This document shows positions 1-64,000 of a stretch of DNA of 64,000 nucleotides, piece by piece (the stretch's first letter is position 1; every line of letters starts with the position of its first letter). Below the pieces are notes generated by a model. That model saw nothing but the letters and a program-made list of their open reading frames with translations, was not told the DNA's origin and made no database searches. The position numbers and the translations under genes were made by a program. The DNA lies in assembly GCA_018262975.1 (NCBI GenBank), contig JADFDG010000010.1:62001-126000 (forward strand), in the 5' to 3' direction. This DNA is from Gammaproteobacteria bacterium (lineage in GTDB: Bacteria; Pseudomonadota; Gammaproteobacteria; Pseudomonadales; JADFDG01).

Positions 1-1
1 C

Positions 2-223
2 TGCAAGATGATCGCGCCGGTGCTCGACGAGGTGGCGAAGGAGTACGGTGGCCGCCTGAAGGTCTGCAAGGTGAACGTCGACGACCACGGTGCCCTGGCG
101 GCCCGCTACGGCGTGCGTGGCATCCCGACCCTGCTGCTGCTCAAGGGCGGCAACGTCGAGGCCACCAAGGTCGGTGCCCTGTCCAAGTCGCAGCTGACCG
201 CGTTCCTCGATACCAACATCTGA
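2..223 (+). CDS. trxA: Thioredoxin, C-terminal part (cut by window start)
   Basis: This is the C-terminal two thirds of a thioredoxin, the small cytoplasmic dithiol reductant. The frame is open from base 2 and begins with C-K-M-I-A-P, so the first visible Cys is probably the second Cys of the W-C-G-P-C active site, with the rest lost to the window edge. The conserved cis-Pro loop ([14 protein letters not shown]) and the F-L-D-T-N-I end fit TrxA, and about 74 residues are visible. The trxA-rho order that follows is common in gammaproteobacteria and supports the assignment. Confidence 0.93.
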
Positions 224-236
224 TCCGCCTTTTCCT

Positions 237-306
237 GTAGAGAGGGCGCCATGCGCCCGACCCGCGCCCCCGTTTTCAGGTATCGGGGGCATGGCCCCCT
301 CGCTAC
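237..306. repeat. REPIN: inverted pair of GTAG-type REP palindromes
   Basis: The left arm (237-260) starts GTAG and folds as GGGCGC-CAT-GCGCCC. The right arm (283-306) is the reverse complement of the family consensus (TCGGGGGCATGGCCCCCTCG, then CTAC). The left arm differs from consensus (GGGGGC-CAT-GCCCCC) on both sides of the stem, so pairing is preserved. It lies between trxA and the rho leader. Confidence 0.85.
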
Positions 307-545
307 GGTCACGTTGCAATCCCCGGAATGGGGATGCTAGATTCGGAACCGCAAGGAACTGATGCCCGATCGAGGGCATCCAGGTTTCCCCATCCGGCCT
401 GACTCCCAGGCGCCCCCGCACAGTACGAACGCCGCTTCTGACCTCGCGCAGATCCGGGCAGCGGGCCGGGCATCGCAGAACGACCCCGTTCTTCACAACC
501 GTCGCCCTCCCGGGCGTTCCTCCGTTTCCTTCCCGATGCGATCCT
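307..545 (+). promoter_or_regulatory. Probable rho promoter and long untranslated leader
   Basis: These 239 bases lie between the REPIN and rho and contain no convincing gene. A -10-like TAGATT is visible near 336. The remainder is pyrimidine-rich with no obvious Shine-Dalgarno before the rho ATG. In E. coli rho has a long leader through which Rho represses its own synthesis; a similar role here is inferred from position and composition only. Confidence 0.4.
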
Positions 546-2059
<1,514 letters not shown>

Positions 2060-2063
<4 letters not shown>

Positions 2064-2161
2064 CGGAGGGGGCTTGCCCCCGACCGGCTACCCTGTAGCG
2101 AGGGGGCCATGCCCCCGATACGTCGACCGAAGGCGTGTCGGGGGCATGGCCCCCTCTCTAC
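2060..2161. repeat. REP cluster after rho: one degenerate arm plus a REPIN
   Basis: A degenerate arm (2060-2082, ATAGCGGAGGGGGCTTGCCC then CCGA) overlaps the rho stop codon. It is followed by a canonical left arm at 2095-2118 and an inverted right arm at 2138-2161 ending CTCTCTAC. A 19-base spacer separates the last two arms. Confidence 0.82.
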
Positions 2162-2390
2162 GAAAGGCGGGCAGCCGGGCGTCATCGTTCTGGAACACGG
2201 CTTGCATATTCTCCGGAGTGTGACTTCCGTCACGCGGCCTGCCTTGCACGGCCGCCTGCGGTACCGGAAAGTAGCCGCCGTTTACGTAGCGTCCACGATG
2301 GAGCGGGTACCCGCACATCCCTACGCTACGCGGCAGTGACCACGGACAGTCGCCGTCAGGTGTGTGGGAAACCAGCCAGGGTTCATCAAC
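2162..2390. other. Intergenic stretch without recognised features
   Basis: These 229 bases lie between the REP cluster and a small secreted-protein gene. I see no convincing coding frame, tRNA or terminator. Open frames on the other strand here are antisense shadows that continue through the next gene. The stretch presumably carries the promoter of the gene at 2391, but no clear sigma-70 pair stands out. Confidence 0.4.
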
Positions 2391-2741
2391 ATGAAAGCCA
2401 TCATCCTTGCCTTCCTGCTCCAGCTCGATGCCATCGCCGCCACGGATCCGGCGATGTACGACATGAACGTACTGGCCGCCGTGCACCAGCCCATCCACCA
2501 GGCACTGGTGGAAGGCCGCGGTGACGTGGCCCTGCCGGCCCGTTTCGGCCTGTCGTCGGCCTCCGCCGAGGACAAGCTGCACCAGGCGGTGGAGGGTTTC
2601 ATCCGTGACGCCCGCACCACCGGCGAATACGCGACCGCCGGGTCCATCGACGCACGCATCGACCTTCTCTTCGGCGACGGCATCGTGACCCCCGAGGGGC
2701 ACGGCTACGACGACTACTTCGCCTTCGCCGAGACCAACTGA
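2391..2741 (+). CDS. Small exported hypothetical protein
   Basis: This encodes 116 residues of unknown function. The N-terminus ([20 protein letters not shown]) looks like a short signal peptide, with possible cleavage after AIA. The mature part is acidic and probably helical, with no Cys and no family motif I recognise. The ATG at 2391 was chosen over one at 2364 because the signal-like segment starts there. Its strand, compact size and absence of overlap argue that it is real, but it could be lineage-specific. It sits alone between rho and ubiD and probably belongs to neither operon. Confidence 0.6.
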
Positions 2742-2821
2742 GTCCTGCCCGCCGGGGCGGCCTGCCGGGCCGTCCCGCGCCGGTTTCGGCTATCCTGCTC
2801 CCCGTCCAACGGGAGCGCCCC

Positions 2822-4285
2822 ATGCAATACACCGACCTGCGTGACTTCCTGCGCCACCTCGAGGCGCAGGGCGAGCTGAAGCGCATCGCCACGCCCGTAT
2901 CCCCGAAGCTGGAAATGACCGAGGTCTGCGACCGCGTGCTGCGCGCGGGCGGCCCGGCCGTGCTGTTCGAAAAGCCCGCCGGCTACGACATGCCGGTGCT
3001 GGGCAACCTGTTCGGCACCCCGCGGCGGGTGGCGCTGGGCATGGGGCAGGACTCCGTGGAGTCGCTGCGCGAGGTGGGCAAGGTGCTGGCCTTCCTCAAG
3101 GAGCCGGAGCCGCCCAAGGGCATCCGCGATGCGTTCGAGAAACTCCCGGTGTTCAGGCAGGCGCTGAACCTGACGCCGCGTGAAGTGTCGCGCGCGCCCT
3201 GCCAGCAGAACGTGCTGCGCGGCAGCGAGGTGGACCTGGAACGGCTGCCCATCCAGACCTGCTGGCCGGGCGATGCCGGCCCGCTGGTGACCTGGCCGCT
3301 GGTGATCACGAAGGGCCCGCACAAGGAACGGCAGAACCTCGGCATCTACCGCCAGCAACTGATCGGTCGCAACCGCCTGATCATGCGCTGGCTGTCGCAC
3401 CGCGGCGGTGCGCTGGACTACCGCGAATGGTGCGCGGCCAACCCCGGGCAGAAATTCCCGGTGGCGGTGGCGCTGGGGGCCGACCCGGCCACCATCCTCG
3501 GCGCCGTCACCCCGGTGCCGGACACGCTCAGCGAATACGGCTTCGCCGGCCTGTTGCGCGGCTCGCGCACGGAAGTGGTGAAGTGCCTGACCAACGACCT
3601 GCAGGTGCCGGCCAGCGCCGAGATCGTGCTGGAGGGCTACATCACGCCCGGCGACATGGCCGACGAGGGTCCGTTTGGCGACCACACCGGCTACTACAAC
3701 GAGGTGGAGAAATTCCCGGTATTCACCGTGGAATGCATCACCCACCGCGACAACCCGATCTACCACAGCACCTACACCGGCCGCCCGCCGGATGAGCCGG
3801 CCATCCTCGGCGTGGCGCTCAACGAGGTGTTCGTGCCGATCCTGCAGAAGCAGTTCCCGGAGATCGTCGATTTCTACCTGCCGCCGGAAGGCTGCTCGTA
3901 CCGCATGGCGGTGGTGACCATCAGGAAGCAGTACCCGGGCCACGCCAAGCGCGTGATGCTGGGCGTGTGGAGTTTCCTGCGCCAGTTCATGTACACCAAG
4001 TTCGTGATCGTCACCGACGACGACGTGAACGCGCGCGACTGGAAGGACGTGGTGTGGGCGATGACCACGCGCATGGACCCGAAGCGCGATTGCACGTTCA
4101 TCGAGCACACGCCGATCGACTACCTGGATTTCGCCTCGCCGGTGGCGGGCCTGGGCTCGAAGATCGGTATGGACGCCACCAACAAGTGGCCGGGTGAAAC
4201 CAGCCGCGAATGGGGCACGCCGATCACCATGGATGCGCAGGTGAAGCAGCGCATCGACGCGTTGTGGCAGGAGCTGGGGTTGTGA
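2822..4285 (+). CDS. ubiD: 4-hydroxy-3-polyprenylbenzoate decarboxylase
   Basis: UbiD removes the carboxyl group from 3-polyprenyl-4-hydroxybenzoate in ubiquinone synthesis and needs the prenylated FMN made by UbiX. The 487-residue length matches the family (E. coli 497). Typical segments are visible: the N-terminal [19 protein letters not shown], the central [32 protein letters not shown], and the Lys/Glu-bearing C-terminal region. GGGAG upstream gives a good ribosome site. It is translationally coupled to fre (GTGA overlap at 4282-4285), the same neighbour as in E. coli. Confidence 0.96.
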
Positions 4286-5001
4286 CCACGCCCCCGATAC
4301 GCAACGTGACGGCCACCGTCGTCGCCATCGAAGACCTCACGCCCGACATCGCCCGCGTCTTCCTGCGCCTCGACGAGCCGGTGGTGCGCCTGGCCGGCCA
4401 GTACCTGGAGATCCTCGACGGCGACAACGCGTACGCGTTCTCCATCGCCTCGCCGCCGGCGTCCGGCAACGACCTCGAACTGCACGTGCGCCACGGCGCC
4501 GACAATCCGTCGTCGCTGCGGGTGATGTCGCTGTTGCGCGACAGCGCCAGGGTGATGCTGCGGCTGCCGCAGGGGGACTGCGTGCTGCGCGAAGAGCCCG
4601 CGCTGCCGTTGCTGTTCATCGCCGGCTCGACCGGCTTCTCGCAGGTAAAGGCGTTCGTCGAGCACGCCATCGCGCAGGGCTGGACGGTGCCGGTCACCGT
4701 CTGCTGGGGCGCGCGCAGTGCCGCTGATCTCTACCTGCACGCACTGCCGCAACAGTGGGCGCGCAAGCACGCCAACCTCCGTTACGTGCCGGTGCTGTCC
4801 GGCGATGAGGATGTGGCAGGAATGCGCCGTGGCCTGGTGCCGACGGTGGCGCTGGAATCGGTCGATGATTTCGCGCAGGTGCTGGTGTACGCCTGCGGCT
4901 CGCCGCCGATGGTGTACGCGGTGCTCGATGCGTTCGCTGCGCGCGGCGTGCCGGCGCAGCGCATCTTTTCCGACGTGTTCGCCTGGGCGCCGCGGCCGTA
5001 G
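4282..5001 (+). CDS. fre: NAD(P)H-flavin reductase (Fre-like)
   Basis: This is a cytoplasmic ferredoxin-reductase-fold enzyme that probably uses NAD(P)H to reduce free flavins. It has 239 residues, close to E. coli Fre (233). The flavin-binding RxYS-type motif appears as YAFSIAS (about 51-57), the nucleotide-binding part as [16 protein letters not shown] and [13 protein letters not shown], and the C-terminal [14 protein letters not shown] is typical. The GTG at 4282 is chosen because it overlaps the ubiD stop (GTGA) and is preceded by CAGGAG; an upstream ATG at 4210 would extend deep into ubiD. Reduced flavin supply could serve the UbiD/UbiX pair. A related CDP-glucoseen-reductase-like role cannot be excluded. 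Confidence 0.88.
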
Positions 5002-5013
5002 CGCGCCCCTGCG

Positions 5014-6261
5014 TTACATGCGTGCGGTCGGCAGCGGCAGTTTCGGCAGTTCGGCACCGATGAGTTCCGCCTGCTTGCGCAGGTATTGCTCCGCCTTGCC
5101 ACTTTCACCCAGCCGCGAATACAGGCGCACCAGCTCCGCGCAGTTCTCCGGCGTGGCCTGGCGCGCGGCGCTGGCTTCGAGGTAGTCGCGGGCCTTGCCC
5201 CACAGGCGGTTGCGCAGGCTGATGCGCCCGGCGGCCAGCAGCAGGCCGGGATGGGTGGGGCGCATGGCCAGCCATTTCTCCACGGTGGCCAGTTGCGTCT
5301 CCGGCTTCTCGGCGTCGAGGCGGCCGTAGCGTGCCACCAGCGCGTCACTCCAGTTCGCATCGGGTGCGTCGTTGATCGCGCGCTCCAGCGCTGACTGTGC
5401 TTCGCTGATGGCCTCGTGCTTCACCAGCAGGTCGATGTAGGTGCCGGCCACGCTGTCGTCGCTGCGCAACTCGCCGGGCACGTGCTTCCATGCCGACTGC
5501 AGCGCGTCGATGCGTGCCTTGCGGCTGGGGTAGCCGGCCTCGCCCGCCACCGCCGCGAGGTGCGCGGTCCATGCGCTGCGCGCCAGCGTTTCCCAGCGCG
5601 CCGGCTTCATCAGCTTCTGCAGGGCGGGCAGGATGGTGGTCAATGCCTGCCAGGCCTGCAGTTGGGTGTACACCTCGGCCAGCAGCGTGAGCGCGCGCGG
5701 GTGGCGCGGGAATTTTTCGCGCAGGCGCTCGAGCACCAGGCGGGCACCGGCGGCGTCGCCGTGGCGCATTTTCAGTGCGGCAAGCCGCACGTCGACCAGC
5801 GGCGCGGCTTCACCGGCCTCCGCGCGCGCTTCGCGCAGGACCTGTTCGGCGAGATCGATGCGGCCTTCTTCCTCGGCGGCGCGCGCACCGGTCAGTCGCA
5901 CCAGCAGCGGGGCATCCACCAGTTCGGCCGCCTTCAGCAGTGTGCTGGCAGCCTTGCGCCAGTCCGCCTCGGCGTACTGCGCGAGCCCCTGTTCGGTGAG
6001 CGCGCGTGCCTGGCGCGCGCGGCGCTCGGCACGCCAGCGGCGCAGCGTTTCCGCCGCGTCGATCAGCGTGTTCAGCAGGCCCATGGCCAGCATCAGCGCG
6101 AGGAACAGGATGGCGGTCCCCGCCACGGCGACCCACAGGCTCGTCTCCAGCACGTACTCGTGCCAGGTCACCATCAGGTATCCGGGATCGTCGAGCACCA
6201 GTTGTCCGGCGACGGTGCCCAGCAGCAGCGCCGCCAGCACCCACAGCAATGCGCGCTTCAT
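5014..6261 (-). CDS. hemY: HemY N-terminal domain / TPR protein
   Basis: This inner-membrane protein belongs to the proteobacterial HemY family, unrelated to the protoporphyrinogen oxidase of the same name. It has 415 residues. Two transmembrane helices lie at the N-terminus (about 1-25 and 40-62), and the rest is helical TPR-like repeats, consistent with the HemY_N family. It is the last gene of the hemC-hemD-hemX-hemY operon, and its ATG overlaps the hemX stop (ATGA at 6261-6258). A role in organising late haem synthesis is proposed for the family; the sequence does not show a catalytic site. Confidence 0.93.
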   Translation of the reverse strand: MKRALLWVLAALLLGTVAGQLVLDDPGYLMVTWHEYVLETSLWVAVAGTAILFLALMLAMGLLNTLIDAAETLRRWRAERRARQARALTEQGLAQYAEADWRKAASTLLKAAELVDAPLLVRLTGARAAEEEGRIDLAEQVLREARAEAGEAAPLVDVRLAALKMRHGDAAGARLVLERLREKFPRHPRALTLLAEVYTQLQAWQALTTILPALQKLMKPARWETLARSAWTAHLAAVAGEAGYPSRKARIDALQSAWKHVPGELRSDDSVAGTYIDLLVKHEAISEAQSALERAINDAPDANWSDALVARYGRLDAEKPETQLATVEKWLAMRPTHPGLLLAAGRISLRNRLWGKARDYLEASAARQATPENCAELVRLYSRLGESGKAEQYLRKQAELIGAELPKLPLPTARM

Positions 6262-7280
6262 GGCGAGGCATCCTGCCTGCCGCCTTCCGGCAACAAGCGC
6301 GCGGCCAGTGCGCGCGTGGCACCCATCGATGCGTTGAGGTCAGGCAGGCGCGCACCGATGTCGATGGCGCGCAGGCTGCTGAGTTCGCGGCGCAGGGCCT
6401 GGCGATGCGGCGAGTGGCCGGAGGCGGTGCGGTCCAGCCACTGGTCCGCCTGCGCGAGGCTGTGCTGGTAGATGGCTGCATTGCGCTGCAGCAGGCCCAG
6501 TTGCGCTTGCTGCACCAGCAAGGCGAAGGTGCGTGCGGCGATTTCGCGCTCACCTGCGGTGATGGCGGGCGCGGGCGCCACGTCCACGCGGCGGATGGTC
6601 ACCAGCGAAGTGACGGTGCCGACCAGGCGGTCCCAGGCCGATACCGGAGACCCGGCAGCCGGCGTGGCCGGCGTGCTGGTCGCCGTAGTGGCGGTGGAGG
6701 CGGTGGAGGCGGTGGTCGCGGTGGCGACCGGTCCGTTCGACTCCAGTTGCGCAGGCAGTGCCGCCAGGCGCAGGTAGATCGCTTCCACGTCCAGCGTGCC
6801 GCTGCCGCGCAGCGCGGTGATGTCACGTGCGAGTGCCGCGCGCGCCGCGTGCGTGTCGGCGTCGCGGATGTCCGCCAGCACGCCGTCGGCCGCGGTCAGC
6901 AAGGCCAGCGCGCCGGCCGGGTCCTGCATCAGTGCGAGGCGTTGCGCGGCCAGGCGCACCAGGTACTCGGCTTCGCTGGCGAGCAACGCGGCGCGGCGCG
7001 CGCCGTACAGGCCGTCAACGCGCAGTGCCAGGTCCGCCTGGCCGGAGTTGAGCGTGCCGAGCGTGGCGGACATGTGCTTGCTGCCGGTTGCCAGTGCTTC
7101 CGCGTGGCGTGCCAGCGACTGCATCTGCTGCTCGAGTGCCGCCTCGCGTTCACCCAGGGCGCGCACGTCGAGCCACAACCACAGCGCGGCCCCGGTGGCC
7201 AGTGCGGTGACGGTGCCCAGGGCCGCCAGTGAAAGCGTGCGCCGGCGGCGGAAGCCGGTAGCAGGAAAGTCTTCGCTCAT
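6258..7280 (-). CDS. hemX: HemX family membrane protein
   Basis: HemX is fused to or adjacent to uroporphyrinogen-synthase genes in many gammaproteobacteria. It is annotated as a uroporphyrinogen-III methylase in older records, but this protein shows no methyltransferase motifs. It has 340 residues: a short basic cytoplasmic tail, one transmembrane helix (about 17-36) and a periplasmic, largely coiled or helical domain. A low-complexity Ala/Thr/Pro insertion interrupts the domain near residues 185-215. The start at 7280 is preferred because ATGA overlaps the hemD stop; an upstream ATG at 7322 would intrude on hemD. Confidence 0.92.
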   Translation of the reverse strand: MSEDFPATGFRRRRTLSLAALGTVTALATGAALWLWLDVRALGEREAALEQQMQSLARHAEALATGSKHMSATLGTLNSGQADLALRVDGLYGARRAALLASEAEYLVRLAAQRLALMQDPAGALALLTAADGVLADIRDADTHAARAALARDITALRGSGTLDVEAIYLRLAALPAQLESNGPVATATTASTASTATTATSTPATPAAGSPVSAWDRLVGTVTSLVTIRRVDVAPAPAITAGEREIAARTFALLVQQAQLGLLQRNAAIYQHSLAQADQWLDRTASGHSPHRQALRRELSSLRAIDIGARLPDLNASMGATRALAARLLPEGGRQDASP

Positions 7281-8095
7281 GCCTGTAATCCTTGCGTGGC
7301 GCTGTGCGCGTTGGCGGTCCATGCGACGAGTGCGGCGCGCATGCGCCCGTCGTCGGCACCGCCGGCGTCGAGTACCTGCGTGCAGCCGGCGGCGCGGGCC
7401 TCGTCGGCGGTGCGCGCGCTGGCGGTCACCAGCAGCACGTCGCTGCCGGCCAGCCAGGGTGCGAGCCCGAGGAGATTCTGCAGTGCCGCGCTGCTGGTCA
7501 CCAGCACGGCGCGCCGGCCCGCTGCGGCGGGAATGTCACGAAATGCATCGAGCGCCACGCGGGCATCGTCGGTGGCAAGGCGGCGGTAGACCGCCATCCG
7601 GGTGACGGTGGCGCCACGCGCCGCGAGGGCTTCCTGCATCAGCGTGCGACCGCCTTCGCCGGCCAGCAGCAGCACGCGGGTTCCGGCGGGCACTGTTGCC
7701 AGCCCCGGCAATGCCAGCAGGCCCTCGGAGCGCTCGTCGGCCGGTGCCTCGGCCTGGATGCCATGGGCGGCGAGTGCGGCAGCGGTGGCGGCGCCCACCG
7801 CGAACCAGCGCTGCGCGACCGGCCACTGCGGCCAGTACGACGCCAGCAACGGGATGCCGTGCTGCACGGCGTTGCGGCTGGTGACGATGACGATGTCGAA
7901 ACGGTCGAGGTCCTGCGCGAGTGCGCGCAGCGCCGGTGTCTCTTCGGTGGCTTCGATGGCCAGCAGGGGTGCGCGGTGGACCGTCGCGCCGTCCGCGGCC
8001 AGCGCCGTGCACAGCGGATCGGCGAGTGCCGCCGGGCGGGTCACCAGCACGTGGTGCCCGGCCAATGGAAAGTCAGTGGCGGGGGCCATCGCCAT
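7277..8095 (-). CDS. hemD: Uroporphyrinogen-III synthase
   Basis: HemD closes and inverts ring D of hydroxymethylbilane to make uroporphyrinogen III. The 272-residue protein has the family's duplicated alpha/beta fold: an N-terminal [12 protein letters not shown], a central [11 protein letters not shown], and a C-terminal [14 protein letters not shown]. Sequence is weakly conserved in this family, so position after hemC is strong support. The annotated start overlaps hemC by 23 bases; an in-frame ATG at 8089 ([11 protein letters not shown]) is equally possible. Confidence 0.94.
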
Positions 8096-9014
8096 ACACG
8101 TCGCGCAGGATGCGTTCCGCGCCCTGGGCGAGCAGGTTTTCCGCCACGCTGATGCCGAGCCGCTCCGGATCGGCGGTGTCGCCGCGCTGCGTGGCGCGCA
8201 ACACCGTGCGGCCGTCCACGCCGGCCACCAGCGCCGACAGGTGCAGGGTGCTGTCGTCGACCAGTTCGGCGTAGCCGGCGATCGGTACCTGGCAGCCGCC
8301 CTGCAGATGGCGGTTGAGCGCGCGCTCGGCGCGCACGCGCAGCGCCGTCGGTTCGTGGTTGAGCGCCGCGATCAGCTGGTTGGTGAGCAGGTCGTGCTGG
8401 CGGCACTCGACGCCGACCGCGCCCTGGCCACAGGCCGGCAGCGAGTCGGCCACCGGCAGCAGCGCGGCGATGCGCGACGCCATGCCCAGCCGCTTCAGGC
8501 CGGCGCTGGCGAGGATGATGGCGTCGTATTCACCGGCATCGAGCTTGCCCAGGCGCGTCTGCACGTTGCCGCGGCAGTCGCGGATCACCAGGTCCGGCCG
8601 GCGCGCGCGCAACTGCGCGGCGCGGCGCAGGCTGCTGGTGCCGACCACCGCACCCTGCGGCAGTTCGGCGATCGCGTTGTAGCGATTGGAAACGAAGGCA
8701 TCGCGCGGGTCCTCGCGCTCGCAGATCACCGGCAGCACCAGGCCGTGCGGCAATTCCATCGGCACGTCCTTCATCGAATGCACGGCGATGTCGGCACGGC
8801 CCTCGAGCATGGCCTGCTCGAGTTCCTTCACGAACAGGCCCTTGCCGCCGACCTTGGCCAGCGGCGCGTCGAGGATGCGGTCACCCTGCGTGGTGAGCAG
8901 CAGCAGTTCGGTGTGCAGCCCGGGATGCAGCGCGCGCAGGCGGTCGGCCACGTGGTTGGCCTGCCACAGCGCCAGCGGGCTCTTGCGGGTTGCGATGCGG
9001 ATGATGTCGACCAT
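8073..9014 (-). CDS. hemC: Hydroxymethylbilane synthase (porphobilinogen deaminase)
   Basis: HemC polymerises four porphobilinogens into hydroxymethylbilane using a covalent dipyrromethane cofactor. The 313-residue length is standard. The start [16 protein letters not shown], the Arg-rich [18 protein letters not shown] and the cofactor Cys in [11 protein letters not shown] (Cys about 241) are all present, so an active enzyme is expected. It heads the hem operon and lies downstream of algZ-algR on the same strand, as in Pseudomonas. Here a lipoprotein gene and a terminator separate it from algR, so it probably has its own promoter. Confidence 0.97.
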
Positions 9015-9040
9015 GCCTGTGCCTGCCGTGGATCTGCCTG

Positions 9041-9071
9041 AAACGAAAAAGGCCGCGTGTGCGCGGCCTTT
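9041..9071 (-). terminator. Rho-independent terminator after the TRL-like lipoprotein gene
   Basis: Reading the minus strand, AAAGGCCGCG, a 4-base loop and CGCGGCCTTT form a perfect 10-bp stem, followed by TTCGTTT. It lies between the lipoprotein gene and hemC and should separate algR-side transcription from the hem operon. Confidence 0.8.
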
Positions 9072-9092
9072 CCCGGTAGCGCGGTTACCGGA

Positions 9093-9413
9093 TCAGTTGC
9101 CGTACACGACGACCGTGAAGTCGGCGACCACGCCGGCGATGTTCTGCGCCTCGTAGTCGATGTGGTGGATCTCGGTGATGCCGCCGTTCTGCGCCGCCGT
9201 CTGGATGGAGGCGTCGCCGGTGGCGATGGCACCGAAGAACGAGCGCACCGTCGCGCGACCGACGCGGGTCGGTTCCTTCGGGCTGCCGGTGGCCGACCAG
9301 GGGTACTTGGCGTTGGTGTAGGCCAGGCCGGTGACCGGGCCGACCGTGACGGCGCAACCGCCGAGGACGACGGACACCGCGACCGCGGCGACAAGGGCAA
9401 AAAGGCGCTTCAT
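9093..9413 (-). CDS. TRL-like family lipoprotein
   Basis: This encodes a 106-residue predicted lipoprotein: a basic start MKRLF, a hydrophobic stretch, and a lipobox VLGGC (Cys about 19). The mature part, with V-G-P-V-T-G-L-A-Y-T-N-A-K-Y-P and S-G-S-P-K-type glycine turns, resembles the TRL-like family of small bacterial lipoproteins, whose function is unknown. The ATG at 9413 is chosen because the lipoprotein signal starts there; an upstream start would add 35 non-conserved residues. It sits between algR and hemC, which is unusual for that syntenic block, and has its own terminator. Confidence 0.8.
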   Translation of the reverse strand: MKRLFALVAAVAVSVVLGGCAVTVGPVTGLAYTNAKYPWSATGSPKEPTRVGRATVRSFFGAIATGDASIQTAAQNGGITEIHHIDYEAQNIAGVVADFTVVVYGN

Positions 9414-9524
9414 GCGACGTACCTGTTGTTGTTCTGGTTGGGGTCGGTCCGGGACGGCGGGCCGCCCGTGATCGAGCGAGGATAGCGGATGCAGCCCGGG
9501 TGGCCAAGCCGCGGCCACCCCTGG

Positions 9525-10271
9525 TTACAGATGCTGCAACAACCGTCGCAGCCCGGATACATGCCGCCGGCTGACCGTCAGGCGCTCGTCGGTGTCCTTC
9601 AGGCGCACCTGGTAGTGGCCGGTGCTGACCTGCTCCAGGCCGTCGATGAACCGCCGGGCCACCAGCGAGTTGCGGTGGATGCGCACGAAGCGCTCGCCGA
9701 ACTCGTCCTCCAGCTCCTTGAGGGTCTCGTCGATCAACACCTCGCCGCGCCCGGAGCGGACGGTGACGTACTTCTGGTCGGCGAGGAAATAGCGGATGTC
9801 GTCCACCGGCACCAGCTCGATGCCGCGGTGGGTCTTGGCGCTGATGTGGGTGCGCTGCTTGTGCGAGGTGTCGTTGGCGGCGGTGACGTCCGACAGCGCC
9901 GACAGTTGCACGCGGTTCAGGCTGCGCGCCTTGGCCAGCGCCTCGGCCAGCGCCTCGCGGCGTACCGGCTTGAGCAGGTAGCCCACGGCATTGACGTTGA
10001 AGGCCTGCACGGCGTGGTCGTCGTAGGCGGTGCAGAAGATGATCGCCGGCGGCGCCTTGTTCTGGCTGATGAGCTTGGCGGCCTCCAGGCCGTCCATCTG
10101 CGGCATGCGGATGTCCATGAGGATGATGTCCGCATCCGTTTCCGACAGGCGCTGCACGGCTTCCGCGCCGTTGACGGCCTCGCCGACGACCTCGTAGCCG
10201 TCCATGTCGGCCACCAGCCGGGTCAGCCGTTCCCGGGCCAGCTGCTCGTCATCGCACACCAGTACCTTCAT
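9525..10271 (-). CDS. algR: LytTR-family response regulator AlgR
   Basis: This is a two-component response regulator of the AlgR/LytR type. The receiver domain occupies about 1-120, with the acidic pocket (CDDEQ near the start), the phospho-acceptor Asp in D-I-I-L-M-D-I-R-M-P (about 54) and the C-F-C-T-A-Y-D switch region. A LytTR DNA-binding domain fills about 140-245 and ends G-L-R-R-L-L-Q-H-L. Its 248 residues equal the Pseudomonas aeruginosa AlgR length. The sensor AlgZ lies 50 bases upstream on the same strand. In Pseudomonas AlgR controls alginate, type IV pili and c-di-GMP genes; targets here are unknown. Confidence 0.93.
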   Translation of the reverse strand: MKVLVCDDEQLARERLTRLVADMDGYEVVGEAVNGAEAVQRLSETDADIILMDIRMPQMDGLEAAKLISQNKAPPAIIFCTAYDDHAVQAFNVNAVGYLLKPVRREALAEALAKARSLNRVQLSALSDVTAANDTSHKQRTHISAKTHRGIELVPVDDIRYFLADQKYVTVRSGRGEVLIDETLKELEDEFGERFVRIHRNSLVARRFIDGLEQVSTGHYQVRLKDTDERLTVSRRHVSGLRRLLQHL

Positions 10272-10321
10272 CGGCGTGTACCTGCTTGTTGTTGTTCTCT
10301 TTTTCAGGTCAGGGTCGGGCC

Positions 10322-11392
10322 CTAACGCCTGATATTAAAAGGATATTGGAGCGTCGTGCCATAGGTGTCGCCGCGGCGGCCGCCCTCGACCTTCGCGGTG
10401 GGCCCGTACAGGGCAACCAGCCGGTGGCGGATGTTCTCCAGGGCCATGCGGTTGCCGCGGTGCCCGGGGGTCTCGCCTGGGGCCGGGGCGACCGGGTTGG
10501 TGACGGTGATCCGCACCTGCCCGTCCCGGTAGCTCACCGCGACCGTGACCGTGCCGCCGGCCGGCAGCGGGTGGATGCCGTGGTAGACGGCGTTCTCCAG
10601 CAGCGGCTGCAGGGTCAGCAGGGGGATGCGCAGGTCGTCCAGCGGGGTGTCGCCCACCTGCCAGTCCACCTTCAGGCGCTCGCCCATGCGCAGTTGCTCG
10701 ATGCCGATGTAGCGCCGGCACAGGTCCAGCTCGTGGGCCAGGGTCACCTCGGCGCCGGCTTCCTTGAGGCTGGCGCGGAACAGGTCGGCCAGGTCCAGCA
10801 CCACCGTCTCGGCGGCGTCCGGGTCCTTGCCGATCAGGCTGGCGATGATGTTCATGCTGTTGAACAGGAAGTGCGGGCGGATGCGCGACTGCAGGGCCTG
10901 GATGCGGGCCTGCAACTCGGCCTCCTGCTGCAGGCGCAGCTGTTCCTGCACGTAGAAGTAGCGCAGCACCAGGCCGCCGACGATGCCGGCGATGAACACG
11001 TTGGCGGCGGTGTCGGCCGGGGTGGGTGAGGGGCCGGTGGTCAGCGGACCGAACATGGCGCCCAGCGTGTACTGGGCCAGCAGGCTGAACAGCAGGGTGT
11101 CCAGCAGGATGACCCCGTAGGTGATACCCGCCGCGACGTGCCGCTGCAGCCGGGCCAGCGGCCGGCGCAACTGGCAGAGGATGGCCGAGGTGGTCAGCGC
11201 GATCCACTGCACGAACAGCGACGCCAGGCCGAGGTCGCCCCAGAAGTCGCCGCCGAAGCCGGTGCGGGCAAGCACCAGGACCAGGGCCAGCAGTTCGGCG
11301 ACCAGCACCACCACTCCCACGGCGCGTGCGCTGCAGAGGTCCGGCAGGAAGAAATGAGGGGGGGCTTCGGTCGCCCGCGGGGTGCGTTCCAT
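10322..11392 (-). CDS. algZ: Membrane sensor histidine kinase AlgZ/FimS type
   Basis: This is a 356-residue sensor of the LytS-like His_kinase family. Four to five hydrophobic segments fill about 20-155. The phospho-acceptor His is in [12 protein letters not shown]. The ATPase domain shows an N-box [13 protein letters not shown] and a final glycine loop [11 protein letters not shown]. The frame stays open far upstream, antisense to argH and lptM; the ATG at 11392 is chosen because hydrophobic and kinase homology begins just after it and it leaves room for a divergent promoter facing argH. It pairs with algR, as in Pseudomonas. Confidence 0.9.
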
Positions 11393-11472
11393 CACGGCCG
11401 AGTGTCCGGCCGCGCCGGGCGAATGGCAAGCAACTCCGCGTCCTGGCCGGGCCTCGGACGGGTCGCCGGCTG

Positions 11473-11515
11473 TATACTGCGCGCGTCCATTTTTGGCCGG
11501 CGATCGCCGCCGGCC
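11473..11515 (+). promoter_or_regulatory. Putative argH promoter (-10) and leader hairpin
   Basis: TATACT at 11473-11478 is a good -10, about 55 bases before the argH ATG; no strong -35 is visible. A GC-rich hairpin (GGCCGGCG at 11495-11502 pairing with CGCCGGCC at 11508-11515) follows in the leader. It lies in the divergent algZ/argH gap. Confidence 0.5.
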
Positions 11516-11533
11516 GGTCACGCGGAATCCCCC

Positions 11534-12922
11534 ATGAGCAAGCAGACCCACCAGACCTGGGGTGGCCGGTTCACCGAGCCCACCGATGCCTTCGTCGCCC
11601 GCTTCACCGCCAGCGTCGACTTCGACAAGCGCCTGTACCGCCACGACATCATGGGCTCCATCGCCCACGCCACCATGCTGGCCAAGGTCGGTGTGCTGAC
11701 CGCCGCCGAGCGCGACAGCATCGTCGACGGCCTCAAGCAGATCCAGGCCGAGATCGAGGCCGGCACCTTCGAGTGGCGCGTCGACATGGAAGACGTGCAC
11801 ATGAACATCGAGGCGCGCCTGACCGAGCGCATCGGCATTGCCGGCAAGAAACTGCACACCGGCCGCTCGCGCAACGACCAGGTCGCCACCGACGTGCGCC
11901 TGTGGCTGCGCGACGAGATCGATTTCATCCTCGGCGAGATCCGCCGCCTGCAGCAGGGCCTGGTGGAACTCGCCGCGCGCGAGACCGACACCATCATGCC
12001 GGGCTTCACCCACCTGCAGACCGCGCAGCCGGTAACCTTCGGCCACCACCTGCTGGCCTGGTTCGAGAACGTCGACCGCGACCACGCGCGTTTCGCCGAC
12101 CTGCGCAAGCGCGTCAACCGCCTGCCGCTGGGCAGCGCGGCGCTGGCCGGCACCACCTACCCGATCGATCGCGAACTGGTGCGCGACCTGCTGGGCTTCG
12201 ACGACGTCTGCCGCAACTCGCTGGACGCGGTGAGTGATCGCGACTTCGCCATCGAGTTCTGCGCCGCCGCCGCCATACTGCTCACGCACCTGTCGCGCTT
12301 CTCGGAAGAGCTGGTGCTGTGGACCAGCTCGCAGTTCAACTTCATCAACCTGCCCGACCGCTTCTGCACCGGCAGCTCGATCATGCCGCAGAAGAAGAAC
12401 CCGGACGTGCCGGAACTGGTGCGCGGCAAGACCGGCCGCGTGAACGGCTCGCTGATCTCGCTGCTGACGCTGATGAAGTCGCAGCCGCTGGCGTACAACA
12501 AGGACAACCAGGAAGACAAGGAGCCGCTGTTCGACGCCGTGGACACGGTGAAGGGGTGCCTGCGCGCCTTTGCAGACATGGTGCCGGCCATCGAGCCGAA
12601 GCGCGAGGTGATGCGCGAAGCGGCGCGCCGCGGTTTCTCCACCGCCACCGATCTCGCCGACTACCTGGTGAAGAAGGGCGTGCCGTTCCGCGAGTCGCAC
12701 GAGATCGTCGGCAAGGCGGTGCGTTTCGGCGTCGAGCAGCAGCGCGACCTCGCGCAGCTGACGCTGGACGAGTTGCGCCAGTTCTCGCCGGAGATCGGCG
12801 AGGACGTGTTCGCCGTGCTGACGCTGGAAGGCTCGGTGAACGCGCGCAACCACATCGGCGGCACCGCGCCGGCGCAGGTGCGCCTGGCGGTGGCCGAGGC
12901 GCGCCAGCGCATCGGCGGTTGA
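11534..12922 (+). CDS. argH: Argininosuccinate lyase
   Basis: ArgH splits argininosuccinate into arginine and fumarate, the last step of arginine synthesis, as a cytoplasmic homotetramer. The protein has 462 residues (E. coli 457). It opens with [20 protein letters not shown], carries [12 protein letters not shown] and the family signature [16 protein letters not shown] near residue 280, which includes the catalytic Ser. The ATG at 11534 matches the expected N-terminus although the frame is open further upstream. It faces algZ and is followed closely by lptM-lysA-dapF, so these probably form one biosynthetic unit. Confidence 0.97.
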
Positions 12923-12932
12923 GGTGATGGCC

Positions 12933-13154
12933 ATGAAGCGCATCGCGGGTGCGGGCCTGCTGGCGGCGGCGACGCTGCTGTCCGCCTGTGGCCAGATGGG
13001 GCCGCTGTACTTCGACGAGGATCCGCCGGCCGACCAGCTGCCGCCGTCCATCAGTCGTGCGCCGGCCGCCGACGATGAGCGGACCCAGGATGCCGTTCCT
13101 GCACCCGACAGTAACGAGGGGGCCACGCCCCCGACCGTTCCCGAGACCGAGTAG
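12933..13154 (+). CDS. lptM: LPS-assembly lipoprotein LptM (YifL-like)
   Basis: LptM is a tiny outer-membrane lipoprotein that helps the LptD/LptE LPS translocon mature. The 73-residue product has a signal peptide and lipobox LLSAC, then the family's hallmark G-Q-M-G-P-L-Y-F right after the Cys. The ATG at 12933 is preferred: GAGG at 12921-12924 is correctly spaced for it and too close for the GTG at 12924 or ATG at 12927. Everything after about residue 40 is low-complexity. The last part (SNEGATPPT) is encoded by a REP palindrome arm, so the C-terminus has been extended or replaced by a repeat. Confidence 0.88.
   Translation: MKRIAGAGLLAAATLLSACGQMGPLYFDEDPPADQLPPSISRAPAADDERTQDAVPAPDSNEGATPPTVPETE
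13111..13134 (+). repeat. Single REP arm inside the lptM coding region
   Basis: GTAACGAGGGGGCCACGCCC followed by CCGA is a near-consensus left arm with stem GGGGGC-CAC-GCCCCC. It is read in frame as S-N-E-G-A-T-P-P-T, so its GTAA is not a stop here. No inverted partner is nearby. Confidence 0.78.
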
Positions 13155-13158
13155 CACC

Positions 13159-14409
13159 ATGAATCCGTTTGAATACCGCGCCGGCGAGCTGTACGCCGAG
13201 AACGTTCCCGTACGCGAGCTGGCCGCGCGCTTCGGCACGCCGCTGTACGTCTATTCGCGCGCCATGCTCGAGGATCGCTACCGCGCCTTCGATCGGGCGT
13301 TCGGCGACTACCCGCACCAGGTGTGCTTCGCCGTGAAGGCCAATTCCAACCTGGCCGTGCTCAACGTGCTGGCGCGCCTCGGTGCCGGCTTCGACATCGT
13401 TTCCGGCGGCGAGCTGGAGCGCGTGGTGGCCGCCGGCGGCGATCCGAAGAAGGTGGTGTTCTCCGGCCTCGGCAAGCAGGAGCACGAGATCCGTCGTGCG
13501 CTGGAGCTGGGTATCGCCTGCTTCAACGTGGAGTCGGATGCCGAACTCGACCGCATCAACGCGGTGGCCGGCGCCATGGGCGTGAAGGCGCCGGTGTCGC
13601 TGCGCGTGAACCCGGACGTGGACGCACAGACGCACCCTTACATCTCCACCGGCCTGAAGGAAAACAAGTTCGGCGTGGACATCGCGAAGGCGCGCGAGAT
13701 CTACCGCCGCGCCGCCGCGCTGCCGCACATCGCGGTGACCGGCGTGGACTGCCACATCGGCTCGCAGCTGACCACCACCGCGCCGTTCCTCGATGCGCTC
13801 GACCGCGTGCTGGCACTGGTGGACACGCTGGCCGCCGACGGCATCGCCATCCGCCACCTCGATCTCGGCGGTGGCCTGGGCGTGCGTTACCGCAACGAGA
13901 CGCCGCCGGAGCCGGCTGAATACATCGCGCAGGTGCTGGCGAAGCTCGGTGATCGCCGCCTCCCGGTGTACATGGAGCCGGGCCGCGCCATCTGCGCCAA
14001 CGCCGGCCTGTTCGTCACCCGCGTCGAGTTCCTCAAGAGCAACGACCACAAGAACTTCGCCATCATCGACGGCGCCATGAACGACCTCATCCGCCCGGCG
14101 CTGTACAGCGCGTGGATGGACATCGTCGCCGTGCAGCCGCGCACCGATGGCACCGCGCCGCAGTCGTGGGACGTGGTCGGCCCGGTGTGCGAGACCGGCG
14201 ACTTCCTCGGCAAGGATCGCGAGCTGGCCATCGCCGCCGGTGACCTGCTGGCGGTACGCTCGGCCGGTGCGTACGGCTTCGTGATGAGCTCCAACTACAA
14301 CACCCGCGGCCGTGCTGCCGAGGTGATCGTGGATGGCGGCACTGCCAGCATCGTGCGTCGTCGCGAGACGGTGGCCGACCTGCTGGCGCTGGAATCGCTG
14401 CTGCCTTAA
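13159..14409 (+). CDS. lysA: Diaminopimelate decarboxylase
   Basis: LysA decarboxylates meso-diaminopimelate to L-lysine with PLP. The 416-residue protein shows the PLP-binding Lys in C-F-A-V-K-A-N-S-N (Lys 60), the barrel phosphate-binding GGG of [10 protein letters not shown], and the active-site [11 protein letters not shown]. The C-terminal [11 protein letters not shown] is typical. The ATG at 13159, five bases after the lptM stop, fits the family N-terminus. lysA followed directly by dapF places the last lysine step beside the epimerase that makes its substrate. Confidence 0.97.
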
Positions 14410-14432
14410 GGCAAGGGAAGGAAAACGACGCC

Positions 14433-15320
14433 ATGCGCCTGAAGTTCAGCAAGATGCACGGACTGGGCAACGACTTCATGGTCGTCGACCTGGTCACCCA
14501 GCATCTCGACCACCGCCAGCGCGAGCGCTTCTTCGCGCCCGCCAACATCCGTCGCCTGGCCGACCGCCATTTCGGCATCGGTTTCGACCAGTTGCTGGTG
14601 GTGGAGCCGCCCGAGTCACCCGACGCCGACTTCCGCTACCGCATCTTCAACGCCGATGGCGGCGAGGTGGAGCAGTGCGGCAACGGTGCGCGCTGCTTCG
14701 CCCGCTTCGTGCGTGGCCGCGGCCTCACCCGCAAGCGCCACCTGGTGGTGGAGGTCATGAAGGGCAAGATCGGCCTCGACGTGACCAAGGACGAGCAGGT
14801 GGTGGTGGACATGGGGCCACCGCACCTGGCCCTGCCCGACGTGCCGGCCGACGCGGCGCATGCCACCGCCACCCGCAACACCGCCCATGGCCACGGCACC
14901 GTCGCGACGGTGCAGACCTCGCTGGGCGCGCGCGAGCTGACCCTGGTGTCGATGGGCAATCCGCACGGCGTGCTGCGCGTGGACGACGTGGTGACCGCCC
15001 CGGTGGAGGTCATCGGCCCGGAGCTGGAGAAGCACCCGCTGTTCCCGGCGCGCGCCAACATCGGCTTCCTGCAGGTGCTGGACCGCCAGGCCGTGGCCCT
15101 GCGGGTGTTCGAGCGCGGCAGCGGCGAGACCCTGGCCTGCGGCACCGGCGCCTGCGCGGCGGTGGTGGCCGGCCAGCTCAACGGCTGGCTGGACGACGAG
15201 GTGTCGGTTACGCTGCCCGGGGGCAAGCTGGTGATCCGCCACGACGTGCGCGCCCACGGTGCCCACGTGCTGATGACCGGCCCGGCCACCACCGTATTCC
15301 ACGGACAAATCGATCTCTGA
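14433..15320 (+). CDS. dapF: Diaminopimelate epimerase
   Basis: DapF converts LL- to meso-diaminopimelate for lysine and peptidoglycan by a two-base mechanism. The 295-residue protein carries both catalytic cysteines: E-Q-C-G-N-G-A-R-C (Cys 82) and L-A-C-G-T-G-A-C (Cys 236). The start [19 protein letters not shown] is the family N-terminus, with AAGGGAAGG upstream as ribosome site. A slightly long insertion lies between the two halves. The order lptM-lysA-dapF-DUF484-xerC matches the E. coli yifL-dapF-yigA-xerC cluster with lysA inserted. Confidence 0.97.
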
Positions 15321-15339
15321 CCACAGGGACAGGCAAGGC

Positions 15340-16047
15340 ATGAGCGAGCACGCCCCCGACGCCGACGCGGTTGCGCAGTACCTGCGCGACAACCCCGATT
15401 TCTTCAGCGGCCGCGACGAGCTGCTGGCCGACCTGCGGATCCCGCACGAGGCGGGCACCGCGGTGTCCCTGCTGGAACGCCAGGTGGGCGTGCTGCGCGA
15501 ACGCAACGTCGAGCTGCGCGAGCGCCTCAATGGCTTGCTGTCCATCGCCCGCGATAACGACCTGATCTTCGAGAAGACGCGCGCGCTGGTGCTGGCGCTG
15601 CTGGAGGGCGCCGACCTCGCCGCGCTGGCGCAGGCGCTGGGCCGTTCGCTCGTCGAGGACTTCGGCATGGCGGCGCAGTCGCTGGTGCTGTTCGACGTGC
15701 CGGCCGCGCAGTTGCCGCCACGCGTGATGGCCATGGACGCCGCCGATGCCGAGGCGCGTCTGGGCGGCCTGCTCAAGGGCCATCGCGTGGTATGCGGCGT
15801 GTTGCGTCCGGAGGAATTGCAGGCGGTGTTCGGCGAGGCCGCCGATGCCGTCGGTTCGGCGGCCATCGTGCCGCTGGTATTCCACGGCCAGCTCGGCCTG
15901 CTGGCCATCGGTGCGCGCGACCCTCAGCACTTCAAGTCCGGCATGGACACGCTGTTCGTCGGCCACATCGGCGACGTGCTGGCGCGCCGGCTCTACGCGA
16001 TCCGCCCGGGTCGCGAGGCGCAGGAGCGCGCCCGCGCCGGGGCGTGA
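15340..16047 (+). CDS. DUF484 family protein (YigA-like)
   Basis: This 235-residue cytoplasmic protein of unknown biochemical role belongs to the DUF484 family, whose members are usually encoded between dapF and xerC. The N-terminus (V-A-Q-Y-L-R-D-N-P-D-F-F) is the family's most conserved part, followed by a predicted coiled coil (E-R-Q-V-G-V-L-R-E-R-N) and a GAF-like C-terminal half with the segment F-H-G-Q-L-G-L-L-A-I-G-A-R-D. It ends one base before the xerC ATG, so co-expression with the recombinase is likely. Function is inferred only from this conserved neighbourhood. Confidence 0.9.
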   Translation: MSEHAPDADAVAQYLRDNPDFFSGRDELLADLRIPHEAGTAVSLLERQVGVLRERNVELRERLNGLLSIARDNDLIFEKTRALVLALLEGADLAALAQALGRSLVEDFGMAAQSLVLFDVPAAQLPPRVMAMDAADAEARLGGLLKGHRVVCGVLRPEELQAVFGEAADAVGSAAIVPLVFHGQLGLLAIGARDPQHFKSGMDTLFVGHIGDVLARRLYAIRPGREAQERARAGA

Positions 16048-16048
16048 C

Positions 16049-16978
16049 ATGAGTGCGCTGCAGGCGGACATCGAGTCCTTCCTGCGCCACCTGGCGGCGG
16101 AGCGACGGTTGTCGCCGCACACGCTCGCCGCCTATCGCCGCGATCTCGATGAACTCGCCGGCTGGTGCGCGAAACAGCCGGCGCTCGCCGGCTGGTCGCA
16201 ACTGAAGAGCGCGCAGGTGCGCCAGTTTGTCGCCGTCTGCCACCGCGAGGGCCTCGGCGGCACCAGCCTCGCGCGGCGCCTGTCGGCCATCCGTTCCTTC
16301 TATGAATTCCTGTTGCGCGAGGGGCGCGCCACCGACAACCCCGCGCTGGGCGTGCGCGCGCCGAAATCACCGCGCAAGCTGCCGTCGGCCATCGACCCGG
16401 ACGAGGTGTCGCAGCTGCTCGACGGCGCGGCCAGCGACGACGACCCGTGGCTGGCGGCCCGCGACGCCGCGATGTTCGAGTTGATGTATTCGTCCGGCCT
16501 GCGTCTGGCCGAGCTGGTGGCGGTGGACCTGGCGGCGCTGGACCTCGCCGCCGGTGAACTGGTGGTGACCGGCAAGGGCCGCAAGACGCGGATCGTGCCG
16601 GTAGGTGGCAAGGCGGTGGCGGCGGTGCGCGCCTGGTTGCCGCGGCGCGCCGAGGTGGCCGGAGGCGACCAGCCGGCGCTGTTCGTCAGTCGCCGCGGCG
16701 AGCGCATCGGGTCGCGCGCGGTGCAGCAGCGGCTGGCGCGGGCCGGCGTGGTGAAGGGTGTATCGCGCCACCTGCATCCGCACATGCTGCGTCATTCGTT
16801 CGCCACCCACCTGCTGGAGTCGTCCGGCGACCTGCGCGCCGTGCAGGAGTTGCTCGGCCATGCCGACATCGCCACCACGCAGGTCTACACCCACCTGGAC
16901 TTCCAGCACCTGGCGCAGGTCTATGACCGTGCGCACCCGCGCGCCCGCAAGCGCCCGGCGGCAGAGGGCGACGAATGA
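16049..16978 (+). CDS. xerC: Tyrosine recombinase XerC
   Basis: XerC and XerD resolve chromosome dimers at dif. The 309-residue protein has an N-terminal SAM-like core-binding domain (about 5-90) and a C-terminal catalytic domain. Catalytic residues are visible: Arg in S-S-G-L-R-L-A-E-L (152), H-M-L-R-H-S-F-A-T-H-L, the second His in L-L-G-H-A, and the nucleophile Tyr in T-T-Q-V-Y-T-H (280). Start ATG at 16049 follows DUF484 immediately. Its place in the dapF-DUF484-xerC cluster marks it as XerC rather than XerD or an integrase. Confidence 0.95.
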   Translation: MSALQADIESFLRHLAAERRLSPHTLAAYRRDLDELAGWCAKQPALAGWSQLKSAQVRQFVAVCHREGLGGTSLARRLSAIRSFYEFLLREGRATDNPALGVRAPKSPRKLPSAIDPDEVSQLLDGAASDDDPWLAARDAAMFELMYSSGLRLAELVAVDLAALDLAAGELVVTGKGRKTRIVPVGGKAVAAVRAWLPRRAEVAGGDQPALFVSRRGERIGSRAVQQRLARAGVVKGVSRHLHPHMLRHSFATHLLESSGDLRAVQELLGHADIATTQVYTHLDFQHLAQVYDRAHPRARKRPAAEGDE

Positions 16979-17093
16979 CCGGCGGTTTACAGATGGCACA
17001 CGCAAGCTGTACGCACGGCCAATGACGCCGCGGCCGGCGTTGCCTAGCATCCGCCCTGTAGCCTTTGCACGGTGCCGTACCCGGAGTTGATTG

Positions 17094-17789
17094 ATGTTGT
17101 TGTCTGCCGCCGCGGCATTGCGCCGGGCCCTGCTGGTGCTGTCCGTCCTGGTTTCCGCGACCGCACAGGCGGCTGCCGTGCCCTGGCAACTGGCCGTCGA
17201 TGAACCCGACGTGCGGGTCTGGAAGCGGCCGGTCGCCGATTCGCCGTTCGTGGAGTTCCGTGCCGAAACCGTGGTGCGCTCCTCGCTGTCGGCGCTGGTG
17301 GGCCTGTTCTATGACATCGACGCCGCGCCGCGCTGGATCGACCACACCCGCCGCGTGGTGGCGCTGTCGCGTGACGATGCGCGGCGCGAATACGTACTGC
17401 TGCTGGAAACCGACATGCCCTGGCCGATCAGCGACCGCGATGCCGTCATCAAGGGACGCTGGTGGCAGGAACCGGACACGCTGGCGGTCATGCTGCGCGG
17501 TGCCAGCGTCAGCGATGTCCACCCGGAGAATCCCGCTTACGTGCGCAACACCATCCGCTCGGACTGGTCGTTCATCCCGCTCGGTGATGGCCGGGTCAAG
17601 GTGGTGATGGCCGGCCACGTCGATCCGCGCGGCAACCTGCCTACCTGGGCGGTCAACCTGCTGATCCAGGAATCCCCGCGGGTGACCCTGCGCAATCTCG
17701 CCCGGATCATCGGCACGCCCGAGCGGCAGGCTGTGGTGCATCCGGGCGTGACCGAGCCGCCGCCCGGCTTCGTGCCGCCGCCGGGCTGA
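17094..17789 (+). CDS. Exported START-domain protein
   Basis: This 231-residue protein has a signal peptide (hydrophobic segment to about residue 25, cut near AQA-AA) and a single START/SRPBCC fold likely to bind a lipid or other hydrophobic ligand. Features typical of bacterial START proteins are V-W-K-R-P-V, a long central beta-sheet, R-D-A-V-I-K-G-R-W and a C-terminal helix preceded by L-P-T-W-A-V-N. A TTG at 17091 is adjacent, but the ATG at 17094 is the natural start. The tail is Pro/Gly-rich. It converges on an AraC/SRPBCC unit on the other strand; whether they share a ligand is unknown. Confidence 0.85.
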   Translation: MLLSAAAALRRALLVLSVLVSATAQAAAVPWQLAVDEPDVRVWKRPVADSPFVEFRAETVVRSSLSALVGLFYDIDAAPRWIDHTRRVVALSRDDARREYVLLLETDMPWPISDRDAVIKGRWWQEPDTLAVMLRGASVSDVHPENPAYVRNTIRSDWSFIPLGDGRVKVVMAGHVDPRGNLPTWAVNLLIQESPRVTLRNLARIIGTPERQAVVHPGVTEPPPGFVPPPG

Positions 17790-17804
17790 CGTCGCCTTGC
17801 GTGC

Positions 17805-18785
17805 TTACGCTCCCGGCGCGCCGGTGCGGCAGGCCAGCGGCGTCTGGCCGCTCCAGCGGCGGAACGCGCGGTAGAACGCGCTGACATCGGAAAACCCGCA
17901 CAGCGCGGCGATGGTCTCCATCCTCTCGTCGGTGCCCTTGAGCAGGTGCCGCGCGAGATCGAAGCGGTAGTTGTCGAGCAGGGTGTTGAAGTTGGTGTCG
18001 AGCGCTTCCAGCCGTACCTGCAGTTGCCGGCGCGTCAGCCCGAGGCGGGCGGCGATGTCGTCGATGCCGGTGCGCCCGGCATCCAGTCCCTGGCTGATGG
18101 CGCGCATGGTGGCGTCCATCAGCGCGCGCCGATCGATTTCCTCCAGGCGTTGCTCGGCGATGCGCTCGTGCAGTTCCTGCAGCGACAGGTCCGTGTGCCA
18201 GGCCTCGTGGGCCAGGCATCCAGCATCGAAATACACGCGCGTCTGCGCGCAACCGAGTTGCACCGGGCAACCATAGAGCGTGCGGTACTCGGCATCGCTG
18301 GCGCCGGCGGCGTGCATGAAGTCGATGCGCGTCGGGGTGAACAGGCCGTCGCTGGCGTCGCGCAGGAAGCGGATCATGCCGCCGGTGAAGCACTCGACCA
18401 GGTGGCGGGGGTGCGCGGTGGCGGATTCGTCGGCCAGGTAGCACTCCCCGGCGCTCATCACCAGGCGGATGGCCAGCGACGGGTGGACGAGTTTCTGGTA
18501 GGCCAGCGTGCGCACCAGCGCGCCGCCGAAGGTGCGGCTGCTCGAGTAGAAGTATTCCACCACGTGGCCGCGCAGCGGCGGCAGCAGGCGCCCGAGGCGG
18601 GCGCCGATGTCCGGGTCGGCGGCAATGCGCTCGGCGTTCTGCCAGAACGCGGCATCCTGGACGGCCTGCGTGCGCTGCGCGAGCGGCAGCGGCGCGAGCG
18701 CTTCGGCGGTGGCCGCCAGCACGCTGTCCACGTTGATGCCGGCAGTCTCCATCGCCTTGTTGCGGGCGCGCTCGAGCAGCGTCAT
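17805..18785 (-). CDS. AraC-family transcriptional regulator
   Basis: This 326-residue regulator has an N-terminal ligand-binding region of the arabinose-binding-like class (about 20-210) found in OruR/ArgR-type AraC proteins, and a C-terminal double helix-turn-helix (about 235-320). The second HTH shows I-A-A-L-C-G-F-S-D-V-S-A-F-Y-R-A-F-R-R-W, a clear AraC signature. The ATG at 18785 overlaps the stop of the upstream SRPBCC gene (ATGA), so the two are translationally coupled; the frame is open upstream but only antisense to other genes. It probably controls its own operon in response to a small hydrophobic compound, which is inference. Confidence 0.9.
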   Translation of the reverse strand: MTLLERARNKAMETAGINVDSVLAATAEALAPLPLAQRTQAVQDAAFWQNAERIAADPDIGARLGRLLPPLRGHVVEYFYSSSRTFGGALVRTLAYQKLVHPSLAIRLVMSAGECYLADESATAHPRHLVECFTGGMIRFLRDASDGLFTPTRIDFMHAAGASDAEYRTLYGCPVQLGCAQTRVYFDAGCLAHEAWHTDLSLQELHERIAEQRLEEIDRRALMDATMRAISQGLDAGRTGIDDIAARLGLTRRQLQVRLEALDTNFNTLLDNYRFDLARHLLKGTDERMETIAALCGFSDVSAFYRAFRRWSGQTPLACRTGAPGA

Positions 18786-20056
18786 GGCGCGGCCCCGCTG
18801 TCGGTGGCGAGCCAGTCGCGCATGCGCTGCATGCTGGACAGCCCCATGTACAGGCCGCCCAGCACGTCGTGGTGCGGCAGGTGGCGGGCCACGCGCAACA
18901 CCAGCGGCGCGTCCTCGCCGATGCGGTAGCCGATGGTCATGCTGCCCAGGCACTGGTTGTCGCCGGCGGCCTGCCAGTCCCAGCCGCCGTCGACGCGCCG
19001 CAGGTCGCCGCCTTCGCGGGTGAACTGCAGGGCGGTGTCGCCGGACTGCGTGTAGGCCAGCCGGTAGCGCATGCCCAGCGAGAAGAAGCCGAGTCCCATG
19101 CCGACCTGCCAGTCGATCGAGAAAGCGTCGCCGCGCTTGCGGCGCGTGGCGCCGCGCACCAGCGGCAGGAACTCCGGGAAGCGTTCGAACTGCGTGGCGC
19201 GCTGGAATACCGTGGCCACGTTGCCGTCGACCAGGCAGGCGCTGGCGATGAAGCGTTGCAGGAACAGCTCGCCCTCGTCGCGCAGCCACTGTCCGCCATC
19301 GATGAACACCAGCGGTCCCGGTGCGGCGAGCGTTGCCAGCAGCGGATGGGTGCCGGCACGCGGGAACGCCGGCACCTGCGCGGTCACCGGGCACCGGGCT
19401 TCCGGCGGGCAGGGGGCGGGCGGACAGAAGGCCAGGCGCACCGCTTCCAGGGCGACGAACGCGGACCCGTAGGGTGCCGCCAGCGCCAGGTCGGGCTGGG
19501 CCCTGAGCAGCATCTGCAGCACCAGGTTGCCGCTGGCGATGTCCGCCCAGTTGCAGTAGAAGACCAGCGTGCGCCCGTCGTCCAGCGGCAGGAATTCCCA
19601 GCGGCTGACCGCGGCGTCGGCATCGCCTTCCAGCAGGTGCGCGGACAGCGAGCCGTCCTGCTCGAGGGTGTGCGCGAGCACGATGCGCGTGCGGATGGTC
19701 ATCATCGACAGCGCGAAGGTGTGCTCGTATTCGACGCGCGAGGTGTTGCTGTCCTGCGCGAGCACGGTGGCGCCGGTGGTGTTGGGGATGAGGTCGACGT
19801 AGCGCGGGAAATCGGCAAGGGTGGCGCGGATGGTTGCGGCCGTGGCCGGTACCACCATCGCGCCGCAACGGAAGGACACGTTGTCGTAGCGGCGCAGCGT
19901 ACCCTTCGTCGGCACCGTGATGCTGCATGGCGGCAGCGAGAACAGCAGCAGGCGGTCGCCGGCGAGGTCGGCCAGCGCGGCAGCATCGATCCCGGTGTCC
20001 GCCAGGCGCGGTGACGGATTGTGCCAGGGGGGACTCGCCGTGCTCGCCGTACTCAT
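18782..20056 (-). CDS. Two-domain SRPBCC/START-like protein
   Basis: This 424-residue protein has no signal peptide and no enzyme motif I recognise. Two similar halves look like SRPBCC (polyketide-cyclase/START-type) ligand pockets. The first (about 60-215) contains I-R-A-T-L-A-D-F-P-R-Y-V-D-L-I-P-N and the second (about 285-420) contains V-F-Q-R-A-T-Q-F-E-R-F-P-E-F-L-P-L-V. Both have the 'area-of-first-helix plus P' pattern usual for the fold. It is co-transcribed with, and overlaps, the AraC regulator gene. A role in binding or sensing a lipophilic molecule is plausible but unproven. Confidence 0.75.
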   Translation of the reverse strand: MSTASTASPPWHNPSPRLADTGIDAAALADLAGDRLLLFSLPPCSITVPTKGTLRRYDNVSFRCGAMVVPATAATIRATLADFPRYVDLIPNTTGATVLAQDSNTSRVEYEHTFALSMMTIRTRIVLAHTLEQDGSLSAHLLEGDADAAVSRWEFLPLDDGRTLVFYCNWADIASGNLVLQMLLRAQPDLALAAPYGSAFVALEAVRLAFCPPAPCPPEARCPVTAQVPAFPRAGTHPLLATLAAPGPLVFIDGGQWLRDEGELFLQRFIASACLVDGNVATVFQRATQFERFPEFLPLVRGATRRKRGDAFSIDWQVGMGLGFFSLGMRYRLAYTQSGDTALQFTREGGDLRRVDGGWDWQAAGDNQCLGSMTIGYRIGEDAPLVLRVARHLPHHDVLGGLYMGLSSMQRMRDWLATDSGAAP

Positions 20057-20140
20057 GGTGCCTCGGGGTGATCGGTGGTGACGGCAAAGGTACCATTGAC
20101 GGGCACCGGTCATCAGCGCCGGCCGCCCACGGGAGTGCAC

Positions 20141-20851
20141 ATGCCATTGCAGCTGGTCTGCTTCGACCTCGACAACACGCTCTGGCCGGTCGATGCCGTC
20201 ATTGCCCGCGCGGAAGCGCTGACCTGGCAGTGGCTGGCGCAGCGGGCGCCGGCGCTGGCTGCACAGCGGGACGTGGAGGCCCTGCGCCGGCAGCGCCTGG
20301 CCCTGCTGCAGGCACAGCCGTCGTACGTGCATAACCTCACCGCCCTGCGCCGCGACGCCATGGCGCAAGCCCTGCTGGAGAGCGGTTACACCGGACGCGA
20401 GGCCCGTGCACTGGCCGACGACGCCATGGCGGCGTTCCTCGGCCATCGCAACCGCGTGGAATTCTTCCCCGGTGCGCTGGAGTTGCTCGAAGCGCTGGCT
20501 GGCCGCTACCGGCTGGCGGCGCTGAGCAACGGCAATGCCGATCTCGCGCGTATCGGCGTGGACCACCTGTTCGACGTGGTGCTGTCGGCGGAAAAGGTCG
20601 GGCGTGCCAAGCCCGACCCGGCCATGTTTGCCCGCGCGCTGCGCGACACCGGCGTCGCGCCGACGGCCGCGGTGCATGTCGGCGACCACCCCGAGCAGGA
20701 CGTGCTGGCAGCGCGCGGCCACGGGCTGGCCGCCGTGTGGGCCAACCCCTTGCGCCTGCCGCGGCCGGCCGGCCTGCCCGACGACGTGCCCGGCTTCGAG
20801 GATTTCCACGTACTGGAAAACCTCCTCGCCGACCTCGATATATCCTTGTAA
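20141..20851 (+). CDS. yigB: HAD-family phosphatase, YigB-like
   Basis: This 236-residue haloacid-dehalogenase-superfamily hydrolase has nucleophile motif C-F-D-L-D-N-T-L-W-P (Asp 8 and Asp 10), motif II L-S-N-G-N, the Lys of motif III in G-R-A-K-P-D-P, and motif IV H-V-G-D-H-P-E-Q-D. YigB dephosphorylates FMN and the riboflavin intermediate 5-amino-6-(phosphoribitylamino)uracil. In E. coli yigB follows xerC; here a lipid-binding block has been inserted between them. GGGAG precedes the ATG at 20141. The TAA stop lies inside the first base positions of a REP arm. Confidence 0.88.
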   Translation: MPLQLVCFDLDNTLWPVDAVIARAEALTWQWLAQRAPALAAQRDVEALRRQRLALLQAQPSYVHNLTALRRDAMAQALLESGYTGREARALADDAMAAFLGHRNRVEFFPGALELLEALAGRYRLAALSNGNADLARIGVDHLFDVVLSAEKVGRAKPDPAMFARALRDTGVAPTAAVHVGDHPEQDVLAARGHGLAAVWANPLRLPRPAGLPDDVPGFEDFHVLENLLADLDISL

Positions 20852-20904
20852 GGAGGGGCCATACCCCCGACGCGCTCTTCGTAGCGAGGGGGCCATGCCC
20901 CCGA
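20848..20904 (+). repeat. Two REP arms in direct orientation
   Basis: An imperfect arm at 20848-20870 (GTAAGGAGGGGCCATACCCC then CGA) contains the yigB stop. A canonical arm follows at 20881-20904. Both point the same way, unlike the inverted pairs elsewhere. Confidence 0.78.
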
Positions 20905-20921
20905 CCACCCCCGGGGAACCC

Positions 20922-21260
20922 ATGAGCCAGCCCATCGAAATCCAGATCAGCCTGCACCTGGCCAACGTCGAGCGTGGCATGCGCGCACTGGACCTGTGGG
21001 AAGCCGTCGCGCCGGCGCCGGAGCGGCTCGCCAGCGAGGTGCCGTTCTGCCACGACACCCTGGAGTTCCGGCAGTGGCTGCAGTGGATCTTCATCCCGCG
21101 CTTCCGCGCCCTGCTGGAAGGCGGCCACGCGCTGCCTGCCCAGTGCGGCGTCGCGCCCATCGCCGAGATCGCCTTCGCCGACATGGACGCCGACACCGGC
21201 GAGCTGCTCGAACAGCTGCGCGCCATCGACCGGCTCGTTACCGGCCGCCGCACGGGATGA
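20922..21260 (+). CDS. yqcC: YqcC family protein (DUF446)
   Basis: This is a 112-residue small cytoplasmic protein. It closely follows the YqcC pattern: an amphipathic first helix, P-F-C-H-D-T-L-E-F-R-Q-W-L-Q-W-I-F-I-P-R-F, then L-P-A-Q-C-G-V-A-P-I-A-E-I-A-F. The family function is unknown; in E. coli yqcC lies beside the pseudouridine synthase gene truC, which is not present here. The start at 20922 follows a REP arm directly, with GGGGAACC as a weak ribosome site. The stop overlaps the next gene (ATGA). Confidence 0.87.
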   Translation: MSQPIEIQISLHLANVERGMRALDLWEAVAPAPERLASEVPFCHDTLEFRQWLQWIFIPRFRALLEGGHALPAQCGVAPIAEIAFADMDADTGELLEQLRAIDRLVTGRRTG

Positions 21261-21946
21261 ACGCGCGACTGTGGCCGTTGCCGCTGGCCACCGCGGTGCT
21301 GGCGCTGCTGGCCATCCATGTCAGCTACCTGGTGGCCGCCGCGCATGGCCACGTGCCCTGGTGTCTGCCGCACATCGACAGCTGCACCTCGATCAGTGCC
21401 ACCGGGCGCCAGTTGCCGGAAAAATTGCTGTTCAAGCCGGCGATGACGCTCGCCGCGCTGGGTCTGCTCGCCACCTTCTGGCTGGCCGCCGGCTGGCTGG
21501 CCCTGCTGGGCGATCCGTCGCCGCGCACGCAGCGCTGGTTGCGCGTGCTGGCGGTGGCCGGTGCGCTGAGCTCGATCACCTACCTGGCGGCCCTGGGCGA
21601 GGGTGGTGACTCCGCGCGCCTGCTGCGCCGCACGGGGGCCACGCTGGGCTTCGCGTTCAACTTCCTGTGCGAGTTGCTGGTGCTCTACCGGGTAGCGGCG
21701 CTGCGGCGGGCCCATCCCGCCGTGATAACGCCCGGCATCTACCGGGCGCTGGCCGCCGCCATGGCGGCGTGGATCGGCCTGGGCCTGCTCAGCGTGGGGC
21801 TGGCGGCTTTCCACGCCGGCTACAACCGCATCGATGACGCCTTCGAATGGACCTTCGCGCTGATCCTCAATGCGTTCCTGGTGCCCCTGGCGCTGGCCTG
21901 GCGCCGCAGTGACTTCCGGCTTGGCGCCACGGTTGGCCCGAAATAA
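21257..21946 (+). CDS. Multi-pass membrane protein, unknown function
   Basis: This 229-residue integral membrane protein has about six hydrophobic helices (near 7-25, 58-80, 93-110, 128-146, 165-187 and 198-215). A Cys-containing loop follows the first helix (H-V-P-W-C-L-P-H-I-D-S-C), so it may be disulfide-bonded on the outer face. The architecture resembles the Frag1/DRAM/Sfk1 group, but I see no diagnostic motif and do not claim it. It is translationally coupled to yqcC through an ATGA overlap. The C-terminal L-A-W-R-R-S-D-F is basic and likely cytoplasmic. Confidence 0.75.
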   Translation: MNARLWPLPLATAVLALLAIHVSYLVAAAHGHVPWCLPHIDSCTSISATGRQLPEKLLFKPAMTLAALGLLATFWLAAGWLALLGDPSPRTQRWLRVLAVAGALSSITYLAALGEGGDSARLLRRTGATLGFAFNFLCELLVLYRVAALRRAHPAVITPGIYRALAAAMAAWIGLGLLSVGLAAFHAGYNRIDDAFEWTFALILNAFLVPLALAWRRSDFRLGATVGPK

Positions 21947-22030
21947 CAAGCAAGTGGCAGGAACGGCCCTGCACGGCCAGCCGTCCCGCCGTCATAGTTG
22001 GGCCCCACCCGTTTTGCCCGAGGGCCGCCG

Positions 22031-23065
22031 ATGCGCACCCGTATCGTCAAGTCGCAGGATGTCGAGCTGTACGTTGTCGAGGACGGCAACCCGAAGAAGC
22101 CGGCCATCCTGTTCCTGCATGGCTTTCCCGACTGCCACAAGGTCTGGGAATACCAGTTGCGCGATCTGGCGCGCGATTTCCACGTCATCGCCTTCGACCT
22201 GCGCGGGTGCGGCCACAGTTCGCCGAGTGCGCGCCGCGACGCCTACCGCATCGAGCAGGTCCTGCCGGACATCCTCGCGGTGATCGACGCCACCGTCGGC
22301 CGCGACGGCAAGGTGCACCTGGTCGGCCACGACTGGGGCTCGGTACTCGGCTGGAGTTTCGTGGCCGATGCGCGCTACGCGCAGCGCGTGCTCAGCTGGA
22401 CCAGCATGTCAGGTCCGCACGTGGGGCTGATGTGGCAGTGGCTGTACCGCAAGACCCGCGACGGCCTGCTGCGCCGCGACCGCGACGCGCTCAAGTCCGC
22501 CTTCGAGCAGTTCGCGCACAGCTGGTACATCTTCGCGCTGAACATTCCCGGCGCCGGCCGCGCGCTGTTCCGTTTTGCCGGCGTGGAAGTCTGGCGTCGC
22601 GGGTTGATGAGCGGCGGCGTCACCGCCGATGACCCGTACCTCGACGTGGGCCAGGACGAAGTGCTGCGCATCGTGCTCGGGCCGATCGGCCTGTACCAGC
22701 AGAACGCCTTCCGCCCGCCGGCGGTGCCGGCGCCGCATTCCATCCGCCTGCCGGTGCAGCTTGTCGTGCCGGTGCATGACAACTTCATCCGCCCGCAGCT
22801 GTTCGAGTACATCGACGAAACCTGCGCCGACGTGACCCGCGTGACCCTCGACGCCAACCACTGGGCGCAGCGCACGCATGCCGATGAATTCACCGGGCTG
22901 GTGCGCGGCTTCATCGCGCGCCTCGGCGGCAGCAAGCTGGCGGTGAAGCCGTCCGCCGGCCGCACCCTGGCGAAGAAGCGCCCGGCCACCGTCAAGGTGG
23001 CTGTTGCCCGCGCGCCGGCGACCAAGGCCACCCGCAAACCTGCCTCCCGGAAGAAAAAATCATGA
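22031..23065 (+). CDS. Alpha/beta hydrolase, epoxide-hydrolase-like, with Lys/Ala-rich tail
   Basis: This 344-residue alpha/beta-fold enzyme has an oxyanion motif H-G-F-P-D, nucleophile motif G-H-D-W-G-S with Asp (101), and a final His in D-A-N-H-W-A-Q. An Asp nucleophile in this setting is typical of epoxide hydrolases and haloalkane dehalogenases. A cap domain lies about 125-245. From about residue 300 the chain turns into a Lys/Ala/Pro/Thr-rich basic tail (KKRPATVKVAVARAPATKA...) unrelated to the fold. The ATG at 22031 is preferred over the upstream 21998 start. It overlaps the SDR gene (ATGA). Confidence 0.87.
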   Translation: MRTRIVKSQDVELYVVEDGNPKKPAILFLHGFPDCHKVWEYQLRDLARDFHVIAFDLRGCGHSSPSARRDAYRIEQVLPDILAVIDATVGRDGKVHLVGHDWGSVLGWSFVADARYAQRVLSWTSMSGPHVGLMWQWLYRKTRDGLLRRDRDALKSAFEQFAHSWYIFALNIPGAGRALFRFAGVEVWRRGLMSGGVTADDPYLDVGQDEVLRIVLGPIGLYQQNAFRPPAVPAPHSIRLPVQLVVPVHDNFIRPQLFEYIDETCADVTRVTLDANHWAQRTHADEFTGLVRGFIARLGGSKLAVKPSAGRTLAKKRPATVKVAVARAPATKATRKPASRKKKS

Positions 23066-23883
23066 AGGATTTCAGCGGCAAGCTGGTGTTCATCACCGGT
23101 GCGGGCTCCGGCATCGGCCGCGAGACGGCGCTGGCGTTCGCGAAGGCTGGCGCGCGGGTGGTCGTTGCGGACCTGCGCGAAGAAGGCGCCGCGGAGACCT
23201 GCCGGCAGATTGCCTCCGCCGGTGGTCGCGCGGCGCATTACACCGTGGATGTCACCGACGCGGCGGCAATGGCCGCGCTGGCGTCACGCGTCGAACGGGA
23301 GCACGGCGTGGTCGACGTGCTGGTGAACAATGCCGGCATCGGTGCCGCCGGCCGCTTCCTCGACACCACGCTGGAGACCTGGCGCAAGGTGATGGACATC
23401 AACCTGATGGGCGTGGTGCACGGTTGCCACGCGTTCCTGCCGGCGATGGTCGCGCGCGGGCAGGGTGGCCACGTAGTGAACCTCGCGTCGCTGGCCGCCT
23501 ACGTGGCGGCCGCCGACATGCCAGTGTACGCCGCCAGCAAGTACGCGGTGCTGGGCTTCTCCGAGTCGTTGCGCGCCGACATGGCGCGCCACCGCATCGG
23601 CGTCACCGCCATCTGCCCGGGTGTGATCAACACCAACATCATCAAGGGCACGATCATGGAAGGCGACATGGGCAAGGCCGGCGTGCGCGACAAGGTCGAT
23701 GCGTTCTACGAGAAGCGCAATTACACGCCCGCGCAGGTGGCCGCGGCGATCGTCGATGCCGTGCGTCGCAACCAGGGCGTGCGCCCGGTGTCGCCGGAAA
23801 GCTGGGCGATGTACTACCTGAAGCGGCTGTCGCCGGCTCTGGTCACGAAACTGGCCGGCAGCGAGGCGCCGTTCCTGAAGTGA
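23062..23883 (+). CDS. Short-chain dehydrogenase/reductase
   Basis: This 273-residue classical SDR has the Rossmann motif T-G-A-G-S-G-I-G (about 11-18), N-N-A-G (about 90), and catalytic Ser plus Y-x-x-x-K in Y-A-A-S-K-Y-A (Tyr 156, Lys 160). An Asp after the second strand (V-A-D-L-R) favours NAD over NADP. Substrate is unknown. It is translationally coupled to the epoxide-hydrolase-like gene, so the two may act in sequence on a lipophilic alcohol or epoxide; this pairing and the PF10118 gene after it recur in actinobacteria and gammaproteobacteria that handle fatty acids or steroids, from general knowledge. Confidence 0.92.
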   Translation: MKDFSGKLVFITGAGSGIGRETALAFAKAGARVVVADLREEGAAETCRQIASAGGRAAHYTVDVTDAAAMAALASRVEREHGVVDVLVNNAGIGAAGRFLDTTLETWRKVMDINLMGVVHGCHAFLPAMVARGQGGHVVNLASLAAYVAAADMPVYAASKYAVLGFSESLRADMARHRIGVTAICPGVINTNIIKGTIMEGDMGKAGVRDKVDAFYEKRNYTPAQVAAAIVDAVRRNQGVRPVSPESWAMYYLKRLSPALVTKLAGSEAPFLK

Positions 23884-23887
23884 TCGG

Positions 23888-23944
23888 TCGGGGCGTGGCC
23901 CCTCGCTACGAACATCGCAGTCGGGGGCATTGCCCCCTCGCTAC
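23888..23944 (-). repeat. Two REP arms in direct orientation
   Basis: Right-type arms lie at 23888-23909 (shortened stem, TCGGGGCGTGGCCCCTCGCT then AC) and 23921-23944 (TCGGGGGCATTGCCCCCTCG then CTAC). They fill most of the gap between the SDR and PF10118 genes. Confidence 0.78.
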
Positions 23945-23957
23945 AGGGGATTCTTGC

Positions 23958-24905
23958 ATGCGTCTGCCATTCTTTCGCCGTGAATCGCGCGCGCCGCGCG
24001 CTGCCTCGCGCACGCCGGCCGGCGTGAACCTCAAGCCGCGCCGCATGGGCTTTACCCTGGCCGCCGGCTACACCCGGGACTGGGCGCATGGCGACCCGGT
24101 GAAGACCTCGTTCCTCAACGCGGTGTCGTGCATCCTGCCGATGGGCGAGGACTTCTTCCTGCAGGCGATGCGCGCCGTGCGCGAGCAGATCCGTGATCCG
24201 CAGCTGGCGAAGGATGCGCGCGCGTTCTGCGGCCAGGAAGGCCACCACGCCTTCGAGCACCGCAAGTTCAACGCGCTGCTCGCCGCCAGTGGCTACCCGC
24301 GCCTGGCGGATATCGACCGCGTGCAGGACCGCATCAACGACTGGATCCTGCGCCACACCGGCGCCATCGACCACGTCGCCTTCACCGCCGGCGCCGAGCA
24401 CATGACGTCCATCATGTCGCACGCGTTCCTCTCCGACCCGCTGCGCTGGGTGGACGCGCGCAGCGAGATCGGCGCGATGCTGTTCTGGCACACGGTGGAG
24501 GAAATCGAGCACAAGTCGGTGTGCATCGACGTGTTGCAGCACCTCGACGACAGCTACGCGCGGCGCATGGCCGGCTTCGCGCTGCTCACCGGCATCCTCG
24601 CCGGCAGCGTGCTGGTGCGCCAGGCGTACATGCTGGCCGCGGACGGCCACCTGTCCCGCCCGTCCACCTGGCTGCAACTGGCGCGCTTCTACCTGGGCCG
24701 CCACGCGGACGGCAGGCCGGGCGTGCTGCCCCTGCTGTTCGCCGACTACCTGCAGTACCTGCGACCGGACTTCCACCCCTGGGAGGAAGACGATCGCTAC
24801 CTGGTCGCGAAATGGGTGCAGGCGTTCGATGCCGGGCGCCCGATGCTCGACATCGACCTGCGCGATTATCTGGGCGATGCCCGCCCGGCGGCACAGGCCG
24901 CCTGA
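23958..24905 (+). CDS. PF10118-type putative metal-dependent hydrolase
   Basis: This 315-residue protein matches the pattern of the PF10118 family, annotated as predicted metal-dependent hydrolases and probably ferritin-like in fold. Likely metal ligands are in C-G-Q-E-G-H-H-A-F-E-H-R-K-F-N (about 92-106), a central G-A-E-H and H-T-V-E-E-I-E-H-K-S-V-C (about 175-186). The biological substrate is unknown. A strongly basic N-terminal segment precedes the family start N-L-K-P-R-R-M-G-F. It follows the hydrolase/SDR pair across a short REP-filled gap and probably belongs to the same metabolic group. Confidence 0.85.
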   Translation: MRLPFFRRESRAPRAASRTPAGVNLKPRRMGFTLAAGYTRDWAHGDPVKTSFLNAVSCILPMGEDFFLQAMRAVREQIRDPQLAKDARAFCGQEGHHAFEHRKFNALLAASGYPRLADIDRVQDRINDWILRHTGAIDHVAFTAGAEHMTSIMSHAFLSDPLRWVDARSEIGAMLFWHTVEEIEHKSVCIDVLQHLDDSYARRMAGFALLTGILAGSVLVRQAYMLAADGHLSRPSTWLQLARFYLGRHADGRPGVLPLLFADYLQYLRPDFHPWEEDDRYLVAKWVQAFDAGRPMLDIDLRDYLGDARPAAQAA

Positions 24906-24946
24906 CAAAGGGCGACGCCCGCGGCCCGGCCCCGGCCGGGCACCGC

Positions 24947-24952
24947 TATAAT
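24947..24952 (+). promoter_or_regulatory. Perfect -10 hexamer just before the lectin/DUF11 start codon
   Basis: TATAAT lies seven bases before the ATG at 24960. Transcription from it would begin at or next to that ATG, implying a leaderless or near-leaderless message, or a true start further downstream (GTG at 25014). No good -35 is visible. Confidence 0.5.
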
Positions 24953-24959
24953 CCGGGCC

Positions 24960-27536
24960 ATGTGGCAGGCCCGAATCCCCGCAGGACGATCCGGTCGCGA
25001 CCGTCGGCATGGCGTGGCGCGCGCCTGCGCATTGCTGTTGCTGGCGCTGCTGGCCGTTGGTGCGCGTGCCGCCACCATCACCGAGTCATTCATGAACAGC
25101 ACGGCACCCGGCTGGGTGTTCGGCGGCAGTACCGTGCTGACCTCCGGGGGTGCCGACCCCGCCGGCAATGGCTGGTTGCGGCTGACCCCGGCCACGGGCA
25201 ACCAGGCAGGCTTTGCCTACTACAACACCGCCTACGCCACCGCCAACGGCTTCGTCATCGAGTTCGAGTACGGCAGTTGGGGCGGCACCAGCGCGGACGG
25301 CTTCGTGGTGTACCTGTTCGATGGCGCCACGCCGACCTTCAACACCGGCGACTTCGGCGGTTCGCTGGGTTACGCCAACGGCTGCTCGCCCACGCCCGGC
25401 CTGTCGCGCGCCTACATCGGCATCGCCTTCGACGAATACGGCAACTTCTCCAACCCCGCCGACCGCTGCAAGAACGGCGGTCCCGGCCAGCGCGCCAACT
25501 CGGTGACCATCCGTGGCGAGGGCAATGGCGTCGACAACGGCACCAACTACCCTTACCTGACGCACAACCAGTTGCCCACGGCCACCAACCGCATCGACTG
25601 CCCGTCCAGCCTGTGCGGCACAGCGCGTCCCGCGCCGGCCAGTTATTACCGCCAGGTGCGCATCACCATGTACCCCAGCGGCGGCACCTACAGCGTGCAG
25701 GTGGAGATGCGCTTTGCGCAGGGTGACTCCTACGAGACGGTGATCAGCACCTACACCCTCCCCACGCCGATCTACCCGACGCTGAAGATCGGTTTCGCGG
25801 CGTCGACCGGCGGCTCCACCAACAACCACGAAATCCGCAACCTGGCGATCGACGTGTTCGACAAGCTGGCCGACAAGGTGGCCACCGGCGGTTTCACCGG
25901 GCCGCTGTACGCCGGCGGCGCCGCGCAGTACCAGGTGAACGTCACCAACAACGGTCCGGACACCGAGACCGGCCCGCTCACGGTCACTTCCACGTTGCCG
26001 TCGTCGCTCACATACACGGGCTATACCGGCAGCGGCTGGACCTGCTCGAATGTTGGCCAACTGGTTACCTGTACGCGCAGCGGCACCCTCGCAGCGGGCT
26101 CGTCGGCATCGACGCTGACCCTCAACGTGCTGGTGTCCGCGGCTGCGGGTGGCTCGTCGATTACCGCCAATGCCACGGCATCCGGGACGGTGTTCGACAA
26201 CGTCGCCAGCAACAACACGGTCAGCTCGACGCGCTACGTGTACGGGGGCAGCGGTTCCGGGGTGAAATCGCTGTACATGTATTTCAGCGGTGCCGGCGGC
26301 GGCAACGCCAACACCTTGCGGCGCGTGGTGCCAACGGTAAACGCCGACTCCGCGGTGCTGGCCGAACTCGCCAGCGCGCCGGACCTGTTGCTGACGCCGG
26401 CGTTCGTGCGTCCTTTCACGATCTCTGCGGGCACCGTGCAGGTTCCGATCTGCCTCGCCAAGCCCTCGGGAAGCGCCTCGCAGGACCGCAACGTCACGGT
26501 GCTATTGGCCACCAGCGGCACGACCACGACCACCATCGGCAGTGTCACCGTCAACAACGTGCTGGCCGCCAGTACCGGCGGCAACAATTTCAGTTGGCGT
26601 ACCGTGGTTTTCAACATCCCGGTGTCATCGGCGATCAACCTGGCTGCCGGTAGCCGCATCTACGCGCGGATCACCAATGCCAGTTCGGGTTCCGGTGTGC
26701 GGTCACTGCAGTTGCGTTCCTTCGGAGGCACCTGCGGCACCGGCTACTCGCGGGTGGACATCGCCAGCAACACCGTCATCAACGTTGACAGCGTGGCGGT
26801 GCACGGTGCCGCGTACCCGGCCAACGCGCCGGTGACCACCACCATCGACAACGGTGGCAATCTCTACCTGCGCAGCGTGATCAGCGACCCGTTCGGCAGT
26901 TTCGACATCACCGGTGCGGACTTCGACCTGTTCGCTGCCGCCAACACCCAGGTGGGCAGCACGGCGGCCATGACGCTGGTGAACGACAACGTTGCCGCGG
27001 GTGAACGTACCTACCAATACGCGTTCACCAAGCCCTCCTGGGCCGGCAGCGTGTACACGCTGCGCGTGACCGGTCGCGAAGGCACCGAGGGTGTCGTGAC
27101 GCACAGCAACGCCACGGCGCTGGCGGTCACTCCGCTACCGCCGATGCTGTCGGTCACCAAGGTGGCCAGCGCCGCCTCGGCGGCACCGGGCAGCGATGTC
27201 GGCTACACGATGAGCGTGGCGAACATGGGCACGGGCCCGGCAACCAGCGTGCTGGTGCTCGACGACATCGACCGGTTCACCATGCTGCGCGTGGATACCT
27301 ACGGCGTGTTGACGCCCTTCCAGTTCGTGGAGGGCTCTCCGGCCTCGACGCTGGCGCTGGGCGTGCCGGAATACTCCAGTGACGACGGTGTTACCTGGGC
27401 CTACGTGCCGGTGTCCGGCGGTGGCGGGGCGCCTGCCGGCTACGACGCCAACGTCACGCAGGTGCGCGTGCAGATGCTCGGCACCCTGCCGGTCGGTGGC
27501 ACCTTCTCGCTGAACTACGCGGTGAAGGTGCGCTGA
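24960..27536 (+). CDS. Secreted lectin-like / DUF11 repeat protein
   Basis: This large (858-residue) exported protein has a long basic N-terminus leading to a hydrophobic signal sequence (A-L-L-L-L-A-L-L-A-V-G-A-R-A, about 24-37). Residues about 40-300 look like an L-type lectin (concanavalin-like) domain: F-V-I-E-F-E-Y, A-D-G-F-V-V-Y-L-F-D, I-G-I-A-F-D-E-Y-G-N-F. Two DUF11 beta-sandwich modules follow, one about 305-425 (Y-Q-V-N-V-T-N-N-G-P-D-T) and one at the C-terminus about 725-858. The middle is a Ser/Thr/Gly-rich beta region. Few Cys and no anchor or autotransporter domain are seen. A role in adhesion or matrix is inferred. Confidence 0.8.
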   Translation: MWQARIPAGRSGRDRRHGVARACALLLLALLAVGARAATITESFMNSTAPGWVFGGSTVLTSGGADPAGNGWLRLTPATGNQAGFAYYNTAYATANGFVIEFEYGSWGGTSADGFVVYLFDGATPTFNTGDFGGSLGYANGCSPTPGLSRAYIGIAFDEYGNFSNPADRCKNGGPGQRANSVTIRGEGNGVDNGTNYPYLTHNQLPTATNRIDCPSSLCGTARPAPASYYRQVRITMYPSGGTYSVQVEMRFAQGDSYETVISTYTLPTPIYPTLKIGFAASTGGSTNNHEIRNLAIDVFDKLADKVATGGFTGPLYAGGAAQYQVNVTNNGPDTETGPLTVTSTLPSSLTYTGYTGSGWTCSNVGQLVTCTRSGTLAAGSSASTLTLNVLVSAAAGGSSITANATASGTVFDNVASNNTVSSTRYVYGGSGSGVKSLYMYFSGAGGGNANTLRRVVPTVNADSAVLAELASAPDLLLTPAFVRPFTISAGTVQVPICLAKPSGSASQDRNVTVLLATSGTTTTTIGSVTVNNVLAASTGGNNFSWRTVVFNIPVSSAINLAAGSRIYARITNASSGSGVRSLQLRSFGGTCGTGYSRVDIASNTVINVDSVAVHGAAYPANAPVTTTIDNGGNLYLRSVISDPFGSFDITGADFDLFAAANTQVGSTAAMTLVNDNVAAGERTYQYAFTKPSWAGSVYTLRVTGREGTEGVVTHSNATALAVTPLPPMLSVTKVASAASAAPGSDVGYTMSVANMGTGPATSVLVLDDIDRFTMLRVDTYGVLTPFQFVEGSPASTLALGVPEYSSDDGVTWAYVPVSGGGGAPAGYDANVTQVRVQMLGTLPVGGTFSLNYAVKVR

Positions 27537-27543
27537 CGAGCGT

Positions 27544-28269
27544 TCAGAACGGCGGCGCCGGCAACTCGTTGAAGGCCCGCCGCAACCCTTCCGACCAGGC
27601 CGTGCGCAGCGAGCGGAAGTAGGCATCGTTCTCGTCGATGCGATACTGCTCCGGCGCGAAGCTGTCGTAGCGGTAGATGGTCAGGTCCAGCGGCAGGCCC
27701 ACCGACAGGTTGGACTTCATGGTGCTGTCCACCGAGATCAGCGCGCATTGCGCCGCGTAGGCCAGCGTGGTGTCGTGGCGAAGCACGCGGTCGATGATGG
27801 GGCGGCCGTACTTGCTCTCGCCGATCTGGAAAAACGGGGTTTCTTCCGTTGACTCGATGAAGTTGCCCTGCGGGTAGACGTTGAACAGTCGCGGCGGCTC
27901 GCCGGCGATCTGCCCGCCGACGATCATCGAGCAGCCGAAGTCCACGCCCTGTGCCTGCGGGCCGCTGTCGCGCGCCACCACTTCGCGGATGGTGCGGCCC
28001 ACGAGCTCTGCCACCTCGAACATGTTGGCGGCGTTCATCACGTGTTCGCCGTCGTGCTGGCTGCGCGCCCGCAGCAGGCTGACCACGCTCTGCGTGGTTG
28101 CCAGGTTGCCGGCGGACATCATCACGATCACGCGCTTGCTGCCGCTGTCATCGCTGCGGAACAGGTGCGTCTTGCGGAAGGTCGCGATGTGGTCCACGCC
28201 GGCGTTGGTGCGCGAGTCCGAAACGCACACCAGGCCGTCGCGCAGGTTCATCGCCACGCAGTAGGTCAT
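27544..28269 (-). CDS. Anbu-type proteasome homologue (putative N-terminal Thr protease)
   Basis: This 241-residue member of the bacterial Anbu ('ancestral beta subunit') branch is related to HslV and 20S proteasome beta subunits. The N-terminus M-T-Y-C-V-A-M exposes a Thr after Met removal, the expected catalytic residue; S-D-S-R-T-N-A-G-V-D and F-R-K-T (Lys about 34) complete the active-site pattern. It is the last gene of a minus-strand cluster with transglutaminase, alpha-E and ATP-grasp genes, the neighbourhood described for Anbu by comparative genomics. Protease activity of the family has been hard to show; substrate unknown. It may self-assemble into a ring or open helix. Confidence 0.9.
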   Translation of the reverse strand: MTYCVAMNLRDGLVCVSDSRTNAGVDHIATFRKTHLFRSDDSGSKRVIVMMSAGNLATTQSVVSLLRARSQHDGEHVMNAANMFEVAELVGRTIREVVARDSGPQAQGVDFGCSMIVGGQIAGEPPRLFNVYPQGNFIESTEETPFFQIGESKYGRPIIDRVLRHDTTLAYAAQCALISVDSTMKSNLSVGLPLDLTIYRYDSFAPEQYRIDENDAYFRSLRTAWSEGLRRAFNELPAPPF

Positions 28270-28316
28270 GTCGTCGGTCGTCCTGGTCAGGGAAGGCGGT
28301 TATTGTAGCCCGCTGC

Positions 28317-29108
28317 CTACTGGTTGGCTTGTTGCGCCTGCTCGATGAGCGTGTGCGCCGACAGCCGTTCGCGGGCGCGGCCGAAGCGCACGCCGCGTAC
28401 CGGGCAGGCATCCAGGTAATCCATGCCGATGGCCAGTTTCAGGTGGGTGGTGGCGCGGTCCAGCCGGTACGCCACGTCGAAAGTGTGCCAGCGGCCGTGC
28501 ACGTAGGCCTCGGTCCAGCCGTGGCTGGTCACGCGATTGGCCTCGATGCCGTGCACGTAGCCGCTCACGTAGCGCGCCGGCACGCCCAGCAGGCGTGCGC
28601 AGGCGAGGAACACGTGTGCCTGGTCGTGGCAGGTGCCGGCGTGGCGCGCCAGCGCCTCGGCGGCGGTACGCCCGGAAAAGGTGCCGGCCTCGAGCTTCAC
28701 CTCGCTGCTGACCGTCATCATCAGCGCGCGCAGGGCATCGCGCGACAGGTGCGGCATGCGGAAGTTGTCCGCGAGGTCGCCGATCGCGCCGTCGGCCTGG
28801 GTCAGTCCGCTGGTGCGCAGGAACAGCAGCGGGTTGAGGCCGTCATCGCCCTCTTCGGCATTGGGATCGATTTCGACCACGCCGCGTGCGGTCAGCGTGA
28901 CGTCCTGCCGCGGTGCATCCAGCGTCAGCACATGCTGCACGTTGCCGTACGGGTCGGTGCCGCGCGTGGCCTGGCAGGGCAGCGCCAGGTCCCAGGCCAG
29001 TACGCGCTGGCGGGCGCTGTCGCGCGGGGTCAGGCGCAGCAACTGGGTGACGCTGCGTGCGCCGCTCTCGTCATGCCATGCCGTGTTGTGCTCGATGGCG
29101 ATTTTCAT
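28317..29108 (-). CDS. Transglutaminase-like cysteine protease family protein (Anbu cluster)
   Basis: This is a 263-residue cytoplasmic protein with the bacterial transglutaminase N-terminal beta domain (about 1-140) and the transglutaminase/papain-like core. A full triad is visible: Cys in H-A-G-T-C-H-D-Q-A-H, His in T-S-H-G-W-T-E-A-Y and Asp in H-T-F-D-V-A-Y-R. The start at 29108 is chosen because family homology begins there (MKIAIEHNT). It lies between alpha-E and Anbu genes. Peptidase or acyl-transfer activity on an isopeptide made by the ATP-grasp partner is a hypothesis, not visible in sequence. Confidence 0.88.
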   Translation of the reverse strand: MKIAIEHNTAWHDESGARSVTQLLRLTPRDSARQRVLAWDLALPCQATRGTDPYGNVQHVLTLDAPRQDVTLTARGVVEIDPNAEEGDDGLNPLLFLRTSGLTQADGAIGDLADNFRMPHLSRDALRALMMTVSSEVKLEAGTFSGRTAAEALARHAGTCHDQAHVFLACARLLGVPARYVSGYVHGIEANRVTSHGWTEAYVHGRWHTFDVAYRLDRATTHLKLAIGMDYLDACPVRGVRFGRARERLSAHTLIEQAQQANQ

Positions 29109-29127
29109 GGTGGCCTCCGTGGACTGT

Positions 29128-30078
29128 TCAGGCGGATGCGAGGTAACCGCCGTGCACCGCCTCCGCCAGGCGGTCGATGCGGTCGAGGAATTCGTTGAGC
29201 CAGTCGTGCACGCCCCCGGCGAGGATCGGGCCGATTTCGCCCCAGGCGAGCGCCGCCGACAGTTCGGTAGCCAGGCGCTTGGCGCCGCGGCCACTGTCGC
29301 CCTCGATCTGTGGCAGGATCTCGGCGATCTCGCGCAGGCAGGCATTCAGCGAGCGCGGCACCACCGGGTTGAGGATGAGCAACTCGGCGACGTGCTCGGC
29401 GCGCACACGGTCGTGGAAGAACGCCTGGTAGGCCTCGAAAGCGCCCAGCGCGCGCAGCAGCGCGGTCCACTGGTAGTACTCGGCGGCCAGCGATGCGCTG
29501 CCGGGCAGGGCGGCGCGTGAATACTTGAAGTCGAGCATGCGCGCGGTGTTGTCGGCGCGCTCGATGAACGTCCCCAGGCGCAGGAAGCGGAACGCATCAT
29601 TGCGCATCATCGTGCCGTAGGCGGCACCGCGGAACAGGTGCGAGCGCTCCTTGATGCGGTCGAAGAACACGCCGGCACCCATGTCGTCCAGCGCTTCGGG
29701 CGTCAGCCGGCTCATCTCCAGCCAGGTGGCGTTGACGCTTTCCCAGACTTCCGCGGTGAGCGAGCCACGCACCGCGTGCGCGTTGTCGCGCGCGGCCTTC
29801 AGGCACGACAGGATCGAGCCGGGGTTGCGCGCCTCGAACACGAAGAAGTGCAGCACCGTGCCGGGATCCGGCTTGCTGCCGGCCTTGCCGTGCAGGTCGC
29901 GATACAGTTCGGTGCCGCCGGAAATCTCCAGCGCCGAGGCCAGCTCCGCGGCCGGGTCCGCCGACACCGGCATCAGCGACAGGTTGTGGGTGACTTCCAG
30001 CAGGCGCGCGGTGTTTTCCGCGCGCTCCAGGTAGCGTGCCAGCCAGTACAGTGAATCAGCGGTCCGCGACAGCATCAC
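29128..30078 (-). CDS. Alpha-E domain protein
   Basis: This 316-residue, all-helical protein is of the alpha-E family, recognised by the start LSRTADSLYWLARYLERAEN with its conserved Trp, Arg and Glu positions. No enzyme motif is known for the family. It occurs next to or fused with circularly permuted ATP-grasp proteins, as here: it overlaps the ATP-grasp gene by 23 bases. A helper or scaffold role for the ligase is usually proposed. A fused copy of the same domain is the C-terminal third of the protein at 35949-38450. Confidence 0.9.
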   Translation of the reverse strand: MMLSRTADSLYWLARYLERAENTARLLEVTHNLSLMPVSADPAAELASALEISGGTELYRDLHGKAGSKPDPGTVLHFFVFEARNPGSILSCLKAARDNAHAVRGSLTAEVWESVNATWLEMSRLTPEALDDMGAGVFFDRIKERSHLFRGAAYGTMMRNDAFRFLRLGTFIERADNTARMLDFKYSRAALPGSASLAAEYYQWTALLRALGAFEAYQAFFHDRVRAEHVAELLILNPVVPRSLNACLREIAEILPQIEGDSGRGAKRLATELSAALAWGEIGPILAGGVHDWLNEFLDRIDRLAEAVHGGYLASA

Positions 30079-31504
30079 GCGCCTCCAGGATCCAGGTGTC
30101 CTTGGTGCCGCCGCCCTGCGACGAGTTGACCACCAGCGAGCCCTTGCGCAGGGCCACGCGGGTCAGCCCGCCGGGCACGATGCGGATGTCCTTGCCGGTG
30201 AGTACGAACGGGCGCAGGTCGATGTGGCGCGGGGCGATGCCTTCCTCGACGAAGGTCGGGCAGGTGGACAGCGACAGCGTCGGCTGCGCGATGTAGCCCT
30301 CGGGCTTGGCCTCGATGCGCTTGCGGAAGTCGGCGATCTCTTCCCTGGTGGCGCGCGGGCCGATCAGCATGCCGTAGCCGCCGGCGCCCTGCGTTTCCTT
30401 CACCACCAGCTCCGGCAGGTGGTCGAGCACGTACTTGAGGTCGTCGGGCTTGCGGCACATCCAGGTTGGCACGTTGTGCAGGATCGGTTCCTCGCCCAGG
30501 TAGAAACGCACCATGTCCGGCACATATGGATAGATCGATTTGTCGTCGGCGACGCCGTTGCCAATGGCGTTGGTGATCACCACGTTGCCCAACCGGTAGG
30601 CCGCCAGCAGCCCCGGCACGCCCAGCATGGAGTCCGGGCGGAAGGCCAGCGGATCAAGGAAGGCATCATCGAGCCGCCGGTAGATCACGTCCACGCGCTG
30701 CGGGCCGCGCGTGGTGCGCATCCACACGTAATCGTCGCGCACGAACAGGTCGGCGCCCTCCACCAGTTCCACGCCCATTTCGCGCGCCAGGAAGGCGTGC
30801 TCGAAGTAGGCGCTGTTGTAGCGTCCCGGCGTCAGCACCACCACCGTCGGGTTGTCCACCGGCGAGGCGTCGCGCAGCGTTTCCAGCAGCAGTGACGGGT
30901 ACTGGTCGACCGGCGCCACGGCGTGGCGCGCGAACAGCTCGGGGAACAACCGCATCATCATCTTGCGGTTCTCCAGCATGTAGGAGACGCCGCTCGGCGT
31001 GCGCAGGTTGTCTTCCAGTACGTGCCAGTTGCCGTCGTTGTTGCGCACCAGGTCGATGCCGCCGATGTGCGTGTACAGGCCGCGGTGCAGGTCGATGCCC
31101 TGCATGGCCACCTGGTACATCTCGTTGGCGAACACCTGCTCGGCGGGAATCACCCCGGCCTTGATGATCTCGTGGTCGTGGTAGATGTCGTGGATGAAGC
31201 GGTTCAGCGCGGTGATGCGCTGCTTCAGGCCGGCCACCAGCGACTGCCACTCGGCGGCCGGGATCACCCGCGGGACGATGTCGAAGGGAATCAGGCGCTC
31301 GGCGCCCTCGGCGTCGCCGTAGACGCTGAAGGTGATGCCGCTGCGGCGGAACAGCAGGTCGGCCTCGGCGCGCTTGCGTTCGAAGCGGGCGGCGCCGGTC
31401 TTGCGCAGCCAGTCGGCCAGGCCCTTCACGTGGGGGCGGGCGTCGCCGCTGGCCAGCAGCAGTTCGTCGTAGAGGCCTTCCGCCGGGGGGATCAGGATGC
31501 TCAT
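30056..31504 (-). CDS. Circularly permuted ATP-grasp ligase
   Basis: This 482-residue protein belongs to the circularly permuted type 2 ATP-grasp family, predicted to form amide bonds with ATP. Conserved segments include F-D-P-L-A-F-R-P-D-S-M-L-G, V-V-I-T-N-A-I-G-N-G-V-A-D-D-K, the Gly-rich loop K-E-T-Q-G-A-G-G-Y-G-M (about 345-355) and the end motif S-Q-G-G-G-T-K-D-T-W. The ATG at 31504 is used, since upstream residues do not resemble the family. It is the first gene of the minus-strand cluster and faces the bTHX gene and the second cluster. Substrate unknown. Confidence 0.9.
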   Translation of the reverse strand: MSILIPPAEGLYDELLLASGDARPHVKGLADWLRKTGAARFERKRAEADLLFRRSGITFSVYGDAEGAERLIPFDIVPRVIPAAEWQSLVAGLKQRITALNRFIHDIYHDHEIIKAGVIPAEQVFANEMYQVAMQGIDLHRGLYTHIGGIDLVRNNDGNWHVLEDNLRTPSGVSYMLENRKMMMRLFPELFARHAVAPVDQYPSLLLETLRDASPVDNPTVVVLTPGRYNSAYFEHAFLAREMGVELVEGADLFVRDDYVWMRTTRGPQRVDVIYRRLDDAFLDPLAFRPDSMLGVPGLLAAYRLGNVVITNAIGNGVADDKSIYPYVPDMVRFYLGEEPILHNVPTWMCRKPDDLKYVLDHLPELVVKETQGAGGYGMLIGPRATREEIADFRKRIEAKPEGYIAQPTLSLSTCPTFVEEGIAPRHIDLRPFVLTGKDIRIVPGGLTRVALRKGSLVVNSSQGGGTKDTWILEARDAVADR

Positions 31505-31679
31505 GCGGGTTACCTCGCTCGGTAACCTTGTCAGAGCAAGGGCTGTGCCAGCCTGCGGGCGGGTAAACCGGGCTATTTGCACCGCCGCGGTGCGTCGACC
31601 CGATCCGGTGCGCCGTCACCGCTCATGTCCCGCCGGGCAGGCCGGGGACGCCCCGGAAACGGGCAGCACCGCCCATCCC

Positions 31680-31708
31680 ATGACCGCCGGCCGCCCGCGC
31701 GCTATACT
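31680..31708 (+). promoter_or_regulatory. Probable promoter of the bTHX gene
   Basis: ATGACC (31680-31685), a 17-base spacer and TATACT (31703-31708) form a plausible sigma-70 pair 42 bases before the start codon. The upstream part of the gap (31505-31679) shows no other feature. Confidence 0.5.
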
Positions 31709-31750
31709 CGCCCCCCGTTTTCCAATCCGAACCGAATCCTGGAGGTCCTC

Positions 31751-31861
31751 ATGGGCAGGGGTGACAAGCGTACCCGCAAGGGCAAGATCTGGCGTGGCTC
31801 TTTCGGCAACACGCGTCCGAAGAGCGGCAACAAGGGCACGGTCGCCAACAAGAAAGGCTGA
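31751..31861 (+). CDS. 30S ribosomal protein bTHX
   Basis: This tiny, very basic protein of 36 residues matches ribosomal protein THX, which sits in the head of the 30S subunit in Thermus and is found in scattered bacteria. The diagnostic stretch G-D-K-R-T-R-K-G-K-I-W-R-G-S-F-G is nearly identical to the family. A strong Shine-Dalgarno (TGGAGG) precedes the ATG at 31751, and a clean terminator follows, so it is a one-gene unit. It separates the two divergent ATP-grasp clusters. The larger open frame starting upstream is not coding. Confidence 0.92.
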   Translation: MGRGDKRTRKGKIWRGSFGNTRPKSGNKGTVANKKG

Positions 31862-31896
31862 CCGCGCTGCGGGGTTCTGCCCCGCTGCCACCGCAT

Positions 31897-31930
31897 GAAG
31901 CCCGGCCCGCGTGCCGGGCTTCGTCGTTCG
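31897..31930 (+). terminator. Rho-independent terminator of the bTHX gene
   Basis: GAAGCCCGGC (31897-31906), a 6-base loop and GCCGGGCTTC (31913-31922) form a perfect 10-bp stem followed by a short T-containing tail (GTCGTT). Confidence 0.78.
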
Positions 31931-31973
31931 GGGGCTATACTGGCCGGATGACAGCCGCGATCGCCTTCCGTAC

Positions 31974-32543
31974 ATGAACAGGGACGTATTGACGGGCATC
32001 TACCGCCGCGAGGGCGAGTGGAACCTGGTCGAACTGAACGTCACCCATCCGGCCCAGCTGTTCAATTCGCTGGACCCGTCGCCGTTCCGCGAGCGCGACC
32101 TCGACGCCGAGGCCGCCGAGTACCTCGTCGATGCCATCCGCGAGTTGCATGGCCACCGCCACGTGAAGATCGTGGTCTACGTGCCGGGCGAGCCGGACGA
32201 GCGCACCCGAGCGGCCGTCGCCGAGGCCATCCACAACTTCTTCCGCTACCGCGAGACCGCCGCCCGCTTCGCCCTGCGCCAGGTGCTGCGTCTCGGGCGC
32301 ACCAGCCTGGCGGTGGGCCTGCTGTTCCTGCTGGCCTGCACCATGCTCTGGCGCTTCGTGTTCACCGGCGACAACCTCACCGACCGGCTGCTCAGCGAGG
32401 GCTTCCTGATCATGGGCTGGGTGGCCATGTGGAAGCCGCTGGAGGTGCTCCTCTATGACTGGTGGCCGGTGCTGCGCGACATCCGCCTGTTCCACCACAT
32501 CAGCACCCTGCCGGTGGAAGTGCGCAGCAGTCGGGCCGGCTGA
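31974..32543 (+). CDS. Conserved membrane protein, unknown function
   Basis: This 189-residue protein has a soluble N-terminal part (about 1-85, containing Y-L-V-D-A-I-R-E-L-H and many acidic residues) and two transmembrane helices (about 105-125 and 138-158). It ends in an amphipathic tail with W-K-P-L-E-V-L-L-Y-D-W-W-P-V. No domain is recognised. The start at 31974 is used because earlier in-frame starts lie inside the bTHX terminator; TATACT at 31936-31941 may be its -10. It precedes the DUF2126 gene by 63 bases on the same strand and may be the first gene of that cluster. Confidence 0.7.
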   Translation: MNRDVLTGIYRREGEWNLVELNVTHPAQLFNSLDPSPFRERDLDAEAAEYLVDAIRELHGHRHVKIVVYVPGEPDERTRAAVAEAIHNFFRYRETAARFALRQVLRLGRTSLAVGLLFLLACTMLWRFVFTGDNLTDRLLSEGFLIMGWVAMWKPLEVLLYDWWPVLRDIRLFHHISTLPVEVRSSRAG

Positions 32544-32606
32544 TCCCGCAGTGGCGCGCCTCTTGCAAGGTCTCCCGCGTCCCTCGCCGCGCCGGGAGCG
32601 TTGCCC

Positions 32607-35600
32607 GTGTCCATCCATGTCGCCATCAACCACGTCACCCACTACCGCTACGACCGTGCGGTCAACCTGGGTCCGCAGGTCATCCGCCTGCGGCCGTGCC
32701 CGCACAGCCGCACGCGCATCCTCTCCTATTCGCTGAAGGTGCTGCCGGCGAAGCACTTCATCAACTGGCAGCAGGATCCGCAGTCCAACTGGCTGGCTCG
32801 GCTGGTGTTCCCCGAGCCCACCACCGCGTTCCGCATCGAGGTGGACGTGGTCGCCGAGCTGGCGGTGATCAACCCGTTCGACTTCTTCCTCGAACCGCAC
32901 GCCGAACACATCCCGTTCGAATACGAGGCCTGGCAGCGCCACGAGCTGGCGCCGTACCTGTACCGCCTGCCGGCGACGCCGCTGTTCAATGACTACCTCG
33001 CCGGCATCAGTCGCGAGAAGGCGCGCAGCGTGGATTTCCTGGTGGGACTCAACCAGCGCCTGCAGCAGGACATCCGTTACCTGATCCGCATGGAGCCCGG
33101 CGTGCAGACGCCGGAAGAAACGCTGCAGAAGCGCTCCGGTTCCTGCCGCGACTCGGCGTGGCTGATGGTGCAACTGTGCCGCCACCTCGGCCTGGCCGCG
33201 CGCTTCGTGTCCGGTTACCTGGTGCAACTGGTGGCGGACCAGAAGGCGCTCGACGGCCCGTCGGGACCCGCCGCCGATTTCACCGACCTGCACGCCTGGT
33301 GCGAGGTGTACCTGCCCGGCGCCGGCTGGATCGGCCTGGATCCCACCTCCGGCCTGTTCGCCGGTGAAGGCCATATCCCGCTGGCCTGCACGCCGGAGCC
33401 GGCGTCGGCCGCGCCGCTCACCGGGCTGATCGACGAATGCGAATGCACCTTCGAGCACCACATGCAGGTCACGCGGGTGTGGGAAGCGCCACGGGTGACC
33501 AAACCCTACAGCGATGCACAGTGGCAGGACATCGAGGCGCTGGGCCACGCGGTGGACGCGGAAATGGCGGCCGGTGACGTGCGCCTGACCATGGGCGGCG
33601 AGCCGACGTTCGTGTCGATCGACGACCCGGACGGCGCCGAGTGGAATGCTGCCGCGCTCGGGCCGACCAAGCGCAAGCGCGCCGCTACGCTCTACCACCG
33701 CCTGCGCGACCACTATGCGCCGCAGGGCCTGGTGCATTTTGGCCAGGGCAAGTGGTACCCGGGTGAGCAACTGCCGCGCTGGTCGCTCAACTGCTTCTGG
33801 CGCCGCGACGGCGAGCCGCTGTGGTCGGACCGTGCGTTGCTGGCCGACGAATCACGCGATTACGGGGCGGATGCGAGCAGCGCCGATCGCCTGCTGCGCG
33901 GCGTGGCGCGGCGGCTGTCGGTGGACCCTTCACAGGTGTTCGGCGCCTACGAGGACGCCTTCTACTTCCTGTGGCGCGAGCGCCGCCTGCCGGGCAACGT
34001 CGACCCGCTCGATTCGCGCCTCGACGATGCGCAGGAACGCGCGCGCCTGATGCGCGTGTTCGACCATGGATTGGCGAGCCCGGTGGGATCGGTGCTGCCG
34101 ATCACGCGCGCAAGCTCCGGCGAATGGCGCAGTGGCCCGTGGTTCCTGCGCAGTGAGCGCTGCTACCTGCTGCCGGGCGATTCGCCGATCGGCTACCGCT
34201 TGCCGCTGGATTCGCAACCGTGGGTGACGGCCGGCGAGTACCCCTACGTGAATGCCGCGGATCCGTCGCAGCCGCAGGCGCCGTTGCCGCCGCAGCAGCG
34301 CATCCGCGCGCAGGTTGATTCGCGCACCGTGGCATCGCCAATGGCGGCCTCGCATGGCGGCGTGCCCGCGCACCTGCACCCGGAAGAATCGCCGGACCGC
34401 CGTCCCGCCGCGCAGCAGTCGGCGCCGTGGATCGTGCGCACGGCGATGTGCGCGCAGGCCCGCCACGGCGTGCTGTACGTGTTCATGCCGCCCACCACGT
34501 GCCTCGAGGACTACCTGGTGCTGGTGGCGGCGGTCGAGGCGACTGCCGCGGAGATGCGCATGCCGGTGCTGCTGGAGGGCTACGAGCCACCGCAGGACCC
34601 GCGACTTCTGCACTTCCGCGTCACTCCCGATCCGGGCGTGATCGAGGTCAACATCCACCCGGCGGCGCATTGGGACGAACTGGTCGAGCGCACGGTGTTC
34701 CTCTATGACGCGGCACGCGAATCGCGGTTGACCACCGAGAAGTTCATGGTCGACGGGCGCCACACCGGCACCGGCGGCGGCAACCATTTCGTGCTCGGTG
34801 GCGCCACGGTGGCGGACTCGCCGTTCCTGCGCCGGCCCGACCTGTTGCGCAGCCTCATTGCGTATTGGCACAACCATCCGTCGCTGTCCTACCTGTTCTC
34901 GGGTTTGTTCATCGGGCCGACCTCGCAGGCGCCGCGCGTCGACGAGGCCCGCAATGATGCGCTCTATGAACTGGAGATTGCCTTCCGCCGGATGCCCGCG
35001 GCAGGCGACGCAGACCTGCCACCCTGGCTGCTCGATCGCCTGCTGCGCAACCTGTTGATCGACGTGACCGGCAATACGCATCGCGCTGAATTCTGCATCG
35101 ACAAGCTCTACTCGCCGGACAGCGCCAGCGGACGCCTGGGTCTGCTGGAGCTGCGCGCGTTCGAGATGCCGCCGCATGCGCGCATGTCGCTGGCCCAGCA
35201 ACTGTTGCTGCGCTGCCTGGTCGCGCGTTTCTGGAAGCAGCCGTACCACCCGCCGCGGCTGGTGCGCTGGGGCACGGAATTGCACGATCGCTTCCTGCTG
35301 CCGCATTTCGTCGCGCAGGATTTCGCCGACGTGATCGAGGATCTCAACGCCGCGGGCTACCCGGTGCAGTACGCCTGGTTTGCCCCGCACCTCGAGTTCC
35401 GCTTCCCGAAATACGGCGACTTCGCCGTGCGCGGCATGCACGTCGAACTGCGCCACGCGCTGGAGCCGTGGCACGTGATGGGCGAGGAGGGCGCCACCGG
35501 TGGCACCGTGCGCTACGTCGATTCGTCGGTGGAGCGGCTGCAGGTGAAGGTTTCCGGCATGGCGCCGGATCGCTACGTGGTGACCTGCAACGGCGTGCCG

Positions 35601-35942
35601 GTGCCGCTGCACCCCGCCGGGACCACCGGCGAATTCGTCGCCGGCGTGCGTTACCGGGCCTGGCAGCCGGCATCCTGCCTGCACCCGACCATCGGCGTGC
35701 AGGCGCCGCTGACCTTCGACCTGGTCGATACCTGGAATGCGCGTTCGCTGGGCGGTTGCCAGTACCACGTCATGCACCCGGGCGGTCGCAACTACGACAC
35801 CCTGCCGGTGAACGCCTGGGAAGCCGAATCGCGGCGGTTGGCACGCTTCTTCCGGCTGGGCCACACGCCGGGCCGGCTGGCGCCTGCGTCACCGCCGGTG
35901 GACGCGGAATTTCCGTTCACGCTGGACTTGCGGCGGCACTGA
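32607..35942 (+). CDS. Giant transglutaminase / DUF2126 protein
   Basis: This 1111-residue cytoplasmic protein consists of a transglutaminase N-terminal beta domain (about 1-100), a transglutaminase core with triad Cys in S-C-R-D-S-A-W (180), His in D-L-H-A-W-C (229) and Asp in L-D-P-T-S-G (245), and then the long DUF2126 domain (about 320-1110) containing T-M-G-G-E-P-T-F-V-S and K-W-Y-P-G-E-Q-L-P-R-W. The GTG at 32607 fits the domain start (SIHVAINHVTHYRYDRAV) and the GGGAG upstream. It leads the plus-strand cluster and ends six bases before the fusion gene. The reaction is unknown; the family always travels with ATP-grasp/alpha-E partners. Confidence 0.92.
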   Translation: MSIHVAINHVTHYRYDRAVNLGPQVIRLRPCPHSRTRILSYSLKVLPAKHFINWQQDPQSNWLARLVFPEPTTAFRIEVDVVAELAVINPFDFFLEPHAEHIPFEYEAWQRHELAPYLYRLPATPLFNDYLAGISREKARSVDFLVGLNQRLQQDIRYLIRMEPGVQTPEETLQKRSGSCRDSAWLMVQLCRHLGLAARFVSGYLVQLVADQKALDGPSGPAADFTDLHAWCEVYLPGAGWIGLDPTSGLFAGEGHIPLACTPEPASAAPLTGLIDECECTFEHHMQVTRVWEAPRVTKPYSDAQWQDIEALGHAVDAEMAAGDVRLTMGGEPTFVSIDDPDGAEWNAAALGPTKRKRAATLYHRLRDHYAPQGLVHFGQGKWYPGEQLPRWSLNCFWRRDGEPLWSDRALLADESRDYGADASSADRLLRGVARRLSVDPSQVFGAYEDAFYFLWRERRLPGNVDPLDSRLDDAQERARLMRVFDHGLASPVGSVLPITRASSGEWRSGPWFLRSERCYLLPGDSPIGYRLPLDSQPWVTAGEYPYVNAADPSQPQAPLPPQQRIRAQVDSRTVASPMAASHGGVPAHLHPEESPDRRPAAQQSAPWIVRTAMCAQARHGVLYVFMPPTTCLEDYLVLVAAVEATAAEMRMPVLLEGYEPPQDPRLLHFRVTPDPGVIEVNIHPAAHWDELVERTVFLYDAARESRLTTEKFMVDGRHTGTGGGNHFVLGGATVADSPFLRRPDLLRSLIAYWHNHPSLSYLFSGLFIGPTSQAPRVDEARNDALYELEIAFRRMPAAGDADLPPWLLDRLLRNLLIDVTGNTHRAEFCIDKLYSPDSASGRLGLLELRAFEMPPHARMSLAQQLLLRCLVARFWKQPYHPPRLVRWGTELHDRFLLPHFVAQDFADVIEDLNAAGYPVQYAWFAPHLEFRFPKYGDFAVRGMHVELRHALEPWHVMGEEGATGGTVRYVDSSVERLQVKVSGMAPDRYVVTCNGVPVPLHPAGTTGEFVAGVRYRAWQPASCLHPTIGVQAPLTFDLVDTWNARSLGGCQYHVMHPGGRNYDTLPVNAWEAESRRLARFFRLGHTPGRLAPASPPVDAEFPFTLDLRRH

Positions 35943-35948
35943 TCCGCG

Positions 35949-38450
35949 GTGACAGTGTTGCCCATGCACGCCAACGCACTTCCCCCCTGCCACGACGAGA
36001 CCCGCGCCGCCGACGGCAGCCTGCGGCCGCACTGGCGCGCGCTGCTGGCATCGCTGGCCCAGGCCAGCGAATCGCAGTGGCGCGAATGGCAGGACAGCGC
36101 GCAGCAGCGCATCCGCGAGAACGGCATCACCTACAACGTCTACGCCGACCCGAAGGGCGCCGACCGCCCGTGGCCGCTGGACATCGTGCCGCTGGTGTTG
36201 CCGGCCGACGAGTGGCGCGGCATTGCCGCGGCCATCGGCCAGCGTGCGCGGTTACTCGATCGCGTGCTGGCCGACCTGTACGGTCCGCAGGAGCTGCTTG
36301 CCGACAAGGCCGTGCCGCCGGCGCTGGTGTACGGGCACAACGGCTTCCTGTGGCCCTGCCGCGGCATCGCGCCGCCGGGCGGACGCTTCCTGCACCTGTA
36401 CGCGGCGGATATCGCGCGCGGACCCGACGGGCGCTGGTGGGTGCTCGCCGATCGCACGCAGGCGCCGTCAGGTGCGGGTTATGCGCTGGAAAACCGCGCC
36501 ATCGTTTCCCGGCTGTTCGCCGATGCCTGTCGCGACCTGCAGGTGCAGCAGCCGGGCGAGTGGTACCGCGCGTTGCAGGAAGTACTGGCCGCGCATGCGC
36601 CGGTCGATGACGGCGAGATGCCCTTCGTGGTGCTGCTCACGCCGGGGCCGCACAACGAGACCTATTTCGAGCACGTGTTCCTCGCCCGTCATCTCGGCTT
36701 CGTGCTCGCCGAGGGGCAGGACCTCACGGTGCGCGGCGACAGCGTGTTCCTCAAGACGCTCGGCGGCCTCAAGCGGGTGCATGCCATCCTGCGGCGTCTC
36801 GACGACGATTTCTGCGATCCGCTCGACCTGCGCGCCGATTCCACGCTCGGTGTCGCCGGGCTGGTGGAGGTGGCGCGTGCCGGGCGCGTGCTCATCGCCA
36901 ACGCGCTGGGCAGCGGCGTGCTCGAGAGCCCGGCGTTGACCGGCTTCCTGCCCGGACTCTGCGAGCGCCTGCTCGGCGAGCCGCTGGCCATGCCGTCCGT
37001 CGCGGCCTGGTGGTGCGGCGAGGCTGCCGCGCTCGAGTACGTGGCGCGCAACATCGACGCACTGGTGATCAAGCCCGCCTACCCGTCGCAGCGCATGGAG
37101 CCGGTGTTCGGCAACCGCCTGGATGCCACCGAGCGCGCGCAATGGATTGAACGCATACGCGCACGACCGAACGCCTACGTCGCGCAGGAAATCATGCAGT
37201 TGTCACAGGCGCCGGTGCTGGTGCGCGATCTCGCCACCGGTGATACCTCGCAACTGGTGTCGCGCGCCGTTGGCTTGCGGGTGTACGCGGTGGCCACGGC
37301 CGACGGACGCTGGCAGGTGCTGCCCGGTGGGCTCGCCCGCGTCGCCGGTGACACCAACCACGACATCCTGTCGATGCAGCGCGGCGGCAGCAGCAAGGAC
37401 GTGTGGGTGCTGTCGGATGCATCGTCGCAACCCGCGGTCGCGCTGCCGGAAACCATCGGGCTGCGCGATATCGTGCGGGCCCCTGTTTCGCTGCCCAGTC
37501 GCGCCGCCGAGAACCTGTTCTGGCTGGGGCGCTACCTCGAGCGTGCCGAAAGCCACGCGCGCCTGCTGCGCCTGGCCTTGACGCGGCTGGTGGAGAGCGA
37601 CGCGCGGGAAAGCGGGGCGCCCGTGCTGGCGCTGTGCGTGCAGGCGGGCCTGCTGCCAGCGCACGCCAATGCTGCCGCCCGCTCCGATCGTGGCTTGCCG
37701 GCAGCGGTGTTCGACGGCCAGTGGCCCGGTGGCCTGCTCGACACCGTCCGCCGCGCCGGCCTCGCCGCCGGACAGGTGCGCGAGCGGCTGTCCGCCGATC
37801 ACTGGCAGGCGCTCGAACAGTTGCAGGACATCGCGCGCCGCGCAGCCGCCGCGCGCACGCGCCCGCGACTCGATGCGGCACTCGCGCTCACCGATCGCGT
37901 GCTGTCTGCTTGCGCGCGGCTGACCGGCCATGCCATGGACGACATGGTGCGTGATGCCGGCTGGCGCTTCATGGTCAGCGGCCGGCGCATCGAGCGCCTG
38001 CAATGCGTGTCGGCACTGGTGGCCGGGCTGCTCGAGCAGCACGCCGATGCGCCGGATGCCGCGGTGCTGCTGCTGGGTGCCACCGATTGCGTCGATACCT
38101 GGCGTTACCGCTACCCGCGGCCACCGGAATTGCTGCCGGCCCTCGACATCGTGGTTTTCGATGAGGGCAATCCGCGCGCATTGATGTTCCAGGCCGGCAA
38201 GCTGCTTGGCACGCTCGCGAAGTTGCGCCAGCAGATCGACGGTGTACCCGACGGTGGCCTCGCATCGGCGACGGAGGCCTTGCAGGTCGGCGGGCTCGAT
38301 GCGGCCTTCGCGGATCCGCGCGCCGGGCTGCCCCTGCTCGCGCGACAACTGCGCCAGTTGTGGCAGGCGACCGCCACCCTGTCGAACCAGCTGGCGGATC
38401 GCCATTTCACCCACGTTGCCGACGCGACCTCGCGCTCGCTGGCGGTATAG
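35949..38450 (+). CDS. Fusion of circularly permuted ATP-grasp ligase and alpha-E domain
   Basis: This is an 833-residue two-domain protein. Residues about 20-500 are a circularly permuted ATP-grasp, shown by N-G-I-T-Y-N-V-Y-A-D, L-R-A-D-S-T-L-G-V-A-G, I-A-N-A-L-G-S-G-V-L-E and the end motif M-Q-R-G-G-S-S-K-D-V-W-V-L. Residues about 510-833 are an alpha-E domain beginning A-E-N-L-F-W-L-G-R-Y-L-E-R-A-E. It equals the separate genes at 30056-31504 and 29128-30078 joined in the same order. The glycine loop is less canonical than in the stand-alone paralogue (K-P-A-Y-P-S-Q). Start is either GTG 35949 or ATG 35964; neither has a strong ribosome site. Confidence 0.9.
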   Translation: MTVLPMHANALPPCHDETRAADGSLRPHWRALLASLAQASESQWREWQDSAQQRIRENGITYNVYADPKGADRPWPLDIVPLVLPADEWRGIAAAIGQRARLLDRVLADLYGPQELLADKAVPPALVYGHNGFLWPCRGIAPPGGRFLHLYAADIARGPDGRWWVLADRTQAPSGAGYALENRAIVSRLFADACRDLQVQQPGEWYRALQEVLAAHAPVDDGEMPFVVLLTPGPHNETYFEHVFLARHLGFVLAEGQDLTVRGDSVFLKTLGGLKRVHAILRRLDDDFCDPLDLRADSTLGVAGLVEVARAGRVLIANALGSGVLESPALTGFLPGLCERLLGEPLAMPSVAAWWCGEAAALEYVARNIDALVIKPAYPSQRMEPVFGNRLDATERAQWIERIRARPNAYVAQEIMQLSQAPVLVRDLATGDTSQLVSRAVGLRVYAVATADGRWQVLPGGLARVAGDTNHDILSMQRGGSSKDVWVLSDASSQPAVALPETIGLRDIVRAPVSLPSRAAENLFWLGRYLERAESHARLLRLALTRLVESDARESGAPVLALCVQAGLLPAHANAAARSDRGLPAAVFDGQWPGGLLDTVRRAGLAAGQVRERLSADHWQALEQLQDIARRAAAARTRPRLDAALALTDRVLSACARLTGHAMDDMVRDAGWRFMVSGRRIERLQCVSALVAGLLEQHADAPDAAVLLLGATDCVDTWRYRYPRPPELLPALDIVVFDEGNPRALMFQAGKLLGTLAKLRQQIDGVPDGGLASATEALQVGGLDAAFADPRAGLPLLARQLRQLWQATATLSNQLADRHFTHVADATSRSLAV

Positions 38451-38452
38451 CG

Positions 38453-39337
38453 ATGGCCGCGACCGGATACCGCGTCGTGCACCTGACCGCGTACCACTAC
38501 GCGGCACCGGTTTCGCTGTCACACCATGTGCTGCACCTGCTGCCGCGTCCCTGTGCCTGGCAGCAGGTGAAGGATGCGCGCATCGAGGTCGATCCGCCGG
38601 CCACCCGTCGCATCGATCGCGAGGATGTGTTCGGCAACCCGGAAGTGCGCCTCTCCTTCGAGGCGGCGCACACTGAACTCCGGGTCATGTCGCACCTGTA
38701 CTTGCGCGTGGACGAGCGCCCCTGGGCGGCGCGCGGCGATCACGGGCCACCGTGGGACACGGTGCAGGCTGCGCTGCGTCTCGAGGGCGACGCGCCGCTC
38801 GAGCCGCGCCAGTTCCGCTTCGAATCACCGATGGTGCGCGTCAAGCACCTGCTGTCCGGCTACGCGGCGCCCAGCTTCCCGCCGGGGCGTCCGCTGCTGG
38901 CGGCGGTCGCCGACCTGGTGTCGCGCATCCATGCCGATTTCTCCTATGACCCGGCGGCAACGCAGGTTGGTACGTCAGTGCTGGACGTGCTGGCCCAGCG
39001 GCGTGGCGTGTGCCAGGACTTCGCGCACCTGGCGATTGGCTGCCTGCGCTCGCTGGGGCTCGCTGCGCGCTATGTCAGCGGCTACCTGCGCACCGATCCG
39101 CCCGCCGGGCAGCCACGCCTGGTCGGTGCCGATGCCTCGCATGCGTGGTTTGCGGTCTGGTGCCCCGGGCATGGCTGGGTCGAGTTCGACCCCACCAACG
39201 ACTGCGAGGCCGACCAGCGGCACCTGTTGCTGGCCTGGGGGCGTGATTTCGGGGATGTTTCTCCCCTGCGCGGTGTCATCCAGGGCAGTGCCGGGCACAG
39301 CCTGTCGGTGCAGGTCACCGTGACGCCCGACGAGTGA
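38453..39337 (+). CDS. Transglutaminase-like protein (second cluster)
   Basis: This 294-residue protein is homologous to the transglutaminase at 28317-29108 and to the N-terminal part of the DUF2126 protein. It shows the N-terminal beta domain starting Y-R-V-V-H-L-T-A-Y-H-Y, and the core with Cys in R-G-V-C-Q-D-F-A-H, His in A-S-H-A-W-F-A-V-W and Asp in V-E-F-D-P-T-N. All three catalytic residues are present. Start ATG 38453 lies two bases after the fusion gene's stop. Three transglutaminase-core proteins encoded within 12 kb suggest related but distinct substrates. Confidence 0.9.
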   Translation: MAATGYRVVHLTAYHYAAPVSLSHHVLHLLPRPCAWQQVKDARIEVDPPATRRIDREDVFGNPEVRLSFEAAHTELRVMSHLYLRVDERPWAARGDHGPPWDTVQAALRLEGDAPLEPRQFRFESPMVRVKHLLSGYAAPSFPPGRPLLAAVADLVSRIHADFSYDPAATQVGTSVLDVLAQRRGVCQDFAHLAIGCLRSLGLAARYVSGYLRTDPPAGQPRLVGADASHAWFAVWCPGHGWVEFDPTNDCEADQRHLLLAWGRDFGDVSPLRGVIQGSAGHSLSVQVTVTPDE

Positions 39338-39420
39338 CCGGGCGGTCGGCAGCCCGCGCGGTTTTGGTTACCATGGGGCCCACAACAACAATCAGGGCAC
39401 CTGCGCCCGGCACCCATGCC

Positions 39421-39876
39421 ATGACGACCCTCCGACTGCTGCCCCTGCTTGCCTGCCTGTTCGCCACGCCGGTCCTCGCCGCGGAACTCGAGGGCGTCGG
39501 TCGCGAACTGGGTTACCGCATTTTCGGTGACGCGAAGAAGAACGCCAGTGTCCTGCTGCAGAACTCCCGCCCGGGGCCGGTGGAGTATTTCGACGAGGCG
39601 CGCGGTCGCTTCATCGCCGTGCCCGGATATGCCGAGGCGGAAGTGCCCTGTCGCGGCAAGGCTCGCAAGCTGAACGTCCGCTACCGCGACCAGTTCCGCG
39701 AGAGCAATCCCTTCCGCATCATCATCGAGTGTGGTCGCGAAGTGCAGTTCCTCGCGCCGCAGCAGATCGAAACGCCACGGCCGGTGCCGTCCGTGGAGCC
39801 GGTGCCGTCCGTGGATCCCGGCGTGACCGCCGAGCCCGCGCCGCCCGTGGAGCCTGCGCCGCCCGGCGCCCCCTGA
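39421..39876 (+). CDS. Exported hypothetical protein with Pro-rich tail
   Basis: This 151-residue protein has a clear signal peptide (hydrophobic L-L-P-L-L-A-C-L-F, cleaved near VLA-AE). The mature part (about 21-110) is a small beta-rich domain with two Cys (C-R-G-K and I-I-E-C-G), possibly disulfide-bonded. The last 40 residues are Pro/Val/Ala-rich with a repeated P-V-P-S-V-(E/D)-P unit encoded by an almost exact direct DNA repeat. No family is recognised. Its stop is 16 bases before the YfiR gene, so it may be the first member of the periplasmic signalling operon. Confidence 0.75.
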   Translation: MTTLRLLPLLACLFATPVLAAELEGVGRELGYRIFGDAKKNASVLLQNSRPGPVEYFDEARGRFIAVPGYAEAEVPCRGKARKLNVRYRDQFRESNPFRIIIECGREVQFLAPQQIETPRPVPSVEPVPSVDPGVTAEPAPPVEPAPPGAP

Positions 39877-39892
39877 TCCCGAGCGAGCACGG

Positions 39893-40452
39893 ATGCCGCC
39901 CAACCGAATTTCCCTGCGTTGCCTGCTGCTGGCGTTGCTGGTCATCGCCGCGCCTGCCAGCGTCGCGTCTTCGGACAAGACGGCCGAAATCATGGCCGCC
40001 TACATCTACAACTTCGCCCGCTTCGTGTCGTGGCCAGCCGCGAGTTTTCCCGCGGCGCAAACGCCGCTGGCAGTGTGTGCCGCCAGCACCGATGCGCTGC
40101 AGGGCCAGCTGGTGCGCGTGCATGGCCGCGACGCGCAAGGGCGTCGCATGGTCGTGAGGGTGGTGGCAGCCGGCGAGGATCTCTCCGGTTGCCACATTCT
40201 CTACCTGTCAGCGGACGAGCGCGCGCAACTGCCCGCGTGGCTGGCTGCCGCGTCGCGCCACGCGCTGCTGACCGTCAGTGACATCCCCGGCTTTGCCAGC
40301 GATGGCGGCATGATCGGCCTGTACGTCAGCGACAACCGGGTGCACTTCAGTATCGCCAGGCCCCAGTGCGAGCGAGCCGGTCTGCAGGTCAGTTCGCGCC
40401 TGCTGGCGCTGGCGCGACAGCCAGCGCGCGCGGCTGCCGCGGAGGTGCGCCC

Positions 40453-40456
<4 letters not shown>
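39893..40456 (+). CDS. YfiR-family periplasmic protein
   Basis: This 187-residue exported protein has a signal peptide to about residue 24, then the family pattern [14 protein letters not shown], a central G-C-H-I-L-Y-L-S and a C-terminal [13 protein letters not shown]. In Pseudomonas, YfiR binds the periplasmic side of the diguanylate cyclase YfiN and holds it inactive. Here the next gene, overlapping by ATGA, is a histidine kinase with a YfiN-like sensor region, so YfiR is inferred to restrain that kinase. Cys residues that could form the known redox disulfides are present. Confidence 0.87.
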
Positions 40457-42386
<1,930 letters not shown>

Positions 42387-42390
<4 letters not shown>

Positions 42391-44540
42391 CGAGAAGAAT
42401 CTTGCCGGCGCGCGCCGGCATCCTGGTGGCAGTTGCCGGCTTGCTCGCGGACGGATCCGCGCAGGCCAGCGGCGACCTGTTCGAGATGCCGCTCGAATCG
42501 TTGATGCAGATGAGCGTTTCGGTGGCCTCGCCGTTCGAAGAGGCAGTGCGCGATTCGGCGTCGTCGGTGGCGGTACTGCAGCCGGTGGACTGGGAACTGC
42601 GCGGTGCGCGCAGCCTCGAGGATGCGCTGGAGCAGGTGCCCTCGGTGGTGCCGTATGCATCGCTCGGTGGTGCCAGCATGTTTGCCATCCGCGGCTACGC
42701 CAACGACATCTCCACGCGCGGTACGGCGATGCTGCTGGACGGCGTACCCCTGAACAACTACAGCTATGCCTCCGCCGCCTACAGCCTGCCGTTCATTGCC
42801 TTGCCCTTGCTGCAGCGCGTGGAGGTGATACGCGGCGCCGGCAGCACCTTGTACGGCTCCGACGCCTTCCACGGCGTGGTCGCGCTGAATACCTGGCAGC
42901 CCGCCGCGCAGCAGCGTGCCGCGCGCGTGTCCCTGGGTCATCCGCGCCAGGCGCAGGGAACGCTGACGGGCGCCGGGCAGTGGTCATCCTGGCAGGTGGC
43001 AGGCGGATTGGCGGTCACCGACAACGGTGACCGTGACGTGGTGTATGACTATGTCGATCCACTGACCGGCTTGCCCGGCACCGGTGAATGGGACCACGAC
43101 GAGCAGGACGGTGCCGTGTTCTTCAACGCCGAGCGCGGCGACCTCGATGCGGGTCGACTGCGCCTCGGGTTCTATGTGGATCGTTATGACAGCGACCGCT
43201 TCCCGTCCGTCGGCGCGCAGTTCTACCAGACCATGCTGGCGATCCTGCCGGCCAGCGCCGATTACCTGCGCGACCATGACCTGATGGGCCAGCGCTCCGA
43301 CTTCCGCATGGCGCAGGCGCGCTACGAACGCCGCGTGGCGGAGGCTACCGAGGTCGACGTGCACCTGTTCGGCTGGGAAAGCGACCAGCTGTGGCGGGTG
43401 GACGCGTCGGCGTACCCGTCCAACGACGAATTGATCGACGCCGGCCTGGGCGGTTGCCGCCCGCAGACGCCGGCAACCACCTGGCCGCTGTTGTGCCCCC
43501 ACATGCAGTACCAGGGTACCCGCGAATACCGCAGCGGCCTGCACCTGTTGCTGCGCCACGACAGCGATGATCACACCGACTGGGCCGTGGGTGGTGGCCG
43601 CGACTGGTTCGGCGTGCAAAGCGCGCCGGTGCAGCGCATCGGCCTGGACGGCACGGCCTACTACGATGCGCCGGCGCCGTTTGCCGGCGAAGAGCGCACC
43701 ATCGACCACCTGTTGCTGCAGGGGCGCACCACGCGTGGCGCGCTGTCGGTGGTCTATGGCGTGCGCTGGGACGAATATTCGGATGTCGGCGACGCGACGT
43801 CCCCGCGTGCCGCGCTGATCTGGCGCGGGCCGGACTCTCCGTGGACCGGCAAGCTGCAGTACGCCCACGCATTCCGCGCGCCGAGTGCCACCGAGCGCTA
43901 CGGCACCGGCACGGGCACCCAGCAGGCCGGCAACTTCGCGCTGCAACCGGAAACCATCGACACCCTCGAACTGGTCTGGCAATACGCGCAGGGCGGCCAC
44001 GACACCGAGCTTGTGCTGTTCGGCAGTCGCTGGCAGGACGGCATCGTGCTCATGCAGTTGAGTCCCACCATCAGCCAGTACCAGAACACCGGCAAGAACA
44101 GCGCGCACGGCATCGAGCTCACGCACCGGCACGTGCACGACAACTGGCGCTTCGACGCGACCGGCTCCTGGGTGGTGAGCGAGAACGATCGCATCGACAC
44201 CCGCTATGTCGGGTTCCCGCAGTACCTGTTCGACCTCGGCGTGAGCCGCCAGTTCGGCAACGGTTGGGAGATCGGGCTGCGTGAGCGCATCATGCTCGAC
44301 ATGGCCGAGGGCGACACCATCACCACCTTCAGCCCGCTGTCGGTCTATGTGCCGCCGGCCGCGCCGGATTACTATCGCACCGACCTGCACGCCGGTTGGC
44401 GCAGTGGCAAGCTGCGGCTCGCCCTCGACGTGCGCAACCTGTTCGGGCGCGACAACGTCATGCCCTCCATGCTCAACGCACGCGGCGGCTTGCCGGAGCC
44501 GGACGCCGACGTGGTGCTTTCCTGCGAGGTCAGGCTGTAA
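42387..44540 (+). CDS. TonB-dependent outer-membrane receptor
   Basis: This 717-residue protein has a signal peptide, a short N-terminal extension ([15 protein letters not shown]), a plug domain (about 50-165, including A-L-E-Q-V-P-S-V and [12 protein letters not shown]) and a 22-strand-type beta barrel. The end R-N-L-F-G-R-D-N...L-S-C-E-V-R-L is typical of the barrel's last strand. The substrate (siderophore, cobalamin, other) is not apparent. It is coupled to the kinase by an ATGA overlap. The Y-F-I-R/kinase/receptor order suggests substrate sensing or periplasmic-state control of uptake, which is inference. Confidence 0.92.
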
Positions 44541-44542
44541 CG

Positions 44543-44824
44543 ATGGACAACGACGTCGTGTTCTGGGTGGTGGCCGCGGTGTTCTACCTGCCGTTCCACC
44601 TGTTGCCGCCGCTGGGCTACATCGTGGTGATGGTGGATGCGCCGCAACGTCCGCCGCTGTTGCGGCGCGCGCTGCTGGTGGGCACGGTATTCGCGGTGGC
44701 CGCCTTCGCCACCGCCATCTTCACCTGGCAGGAACACCGCGCGCTGGCGATGCTGGCCTTGCTGGTGGCCTTCGTGCCGCCCTGGCTGGACACCTGGCAC
44801 TCGGTGCGCCGCACTTCCCTGTAG
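44543..44824 (+). CDS. Small three-helix membrane protein
   Basis: This 93-residue protein is almost entirely hydrophobic, with three predicted transmembrane helices (about 5-27, 39-60, 66-84) and a basic C-terminus. No family is recognised. It begins two bases after the TonB receptor stop and is probably the last gene of that operon. The TAG stop is contributed by the GTAG head of a REP arm, so an originally different C-terminus may have been replaced. Confidence 0.7.
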   Translation: MDNDVVFWVVAAVFYLPFHLLPPLGYIVVMVDAPQRPPLLRRALLVGTVFAVAAFATAIFTWQEHRALAMLALLVAFVPPWLDTWHSVRRTSL

Positions 44825-44888
44825 AGAGGGGGCCATGCCCCCGACGCTCTTGCCCGTCAGCAAATCGGGGGCATGGCCCCCTCGCTAC
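44821..44888. repeat. REPIN
   Basis: The left arm is at 44821-44844 (GTAGAGAGGGGGCCATGCCC then CCGA) and the inverted right arm at 44865-44888, with a 20-base spacer. The left arm supplies the stop of the small membrane-protein gene; the converging nhaD stop lies 10 bases beyond. Confidence 0.85.
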
Positions 44889-44898
44889 AAAAGAGCCA

Positions 44899-46194
44899 TC
44901 AGCCGCCCAGGCCAAACTCCACGAAGAACAGGTACCACAGCCCCAGCGAGCCGAAGAAGTTCACCAGGATCGCCGGCAGGAACTTCAGGTGCGTGCCGAA
45001 CGTGTAGGTGCGCTCCAGCGACATCGCCATGATGCCGGCCGCCGAGCCGATCACCGTCAGCGAACCACCCACCCCCACCATCAGCGCGTTCAGCGCCCAC
45101 TGGTCATACGGCAGTTGCGGATTGGACATCAGCGCCGCCGCTTCCACCGGTACGTTGTCGAGCACGCCCGACAGGCCGCCCAGCGCCATGTTCACCAGCG
45201 TCGGATCCACGTTCTCGAACAGCCAGGTGATGTAGCGCAGCCAGCCGACGTGGTTGAGGCAGGCCACGGCGGTGATGATGCCGATGAAGAACAGCAGCGT
45301 GTTCCATTCCACCTTCTGGAACTGCGCGTTGAACGGGATGTGCACGTCCTGTTGCTTCTTCAGGTACCACCCGTACAGCGCCACGATGGACAGGCCGATG
45401 CCCAGCGCGAACTCGATGTCGATGTGCAGCACCATGTTCATCAGTACGGCTGCCACCACGGCGATGAACGACACCACGGTCAGGCCGATGCCGCCGGGCT
45501 TGACGATGTAGCAGACGTCGGTCTCGCGGAAGACCTTCTCGTCGCCGATGTTGCGCAGGTGCATCAGGTGCAGCACGGCCGCCGACAACACCCAGCCAAG
45601 GAACGCCGCCGGCGCCAGCAGCAGCAAGCCGCCGATGGAAATCTTCCCGGCCAGCACCACCATCAGGGAGGTGGACGTGCCGATGAACCATACGCCGCTG
45701 TTGGAGCCGAGGATGATGTTGCACAGCGCCACGTGCTTGTAGCGCTGGTGGTCGGTCAGGTTGGTGATCGACTTGCCGAAGATCATCGCCGTGGTGATGT
45801 TGTTCAGGAACGGCGACAGCAGCGCCGACAGTCCGCCGGTGGCCCAGAACATGCCCTTCGGCCCCAGCCCCATGCCCAGCAGCTTGTCGTTGAGCGCGTT
45901 GAACACGTTCCGCTCGTTGAGCACCTCGACGATCATCCACATGAACGCCATGAAGGCGATCAGCGCGAACAGTTCCTTCTTGATGTCCGATTGCGCCTCG
46001 GCGAACTGCTCGAGGCCTTCCGGGTGGCCGGCGACGTAGTAGGTGACGGCGATGACGATCAGGCCCGACGTCATCAGCAGCGCCGGCTTGAACTTGTCCA
46101 TGTGGATGACCGCCTCCAGGGCGATCAGCACCATGCCCAGCAGGAAGATGCCGAGCACGATGAGGCCGGTGGCGGAGAACGGTTCGATGACCAT
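44899..46194 (-). CDS. nhaD: NhaD-type sodium:proton antiporter
   Basis: This 431-residue integral membrane protein with about 12 helices belongs to the NhaD branch of the ArsB/NhaD superfamily, which exports Na+ or Li+ in exchange for H+. Typical segments are I-F-G-K-S-I-T-N-L, S-G-V-W-F-I-G-T-S-T-S-L, G-V-L-D-N-V-P-V-E-A-A-A-L and N-A-L-M-V-G-V-G-G-S. The start ATG 46194 begins the hydrophobic domain; an upstream start would add 25 residues antisense to the leader. It follows a related transporter gene, separated by a terminator, so they may be regulated apart. Confidence 0.86.
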   Translation of the reverse strand: MVIEPFSATGLIVLGIFLLGMVLIALEAVIHMDKFKPALLMTSGLIVIAVTYYVAGHPEGLEQFAEAQSDIKKELFALIAFMAFMWMIVEVLNERNVFNALNDKLLGMGLGPKGMFWATGGLSALLSPFLNNITTAMIFGKSITNLTDHQRYKHVALCNIILGSNSGVWFIGTSTSLMVVLAGKISIGGLLLLAPAAFLGWVLSAAVLHLMHLRNIGDEKVFRETDVCYIVKPGGIGLTVVSFIAVVAAVLMNMVLHIDIEFALGIGLSIVALYGWYLKKQQDVHIPFNAQFQKVEWNTLLFFIGIITAVACLNHVGWLRYITWLFENVDPTLVNMALGGLSGVLDNVPVEAAALMSNPQLPYDQWALNALMVGVGGSLTVIGSAAGIMAMSLERTYTFGTHLKFLPAILVNFFGSLGLWYLFFVEFGLGG

Positions 46195-46263
46195 CGGGGT
46201 AATCCGGGGGCGGAAGATGGGCGCGGAGTATAGGCCCGCCCTCCAGGCCCCGGTATCCGGGTT

Positions 46264-46299
46264 GTCCAACGAAAAGGCCCGCCGGGTTGGCGGGCCCTT
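46264..46299 (-). terminator. Terminator between the two transporter genes
   Basis: On the minus strand, AAGGGCCCGCC, a 5-base loop and GGCGGGCCTT, followed by TTCGTT, form a strong stem with a T-rich tail. It lies after the gene at 46321-47703 and before nhaD. Confidence 0.8.
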
Positions 46300-46320
46300 G
46301 GTGACCGGTGGGTCGGCGGC

Positions 46321-47703
46321 CTACTTGGCCGTCCAGTGCACGCTGTAGAAGTCGAAGAACGCGACGAACACGATCGTGCAGGCAATGAGGGTGACGATCA
46401 TGGCCGGCGTGCCCTTGCGGAACCACAACCCCGGCGTGATGGCCAGCGACGGGTCGCCCTTCTCCCTGGCGAGGCGCTCGGAGATGGTGACGATGAACAC
46501 GTTGGCGGTGGAGCCGATGTGCGTGCCGTTGCCGCCCATGCCCACGCCCGCGGCCAGTGCCCACCACAGTGGCGTCACGTTGATGCCCTGTGCCTCCATG
46601 GCGGCGATGATGGGGATCATGGCCGCGGTGAACGGGATGTTGTCGATCATGGCCGACAGGATCGCCGATACCCACAGCAGCAGGATCGTGGCCATCAGCA
46701 GGTCTTCCTGCACGAACGGCGTGATGTGCTGGCCGATGTACATGAGGAACTGGCTGTGTTCCACGCCGCCCACCACGATGAACAGCGAGATGAAGAAGAG
46801 CAGCAGCGGGATCTCCACCTGCTCGAAGGCGGCATCGAGCTCGATGTGGCGGGCAATGAACACCAGCGCCGTCAGGCCGGCGGCGGATACCACCCACGGA
46901 TCCCAGCCCAGCTTGTCGTGTATCACGAACAGCACGACCATGCCGGCGAGCACCGCGAGGGCCGCGTTCCACGTCCAGCGGTCGTTGATCTTCTCCTTCT
47001 CGGTGAAGTCCATCTTCGCCGGCACCGCCGAGAGCTCCTTCCAGAACAGGAAGCGCAGCGTGACCAGGATCGCGATCCACGCCAGCAACGACGGCCAGGC
47101 CATGTGGTAGATGAAATCGTTGAAGCTGATGTTGGCCGCCGAGCCGATCATCAGGTTCGGCGGGTCGCCGACGAGGGTTGCCACGCCGCCGGTGTCGGTG
47201 AGCAGTGCAGCGGCCAGCAGGTAGGGCACCGGGCTGACCTTGAGCGCCTGGGCGATCAGGATGATCAGCGGGCCGAAGATCACCACCGTGGTCACGTTGT
47301 CCAGCAGCAGTGACAGGCCGGTCACCGCGGTGCCGAGCATGACCAGCAACCAGAACTGCCGGCCCTTCGACCAGTCGGCGATATGCCAGGCCAGCGCCTG
47401 GAAGCCACCGGTGGGAATCATGATGGCGACGATGGTCATCATGCAGCCGAGCAGGAATACGACGTTCCAGTCGATCGCCTTCACCGCGAGTTCGGGGTTG
47501 TAGAACCCCATCAGCTGCCCGGCGGCGACCATGACGCCGGCACCCAGCATGGCGAACTTGGCGCGGTCGAAGCCGTGCATCTTCTCGGTGAAGATCCCGA
47601 TGAAGGTGAGGGCGAGGATCGCCCCGGAAACCAGCATCGTCGTGTTCCATTCGAGGCTGACCAGGCCGGCGGCGGCCGTGGCGGTGCTGTGCGGGTCCGA
47701 CAT
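46321..47703 (-). CDS. ArsB/NhaD superfamily ion transporter
   Basis: This 460-residue membrane transporter has about 11-12 helices. The family signature A-A-A-L-L-T-D-T-G-G-V-A-T-L-V-G-D-P-P-N and the later S-A-M-I-D-N-I-P-F-T-A-A-M are clear, with G-G-N-G-T-H-I-G-S near the end. It resembles the SLC13/ArsB/NhaD group, including P-protein-like carriers and NhaD itself. Substrate (Na+, arsenite, dicarboxylate) cannot be set from sequence; no arsR or arsC is nearby. GGAGGG is the likely ribosome site. It precedes nhaD on the same strand. Confidence 0.85.
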   Translation of the reverse strand: MSDPHSTATAAAGLVSLEWNTTMLVSGAILALTFIGIFTEKMHGFDRAKFAMLGAGVMVAAGQLMGFYNPELAVKAIDWNVVFLLGCMMTIVAIMIPTGGFQALAWHIADWSKGRQFWLLVMLGTAVTGLSLLLDNVTTVVIFGPLIILIAQALKVSPVPYLLAAALLTDTGGVATLVGDPPNLMIGSAANISFNDFIYHMAWPSLLAWIAILVTLRFLFWKELSAVPAKMDFTEKEKINDRWTWNAALAVLAGMVVLFVIHDKLGWDPWVVSAAGLTALVFIARHIELDAAFEQVEIPLLLFFISLFIVVGGVEHSQFLMYIGQHITPFVQEDLLMATILLLWVSAILSAMIDNIPFTAAMIPIIAAMEAQGINVTPLWWALAAGVGMGGNGTHIGSTANVFIVTISERLAREKGDPSLAITPGLWFRKGTPAMIVTLIACTIVFVAFFDFYSVHWTAK

Positions 47704-47809
47704 GACGTGTGTCCCTCCACCGTGTCTGTCCCGACCTTACCAGCCCGCGCCCCGCCGTCGTCAATGGGGCGGGGTCAATTCACGCATACCTCGCAGGTGG
47801 TGCAGCGCG

Positions 47810-49381
47810 TCAGTCGATCGCCGCGTGCGACGCCGGCAGTTGCTGCCCGGGCTTGCGGTACAGGAACACCAGCGGCAGCGCGAACAGCGTGGCCACGAAG
47901 ATCAGCCGGAAGTCGTTGAGGTAGGCGATCAGCGCCGCTTCCTGCAGCACCCCGGCATCGAGCAGGGCGGCGACCGTGTCCGGCTCCATCCACGTCGCGC
48001 CGTTGCCCAGCTCGCGGGCGAGGTCGGCTGCGCGTTCCGTCTGCAGGTGCGTCCCCAGCTCGGCGGCGTTCACCGAGATGCCGCGGGTCAGCTGCGCTGC
48101 CACCACCGACACACCGAAGCTCGAGCCCAGGTTGCGCAGCAGGCTGAACAGGCTGGCTGCCTCGGTGCGCAGCGACGGGTCCATGGTGGAAGTGGTCAGC
48201 GAGGCGATCGGCGCGAACACGCAGCCCAGCCCGATGCCCTGCACCACGCCGGTCCACACCAGGTCGAACACCGGCGTGTGCAGCGTGAAGCGTGTCATGC
48301 CCCACAGCGACACCAGCACGAAGCCGAAGCCCGCCAGCACGATCCAGCGCGGGTCCACCCGCCCCAGCAGCACGCGTCCGACGATGATCATCGTGGTCAT
48401 CACGCCGATGCCGCGCGGCGCCAGCAGCAGGCCGGTGTCCAGCGCCGTGTAGCCACCGAGGTGCTGCAGGAAGGGCGGCAGCAGAGCCATGGTCGACAGG
48501 ATCACCACGCCGGCGATGAACACCAGCAGCAGGCTGGTGACGAAGTTGCGGTCGCGGAACATGCGCGGCGGCAGGAACGGGTTGCGCGCGGTGAGCGTGT
48601 GCACCGTGAACAGGTACAGGCCCAGTCCGGCGATGATCGTCTCGATCCAGATCTCGCCGGACTCGTACCAGTCGAGCGTCTCGCCGCGGTCCAGCACCAG
48701 CTGCATGCAGCCGATGCCCGCCGCCAGCAGGAAGAAGCCGGTGGCGTCGAAGTCGCGCTTGCGGTCCGGCTCGGTGCGCGGGATCGCCGCGGCGAGGCCG
48801 GCCACCGCGATGATGCCGATCGGCAGGTTGATCAGGAACACCCAGCGCCAGTCGTAGTACTCGGTGAGCCAGCCGCCGATGGTGGGGCCGAGGATCGGGC
48901 CGAGCGTCACGCCGGCGCCCCACAGTGCCATCGCCTGGCCCTGTTTTTCCTGCGGGTTGATGTCGAGCATGATCGACTGCGACAGCGGGATGATCACCGC
49001 GCCGGCCGCGCCCTGCAGGATGCGGTAGAGCACGATCTCCTCGAGCGTGTGCGCGATGCCGCACAGCAGCGAGGTGAGCGTGAACAGCACCACCGCGCCC
49101 ACGAACAATTGCTTGCGCCCGAAGCGCGCCGACAGGAAGCCGGTGAGCGGCATCAGTACCGCGCTCACCACGATGTACGAGGTGAGCACCCAGGCGATCT
49201 GGTCCTGCGTGGCGGCCAGCGAGCCCTGCATGTGCGGCAGGGCGACGTTGGCGATGGTCATGTCCAGCGTCTGCATCACCGTGGCGACCATCGCCGAGAA
49301 GGTGAGCAGCTTGCGCCGCGCCGGCGACACCACCAGTGCCGGTTGCGACAGCGGCGTTCCGCTTGCCACGGCAGTGCTCAT
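47810..49381 (-). CDS. emrB: DHA2-family multidrug efflux transporter EmrB-like
   Basis: This is a 523-residue 14-helix major-facilitator drug:proton antiporter of the EmrB/QacA family. Motifs: A-L-P-H-M-Q-G-S-L-A near helix 1, G-F-L-S-A-R-F-G-R-K between helices 2 and 3, and G-P-I-L-G-P-T-I-G-G-W in helix 5 (motif C of antiporters). With the adjacent EmrA-like adaptor it should export hydrophobic drugs or protonophores through an outer-membrane TolC channel; no tolC is in the window. It ends the MarR-EmrA-EmrB operon. Confidence 0.92.
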   Translation of the reverse strand: MSTAVASGTPLSQPALVVSPARRKLLTFSAMVATVMQTLDMTIANVALPHMQGSLAATQDQIAWVLTSYIVVSAVLMPLTGFLSARFGRKQLFVGAVVLFTLTSLLCGIAHTLEEIVLYRILQGAAGAVIIPLSQSIMLDINPQEKQGQAMALWGAGVTLGPILGPTIGGWLTEYYDWRWVFLINLPIGIIAVAGLAAAIPRTEPDRKRDFDATGFFLLAAGIGCMQLVLDRGETLDWYESGEIWIETIIAGLGLYLFTVHTLTARNPFLPPRMFRDRNFVTSLLLVFIAGVVILSTMALLPPFLQHLGGYTALDTGLLLAPRGIGVMTTMIIVGRVLLGRVDPRWIVLAGFGFVLVSLWGMTRFTLHTPVFDLVWTGVVQGIGLGCVFAPIASLTTSTMDPSLRTEAASLFSLLRNLGSSFGVSVVAAQLTRGISVNAAELGTHLQTERAADLARELGNGATWMEPDTVAALLDAGVLQEAALIAYLNDFRLIFVATLFALPLVFLYRKPGQQLPASHAAID

Positions 49382-49394
49382 GGCTGGCCGGCCG

Positions 49395-50438
49395 TCAGTC
49401 GAGCAGCTTCTGGAAGCGGTTGCGACCGGTGTCGATCGCCACTTCCGCCGACAGCCCCGCGCGCAAGGGCGGCTGACCCTGTTGTGGCGTGATGCGGATG
49501 CGCACCGGGATGCGTTGCACCACCTTCACCCAGTTGCCGGAAGCGTTCTGCGGCGGCAGCAGCGCGAACTCCGCGCCGGTGGCCGGGCTGATGCTTTCCA
49601 CCGTGCCCGCGTATTCCTCGCCCGGGTAGACGTCCAGTTCGACGCGCACCGGCGCGCCGATGATCACGCCGGCCAACTCGGTTTCCTTGAGGTTGGCTTC
49701 CACCCACACGTCGGTGTCCTGCACCAGCGACAGCGCCGTGCGTCCGGGTACGGCCTGGTCGCCGGCGGCGATCATCTTGTTGGTCACCACGCCATCCATC
49801 GGCGCGGTGACGCGCGTGCGCTCGAGGTCCAGCTTCGCTTTTTCCAGCTGCGCCTCGGCAACCTGGTAGAACGGGTGCTTCTCCTTGGGCAGGTTCACGT
49901 CGAAGCCCAGCGCGACGCCGGCGCGCCGGTATTCCTGCTCGTAGGCGGCGGCCTCGGCGAGCGCCGCATCACGCCGGTGGCGCATGTCATCCAGTTGCGA
50001 TTCCGACACCGCCTGTTTCGCGCGCAGGTTTTCCAGTCGCTGCACTTCCTTGGCGTAGTACTCCGCCTCGGTGCTGGCCTTGCGTCGCTGCTCGAGCGCC
50101 GCGCGCATCTCCGGGCGCAGCGCTTCCACGCGCGCCCACTGCAGCAGCAGGTCGGCCTCGGCGGCTTTCACCGCGATGCGGTAGTCGGCCGGATCGATGG
50201 CGAACAGCAGGTCGCCCTGCTTCACGCGGTCGTTGGCCTTCACCGGCATCTCGATCACCTTGCCGGCCACTTCCGGCACGATGTCGACGGTCAGCGCCTT
50301 CACGTAGGCGTTGTCGGTGGTGACCTCGCGGCCGCCGGCCAGGTACAGCACGGAACCGATGGCCAGCAGCACGGCGGGCACGCCGAGCATGAGGATGCGT
50401 CGCTTGCGGGTGTTGCCGGAATCCTGGGGGTTGGTCAT
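49395..50438 (-). CDS. emrA: EmrA/HlyD-family membrane-fusion protein
   Basis: This 347-residue periplasmic adaptor is anchored by one N-terminal helix (about 14-33). The biotinyl/lipoyl-like halves flank a long coiled-coil hairpin (about 80-180), with R-V-T-A-P-M-D-G-V-V-T and the beta-barrel P-V-R-V-E-L-D-V-Y-P-G typical of EmrA. It links the EmrB inner-membrane pump to TolC. It lies 13 bases upstream of emrB and 30 bases after the MarR gene, on one likely transcript. Confidence 0.92.
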   Translation of the reverse strand: MTNPQDSGNTRKRRILMLGVPAVLLAIGSVLYLAGGREVTTDNAYVKALTVDIVPEVAGKVIEMPVKANDRVKQGDLLFAIDPADYRIAVKAAEADLLLQWARVEALRPEMRAALEQRRKASTEAEYYAKEVQRLENLRAKQAVSESQLDDMRHRRDAALAEAAAYEQEYRRAGVALGFDVNLPKEKHPFYQVAEAQLEKAKLDLERTRVTAPMDGVVTNKMIAAGDQAVPGRTALSLVQDTDVWVEANLKETELAGVIIGAPVRVELDVYPGEEYAGTVESISPATGAEFALLPPQNASGNWVKVVQRIPVRIRITPQQGQPPLRAGLSAEVAIDTGRNRFQKLLD

Positions 50439-50468
50439 GGCGATGTTCCCGGGAAATCGTTGGCAGGC

Positions 50469-50924
50469 TCAGCGCGGTGCGGCGAGGTTGTCGCGGATGC
50501 GCATGAGGGAGGACAGCAGGACGTCCTGGTCCTTGGGGGCAATGCCGGCCAGGGCATCGTCACGCACCGCGCGGCCGATGGTGCGCAGCATTTCCAGCGA
50601 GTCGCGCGCCTTGTCCGTGAGGTGCAGTTGCCAGGCGCGGCGATCGTCGGGATCGGCGCGGCGCTGGACCAGGCCTTCGCCTTCCATGCGGTCGACCAGG
50701 CGGGCGACGGCGATGGGCGTGACTTCCAGCACGTCGGCCAGTTGCGACTGGCGCAGGCCGGGCTGCCGGGCGATCCAGGTCAGGGCGACCCACTGCGCGC
50801 GGGTCACCCCATGGCGCTTGGCGCGCCGCTCGAATTCGCGGCGCAACAGGCGCGCGGCGTCATAGAGGTTGAAGCCGAAACTGCGGTCGGGGTCGAAGTC
50901 GCTCACGGTCGGGTGCCCAGTCAC
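50469..50924 (-). CDS. MarR-family regulator of the efflux operon
   Basis: This 151-residue winged-helix regulator has MarR features: R-S-Q-L-A-D-V-L-E-V-T-P-I-A-V-A-R-L-V-D-R-M as recognition helix and D-P-D-D-R-R-A in the wing. It is similar in role to EmrR/SlyA: repressing the emrA-emrB genes that follow until a drug binds. The GTG at 50924 is the first start and lies within an inverted repeat that looks like an operator; no Shine-Dalgarno is visible, so the message may be leaderless. An alternative GTG lies at 50906. Confidence 0.9.
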   Translation of the reverse strand: MTGHPTVSDFDPDRSFGFNLYDAARLLRREFERRAKRHGVTRAQWVALTWIARQPGLRQSQLADVLEVTPIAVARLVDRMEGEGLVQRRADPDDRRAWQLHLTDKARDSLEMLRTIGRAVRDDALAGIAPKDQDVLLSSLMRIRDNLAAPR

Positions 50925-50955
50925 TAAGCAGGTCGATCATATACATGCTTACTAA
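50921..50955. promoter_or_regulatory. Putative MarR operator overlapping its own promoter and start
   Basis: TCACTAAGCA (50921-50930) and TGCTTACTAA (50946-50955) form an inverted repeat with 15 bases between. TATGAT (minus strand, 50941-50936) between them is a probable -10. Binding would block transcription of the regulator-efflux operon. Confidence 0.6.
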
Positions 50956-50978
50956 TTGGGCACAGGGCCGCCCATTCC

Positions 50979-51026
50979 GCCCCCTCTCTACACGGGGCGG
51001 ATCGGGGGCATGGCCCCCCTCTCTAC
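50979..51026 (-). repeat. REP arms (one partial, one full) at the rpiA end
   Basis: A partial right arm (50979-50991) precedes a full right arm at 51002-51026 that carries one extra C. The GTAG end supplies the rpiA stop codon on the minus strand. Confidence 0.75.
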
Positions 51027-51685
51027 AGGGTGACGGTACGGACGCCGCCGTCCTCGCCTACCAGCAGGACGCTGGCCGGGCGGCGGGCGAACAGCCCGTT
51101 GGTGACCACCCCGGTGATGTTGTTGATGCGCTCCTCGACCGGCGCCGGCACCGACAGGTCCAGGCCCGACACGTCGAGGATGTGGTTGCCGTTGTCGGTG
51201 ACCACGCCCACCCGGTAGGCCGGGCGGCCACCCATCTTCACCAGCTCGCGCGCCACGTAGCTGCGCGCCATGGGGATCACCTCCACCGGCAGCGGGAAGG
51301 CGCCGAGGCGGTCCACCACCTTGGAGGCGTCGGTGATGCAGATGAACTTGCCGGCCACCGCCGCGATGATCTTCTCGCGGGTGAGCGCCGCGCCGCCGCC
51401 CTTGATCATCTCCAGGCGGTGGTTCACCTCGTCGGCGCCGTCCACGTACACGGGGATTTCGTCCACGTCATTGAGGTCGAGCACCGGGATACCCAGCGCC
51501 TCGAGCTTCTTTGTCGATGCCAGCGAGCTGGACACCGCGCCCCTCAGCCGGTGGCGCAGCGGCGCCAGCGCATCGATGAAGAAGTTCACCGTGGAGCCGG
51601 TACCCACGCCGAGGATCGCATCCGGGTCCACGTACTTCAGCGCGGCTTCGGCGGCGGCCTTCTTGCGGGCGTCCTGGGGGCTCAT
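51023..51685 (-). CDS. rpiA: Ribose-5-phosphate isomerase A
   Basis: RpiA interconverts ribose 5-phosphate and ribulose 5-phosphate in the pentose-phosphate pathway. The protein has 220 residues (E. coli 219). It shows [10 protein letters not shown] near the start, V-D-G-A-D-E-V, and [11 protein letters not shown] with the catalytic Lys and Glu. The ATG at 51685 fits the family N-terminus ([13 protein letters not shown]). It faces ilvA, as in many gammaproteobacteria. The stop codon is inside a REP arm. Confidence 0.95.
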
Positions 51686-51729
51686 GGCGGGTATCCGGTG
51701 GTCTGCGGGCGGGGCGCACATTCTAGTAT

Positions 51730-51752
51730 GTAGCGAGGGGGCCATGCCCCCC
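51730..51752 (+). repeat. Single REP arm in the rpiA/ilvA divergent gap
   Basis: This near-consensus left arm (GTAGCGAGGGGGCCATGCCC then CCC) has no intact inverted partner. It lies in the gap that must hold both promoters. Confidence 0.72.
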
Positions 51753-51804
51753 TCCCCACATGGGATAACATGGCCGTTTCCCGCCCGGATCGCCGCGCCA
51801 CGCC

Positions 51805-53331
51805 ATGACCGACAAGTTGCTCCAGGACTACGCCCGCCGCACCCTCACCGCCCGTGTGTACGACGTGGCCATCGAGTCGCCGCTCGACGCCGCGCCGCAA
51901 CTGTCGCGCCGGCTGGACAACCGCGTGCTGGTCAAGCGCGAGGACCTGCAGCCGGTGTTCTCCTTCAAGCTGCGCGGCGCCTACAACAAGATCGTGCAGC
52001 TCACCGAGGCGCAGCGCGCCAAGGGCGTGATCGCCGCCTCCGCCGGCAACCACGCGCAGGGCGTGGCGCTGTCGGCACAGAAGCTCGGCATCAAGGCGGT
52101 GATCGTGATGCCGCAGACCACGCCGGACATCAAGGTGTCCTCGGTGCGCAACCGCGGCGCGAAGGTGGTGCTGCATGGCGACACCTTCGACGAGGCCTAC
52201 CAGCACGCGCGCGGGCTCGAGCAGGAGAAGGGCTACACCTTCGTGCATCCCTACGACGACCCGGACGTGATCGCCGGCCAGGGCACCATCGCCATGGAGA
52301 TCCTGCGCCAGCACCCGGATCCCATCGACGCGGTGTTCATCCCGGTGGGTGGCGGCGGCATCGCCGCCGGCATGGCGGCCTACATCAAGTACCTGCGCCC
52401 GGACATCCGCGTGATCGGCGTCGAACCCGAAGACGCCGCCTGCCTGAAAGCGGCGCTGGCGGCGAAGAAGCGCGTGGTGCTGCCGGAGGTGGGCCTGTTC
52501 GCCGACGGCGTGGCGGTGGCGCAGATCGGTGCTGAAACCTTCCGCGTGCTCAAGGACACCGTCGACGAGGTGATCACTGCTTCCACCGACGAGATCTGCG
52601 CGGCCATCAAGGATTTCTTCGAGGACACCCGTTCCATCGCCGAGCCGGCCGGCGCGCTGGCCATCGCCGGCATGAAGAACTGGATCGCACGCGAGAAGTG
52701 CGAGGGTCGCACGTTCGTGGCGGTGGCCAGCGGCGCCAACATGAACTTCGATCGCCTGCGCCACATCTCCGAGCGTACCGAGCTCGGCGAGAAGCGCGAG
52801 GCGATCTTCGCGGTGACCATTCCCGAACGGCCGGGCGCTTTCAAGGCGTTCTGCCAGGCGCTCGGCAAGCGCAACATCACCGAGTTCAATTACCGCTTCA
52901 GCAGCAGCCAGCGCGCCGACGTGTTCGTGGGCATGCAGCTGGCGCGACCCGCCGACCGCGAGGCGCTGGTTGCCGCCCTGCGCGAGAAGGAATACCCGGT
53001 CATCGATATGACCGACAACGAGATGGCCAAGCTGCACGTGCGCTACATGGTGGGTGGTCATCCGCCGGCGGTGGGCAAGCAGGAACTCGTCTACCGTTTC
53101 GAGTTTCCCGAGCGCCCGGGGGCGCTGATGAAGTTCCTCGACCGCCTGGGGCAGCGCTGGAACATCTCGCTGTTCCACTACCGCAACCACGGCGCCGACT
53201 TCGGCCGAGTGCTGGCGGGTTTCCAGGTGGATGCCGGCGACCGCCGCGCGGTGGAGAAATCGCTGAAGGAACTCGGTTACCCGTTCACCGACGAAACCGA
53301 CAATCCCGCCTTCGCGCTGTTCCTCATGTAG
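51805..53331 (+). CDS. ilvA: Threonine ammonia-lyase, biosynthetic
   Basis: IlvA deaminates threonine to 2-oxobutanoate, the first step to isoleucine. The 508-residue protein has a PLP-binding catalytic domain with Lys in [10 protein letters not shown] (Lys 55) and the phosphate-binding P-V-G-G-G-G-I, followed by two ACT-like regulatory domains (about 335-505; [13 protein letters not shown] begins the second), which mediate isoleucine feedback inhibition. The ATG at 51805 fits. The TAG stop is the GTAG head of a REP arm. Confidence 0.96.
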
Positions 53332-53422
53332 CGAGGGGCCCATGCCCCCGATGCTTTCCCGGGCATAAAAAAGCCGGCGCCATGCGCCGGCTTTTTTGTC
53401 GGGGGCATGGCCCCCTCTCTGC
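53328..53422. repeat. REP pair enclosing a terminator
   Basis: The left arm at 53328-53351 and inverted right arm at 53399-53422 (imperfect at its end) flank a terminator hairpin. The spacer is 47 bases, longer than the usual 19-26. Confidence 0.8.
53367..53397. terminator. Bidirectional rho-independent terminator
   Basis: A6, stem GCCGGCGC, loop CAT, stem GCGCCGGC, T6. It is symmetrical and serves ilvA on plus and the TraF-like gene on minus. The CAT loop is the same as in the REP arms. Confidence 0.88.
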
Positions 53423-53437
53423 AGTCGTGGCGAGCAA

Positions 53438-54637
53438 TTACCAGCCGAAGCCCAGCTGCAGGTAGGCGCCGACTTCGTCCGCGTTACCCATCACCGACAG
53501 GTCGACCGGGCCGAGGCCGAGGCCGATCGAGGCAACGTCATCCACGTCGCTGCTGGCCAGGTTGGCGCGGTAGCCGATGCGGCCCTGCAGGTACTTCAGG
53601 TCGTACTCGGCGCCCAGCGCGAGGAACTGCGTTTCGGTGCCCGGCGCCACGCCGTCGTTCTCGGTGAGGTCGAGATCGATGGCCAGCGTGGTGCGGTTCT
53701 TCACGTGCGCAACACCGGCGCGCAGCTGCGTGTTCAGTTCGATGCTGCGGTTGGTGACGGTCTTGTAGTCGCCGCCAATCAGGTTCTTCGCCACCAGCGC
53801 GTACTGCCAGTTGCTCTCGGCGTTCGGCTTGTACACCACGCCGGCATCGAGATCGAAGCCGGAGTCGGTCTTCTCGTAGGTGTCGGAGTCGATGTCGGCG
53901 TCGTCGAAGTTGCTGATCGATTCGGTGTAATCGAAGGTGCTGATCTCGACGGCTTTCGGCGTCACGCCGATGTCCAGGCTGCCTTCGCCCATGGCCAGGC
54001 GATGCGACAGTGCCACGCCGTATTCGGCCACGGCGATGGCGACGCCGGTGACCTGCGAATCACCCGGGAAGTCGGTCAGCGGCGGCGTGTCGAGGTTGCC
54101 GTTGTCTTCGTAGTCGGCAATGACGTCGTCGATGTAGGCGTAGTCCGAGCCGGCAATGCTGGGCGACACCAGTGCCTGCGCCTTCACCGACACGAATACG
54201 CCAACGCCCAGCTTGCGACCCGGTACGCCAACGCCCAGGCCGGTGCCCAGGTCGGCGATCAGGTAGTTGCCATCGACTTCGGTGAGCGACTGGCGGATAT
54301 CCACCGCCGCGCCGTACATGCCCGCGTCGTCGGCGATGTCGAAGGCTGCGTTGAACGCGTCGATCTGCGTTTGCAACTCGTCAACCGTATCAAACATCTC
54401 GGCTTCATCCGCCGCATTGGCACCCACGCCCAGCACGAACTGGAACGCGTCGCCTTCCTTCTGCGCCGACAGCATCGCCGGGTTGAACAGCGCGGCACTT
54501 GCGGCTTTCGCGGAAGCCACGCCGGTGCCGCCCATGCCGGCGGCGCGGACGTCGAAGGGCGAGAAGGGGGCTGCGTGCGCGGTACCGGCGCACAGGGCGG
54601 TCAGGGCAATGGCGAGGGGCAGGCGGCGGAAGGTCAT
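53438..54637 (-). CDS. TraF-like outer-membrane beta-barrel protein
   Basis: This 399-residue exported protein has a signal peptide (ends A-H-A-A-P) and a pattern of F-D-V-R-A-A-G-M-G-G-T-G-V-A-S, alternating strands and a final aromatic F-G-W typical of barrels. It fits the TraF_2 (PF13729) class, 'conjugal transfer protein TraF' in automated annotation, related to OMP transporters of the FadL type. No conjugation gene is near, so a transport or structural role in the outer membrane is more likely. GGAGCCCCGAC precedes the ATG at 54637. Confidence 0.8.
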   Translation of the reverse strand: MTFRRLPLAIALTALCAGTAHAAPFSPFDVRAAGMGGTGVASAKAASAALFNPAMLSAQKEGDAFQFVLGVGANAADEAEMFDTVDELQTQIDAFNAAFDIADDAGMYGAAVDIRQSLTEVDGNYLIADLGTGLGVGVPGRKLGVGVFVSVKAQALVSPSIAGSDYAYIDDVIADYEDNGNLDTPPLTDFPGDSQVTGVAIAVAEYGVALSHRLAMGEGSLDIGVTPKAVEISTFDYTESISNFDDADIDSDTYEKTDSGFDLDAGVVYKPNAESNWQYALVAKNLIGGDYKTVTNRSIELNTQLRAGVAHVKNRTTLAIDLDLTENDGVAPGTETQFLALGAEYDLKYLQGRIGYRANLASSDVDDVASIGLGLGPVDLSVMGNADEVGAYLQLGFGW

Positions 54638-54897
54638 GTCGGGGCTCCTGGCTGGACGGAAAGCGGGCGGCCTCAATGCCGCCCGTGACGGCAGGAGTAT
54701 CCCACGGCCGGGGTCGACTGGTTCACACCCAAATGGGGGGTCAATTCACAGAACCTGAGACTGCCTTGAAAAAGGCTGCCTAACTTTCTGATCCGGAAGC
54801 AAATTCGCACTTGATTCCGGACCTGGTTCACGGAATGATCCGTGCCGGGTGGACAAAATGTGATCACTCCCTGCCCCCATCCACCCGGACCACGACC
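54638..54897. other. Intergenic region with lower GC, no clear gene
   Basis: These 260 bases separate the TraF-like gene from a short membrane-protein gene. The middle (about 54720-54865) is visibly richer in A and T than its surroundings and contains GTGATCAC (54860-54867), but no convincing promoter, tRNA or terminator. Probably contains the divergent promoters. Confidence 0.35.
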
Positions 54898-55038
54898 ATG
54901 AAGAACAAGAAATCACCTGACATCCTGTGGGTATTCGCCGCCATATTCGTGGCGGGCGTGCTGTTCAGCGCCGTCAGCGAGGGTGGCTCCGACCCTGCCC
55001 CGGGCCACGCCGTCACCGGTTACGTCGCCGGCCGCTGA
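54898..55038 (+). CDS. Very small membrane protein, hypothetical
   Basis: This 46-residue open frame is read as a basic start (M-K-N-K-K-S), one transmembrane helix (I-L-W-V-F-A-A-I-F-V-A-G-V-L-F) and a short polar tail. Its composition and start look like a genuine single-span small protein, but no homologue is recognised and the ribosome site is weak. It ends just before the 5-FCL gene on the other strand. Confidence 0.5.
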   Translation: MKNKKSPDILWVFAAIFVAGVLFSAVSEGGSDPAPGHAVTGYVAGR

Positions 55039-55075
55039 TCCCCGCTCGCAGCCCGGCACCGCCGGGTGTGGCCGC

Positions 55076-55648
55076 TCAGTCCGTGAACACCCGCGCCAGC
55101 GGTACGTCCCACGGGTTCACCGGCAGTTCCGCCACCGCCTGCAGGCGGTGCGCCAGCCCGCACAACACCGGCCTTCTCGGCCAGCGCGCCGCCTTGTCGC
55201 GCGCGAAGGTGCGGTCGTAGAAGCCGCCGCCCATTCCCAGGCGGTTGCCTTTCCCGTCGAATGCCACCAGCGGCAGCAGGACCAGGTCCAGTTGCCAAGG
55301 CTGTGCCGTGGCGCGCCAGGTGGCGGGCTCGGGGATGCCGAACCGGTTCGGCAGTAAGCAGTCACTCTCGCTGAAGCGCACGAAAACCATGCGGTCGTGG
55401 TGCAGCGGATGCAGTACCGGCAGGTAGGTTTCCCGTCCGCGGCGCCAGGCTTCACGGCAGATCGGCGCCGGGTCGATCTCGCCGTCGGCGGCGATGTACA
55501 GGGCGATGCGGCGGGCGTTACGGAAGGCGGCGCTGCGGGTGACCGACCGGCACAGCCGGCGGGCGGCAGCGCGTTGCTCGGCCGGGCGCAGGGCGCGGCG
55601 GCGGGCACGGATCTGGCGGCGCAGGGCCTTGGGGTCGATGGCGGGCAT
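55076..55648 (-). CDS. fau: 5-formyltetrahydrofolate cyclo-ligase
   Basis: This enzyme (YgfA/Fau) converts 5-formyl-THF to 5,10-methenyl-THF using ATP. The 190-residue protein has the N-terminal R-R-Q-I-R-A-R-R-R-A-L, a central I-A-L-Y-I-A-A-D-G-E and the nucleotide-binding motif N-R-L-G-M-G-G-G-F-Y-D-R. ATG 55648 fits the family start. It lies immediately downstream of the 6S RNA, the arrangement conserved across gammaproteobacteria; the two are probably co-transcribed and the mRNA processed. Confidence 0.94.
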   Translation of the reverse strand: MPAIDPKALRRQIRARRRALRPAEQRAAARRLCRSVTRSAAFRNARRIALYIAADGEIDPAPICREAWRRGRETYLPVLHPLHHDRMVFVRFSESDCLLPNRFGIPEPATWRATAQPWQLDLVLLPLVAFDGKGNRLGMGGGFYDRTFARDKAARWPRRPVLCGLAHRLQAVAELPVNPWDVPLARVFTD

Positions 55649-55655
55649 GAAAGGA

Positions 55656-55839
55656 AAGAGTTCTCCGGCGTGCCGCTGCGGGTATGGCCCTTGAACCCAG
55701 GGTTCAAGGTTGGTGGCGTCAGGACACCTCAGGCTTTCCGTCGGGCGGACATGCACACTGGTATCGCAACACGCCTCCGTCGCGATATACGCATCGGCTC
55801 GAGGGACGTGACCCGGCTGGCGCACACGCCAGAGAACAG
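55656..55839 (-). ncRNA. ssrS: 6S RNA
   Basis: 6S RNA binds sigma-70 RNA polymerase and inhibits it in stationary phase. The sequence matches the E. coli plan. The 5' GTTCTCTGGC (55837-55828) pairs with 3' GCCGGAGAAC (55669-55660), closing the stem. Inside are the conserved CGAGCCGAT element and a stem with CCTTGAACC and GGTTCAAGG (55689-55709). It sits between zapA and the 5-FCL gene, its usual position. Ends are estimated to within a few bases. Confidence 0.9.
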
Positions 55840-55844
55840 GGTCG

Positions 55845-55850
55845 ATTATA
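55845..55850 (-). promoter_or_regulatory. -10 element of the 6S RNA promoter
   Basis: A perfect TATAAT on the minus strand ends about six bases before the predicted 5' end of 6S RNA. No clear -35 at the usual distance; a TCGACA is 23 bases upstream. Confidence 0.65.
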
Positions 55851-55938
55851 GCCCTTCGTTGCCGCGGCGGGGTTGTCGAATCACGACGGAAACTGCGGAT
55901 GGCACGCGCGTGCGCGACGCCTGTCCGGATGTGCCTGC

Positions 55939-56262
55939 TCAGGGATTGTGGCGGGCGCCCAGTTGTTCGATCGCCAGCAATTCCTCGTCCGCCTGCGCCA
56001 TCAGTTTCTCGATGCGCGAGGAGGTATCCGCGTCCTGGCGGGCGATGCTGCGCGCCTGCAGCAGTTCGTAGCCGAGGTTGAGCGCCGCCATCACCGCGAT
56101 GCGCTCCAGGCCGATCATGCCGCCGTTCTTCAGCGACTTCATGCGCTCGTCGAGCAGCTTGGCAGCCTGCAGCAGGGCGTCGCGCTCGTCAGGCGGACAG
56201 CTGAGCTTGTACTCCTTGCCGAGGATCTGGACGGTAACGGTGTCCATCGCGTCGATGGTCAT
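55939..56262 (-). CDS. zapA: Cell-division protein ZapA
   Basis: ZapA cross-links FtsZ protofilaments at the division ring. The 107-residue protein matches the family in length and pattern: V-Q-I-L-G-K-E-Y-K-L-S-C-P in the N-terminal FtsZ-binding domain and a long C-terminal helix with I-A-V-M-A-A-L-N-L. It follows the coiled-coil gene (TIGR02449-like) directly; this pair precedes 6S RNA in gammaproteobacteria. Confidence 0.93.
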   Translation of the reverse strand: MTIDAMDTVTVQILGKEYKLSCPPDERDALLQAAKLLDERMKSLKNGGMIGLERIAVMAALNLGYELLQARSIARQDADTSSRIEKLMAQADEELLAIEQLGARHNP

Positions 56263-56263
56263 G

Positions 56264-56470
56264 TCATTCCTGCTCCAGTTCCTTGAGGCGGGATATAATC
56301 GCCTCGACTTTCGCGCGGGCCAGGTCGTTCTTCTTGAGCAGGTCCGCGCGTTCCTCGCGCAGGGAGGCCTCGCGCGCCAGCGACGCCTGGTAGCGTTCGC
56401 GCACGCGCCGGGAGGCCCGCACGAGGGCTTCGACTTTCTCTTCCAGCTGGCGGAGTTTCTCGTCGCTCAT
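56264..56470 (-). CDS. Small coiled-coil protein (TIGR02449 family)
   Basis: This 68-residue protein is predicted to be one continuous coiled coil, rich in Glu, Lys and Arg (L-R-Q-L-E-E-K-V-E-A-L and A-R-E-A-S-L-R-E-E-R). It matches the TIGR02449 family, encoded just upstream of zapA in gammaproteobacteria; a ZapB-like role in the division ring is plausible by position. The true start is ATG 56470; the longer open frame upstream is antisense to UPF0149. Confidence 0.85.
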   Translation of the reverse strand: MSDEKLRQLEEKVEALVRASRRVRERYQASLAREASLREERADLLKKNDLARAKVEAIISRLKELEQE

Positions 56471-56512
56471 GGTTGCGAGCGTTACTCGGCTATGGGGCGG
56501 GGGGATCGACCT

Positions 56513-56542
56513 ACTATAGAGAGGCCCCCCGTCGAGGGTCAA
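56513..56542 (-). promoter_or_regulatory. Promoter of the coiled-coil/zapA operon
   Basis: On the minus strand, TTGACC (56542-56537), an 18-base spacer and TATAGT (56518-56513) form a good sigma-70 pair 42 bases before the ATG at 56470. It lies in the divergent gap with the UPF0149 gene. Confidence 0.7.
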
Positions 56543-56617
56543 CGAAACCGGCCGCTTACGGACGGAATGTAGAAAACCCCTGAAGTCCGGCCAGCCGGGC
56601 CAGGGCCAGGAGACCCC

Positions 56618-57190
56618 ATGACCGACCTGCTGCCGCCCCACGACGACATCGACCTGGCCCTCGAGGACCTCGGCGCCGCCCGCGGGGCCGCCGAGATCCA
56701 CGGCCTGCTGACCGGGCTGGCCTGCGCCGGCTCCACCCTGCCGGAGGCGAAGCTGCGTGCCCTGCTCACCGACGAGCTGGAGGTGGACCTCGACGAGGAC
56801 ACCTGGCGCGAGCTGCGCGACCTCGACCGCCTGCTGCGCCGCCAGCTGCTCGACGACGACCTCGGCTTCGAGCTGTTGCTGCCCGATGACGACCTGCCGC
56901 TTGCCGAGCGCGTGACCGCCATGGCCGAATGGTGCGATGGCTTCCTGGGCGGCTTCGGCACCGGCAGCGCCGGCCGCAACGAGCAGGACTTTTCCGAGGA
57001 CGTGCGCCACCTGCTCACCACCATCGGCGAGTTCAGTCGCGCCGAGGTGGGCGAGGACGTGGTCGACGAGGACGGCGAGCGCGACTTCATGGAACTGGTC
57101 GAGTACCTGCGCATCGCCGCGCTGTCGATCTTCCTGGAGGTCGTGAAGCCGCGCGACGGTGGCCCGGCCCCGGCCACCCCGGTGCACTGA
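56618..57190 (+). CDS. ygfB: UPF0149 (YgfB/YecA) family protein
   Basis: This 190-residue, strongly acidic cytoplasmic protein fits YgfB in length, including the conserved G-L-L-T-G-L-A-C-A-G (about 30-40), A-M-A-E-W-C-D-G-F-L-G-G-F-G and a C-terminal E-D-G-E-R-D-F-M-E-L-V-E-Y-L. Its function is poorly defined; in Pseudomonas YgfB influences ampD and beta-lactam resistance, from general knowledge. AGGAGA gives a ribosome site for ATG 56618. It is first in the ygfB-pepP-ubiH-ubiI order known from E. coli. Confidence 0.93.
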   Translation: MTDLLPPHDDIDLALEDLGAARGAAEIHGLLTGLACAGSTLPEAKLRALLTDELEVDLDEDTWRELRDLDRLLRRQLLDDDLGFELLLPDDDLPLAERVTAMAEWCDGFLGGFGTGSAGRNEQDFSEDVRHLLTTIGEFSRAEVGEDVVDEDGERDFMELVEYLRIAALSIFLEVVKPRDGGPAPATPVH

Positions 57191-57221
57191 GCACGCTGCA
57201 ACCCAGTCAAGGAGCATCACC

Positions 57222-58583
57222 GTGAGCATCACCGCGCAGGAATACGCCCGCCGCCGCCGCGAACTGATGGCGCAGATGGGGCCCAACAGCATCGCCATCC
57301 TGCCGGCGGCGCCCGAGCGCAAGCGCAACCGCGACATCGAGTATCCCTATCGCCAGGACAGCGACTTCCACTGGCTGTCGGGTTTCCCGGAGCCGGAAGC
57401 GGTGATCGCGCTGGTGCCCGGGCGCGCGCACGGCGAGTTCGTGATGTTCGTGCGCGAGCGTGACCGCGATGCCGAGATCTGGAATGGCTACCGCGCCGGC
57501 CCGGAGGGTGCCTGCGCGCAGTACGGTGCCAACGACGCGTTCCCCATCGGCGATATCGACGAGATCCTGCCCGGGCTGATCGAAGGGCGTGATCGCCTCT
57601 ACTACGACATGGGGCGCGACGCCGACTTCGATCGCACGGTGATGGGCTGGGTGAACAGCATCCGGGCCAAGGTGCGCAATGGCGCGCATCCGCCGGGCGA
57701 GTTCGTGGCACTCAACCACCTGCTGCACGACATGCGCCTGTACAAGAGCGCCGCCGAGCTCAAGCTGATGAAGCGCTCGGCGGAAATCGCCGCCGGCGCG
57801 CACCGCCGCGCCATGGAAAAGTGCGTGCCGGGCATGTACGAGTACCAACTGGAAGCGGAATTCCAGCACGAATTCATCCGCCACGGCGCGCGTTACCCGG
57901 CCTATTCGCCGATCATCGGCGGTGGCCGTAACGCCTGCATCCTGCACTACCGTGAAAACGATGCGTTGCTGAAGAACGGCGACCTGCTGCTGATCGATGC
58001 CGGTTGCGAATACCAGCATTACGCCTCCGACATCACCCGCACCTTCCCGGTGAACGGCCGATTCAGCAAGGAGCAGCAGGCGCTGTACGAACTGGTGCTG
58101 GCCTCGCAGCTGGCCGCCATCGCCGAAGTGAAGCCCGGCAAGCACTGGAACGCGCCGCACGAGGCGGTGGTGGACGTGCTGACGCAGGGGCTTGTGGACC
58201 TGGGCCTGCTGTCGGGCGAGGTGAACGAGCTCAAGCAAACGGAAGCCTATCGCCGCTTCTTCATGCACCGCACCGGCCACTGGATCGGCATGGACGTGCA
58301 CGACGTTGGCGACTACAAGGTGGACGGCGAGTGGCGCGTGCAGGAGGCGGGCATGGTGATGACCGTGGAGCCGGGCCTGTACGTGAGCCCGGACGACGAC
58401 AGCGTGGATGACAAGTGGCGCGGCATCGGTATCCGCATCGAGGATGACGTGGTGGTGACGAAATCCGGCCGCGACGTGATCACCGCCGACGCGCCGAAAA
58501 CGGTGGCCGAGATCGAGGCGGTGATGGCCGAGGGCGCGCGCACGCGCGTGGCCGTGGGCAAGCGCAAGCAGCAGGCCGGCTGA
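57222..58583 (+). CDS. pepP: Xaa-Pro aminopeptidase
   Basis: PepP removes N-terminal residues preceding proline with a dinuclear Mn centre. The 453-residue protein (E. coli 441) has the AMP_N domain (about 1-170) and the pita-bread catalytic domain. Metal ligands are visible: L-L-I-D-A-G and A-S-D-I-T-R-T (Asp pair), H-R-T-G-H-W-I-G (His), M-T-V-E-P-G-L (Glu), I-R-I-E-D-D (Glu). GTG 57222 is chosen since AAGGAG is seven bases upstream; an upstream frame extension overlaps ygfB. Confidence 0.95.
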   Translation: MSITAQEYARRRRELMAQMGPNSIAILPAAPERKRNRDIEYPYRQDSDFHWLSGFPEPEAVIALVPGRAHGEFVMFVRERDRDAEIWNGYRAGPEGACAQYGANDAFPIGDIDEILPGLIEGRDRLYYDMGRDADFDRTVMGWVNSIRAKVRNGAHPPGEFVALNHLLHDMRLYKSAAELKLMKRSAEIAAGAHRRAMEKCVPGMYEYQLEAEFQHEFIRHGARYPAYSPIIGGGRNACILHYRENDALLKNGDLLLIDAGCEYQHYASDITRTFPVNGRFSKEQQALYELVLASQLAAIAEVKPGKHWNAPHEAVVDVLTQGLVDLGLLSGEVNELKQTEAYRRFFMHRTGHWIGMDVHDVGDYKVDGEWRVQEAGMVMTVEPGLYVSPDDDSVDDKWRGIGIRIEDDVVVTKSGRDVITADAPKTVAEIEAVMAEGARTRVAVGKRKQQAG

Positions 58584-58587
58584 CGCC

Positions 58588-59793
58588 ATGGCGCGCATCG
58601 TCATTGTCGGTGGCGGGATGGGCGGTGCCTCGCTGGCGTTGCTGCTGGCGCAGCGCACCACGCACGACATCGTGCTGGTGGAGCAGGCGGCGCTGGCCGC
58701 CGACACCTTGCCGGACACGCCCAGCTATGACGCGCGCTCCACCGCGCTGGCGCTCGGCACCGCGGAGATTCTCGCCGACATCGGCGCCTGGGCCACGCTG
58801 GCGCCGTTCGCCGCGCCAATCCGCCACATCGAGGTGTCGCACCAAGGGCGCTTCGGCGCCGCGCGCCTCGACGCGCGCGAGGAAGGCGTGGCGGCGCTGG
58901 GTTTCGTGGCGGAAAACCGTCACCTCGGCTTTGCCTTGTTGAAGGCGCTGCGCAACGTGCGCGTGGATGTGCGCGCGCCGATGCGCATCGACACCATCGT
59001 GCGCGAAGACGCTGGTTGGGCGGTGTGCCTGATCGACGGCAGCGCGCTGTGCGCCGACCTGCTGGTAGTTGCCGACGGCGTGCAGTCCGGCACGCGCGAG
59101 ATGCTCGGTATCGGCGTGCGCGAGCATGATTACGGCGCCATCGCCATCGTCTGCAATGCCACGCCGCGCGAACCGCACTGCGACGTGGCGTACGAACGCT
59201 TCACGCGTGACGGCGCGCTGGCGCTGTTGCCGCTCACGCAGCAGCGTTGCGCCATCGTCTGGTCGCTGCCGGCGGCGCGCGCGCAGGCCATGCTCGCGCT
59301 CGACGACGACGCGTTTTGTGCCGCGCTGTCGGAAGCGTCCGGGCAGCGTCTGGGCGGTTTCGCCAAAGCCGGCGTGCGCAGCGCCTACCCGCTGGTGAAA
59401 GTGCTCGCGCAGGAACAGGCGATGCCGGGCGCGGTGTTGCTGGGCAACGCCGCGCACCTGCTGCACCCGGTGGCCGGCCAGGGCTTCAATCTCACGCTTC
59501 GCGACGCCGTCGCGCTGGCCGACACGCTGGCACGTGCCGAACGCGACGGTGTTCCGCCGGGCGACCTCGCGCTGCTGCTGTCGTATGTCGAGGCGCGTGC
59601 GCGCGACCAGCAACTCACCGCCGGGCTGTCGCACGGCTTGCCGCAACTGTTCACTGCCGACAACGCGCTGGTCGCCGGTGCGCGCGACCTGGGTTTGCTC
59701 GCCTTCGACCTGCTGGCGCCGCTCAAGCGCGAGTTCGCCCGCCAGGCGATGGGCATCGGCGTCTTCACCGGAGGAACCAGCCGTGCCGGCTGA
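58588..59793 (+). CDS. ubiH: Ubiquinone 2-octaprenyl-6-methoxyphenol hydroxylase UbiH
   Basis: This 401-residue FAD-dependent aromatic hydroxylase acts in ubiquinone ring hydroxylation. The first flavin motif is I-V-G-G-G-M-G-G-A (about 6-14); the second is L-L-V-V-A-D-G-V-Q-S; the third is G-N-A-A-H-L-L-H-P-V-A-G-Q-G-F-N-L, whose G-N-A-A form matches UbiH rather than UbiF or UbiI. It follows pepP as in E. coli. It overlaps the next gene by 11 bases. Confidence 0.91.
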   Translation: MARIVIVGGGMGGASLALLLAQRTTHDIVLVEQAALAADTLPDTPSYDARSTALALGTAEILADIGAWATLAPFAAPIRHIEVSHQGRFGAARLDAREEGVAALGFVAENRHLGFALLKALRNVRVDVRAPMRIDTIVREDAGWAVCLIDGSALCADLLVVADGVQSGTREMLGIGVREHDYGAIAIVCNATPREPHCDVAYERFTRDGALALLPLTQQRCAIVWSLPAARAQAMLALDDDAFCAALSEASGQRLGGFAKAGVRSAYPLVKVLAQEQAMPGAVLLGNAAHLLHPVAGQGFNLTLRDAVALADTLARAERDGVPPGDLALLLSYVEARARDQQLTAGLSHGLPQLFTADNALVAGARDLGLLAFDLLAPLKREFARQAMGIGVFTGGTSRAG

Positions 59794-61063
59794 CGCAATC
59801 AAGACCGACGTGCTGGTGGTGGGTGGTGGCATGGTGGGCGCCGCGTTCGCCGCCGCGCTGGCCGAAACCGGGCTGGCCATCACCGTGCTCGATGCCGAGG
59901 TGCCGGCTGCCGTGGCCGATGTGCCGGCCGCGACCGTGGACGGGGTGGAGCCACGCGTCAGTGCGCTGACCTACGCCACGCAGTCGCTGCTCGCCAACCT
60001 CGGTGCGTGGCAACACGTGCCCGCGTCGCGCGCCTGCGCCTACACGCACATGGACGTGTGGGATGCCGATGGCACCGGCGCCATCCATTTCGATGCCGCC
60101 GATACCGGCACGCAGGCGCTCGGCTGGATCGTCGAGAACCGTACCATCGCCGCGGCCTTGCACCAGGCCTGTCGCCAGCACGCCAACATCGACTGGCGTG
60201 CGCCGGTGCGGGTGACGCGCATGGCGCGTGCCGGCCGTGGCTGGCAGGTGGAGCTGGCCGACGGCACCCTGTTCGAAACGACCCTGCTGGTCGGTGCCGA
60301 CGGCGCCCAATCGCAGGTGCGCGAGCAGACCGGTTTCCACCTGCGCCAGCACGACTACCGCCACCGCGCCATCGTCGCCACCGTGGAAACGGCCCTGCCG
60401 CACGACAACTGTGCACGCCAGCGTTTCATGGGCAGCGGTCCGCTGGCATTCCTGCCGCTGGCCGATGCCAACCGCCGGCACCGGCTGTGCTCGGTGGTGT
60501 GGTCCTGCGTGCCGCAGGAGGCCGAGCGCCTGCTGGGGCTGGACGATGCGGCCTTCGCCGCCGAGATCGCTGCCGCCCTCGAAAACCGCTTGGGCAGCGT
60601 GGTGGCGGTATCGCGCCGCGCCGCGTTTCCGCTCATCGAGCGCCATGCCGACCGTTACGTGCAGGACCAGGTGGTGCTGATCGGCGACGCTGCCCACACC
60701 GTGCATCCGCTGGCCGGGCAGGGCGTGAACCTCGGATTCCTCGACGCCGCCACTCTGGCCGAGGAAATTGCCGGCAACCTGTCGCGCGGCCTGCCGTTCG
60801 ACGAGCCCTTGGCCCTGCGCCGCTTCGAGCGCCGCCGCAAGTTGCACAACCTGGTCATGCAGAAGTCCTTTGCCGGCTTCAAGACCCTGTTCGCCGCCCG
60901 CGCCCTGCCGGTGCGCTGGGTGCGCAATACCGGCATGTCCCTGCTGGACGGCGTGGCGCCGCTGAAGGTGCTGGCCGCCCGCCAGGCCATGGGCCTGGAC
61001 GGCGACCTGCCCGCCCGTTGCCGCCCGGCCCCCCGCGGTACCCACCTCGTCCGCCCCTCGTAG
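59783..61063 (+). CDS. ubiI: UbiI/VisC-like FAD-dependent ubiquinone hydroxylase
   Basis: This 426-residue homologue of the preceding enzyme is assigned UbiI by its position after ubiH; the UbiI/UbiF/Coq6 specificities cannot be separated safely by sequence. The motifs are [18 protein letters not shown] and [20 protein letters not shown] 59783 is chosen since GGAGG is ten bases upstream. The last residues (R-G-T-H-L-V-R-P-S) run into a REP arm that supplies the TAG stop, so the tail may be recently changed. Confidence 0.87.
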
Positions 61064-61132
61064 CGAGGGGGGCACGCCCCCGACACCCCTGGTCCCCCGC
61101 CATGTTTGTCGGGGGCATGGCCCCCTCGCTAC
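61060..61132. repeat. REPIN between ubiI and gcvT
   Basis: The left arm at 61060-61083 has stem GGGGGC-AC-GCCCCC with slight slippage; the inverted right arm is at 61109-61132, with a 25-base spacer. The left arm contains the ubiI stop codon. Confidence 0.84.
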
Positions 61133-61144
61133 GGGGCGAGGGTG

Positions 61145-61150
61145 TAGAAT
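61145..61150 (+). promoter_or_regulatory. Possible -10 of the gcv operon
   Basis: TAGAAT lies 38 bases before the gcvT ATG, just after the REPIN; the -35 would fall within the REP arm. No glycine-riboswitch-like sequence is visible in the short gap. Confidence 0.4.
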
Positions 61151-61188
61151 GCGGCGCTTCCCCGTTCTCCCTTCCCGGCAGGCGTCCC

Positions 61189-62298
61189 ATGGGCCACCGT
61201 ACCCCTTTGTATGAGCAGCACCTCGAGGCCGGCGCCAGGATGGTCGACTTCGGCGGCTGGGACATGCCGATCAACTACGGTTCGCAGATCGCCGAGCACA
61301 ACCTCGTGCGCACCGCCTGCGGCATGTTCGACGTCTCGCACATGACGGTAGTCGACGTGGCCGGCAAGGACGCGCGCGCCTTCCTGCGCCGCCTGCTGGC
61401 CAACGACGTCGACCGCCTGGGCTTCGACGGCAAGGCGCTGTACAGCGCCATGTGCAACGCCGACGGCGGCGTGATCGACGACCTCATCGCCTACCGCGTC
61501 TCCGTGGCCGCCGACCACCAGGCCTACCGCCTGGTGGTGAACTGCGGCACCCGCGAGAAGGACCTCGCCTGGCTGGCCGCGCAGTGCGCGCCGTACGCGG
61601 TGGATATCCGCGAGCGCGCCGACCTCGCCATGGTCGCCGTGCAGGGCCCGCAGGCCATCGACAAGGTGTGCGCGCTGCTGCCGCAGGCCGCGGCGCAGAT
61701 CCGCGCGCTCGAATATTTCTCCGGCATGGACGTGCCGGACCGCGCCGGCTGGTACGTCGCGCGCACCGGTTACACCGGCGAGGACGGCGTGGAAATGATC
61801 CTGCCGAACGACGCGGTGGTTGATTTCTGGAAAGCCCTGCTCGCCGCCGGCGTCGCGCCGGCCGGCCTTGGCGCGCGCGACACCCTGCGCCTGGAAGCGG
61901 GCATGAACCTGTACGGCAACGACATGGACGAGTCCGTGTCGCCGCTGGCCGCCGGCATGGGCTGGACCATCGCCTGGGAACCGAAAGACCGCGACTTCAT
62001 CGGCCGTGCCGCGCTTGAAGCGCAGCGCGCAGCCGGCAACCTGCCGAAGTTCTTCGGCCTGGTACTCACCGACAAGGGCGTACTGCGCGGCCACCAGAAA
62101 GTGATCGTTGACGGGGTCGGCGAAGGGGAGATCACCAGCGGCACCTTCTCGCCCACGCTCGGCTACAGCATCGCGCTGGCGCGCGTGCCGGCCGGCACCG
62201 GTGCCACCGCGAAAGTGGACATGCGCGGCAAGCTCGTCGACGTGAAGGTGGTGAAACCGCCTTTTGTGCGCCACGGCAAGCAGGTTTACAAGGTTTGA
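61189..62298 (+). CDS. gcvT: Glycine cleavage system T protein (aminomethyltransferase)
   Basis: GcvT transfers the methylene group from the lipoyl arm of GcvH to tetrahydrofolate and releases ammonia. The 369-residue protein (E. coli 364) starts [20 protein letters not shown], carries [17 protein letters not shown] and [13 protein letters not shown] with the folate-binding Asp and Arg. GGCAGG is a weak ribosome site for ATG 61189. First gene of the gcvT-gcvH-gcvPA operon. Confidence 0.97.
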
Positions 62299-62346
62299 TT
62301 TTCACGAAGGTCCGGCCGGCGGCCGGTCACAACAGGAGAAAGAGCG

Positions 62347-62736
62347 ATGAGCGACATTCCGGGCAACCTCCGCTATGCGAAGACGCACGAGTGGATCCGT
62401 CTCGAGGGTGACGGCACCGCCACGGTCGGCATCACCGACCACGCGCAGGACGCCATGGGCGACCTGGTGTACGTGCAGCTGCCGGAAGTCGGCGAGCAGA
62501 AGACCGCCGGTGACGAGACCGGCGTGGTCGAGTCGGTGAAGGCCGCCTCCGACATCTACGCGCCGGTCGACGGCGAAGTCATCGAGGTGAACACCGCCCT
62601 CGAGGACACCCCGGAGCTGGTCAACGAAGACCCGTACGACCGCGGCTGGCTGTTCAAGCTGCGCGTCAACGACGAGAAGCAGGTGGAAGCCCTGCTGACC
62701 GCCGACCAGTACCAGGCGCAACTCGACAACGCCTGA
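62347..62736 (+). CDS. gcvH: Glycine cleavage system H protein
   Basis: GcvH is the small shuttle protein whose lipoyl-lysine carries the aminomethyl group between P, T and L proteins. The 129 residues match E. coli GcvH (129). The start L-R-Y-A-K-T-H-E-W, the lipoylation site E-S-V-K-A-A-S-D (Lys 65) and P-E-L-V-N-E-D-P-Y are typical. AGGAGAAAGAGCG precedes the ATG. It is 48 bases after gcvT. Confidence 0.97.
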
Positions 62737-62770
62737 GCGCGTTGACGGCAGATCAATGAGTTAGCCGCGC

Positions 62771-62795
62771 GGCGCCCCACGGGGCGCCTCGTTGT
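62771..62795 (+). terminator. Hairpin between gcvH and gcvPA, possible attenuator
   Basis: GGCGCCCC (62771-62778), 2-base loop, GGGGCGCC (62781-62788), then TCGTTGTTTG. A short strong stem with a weak T tail: it could reduce read-through from gcvH or protect the upstream mRNA. Confidence 0.5.
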
Positions 62796-62822
62796 TTGTG
62801 GTAGTCGTTTCCGGAGAGGCCC

Positions 62823-64000
62823 ATGCCATTCATTCCGCACACGCAAGACGACATCGCCGCGATGCTCGACACCATCGGTGTTGCGCGCATCGACGACATC
62901 TTCGACGAGATTCCCGCGCGCATCCGCGCCGAGGGTCTCAAGCACACGCCCGAAGGCCTGTCGGAGATGGCCGTCACGCGCCTGATGCGCGAGCGTGCCG
63001 CGCAGGATGAAGGCCTCACCTGCTTCCTCGGCGCCGGCGCCTACGAGCACCACGTGCCGGCGGCCGTCTGGGAAATCGCCACCCGCGGCGAGTTCTACAC
63101 CGCCTACACGCCGTACCAGGCCGAAGCCAGCCAGGGCACGCTGCAGGTCATCTACGAATACCAGTCGATGATGGCGCACCTGACCGGCATGGACGTGTCG
63201 AACGCGTCCGTATACGACGGCGGTTCGGGCCTGTCGGAAGCCGTGCTGATGGCGGTGCGCACGCATCGCAAGTCCAAATCGCGCAAGGTGCTGGTGCTGG
63301 GCGCGCTCAACCCGCGCTGGAAGCGTGCCTGCGAAGCCATCGTCGGCAACCAGGACGTGGGCCTGGTGGAAGTGCCGTTCGATGCCGCCACCGGCGTCAC
63401 CGCGCTGGTCGAACTGCAGAAGTTCGCCGGCCAGGATTTCGCCGGCATCGTCATCGCGCAGCCGAACTTCTTCGGCCGCCTCGAAGACGTGGACGCCATC
63501 ACCGACTTCGCGCACGCGCAGGGCTGGCTGGTGGTGGGTGCGGTGAATCCGACCTCGCTGGCCATCCTCAAGGCGCCGGGACAGTGGGGCGAGAAGGGTG
63601 CGGACATCGTCATCGGTGACGGCCAGCCGCTGGGTATCCCGCTGTCGAGCGGCGGCCCGTACTTCGGCTTCCTGTGCTGCAAGATGGACATCGTGCGCAA
63701 CATGCCGGGCCGGATCATCGGCCGCACCGTGGACCTCGAAGGCCGCCCGGGCTTCGTGCTCACGCTGCAGGCGCGCGAGCAGCACATCCGCCGCGCGAAA
63801 GCGACCAGCAACATCTGCACCAACCAGGGGCTGGCGATGACCGCCGCCACCATCTACATGAGCCTGATGGGCCCGAACGGCCTGGAGGAAGTGGCCACGC
63901 TGTCGCACGCCAACACGAAGAAGACGCTGGACGCGCTGTGCCGCGTGCCGGGCGTGACGCGCGTGTTCGACGGCCCGTTCTTCCACGAGGCGGTGATCCG
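62823..64000 (+). CDS. gcvPA: Glycine dehydrogenase (decarboxylating) subunit 1, partial at window end
   Basis: The P protein decarboxylates glycine with PLP. The visible 392 residues match subunit 1 of the split form: it starts [15 protein letters not shown], has [26 protein letters not shown] and [10 protein letters not shown]. The single-chain GcvP has a different N-terminus. The PLP Lys is in subunit 2, presumably beyond the window. Runs off the right edge. Confidence 0.93.

Follow-up and report, generated by a model that had tools for sequence, protein, structure and literature searches.

Does part of the lptM gene of this genome descend from a mobile palindrome, and if so, how did such an element come to be translated? 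We analysed a window of 64,000 nucleotides on contig C1 of the 3.3-Mb genome, in which the gene order is argH - lptM - lysA and in which a REP element lies inside the lptM reading frame. The features of the locus are listed in Table 1.

Table 1. Coordinates of the lptM locus in the window
Feature	Position	Strand	Remarks
argH	11534..12922	+	name assigned by eye; upstream of lptM in shared orientation
lptM	12933..13154	+	73 aa from ATG 12933; upstream start at 12924 possible
REP element, single and unpaired	13111..13135	+	2 mismatches to GTAGCGAGGGGGCCATGCCCCCGAC; 6-bp G/C stem intact
Nine codons from the REP, S N E G A T P P T	13110..13136	+	translation of the lptM frame
Last five lptM codons, V P E T E, and TAG stop	13137..13154	+	downstream of the REP
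lysA	13159..14409	+	name assigned by eye; begins 4 nt past the lptM stop and 23 nt past the REP

The REP copy in the tail of LptM

A profile search identified the lptM product as LptM with NCBIfam NF047847 (38.4 bits against a cut-off of 27.7); the Pfam PF13627 score was slightly below its cut-off (24.7 vs 27.3). The predicted protein is a lipoprotein in which the lipobox is followed by CGQMGPLY, and it thus has the lipobox and CGxxGPLY region of LptM in a gene adjoining lysA. From the lipobox onwards the frame stays open, across the REP, as far as the TAG at 13152-13154. Bases 13111-13135 are GTAACGAGGGGGCCACGCCCCCGAC. As the original prediction stated, the REP arm is in frame: reading starts one base 5' of the arm and the last codon finishes at 13136, so that the codons AGT AAC GAG GGG GCC ACG CCC CCG ACC give SNEGATPPT. 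The GTAA of the arm is indeed read across codons (A-GT followed by AA-C) and not as a stop. The arm had also been described as the C-terminus of LptM; it lies within the tail but not at its very end, as VPETE and the stop codon come after it. Since no stop separates the LptM domain from the REP, the REP is translated whenever lptM is. A protein product carrying the REP peptide is expected from this open frame.

The lptM copy differs from its family in having GTAA in place of the GTAG head, C in place of T in the loop, and an A before the head. A GTAG head was found in 353/390 family members, a GTAA head in 3 and a preceding A in 9 of the same 390 copies, which come from 48% of the genome; C in the loop is a commoner variant, at 11% in the 188-copy consensus set. 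The lptM copy is a decayed member of the REP family by descent. A degenerate inverted partner was looked for beside it and none was found; the best opposite-strand match nearby has 10 mismatches and overlaps the same palindrome, so this is not the arrangement of two close inverted REPs that characterises a REPIN or BIME.

To place the tail among its relatives, we compared 118 lysA loci. LptM was recognised by sequence pattern in 91 of them, including our own, and not by pattern in 27; there were 89 distinct mature sequences (the available part of PMC10567701 is cited on LptM outside Enterobacteriaceae). Mature length in the 90 others ranged from 18 to 74 residues with a median of 34.5, bearing out the expectation of a variable tail. 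Mature LptM of this genome has 55 residues and 6/90 others are as long or longer; because 55 residues lie within the range of the others, no insert is needed to account for the length. The commonest lptM-lysA spacing was 9 nt (22/91 loci). The outcome that would have counted against a mobile origin, namely a tail common to all relatives but encoded by diverged DNA, did not appear: EGA[MT]PP is missing from all 90 other recognised LptM tails, and at those loci the 300-nt stretch preceding lysA is 9 to 14 mismatches away from the REP, compared to 2 here. The relatives are remote, the best LysA being 75% identical among the matches listed (80 loci kept) and 73% identical in two order-level samples, with matches in 136/145 genomes at 1e-120 and 35/390 at 1e-190 (both counts include our own genome). 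No near relative that could show an empty lptM site was found, and no other member of the genus or family is among the genomes compared. Comparison with such remote relatives excludes a widely shared tail and leaves the event undated.

A high-copy REP family and its reading frame within genes

The consensus of the family, derived from 188 copies, is [CT]GTAG[AC]GAGGGGGCCATGCCCCCGA[CT]. A 22-nt part of it, searched genome-wide at up to 2 mismatches, gave 278+260 = 538 matches and 0+0 for the reversed control; the same part was matched in 0/144 other genomes of the order. The bare 15-nt core gave 333+314 matches at up to 2 mismatches compared to 6+7 in the control. For the detailed survey we used 1,597,704 bases (48% of the genome), with genes called by a home-made finder and some identities assigned by eye. 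This portion contains 390 sites with at most 5/25 mismatches and 0 for the reversed consensus. The family is thus a high-copy short palindrome, and the lptM copy, at 2/25 mismatches from the consensus, belongs to it. Most intergenic copies (246/300) have an opposite REP within 120 nt.

The genome has one RAYT-type transposase gene (Y1_Tnp, 46.7 bits against a cut-off of 23), and inverted REP pairs flank it on both sides (C25:134341+, 134385-, 134932+, 134976-), as for a RAYT with its REPs. The 3' end of this gene as called (C25:134456-134935; L158 14456-14935) falls on the GTAG of the REP that starts at 134932. Within the 20 largest repeat families, further REP-like copies in the window start at 236, 2094, 20846, 20880, 44820, 51729, 53327 and 61059 on the + strand and at 271, 2126, 23909, 44853, 53387 and 61097 on the opposite strand.

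The 390 REPs were distributed as 300 intergenic copies, 63 lying over a gene 3' end in sense (all at one offset), 21 wholly intragenic and 6 with other overlaps. The intragenic copies fall in 15 predicted genes, 16 in sense and 5 antisense. The EGAMPP-like phase of lptM accounts for 15 of the sense copies, in 12 genes, and the other open sense phase for none, so that eleven predicted genes besides lptM carry a REP in the lptM reading frame in this 48% of the genome. The remaining sense copy (C28:36014-36038) is in the third phase, has a GTGG head and lies 11 nt from the called start, which is probably miscalled. Antisense copies were divided between two other phases, with 3 and 2 copies. A sign test over genes supports a single sense frame (12/12, p = 0.0005). 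A smaller first survey of 456,000 bases, contained in the larger one, had 9 REPs inside genes and 8 of these in that single sense frame.

Read in sense, the consensus gives, depending on the phase, a stop at its own TAG, V-A-R-G-P-C-P-R, or the mild [CR]-S-E-G-A-M-P-P-T. An intact GTAG was retained in 10/15 of the one-phase sense copies compared to 275/300 intergenic copies (Fisher p = 0.0085; the copies are not all independent, as some lie in the same gene). Avoidance in intragenic sense copies of a T before GTAG, which would code for Cys, is not claimed, at 5/15 vs 183/300 (p = 0.055). At gene ends in the 1,597,704-base survey, the REP head supplies the stop in 63/174 TAG-ended and 2/175 TAA-ended predicted genes. 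The principle of REP-derived stops is already given in the available text of PMC3733652; their share of TAG stops in this genome is large.

The host proteins were identified by PDB match for MnmE, BioH and MnmC, and over NCBIfam cut-offs for RsmG, EctA (fused to a MarR-like part), AceF, TatB, MetG and a HipA N-terminal-domain protein. Of five further host genes besides lptM, the one that was scanned with profiles had no match over cut-off. In MnmE, the 9-residue run EGAMPPTAP has no counterpart in 9hip, with 11 extra residues there in total; against the more distant 3geh, the extra residues are fewer and in separate places. In BioH, 39 residues separate two matched parts that are separated by one residue in 1m33, and 4nmw agrees; the 39-residue stretch holds two REPs and most of a third. 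These alignments indicate that REPs enter genes in this genome, although the indication is uneven across homologues. MnmC has one sense and one antisense REP, both in the interdomain linker. Compared to 3awi, 8 residues (about IGGMAPSL) lack a counterpart at the antisense copy and the sense copy aligns without a gap; we therefore rejected the sense copy as support for insertion, and only the antisense copy supports it. MetG (C13:29992-32682) has an antisense REP read as VGGMAPS between its catalytic and C-terminal parts, and the one alignment shown ends before it. The tail of TatB (C25:185321-185845) consists largely of REPs, with three tandem sense copies in one frame and one antisense copy.

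Origin of the lptM copy

That a mobile palindrome has become coding in lptM, as originally proposed, is supported by the membership of the arm in the REP family and by the absence of a stop between the LptM domain and the REP. We consider it likely that a single REP was moved by a RAYT-type transposase into the variable lptM tail, where the frame stayed open and the addition was tolerated and translated. The RAYT-type transposase of this genome would have moved the REP, which would have arrived in the variable, low-complexity tail in a phase that left the frame open and would now be translated as nine flexible residues. The mechanism would most likely be tolerance, the mild phase surviving inside genes, and the function of LptM is presumably unaffected. 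Having lost its GTAG head, the lptM copy is probably immobile and would drift like ordinary coding sequence.

A variant of this explanation, which we regard as rather unlikely, is that the REP was originally intergenic, between lptM and lysA, and that loss of the lptM stop extended the frame through the REP to the next stop. With 300/390 REPs intergenic, many of them a few bases behind a gene, the starting point would have been a common one, and both the short lptM-lysA gap (4 nt compared to the commonest 9) and the long mature LptM (55 residues compared to the median) are in keeping with it. However, the VPETE end is similar to the E/T/P-rich ends of remote LptMs (L042, L114) whose genes overlap lysA, which fits an old tail end behind an insert, and MnmE and BioH indicate REP entry within genes. 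We think it improbable that the hairpin has been retained for an RNA effect on the lptM-lysA transcript with its coding incidental. The 6-bp stem is intact despite decay elsewhere in the copy, and 48/390 REPs are located no more than 30 nt upstream of a predicted gene start; against this, there is no special RNA folding at 13095-13170, which folds no better than shuffled sequence (z = -0.12), and the intact stem may merely reflect a young copy. Because the tail at the REP site is of low complexity and G+C-rich, we considered whether such a G/C- and P/T-rich tail could resemble the REP by chance. This is scarcely credible given that the reversed consensus has no match at up to 5 mismatches in 1.6 Mb, that the other 144 genomes of the order have none, and that the nearest of the 90 other LptM loci is 9 mismatches away.

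Arrival by RAYT-driven insertion thus remains our preferred reading. The lptM REP is a clear further example of a mobile palindrome becoming protein, here in an envelope-assembly (outer-membrane) lipoprotein. A more tentative idea, for which we see a possible but less than even case, is that the REP is pre-shaped to be harmless in sense, whether it lands within a gene or at its end, with the GTAG stop in one phase, the mild E-G-A-M-P-P-T in another and the third excluded. If true, one mobile module of about nine residues would be reused in LptM, TatB, MnmE, RsmG, BioH, MnmC, AceF and others, and the REP would also be the source of roughly one in three TAG stops in the surveyed part. With one sense frame in 12/12 genes and commoner loss of the GTAG head inside genes, one can test whether the places where REPs survive are shaped by selection on the peptide they encode.

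Relation to known repeat systems

Intragenic REPs, including C-terminal ones, are already known, and the available text of PMC3733652 describes REPs whose TAG is often a stop and hosts that include tRNA synthetase and tRNA-modification genes. That survey omitted hypothetical proteins of <120 aa, whereas LptM here has 73. Its text, as far as available, names no preferred frame, compared to 15/16 sense copies in one frame here; the residues encoded by those REPs are given in its Additional file 3, from which such a rule might emerge. Our literature search found no statement of a one-frame rule, which is weak evidence as many journals fall outside its coverage.

The available texts of PMC10969869 and PMC3733652 describe Rickettsia palindromic elements, which likewise are repeated palindromes in frame in many unrelated genes. 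In contrast, those elements are about 150 bp long (PMC10969869) compared to 25 bp here, and those of R. conorii are tagged by CGTC (PMC3733652) compared to a GTAG-type head here, so the lptM element is not one of them. A further likeness is to REPINs and BIMEs with their RAYTs, as described in the available parts of PMC3116915 and PMC2817692, in that most intergenic copies here are paired with an opposite copy, whereas the lptM copy is single. The lptM REP is therefore a further case of a known phenomenon, and the frame pattern is the part to follow.
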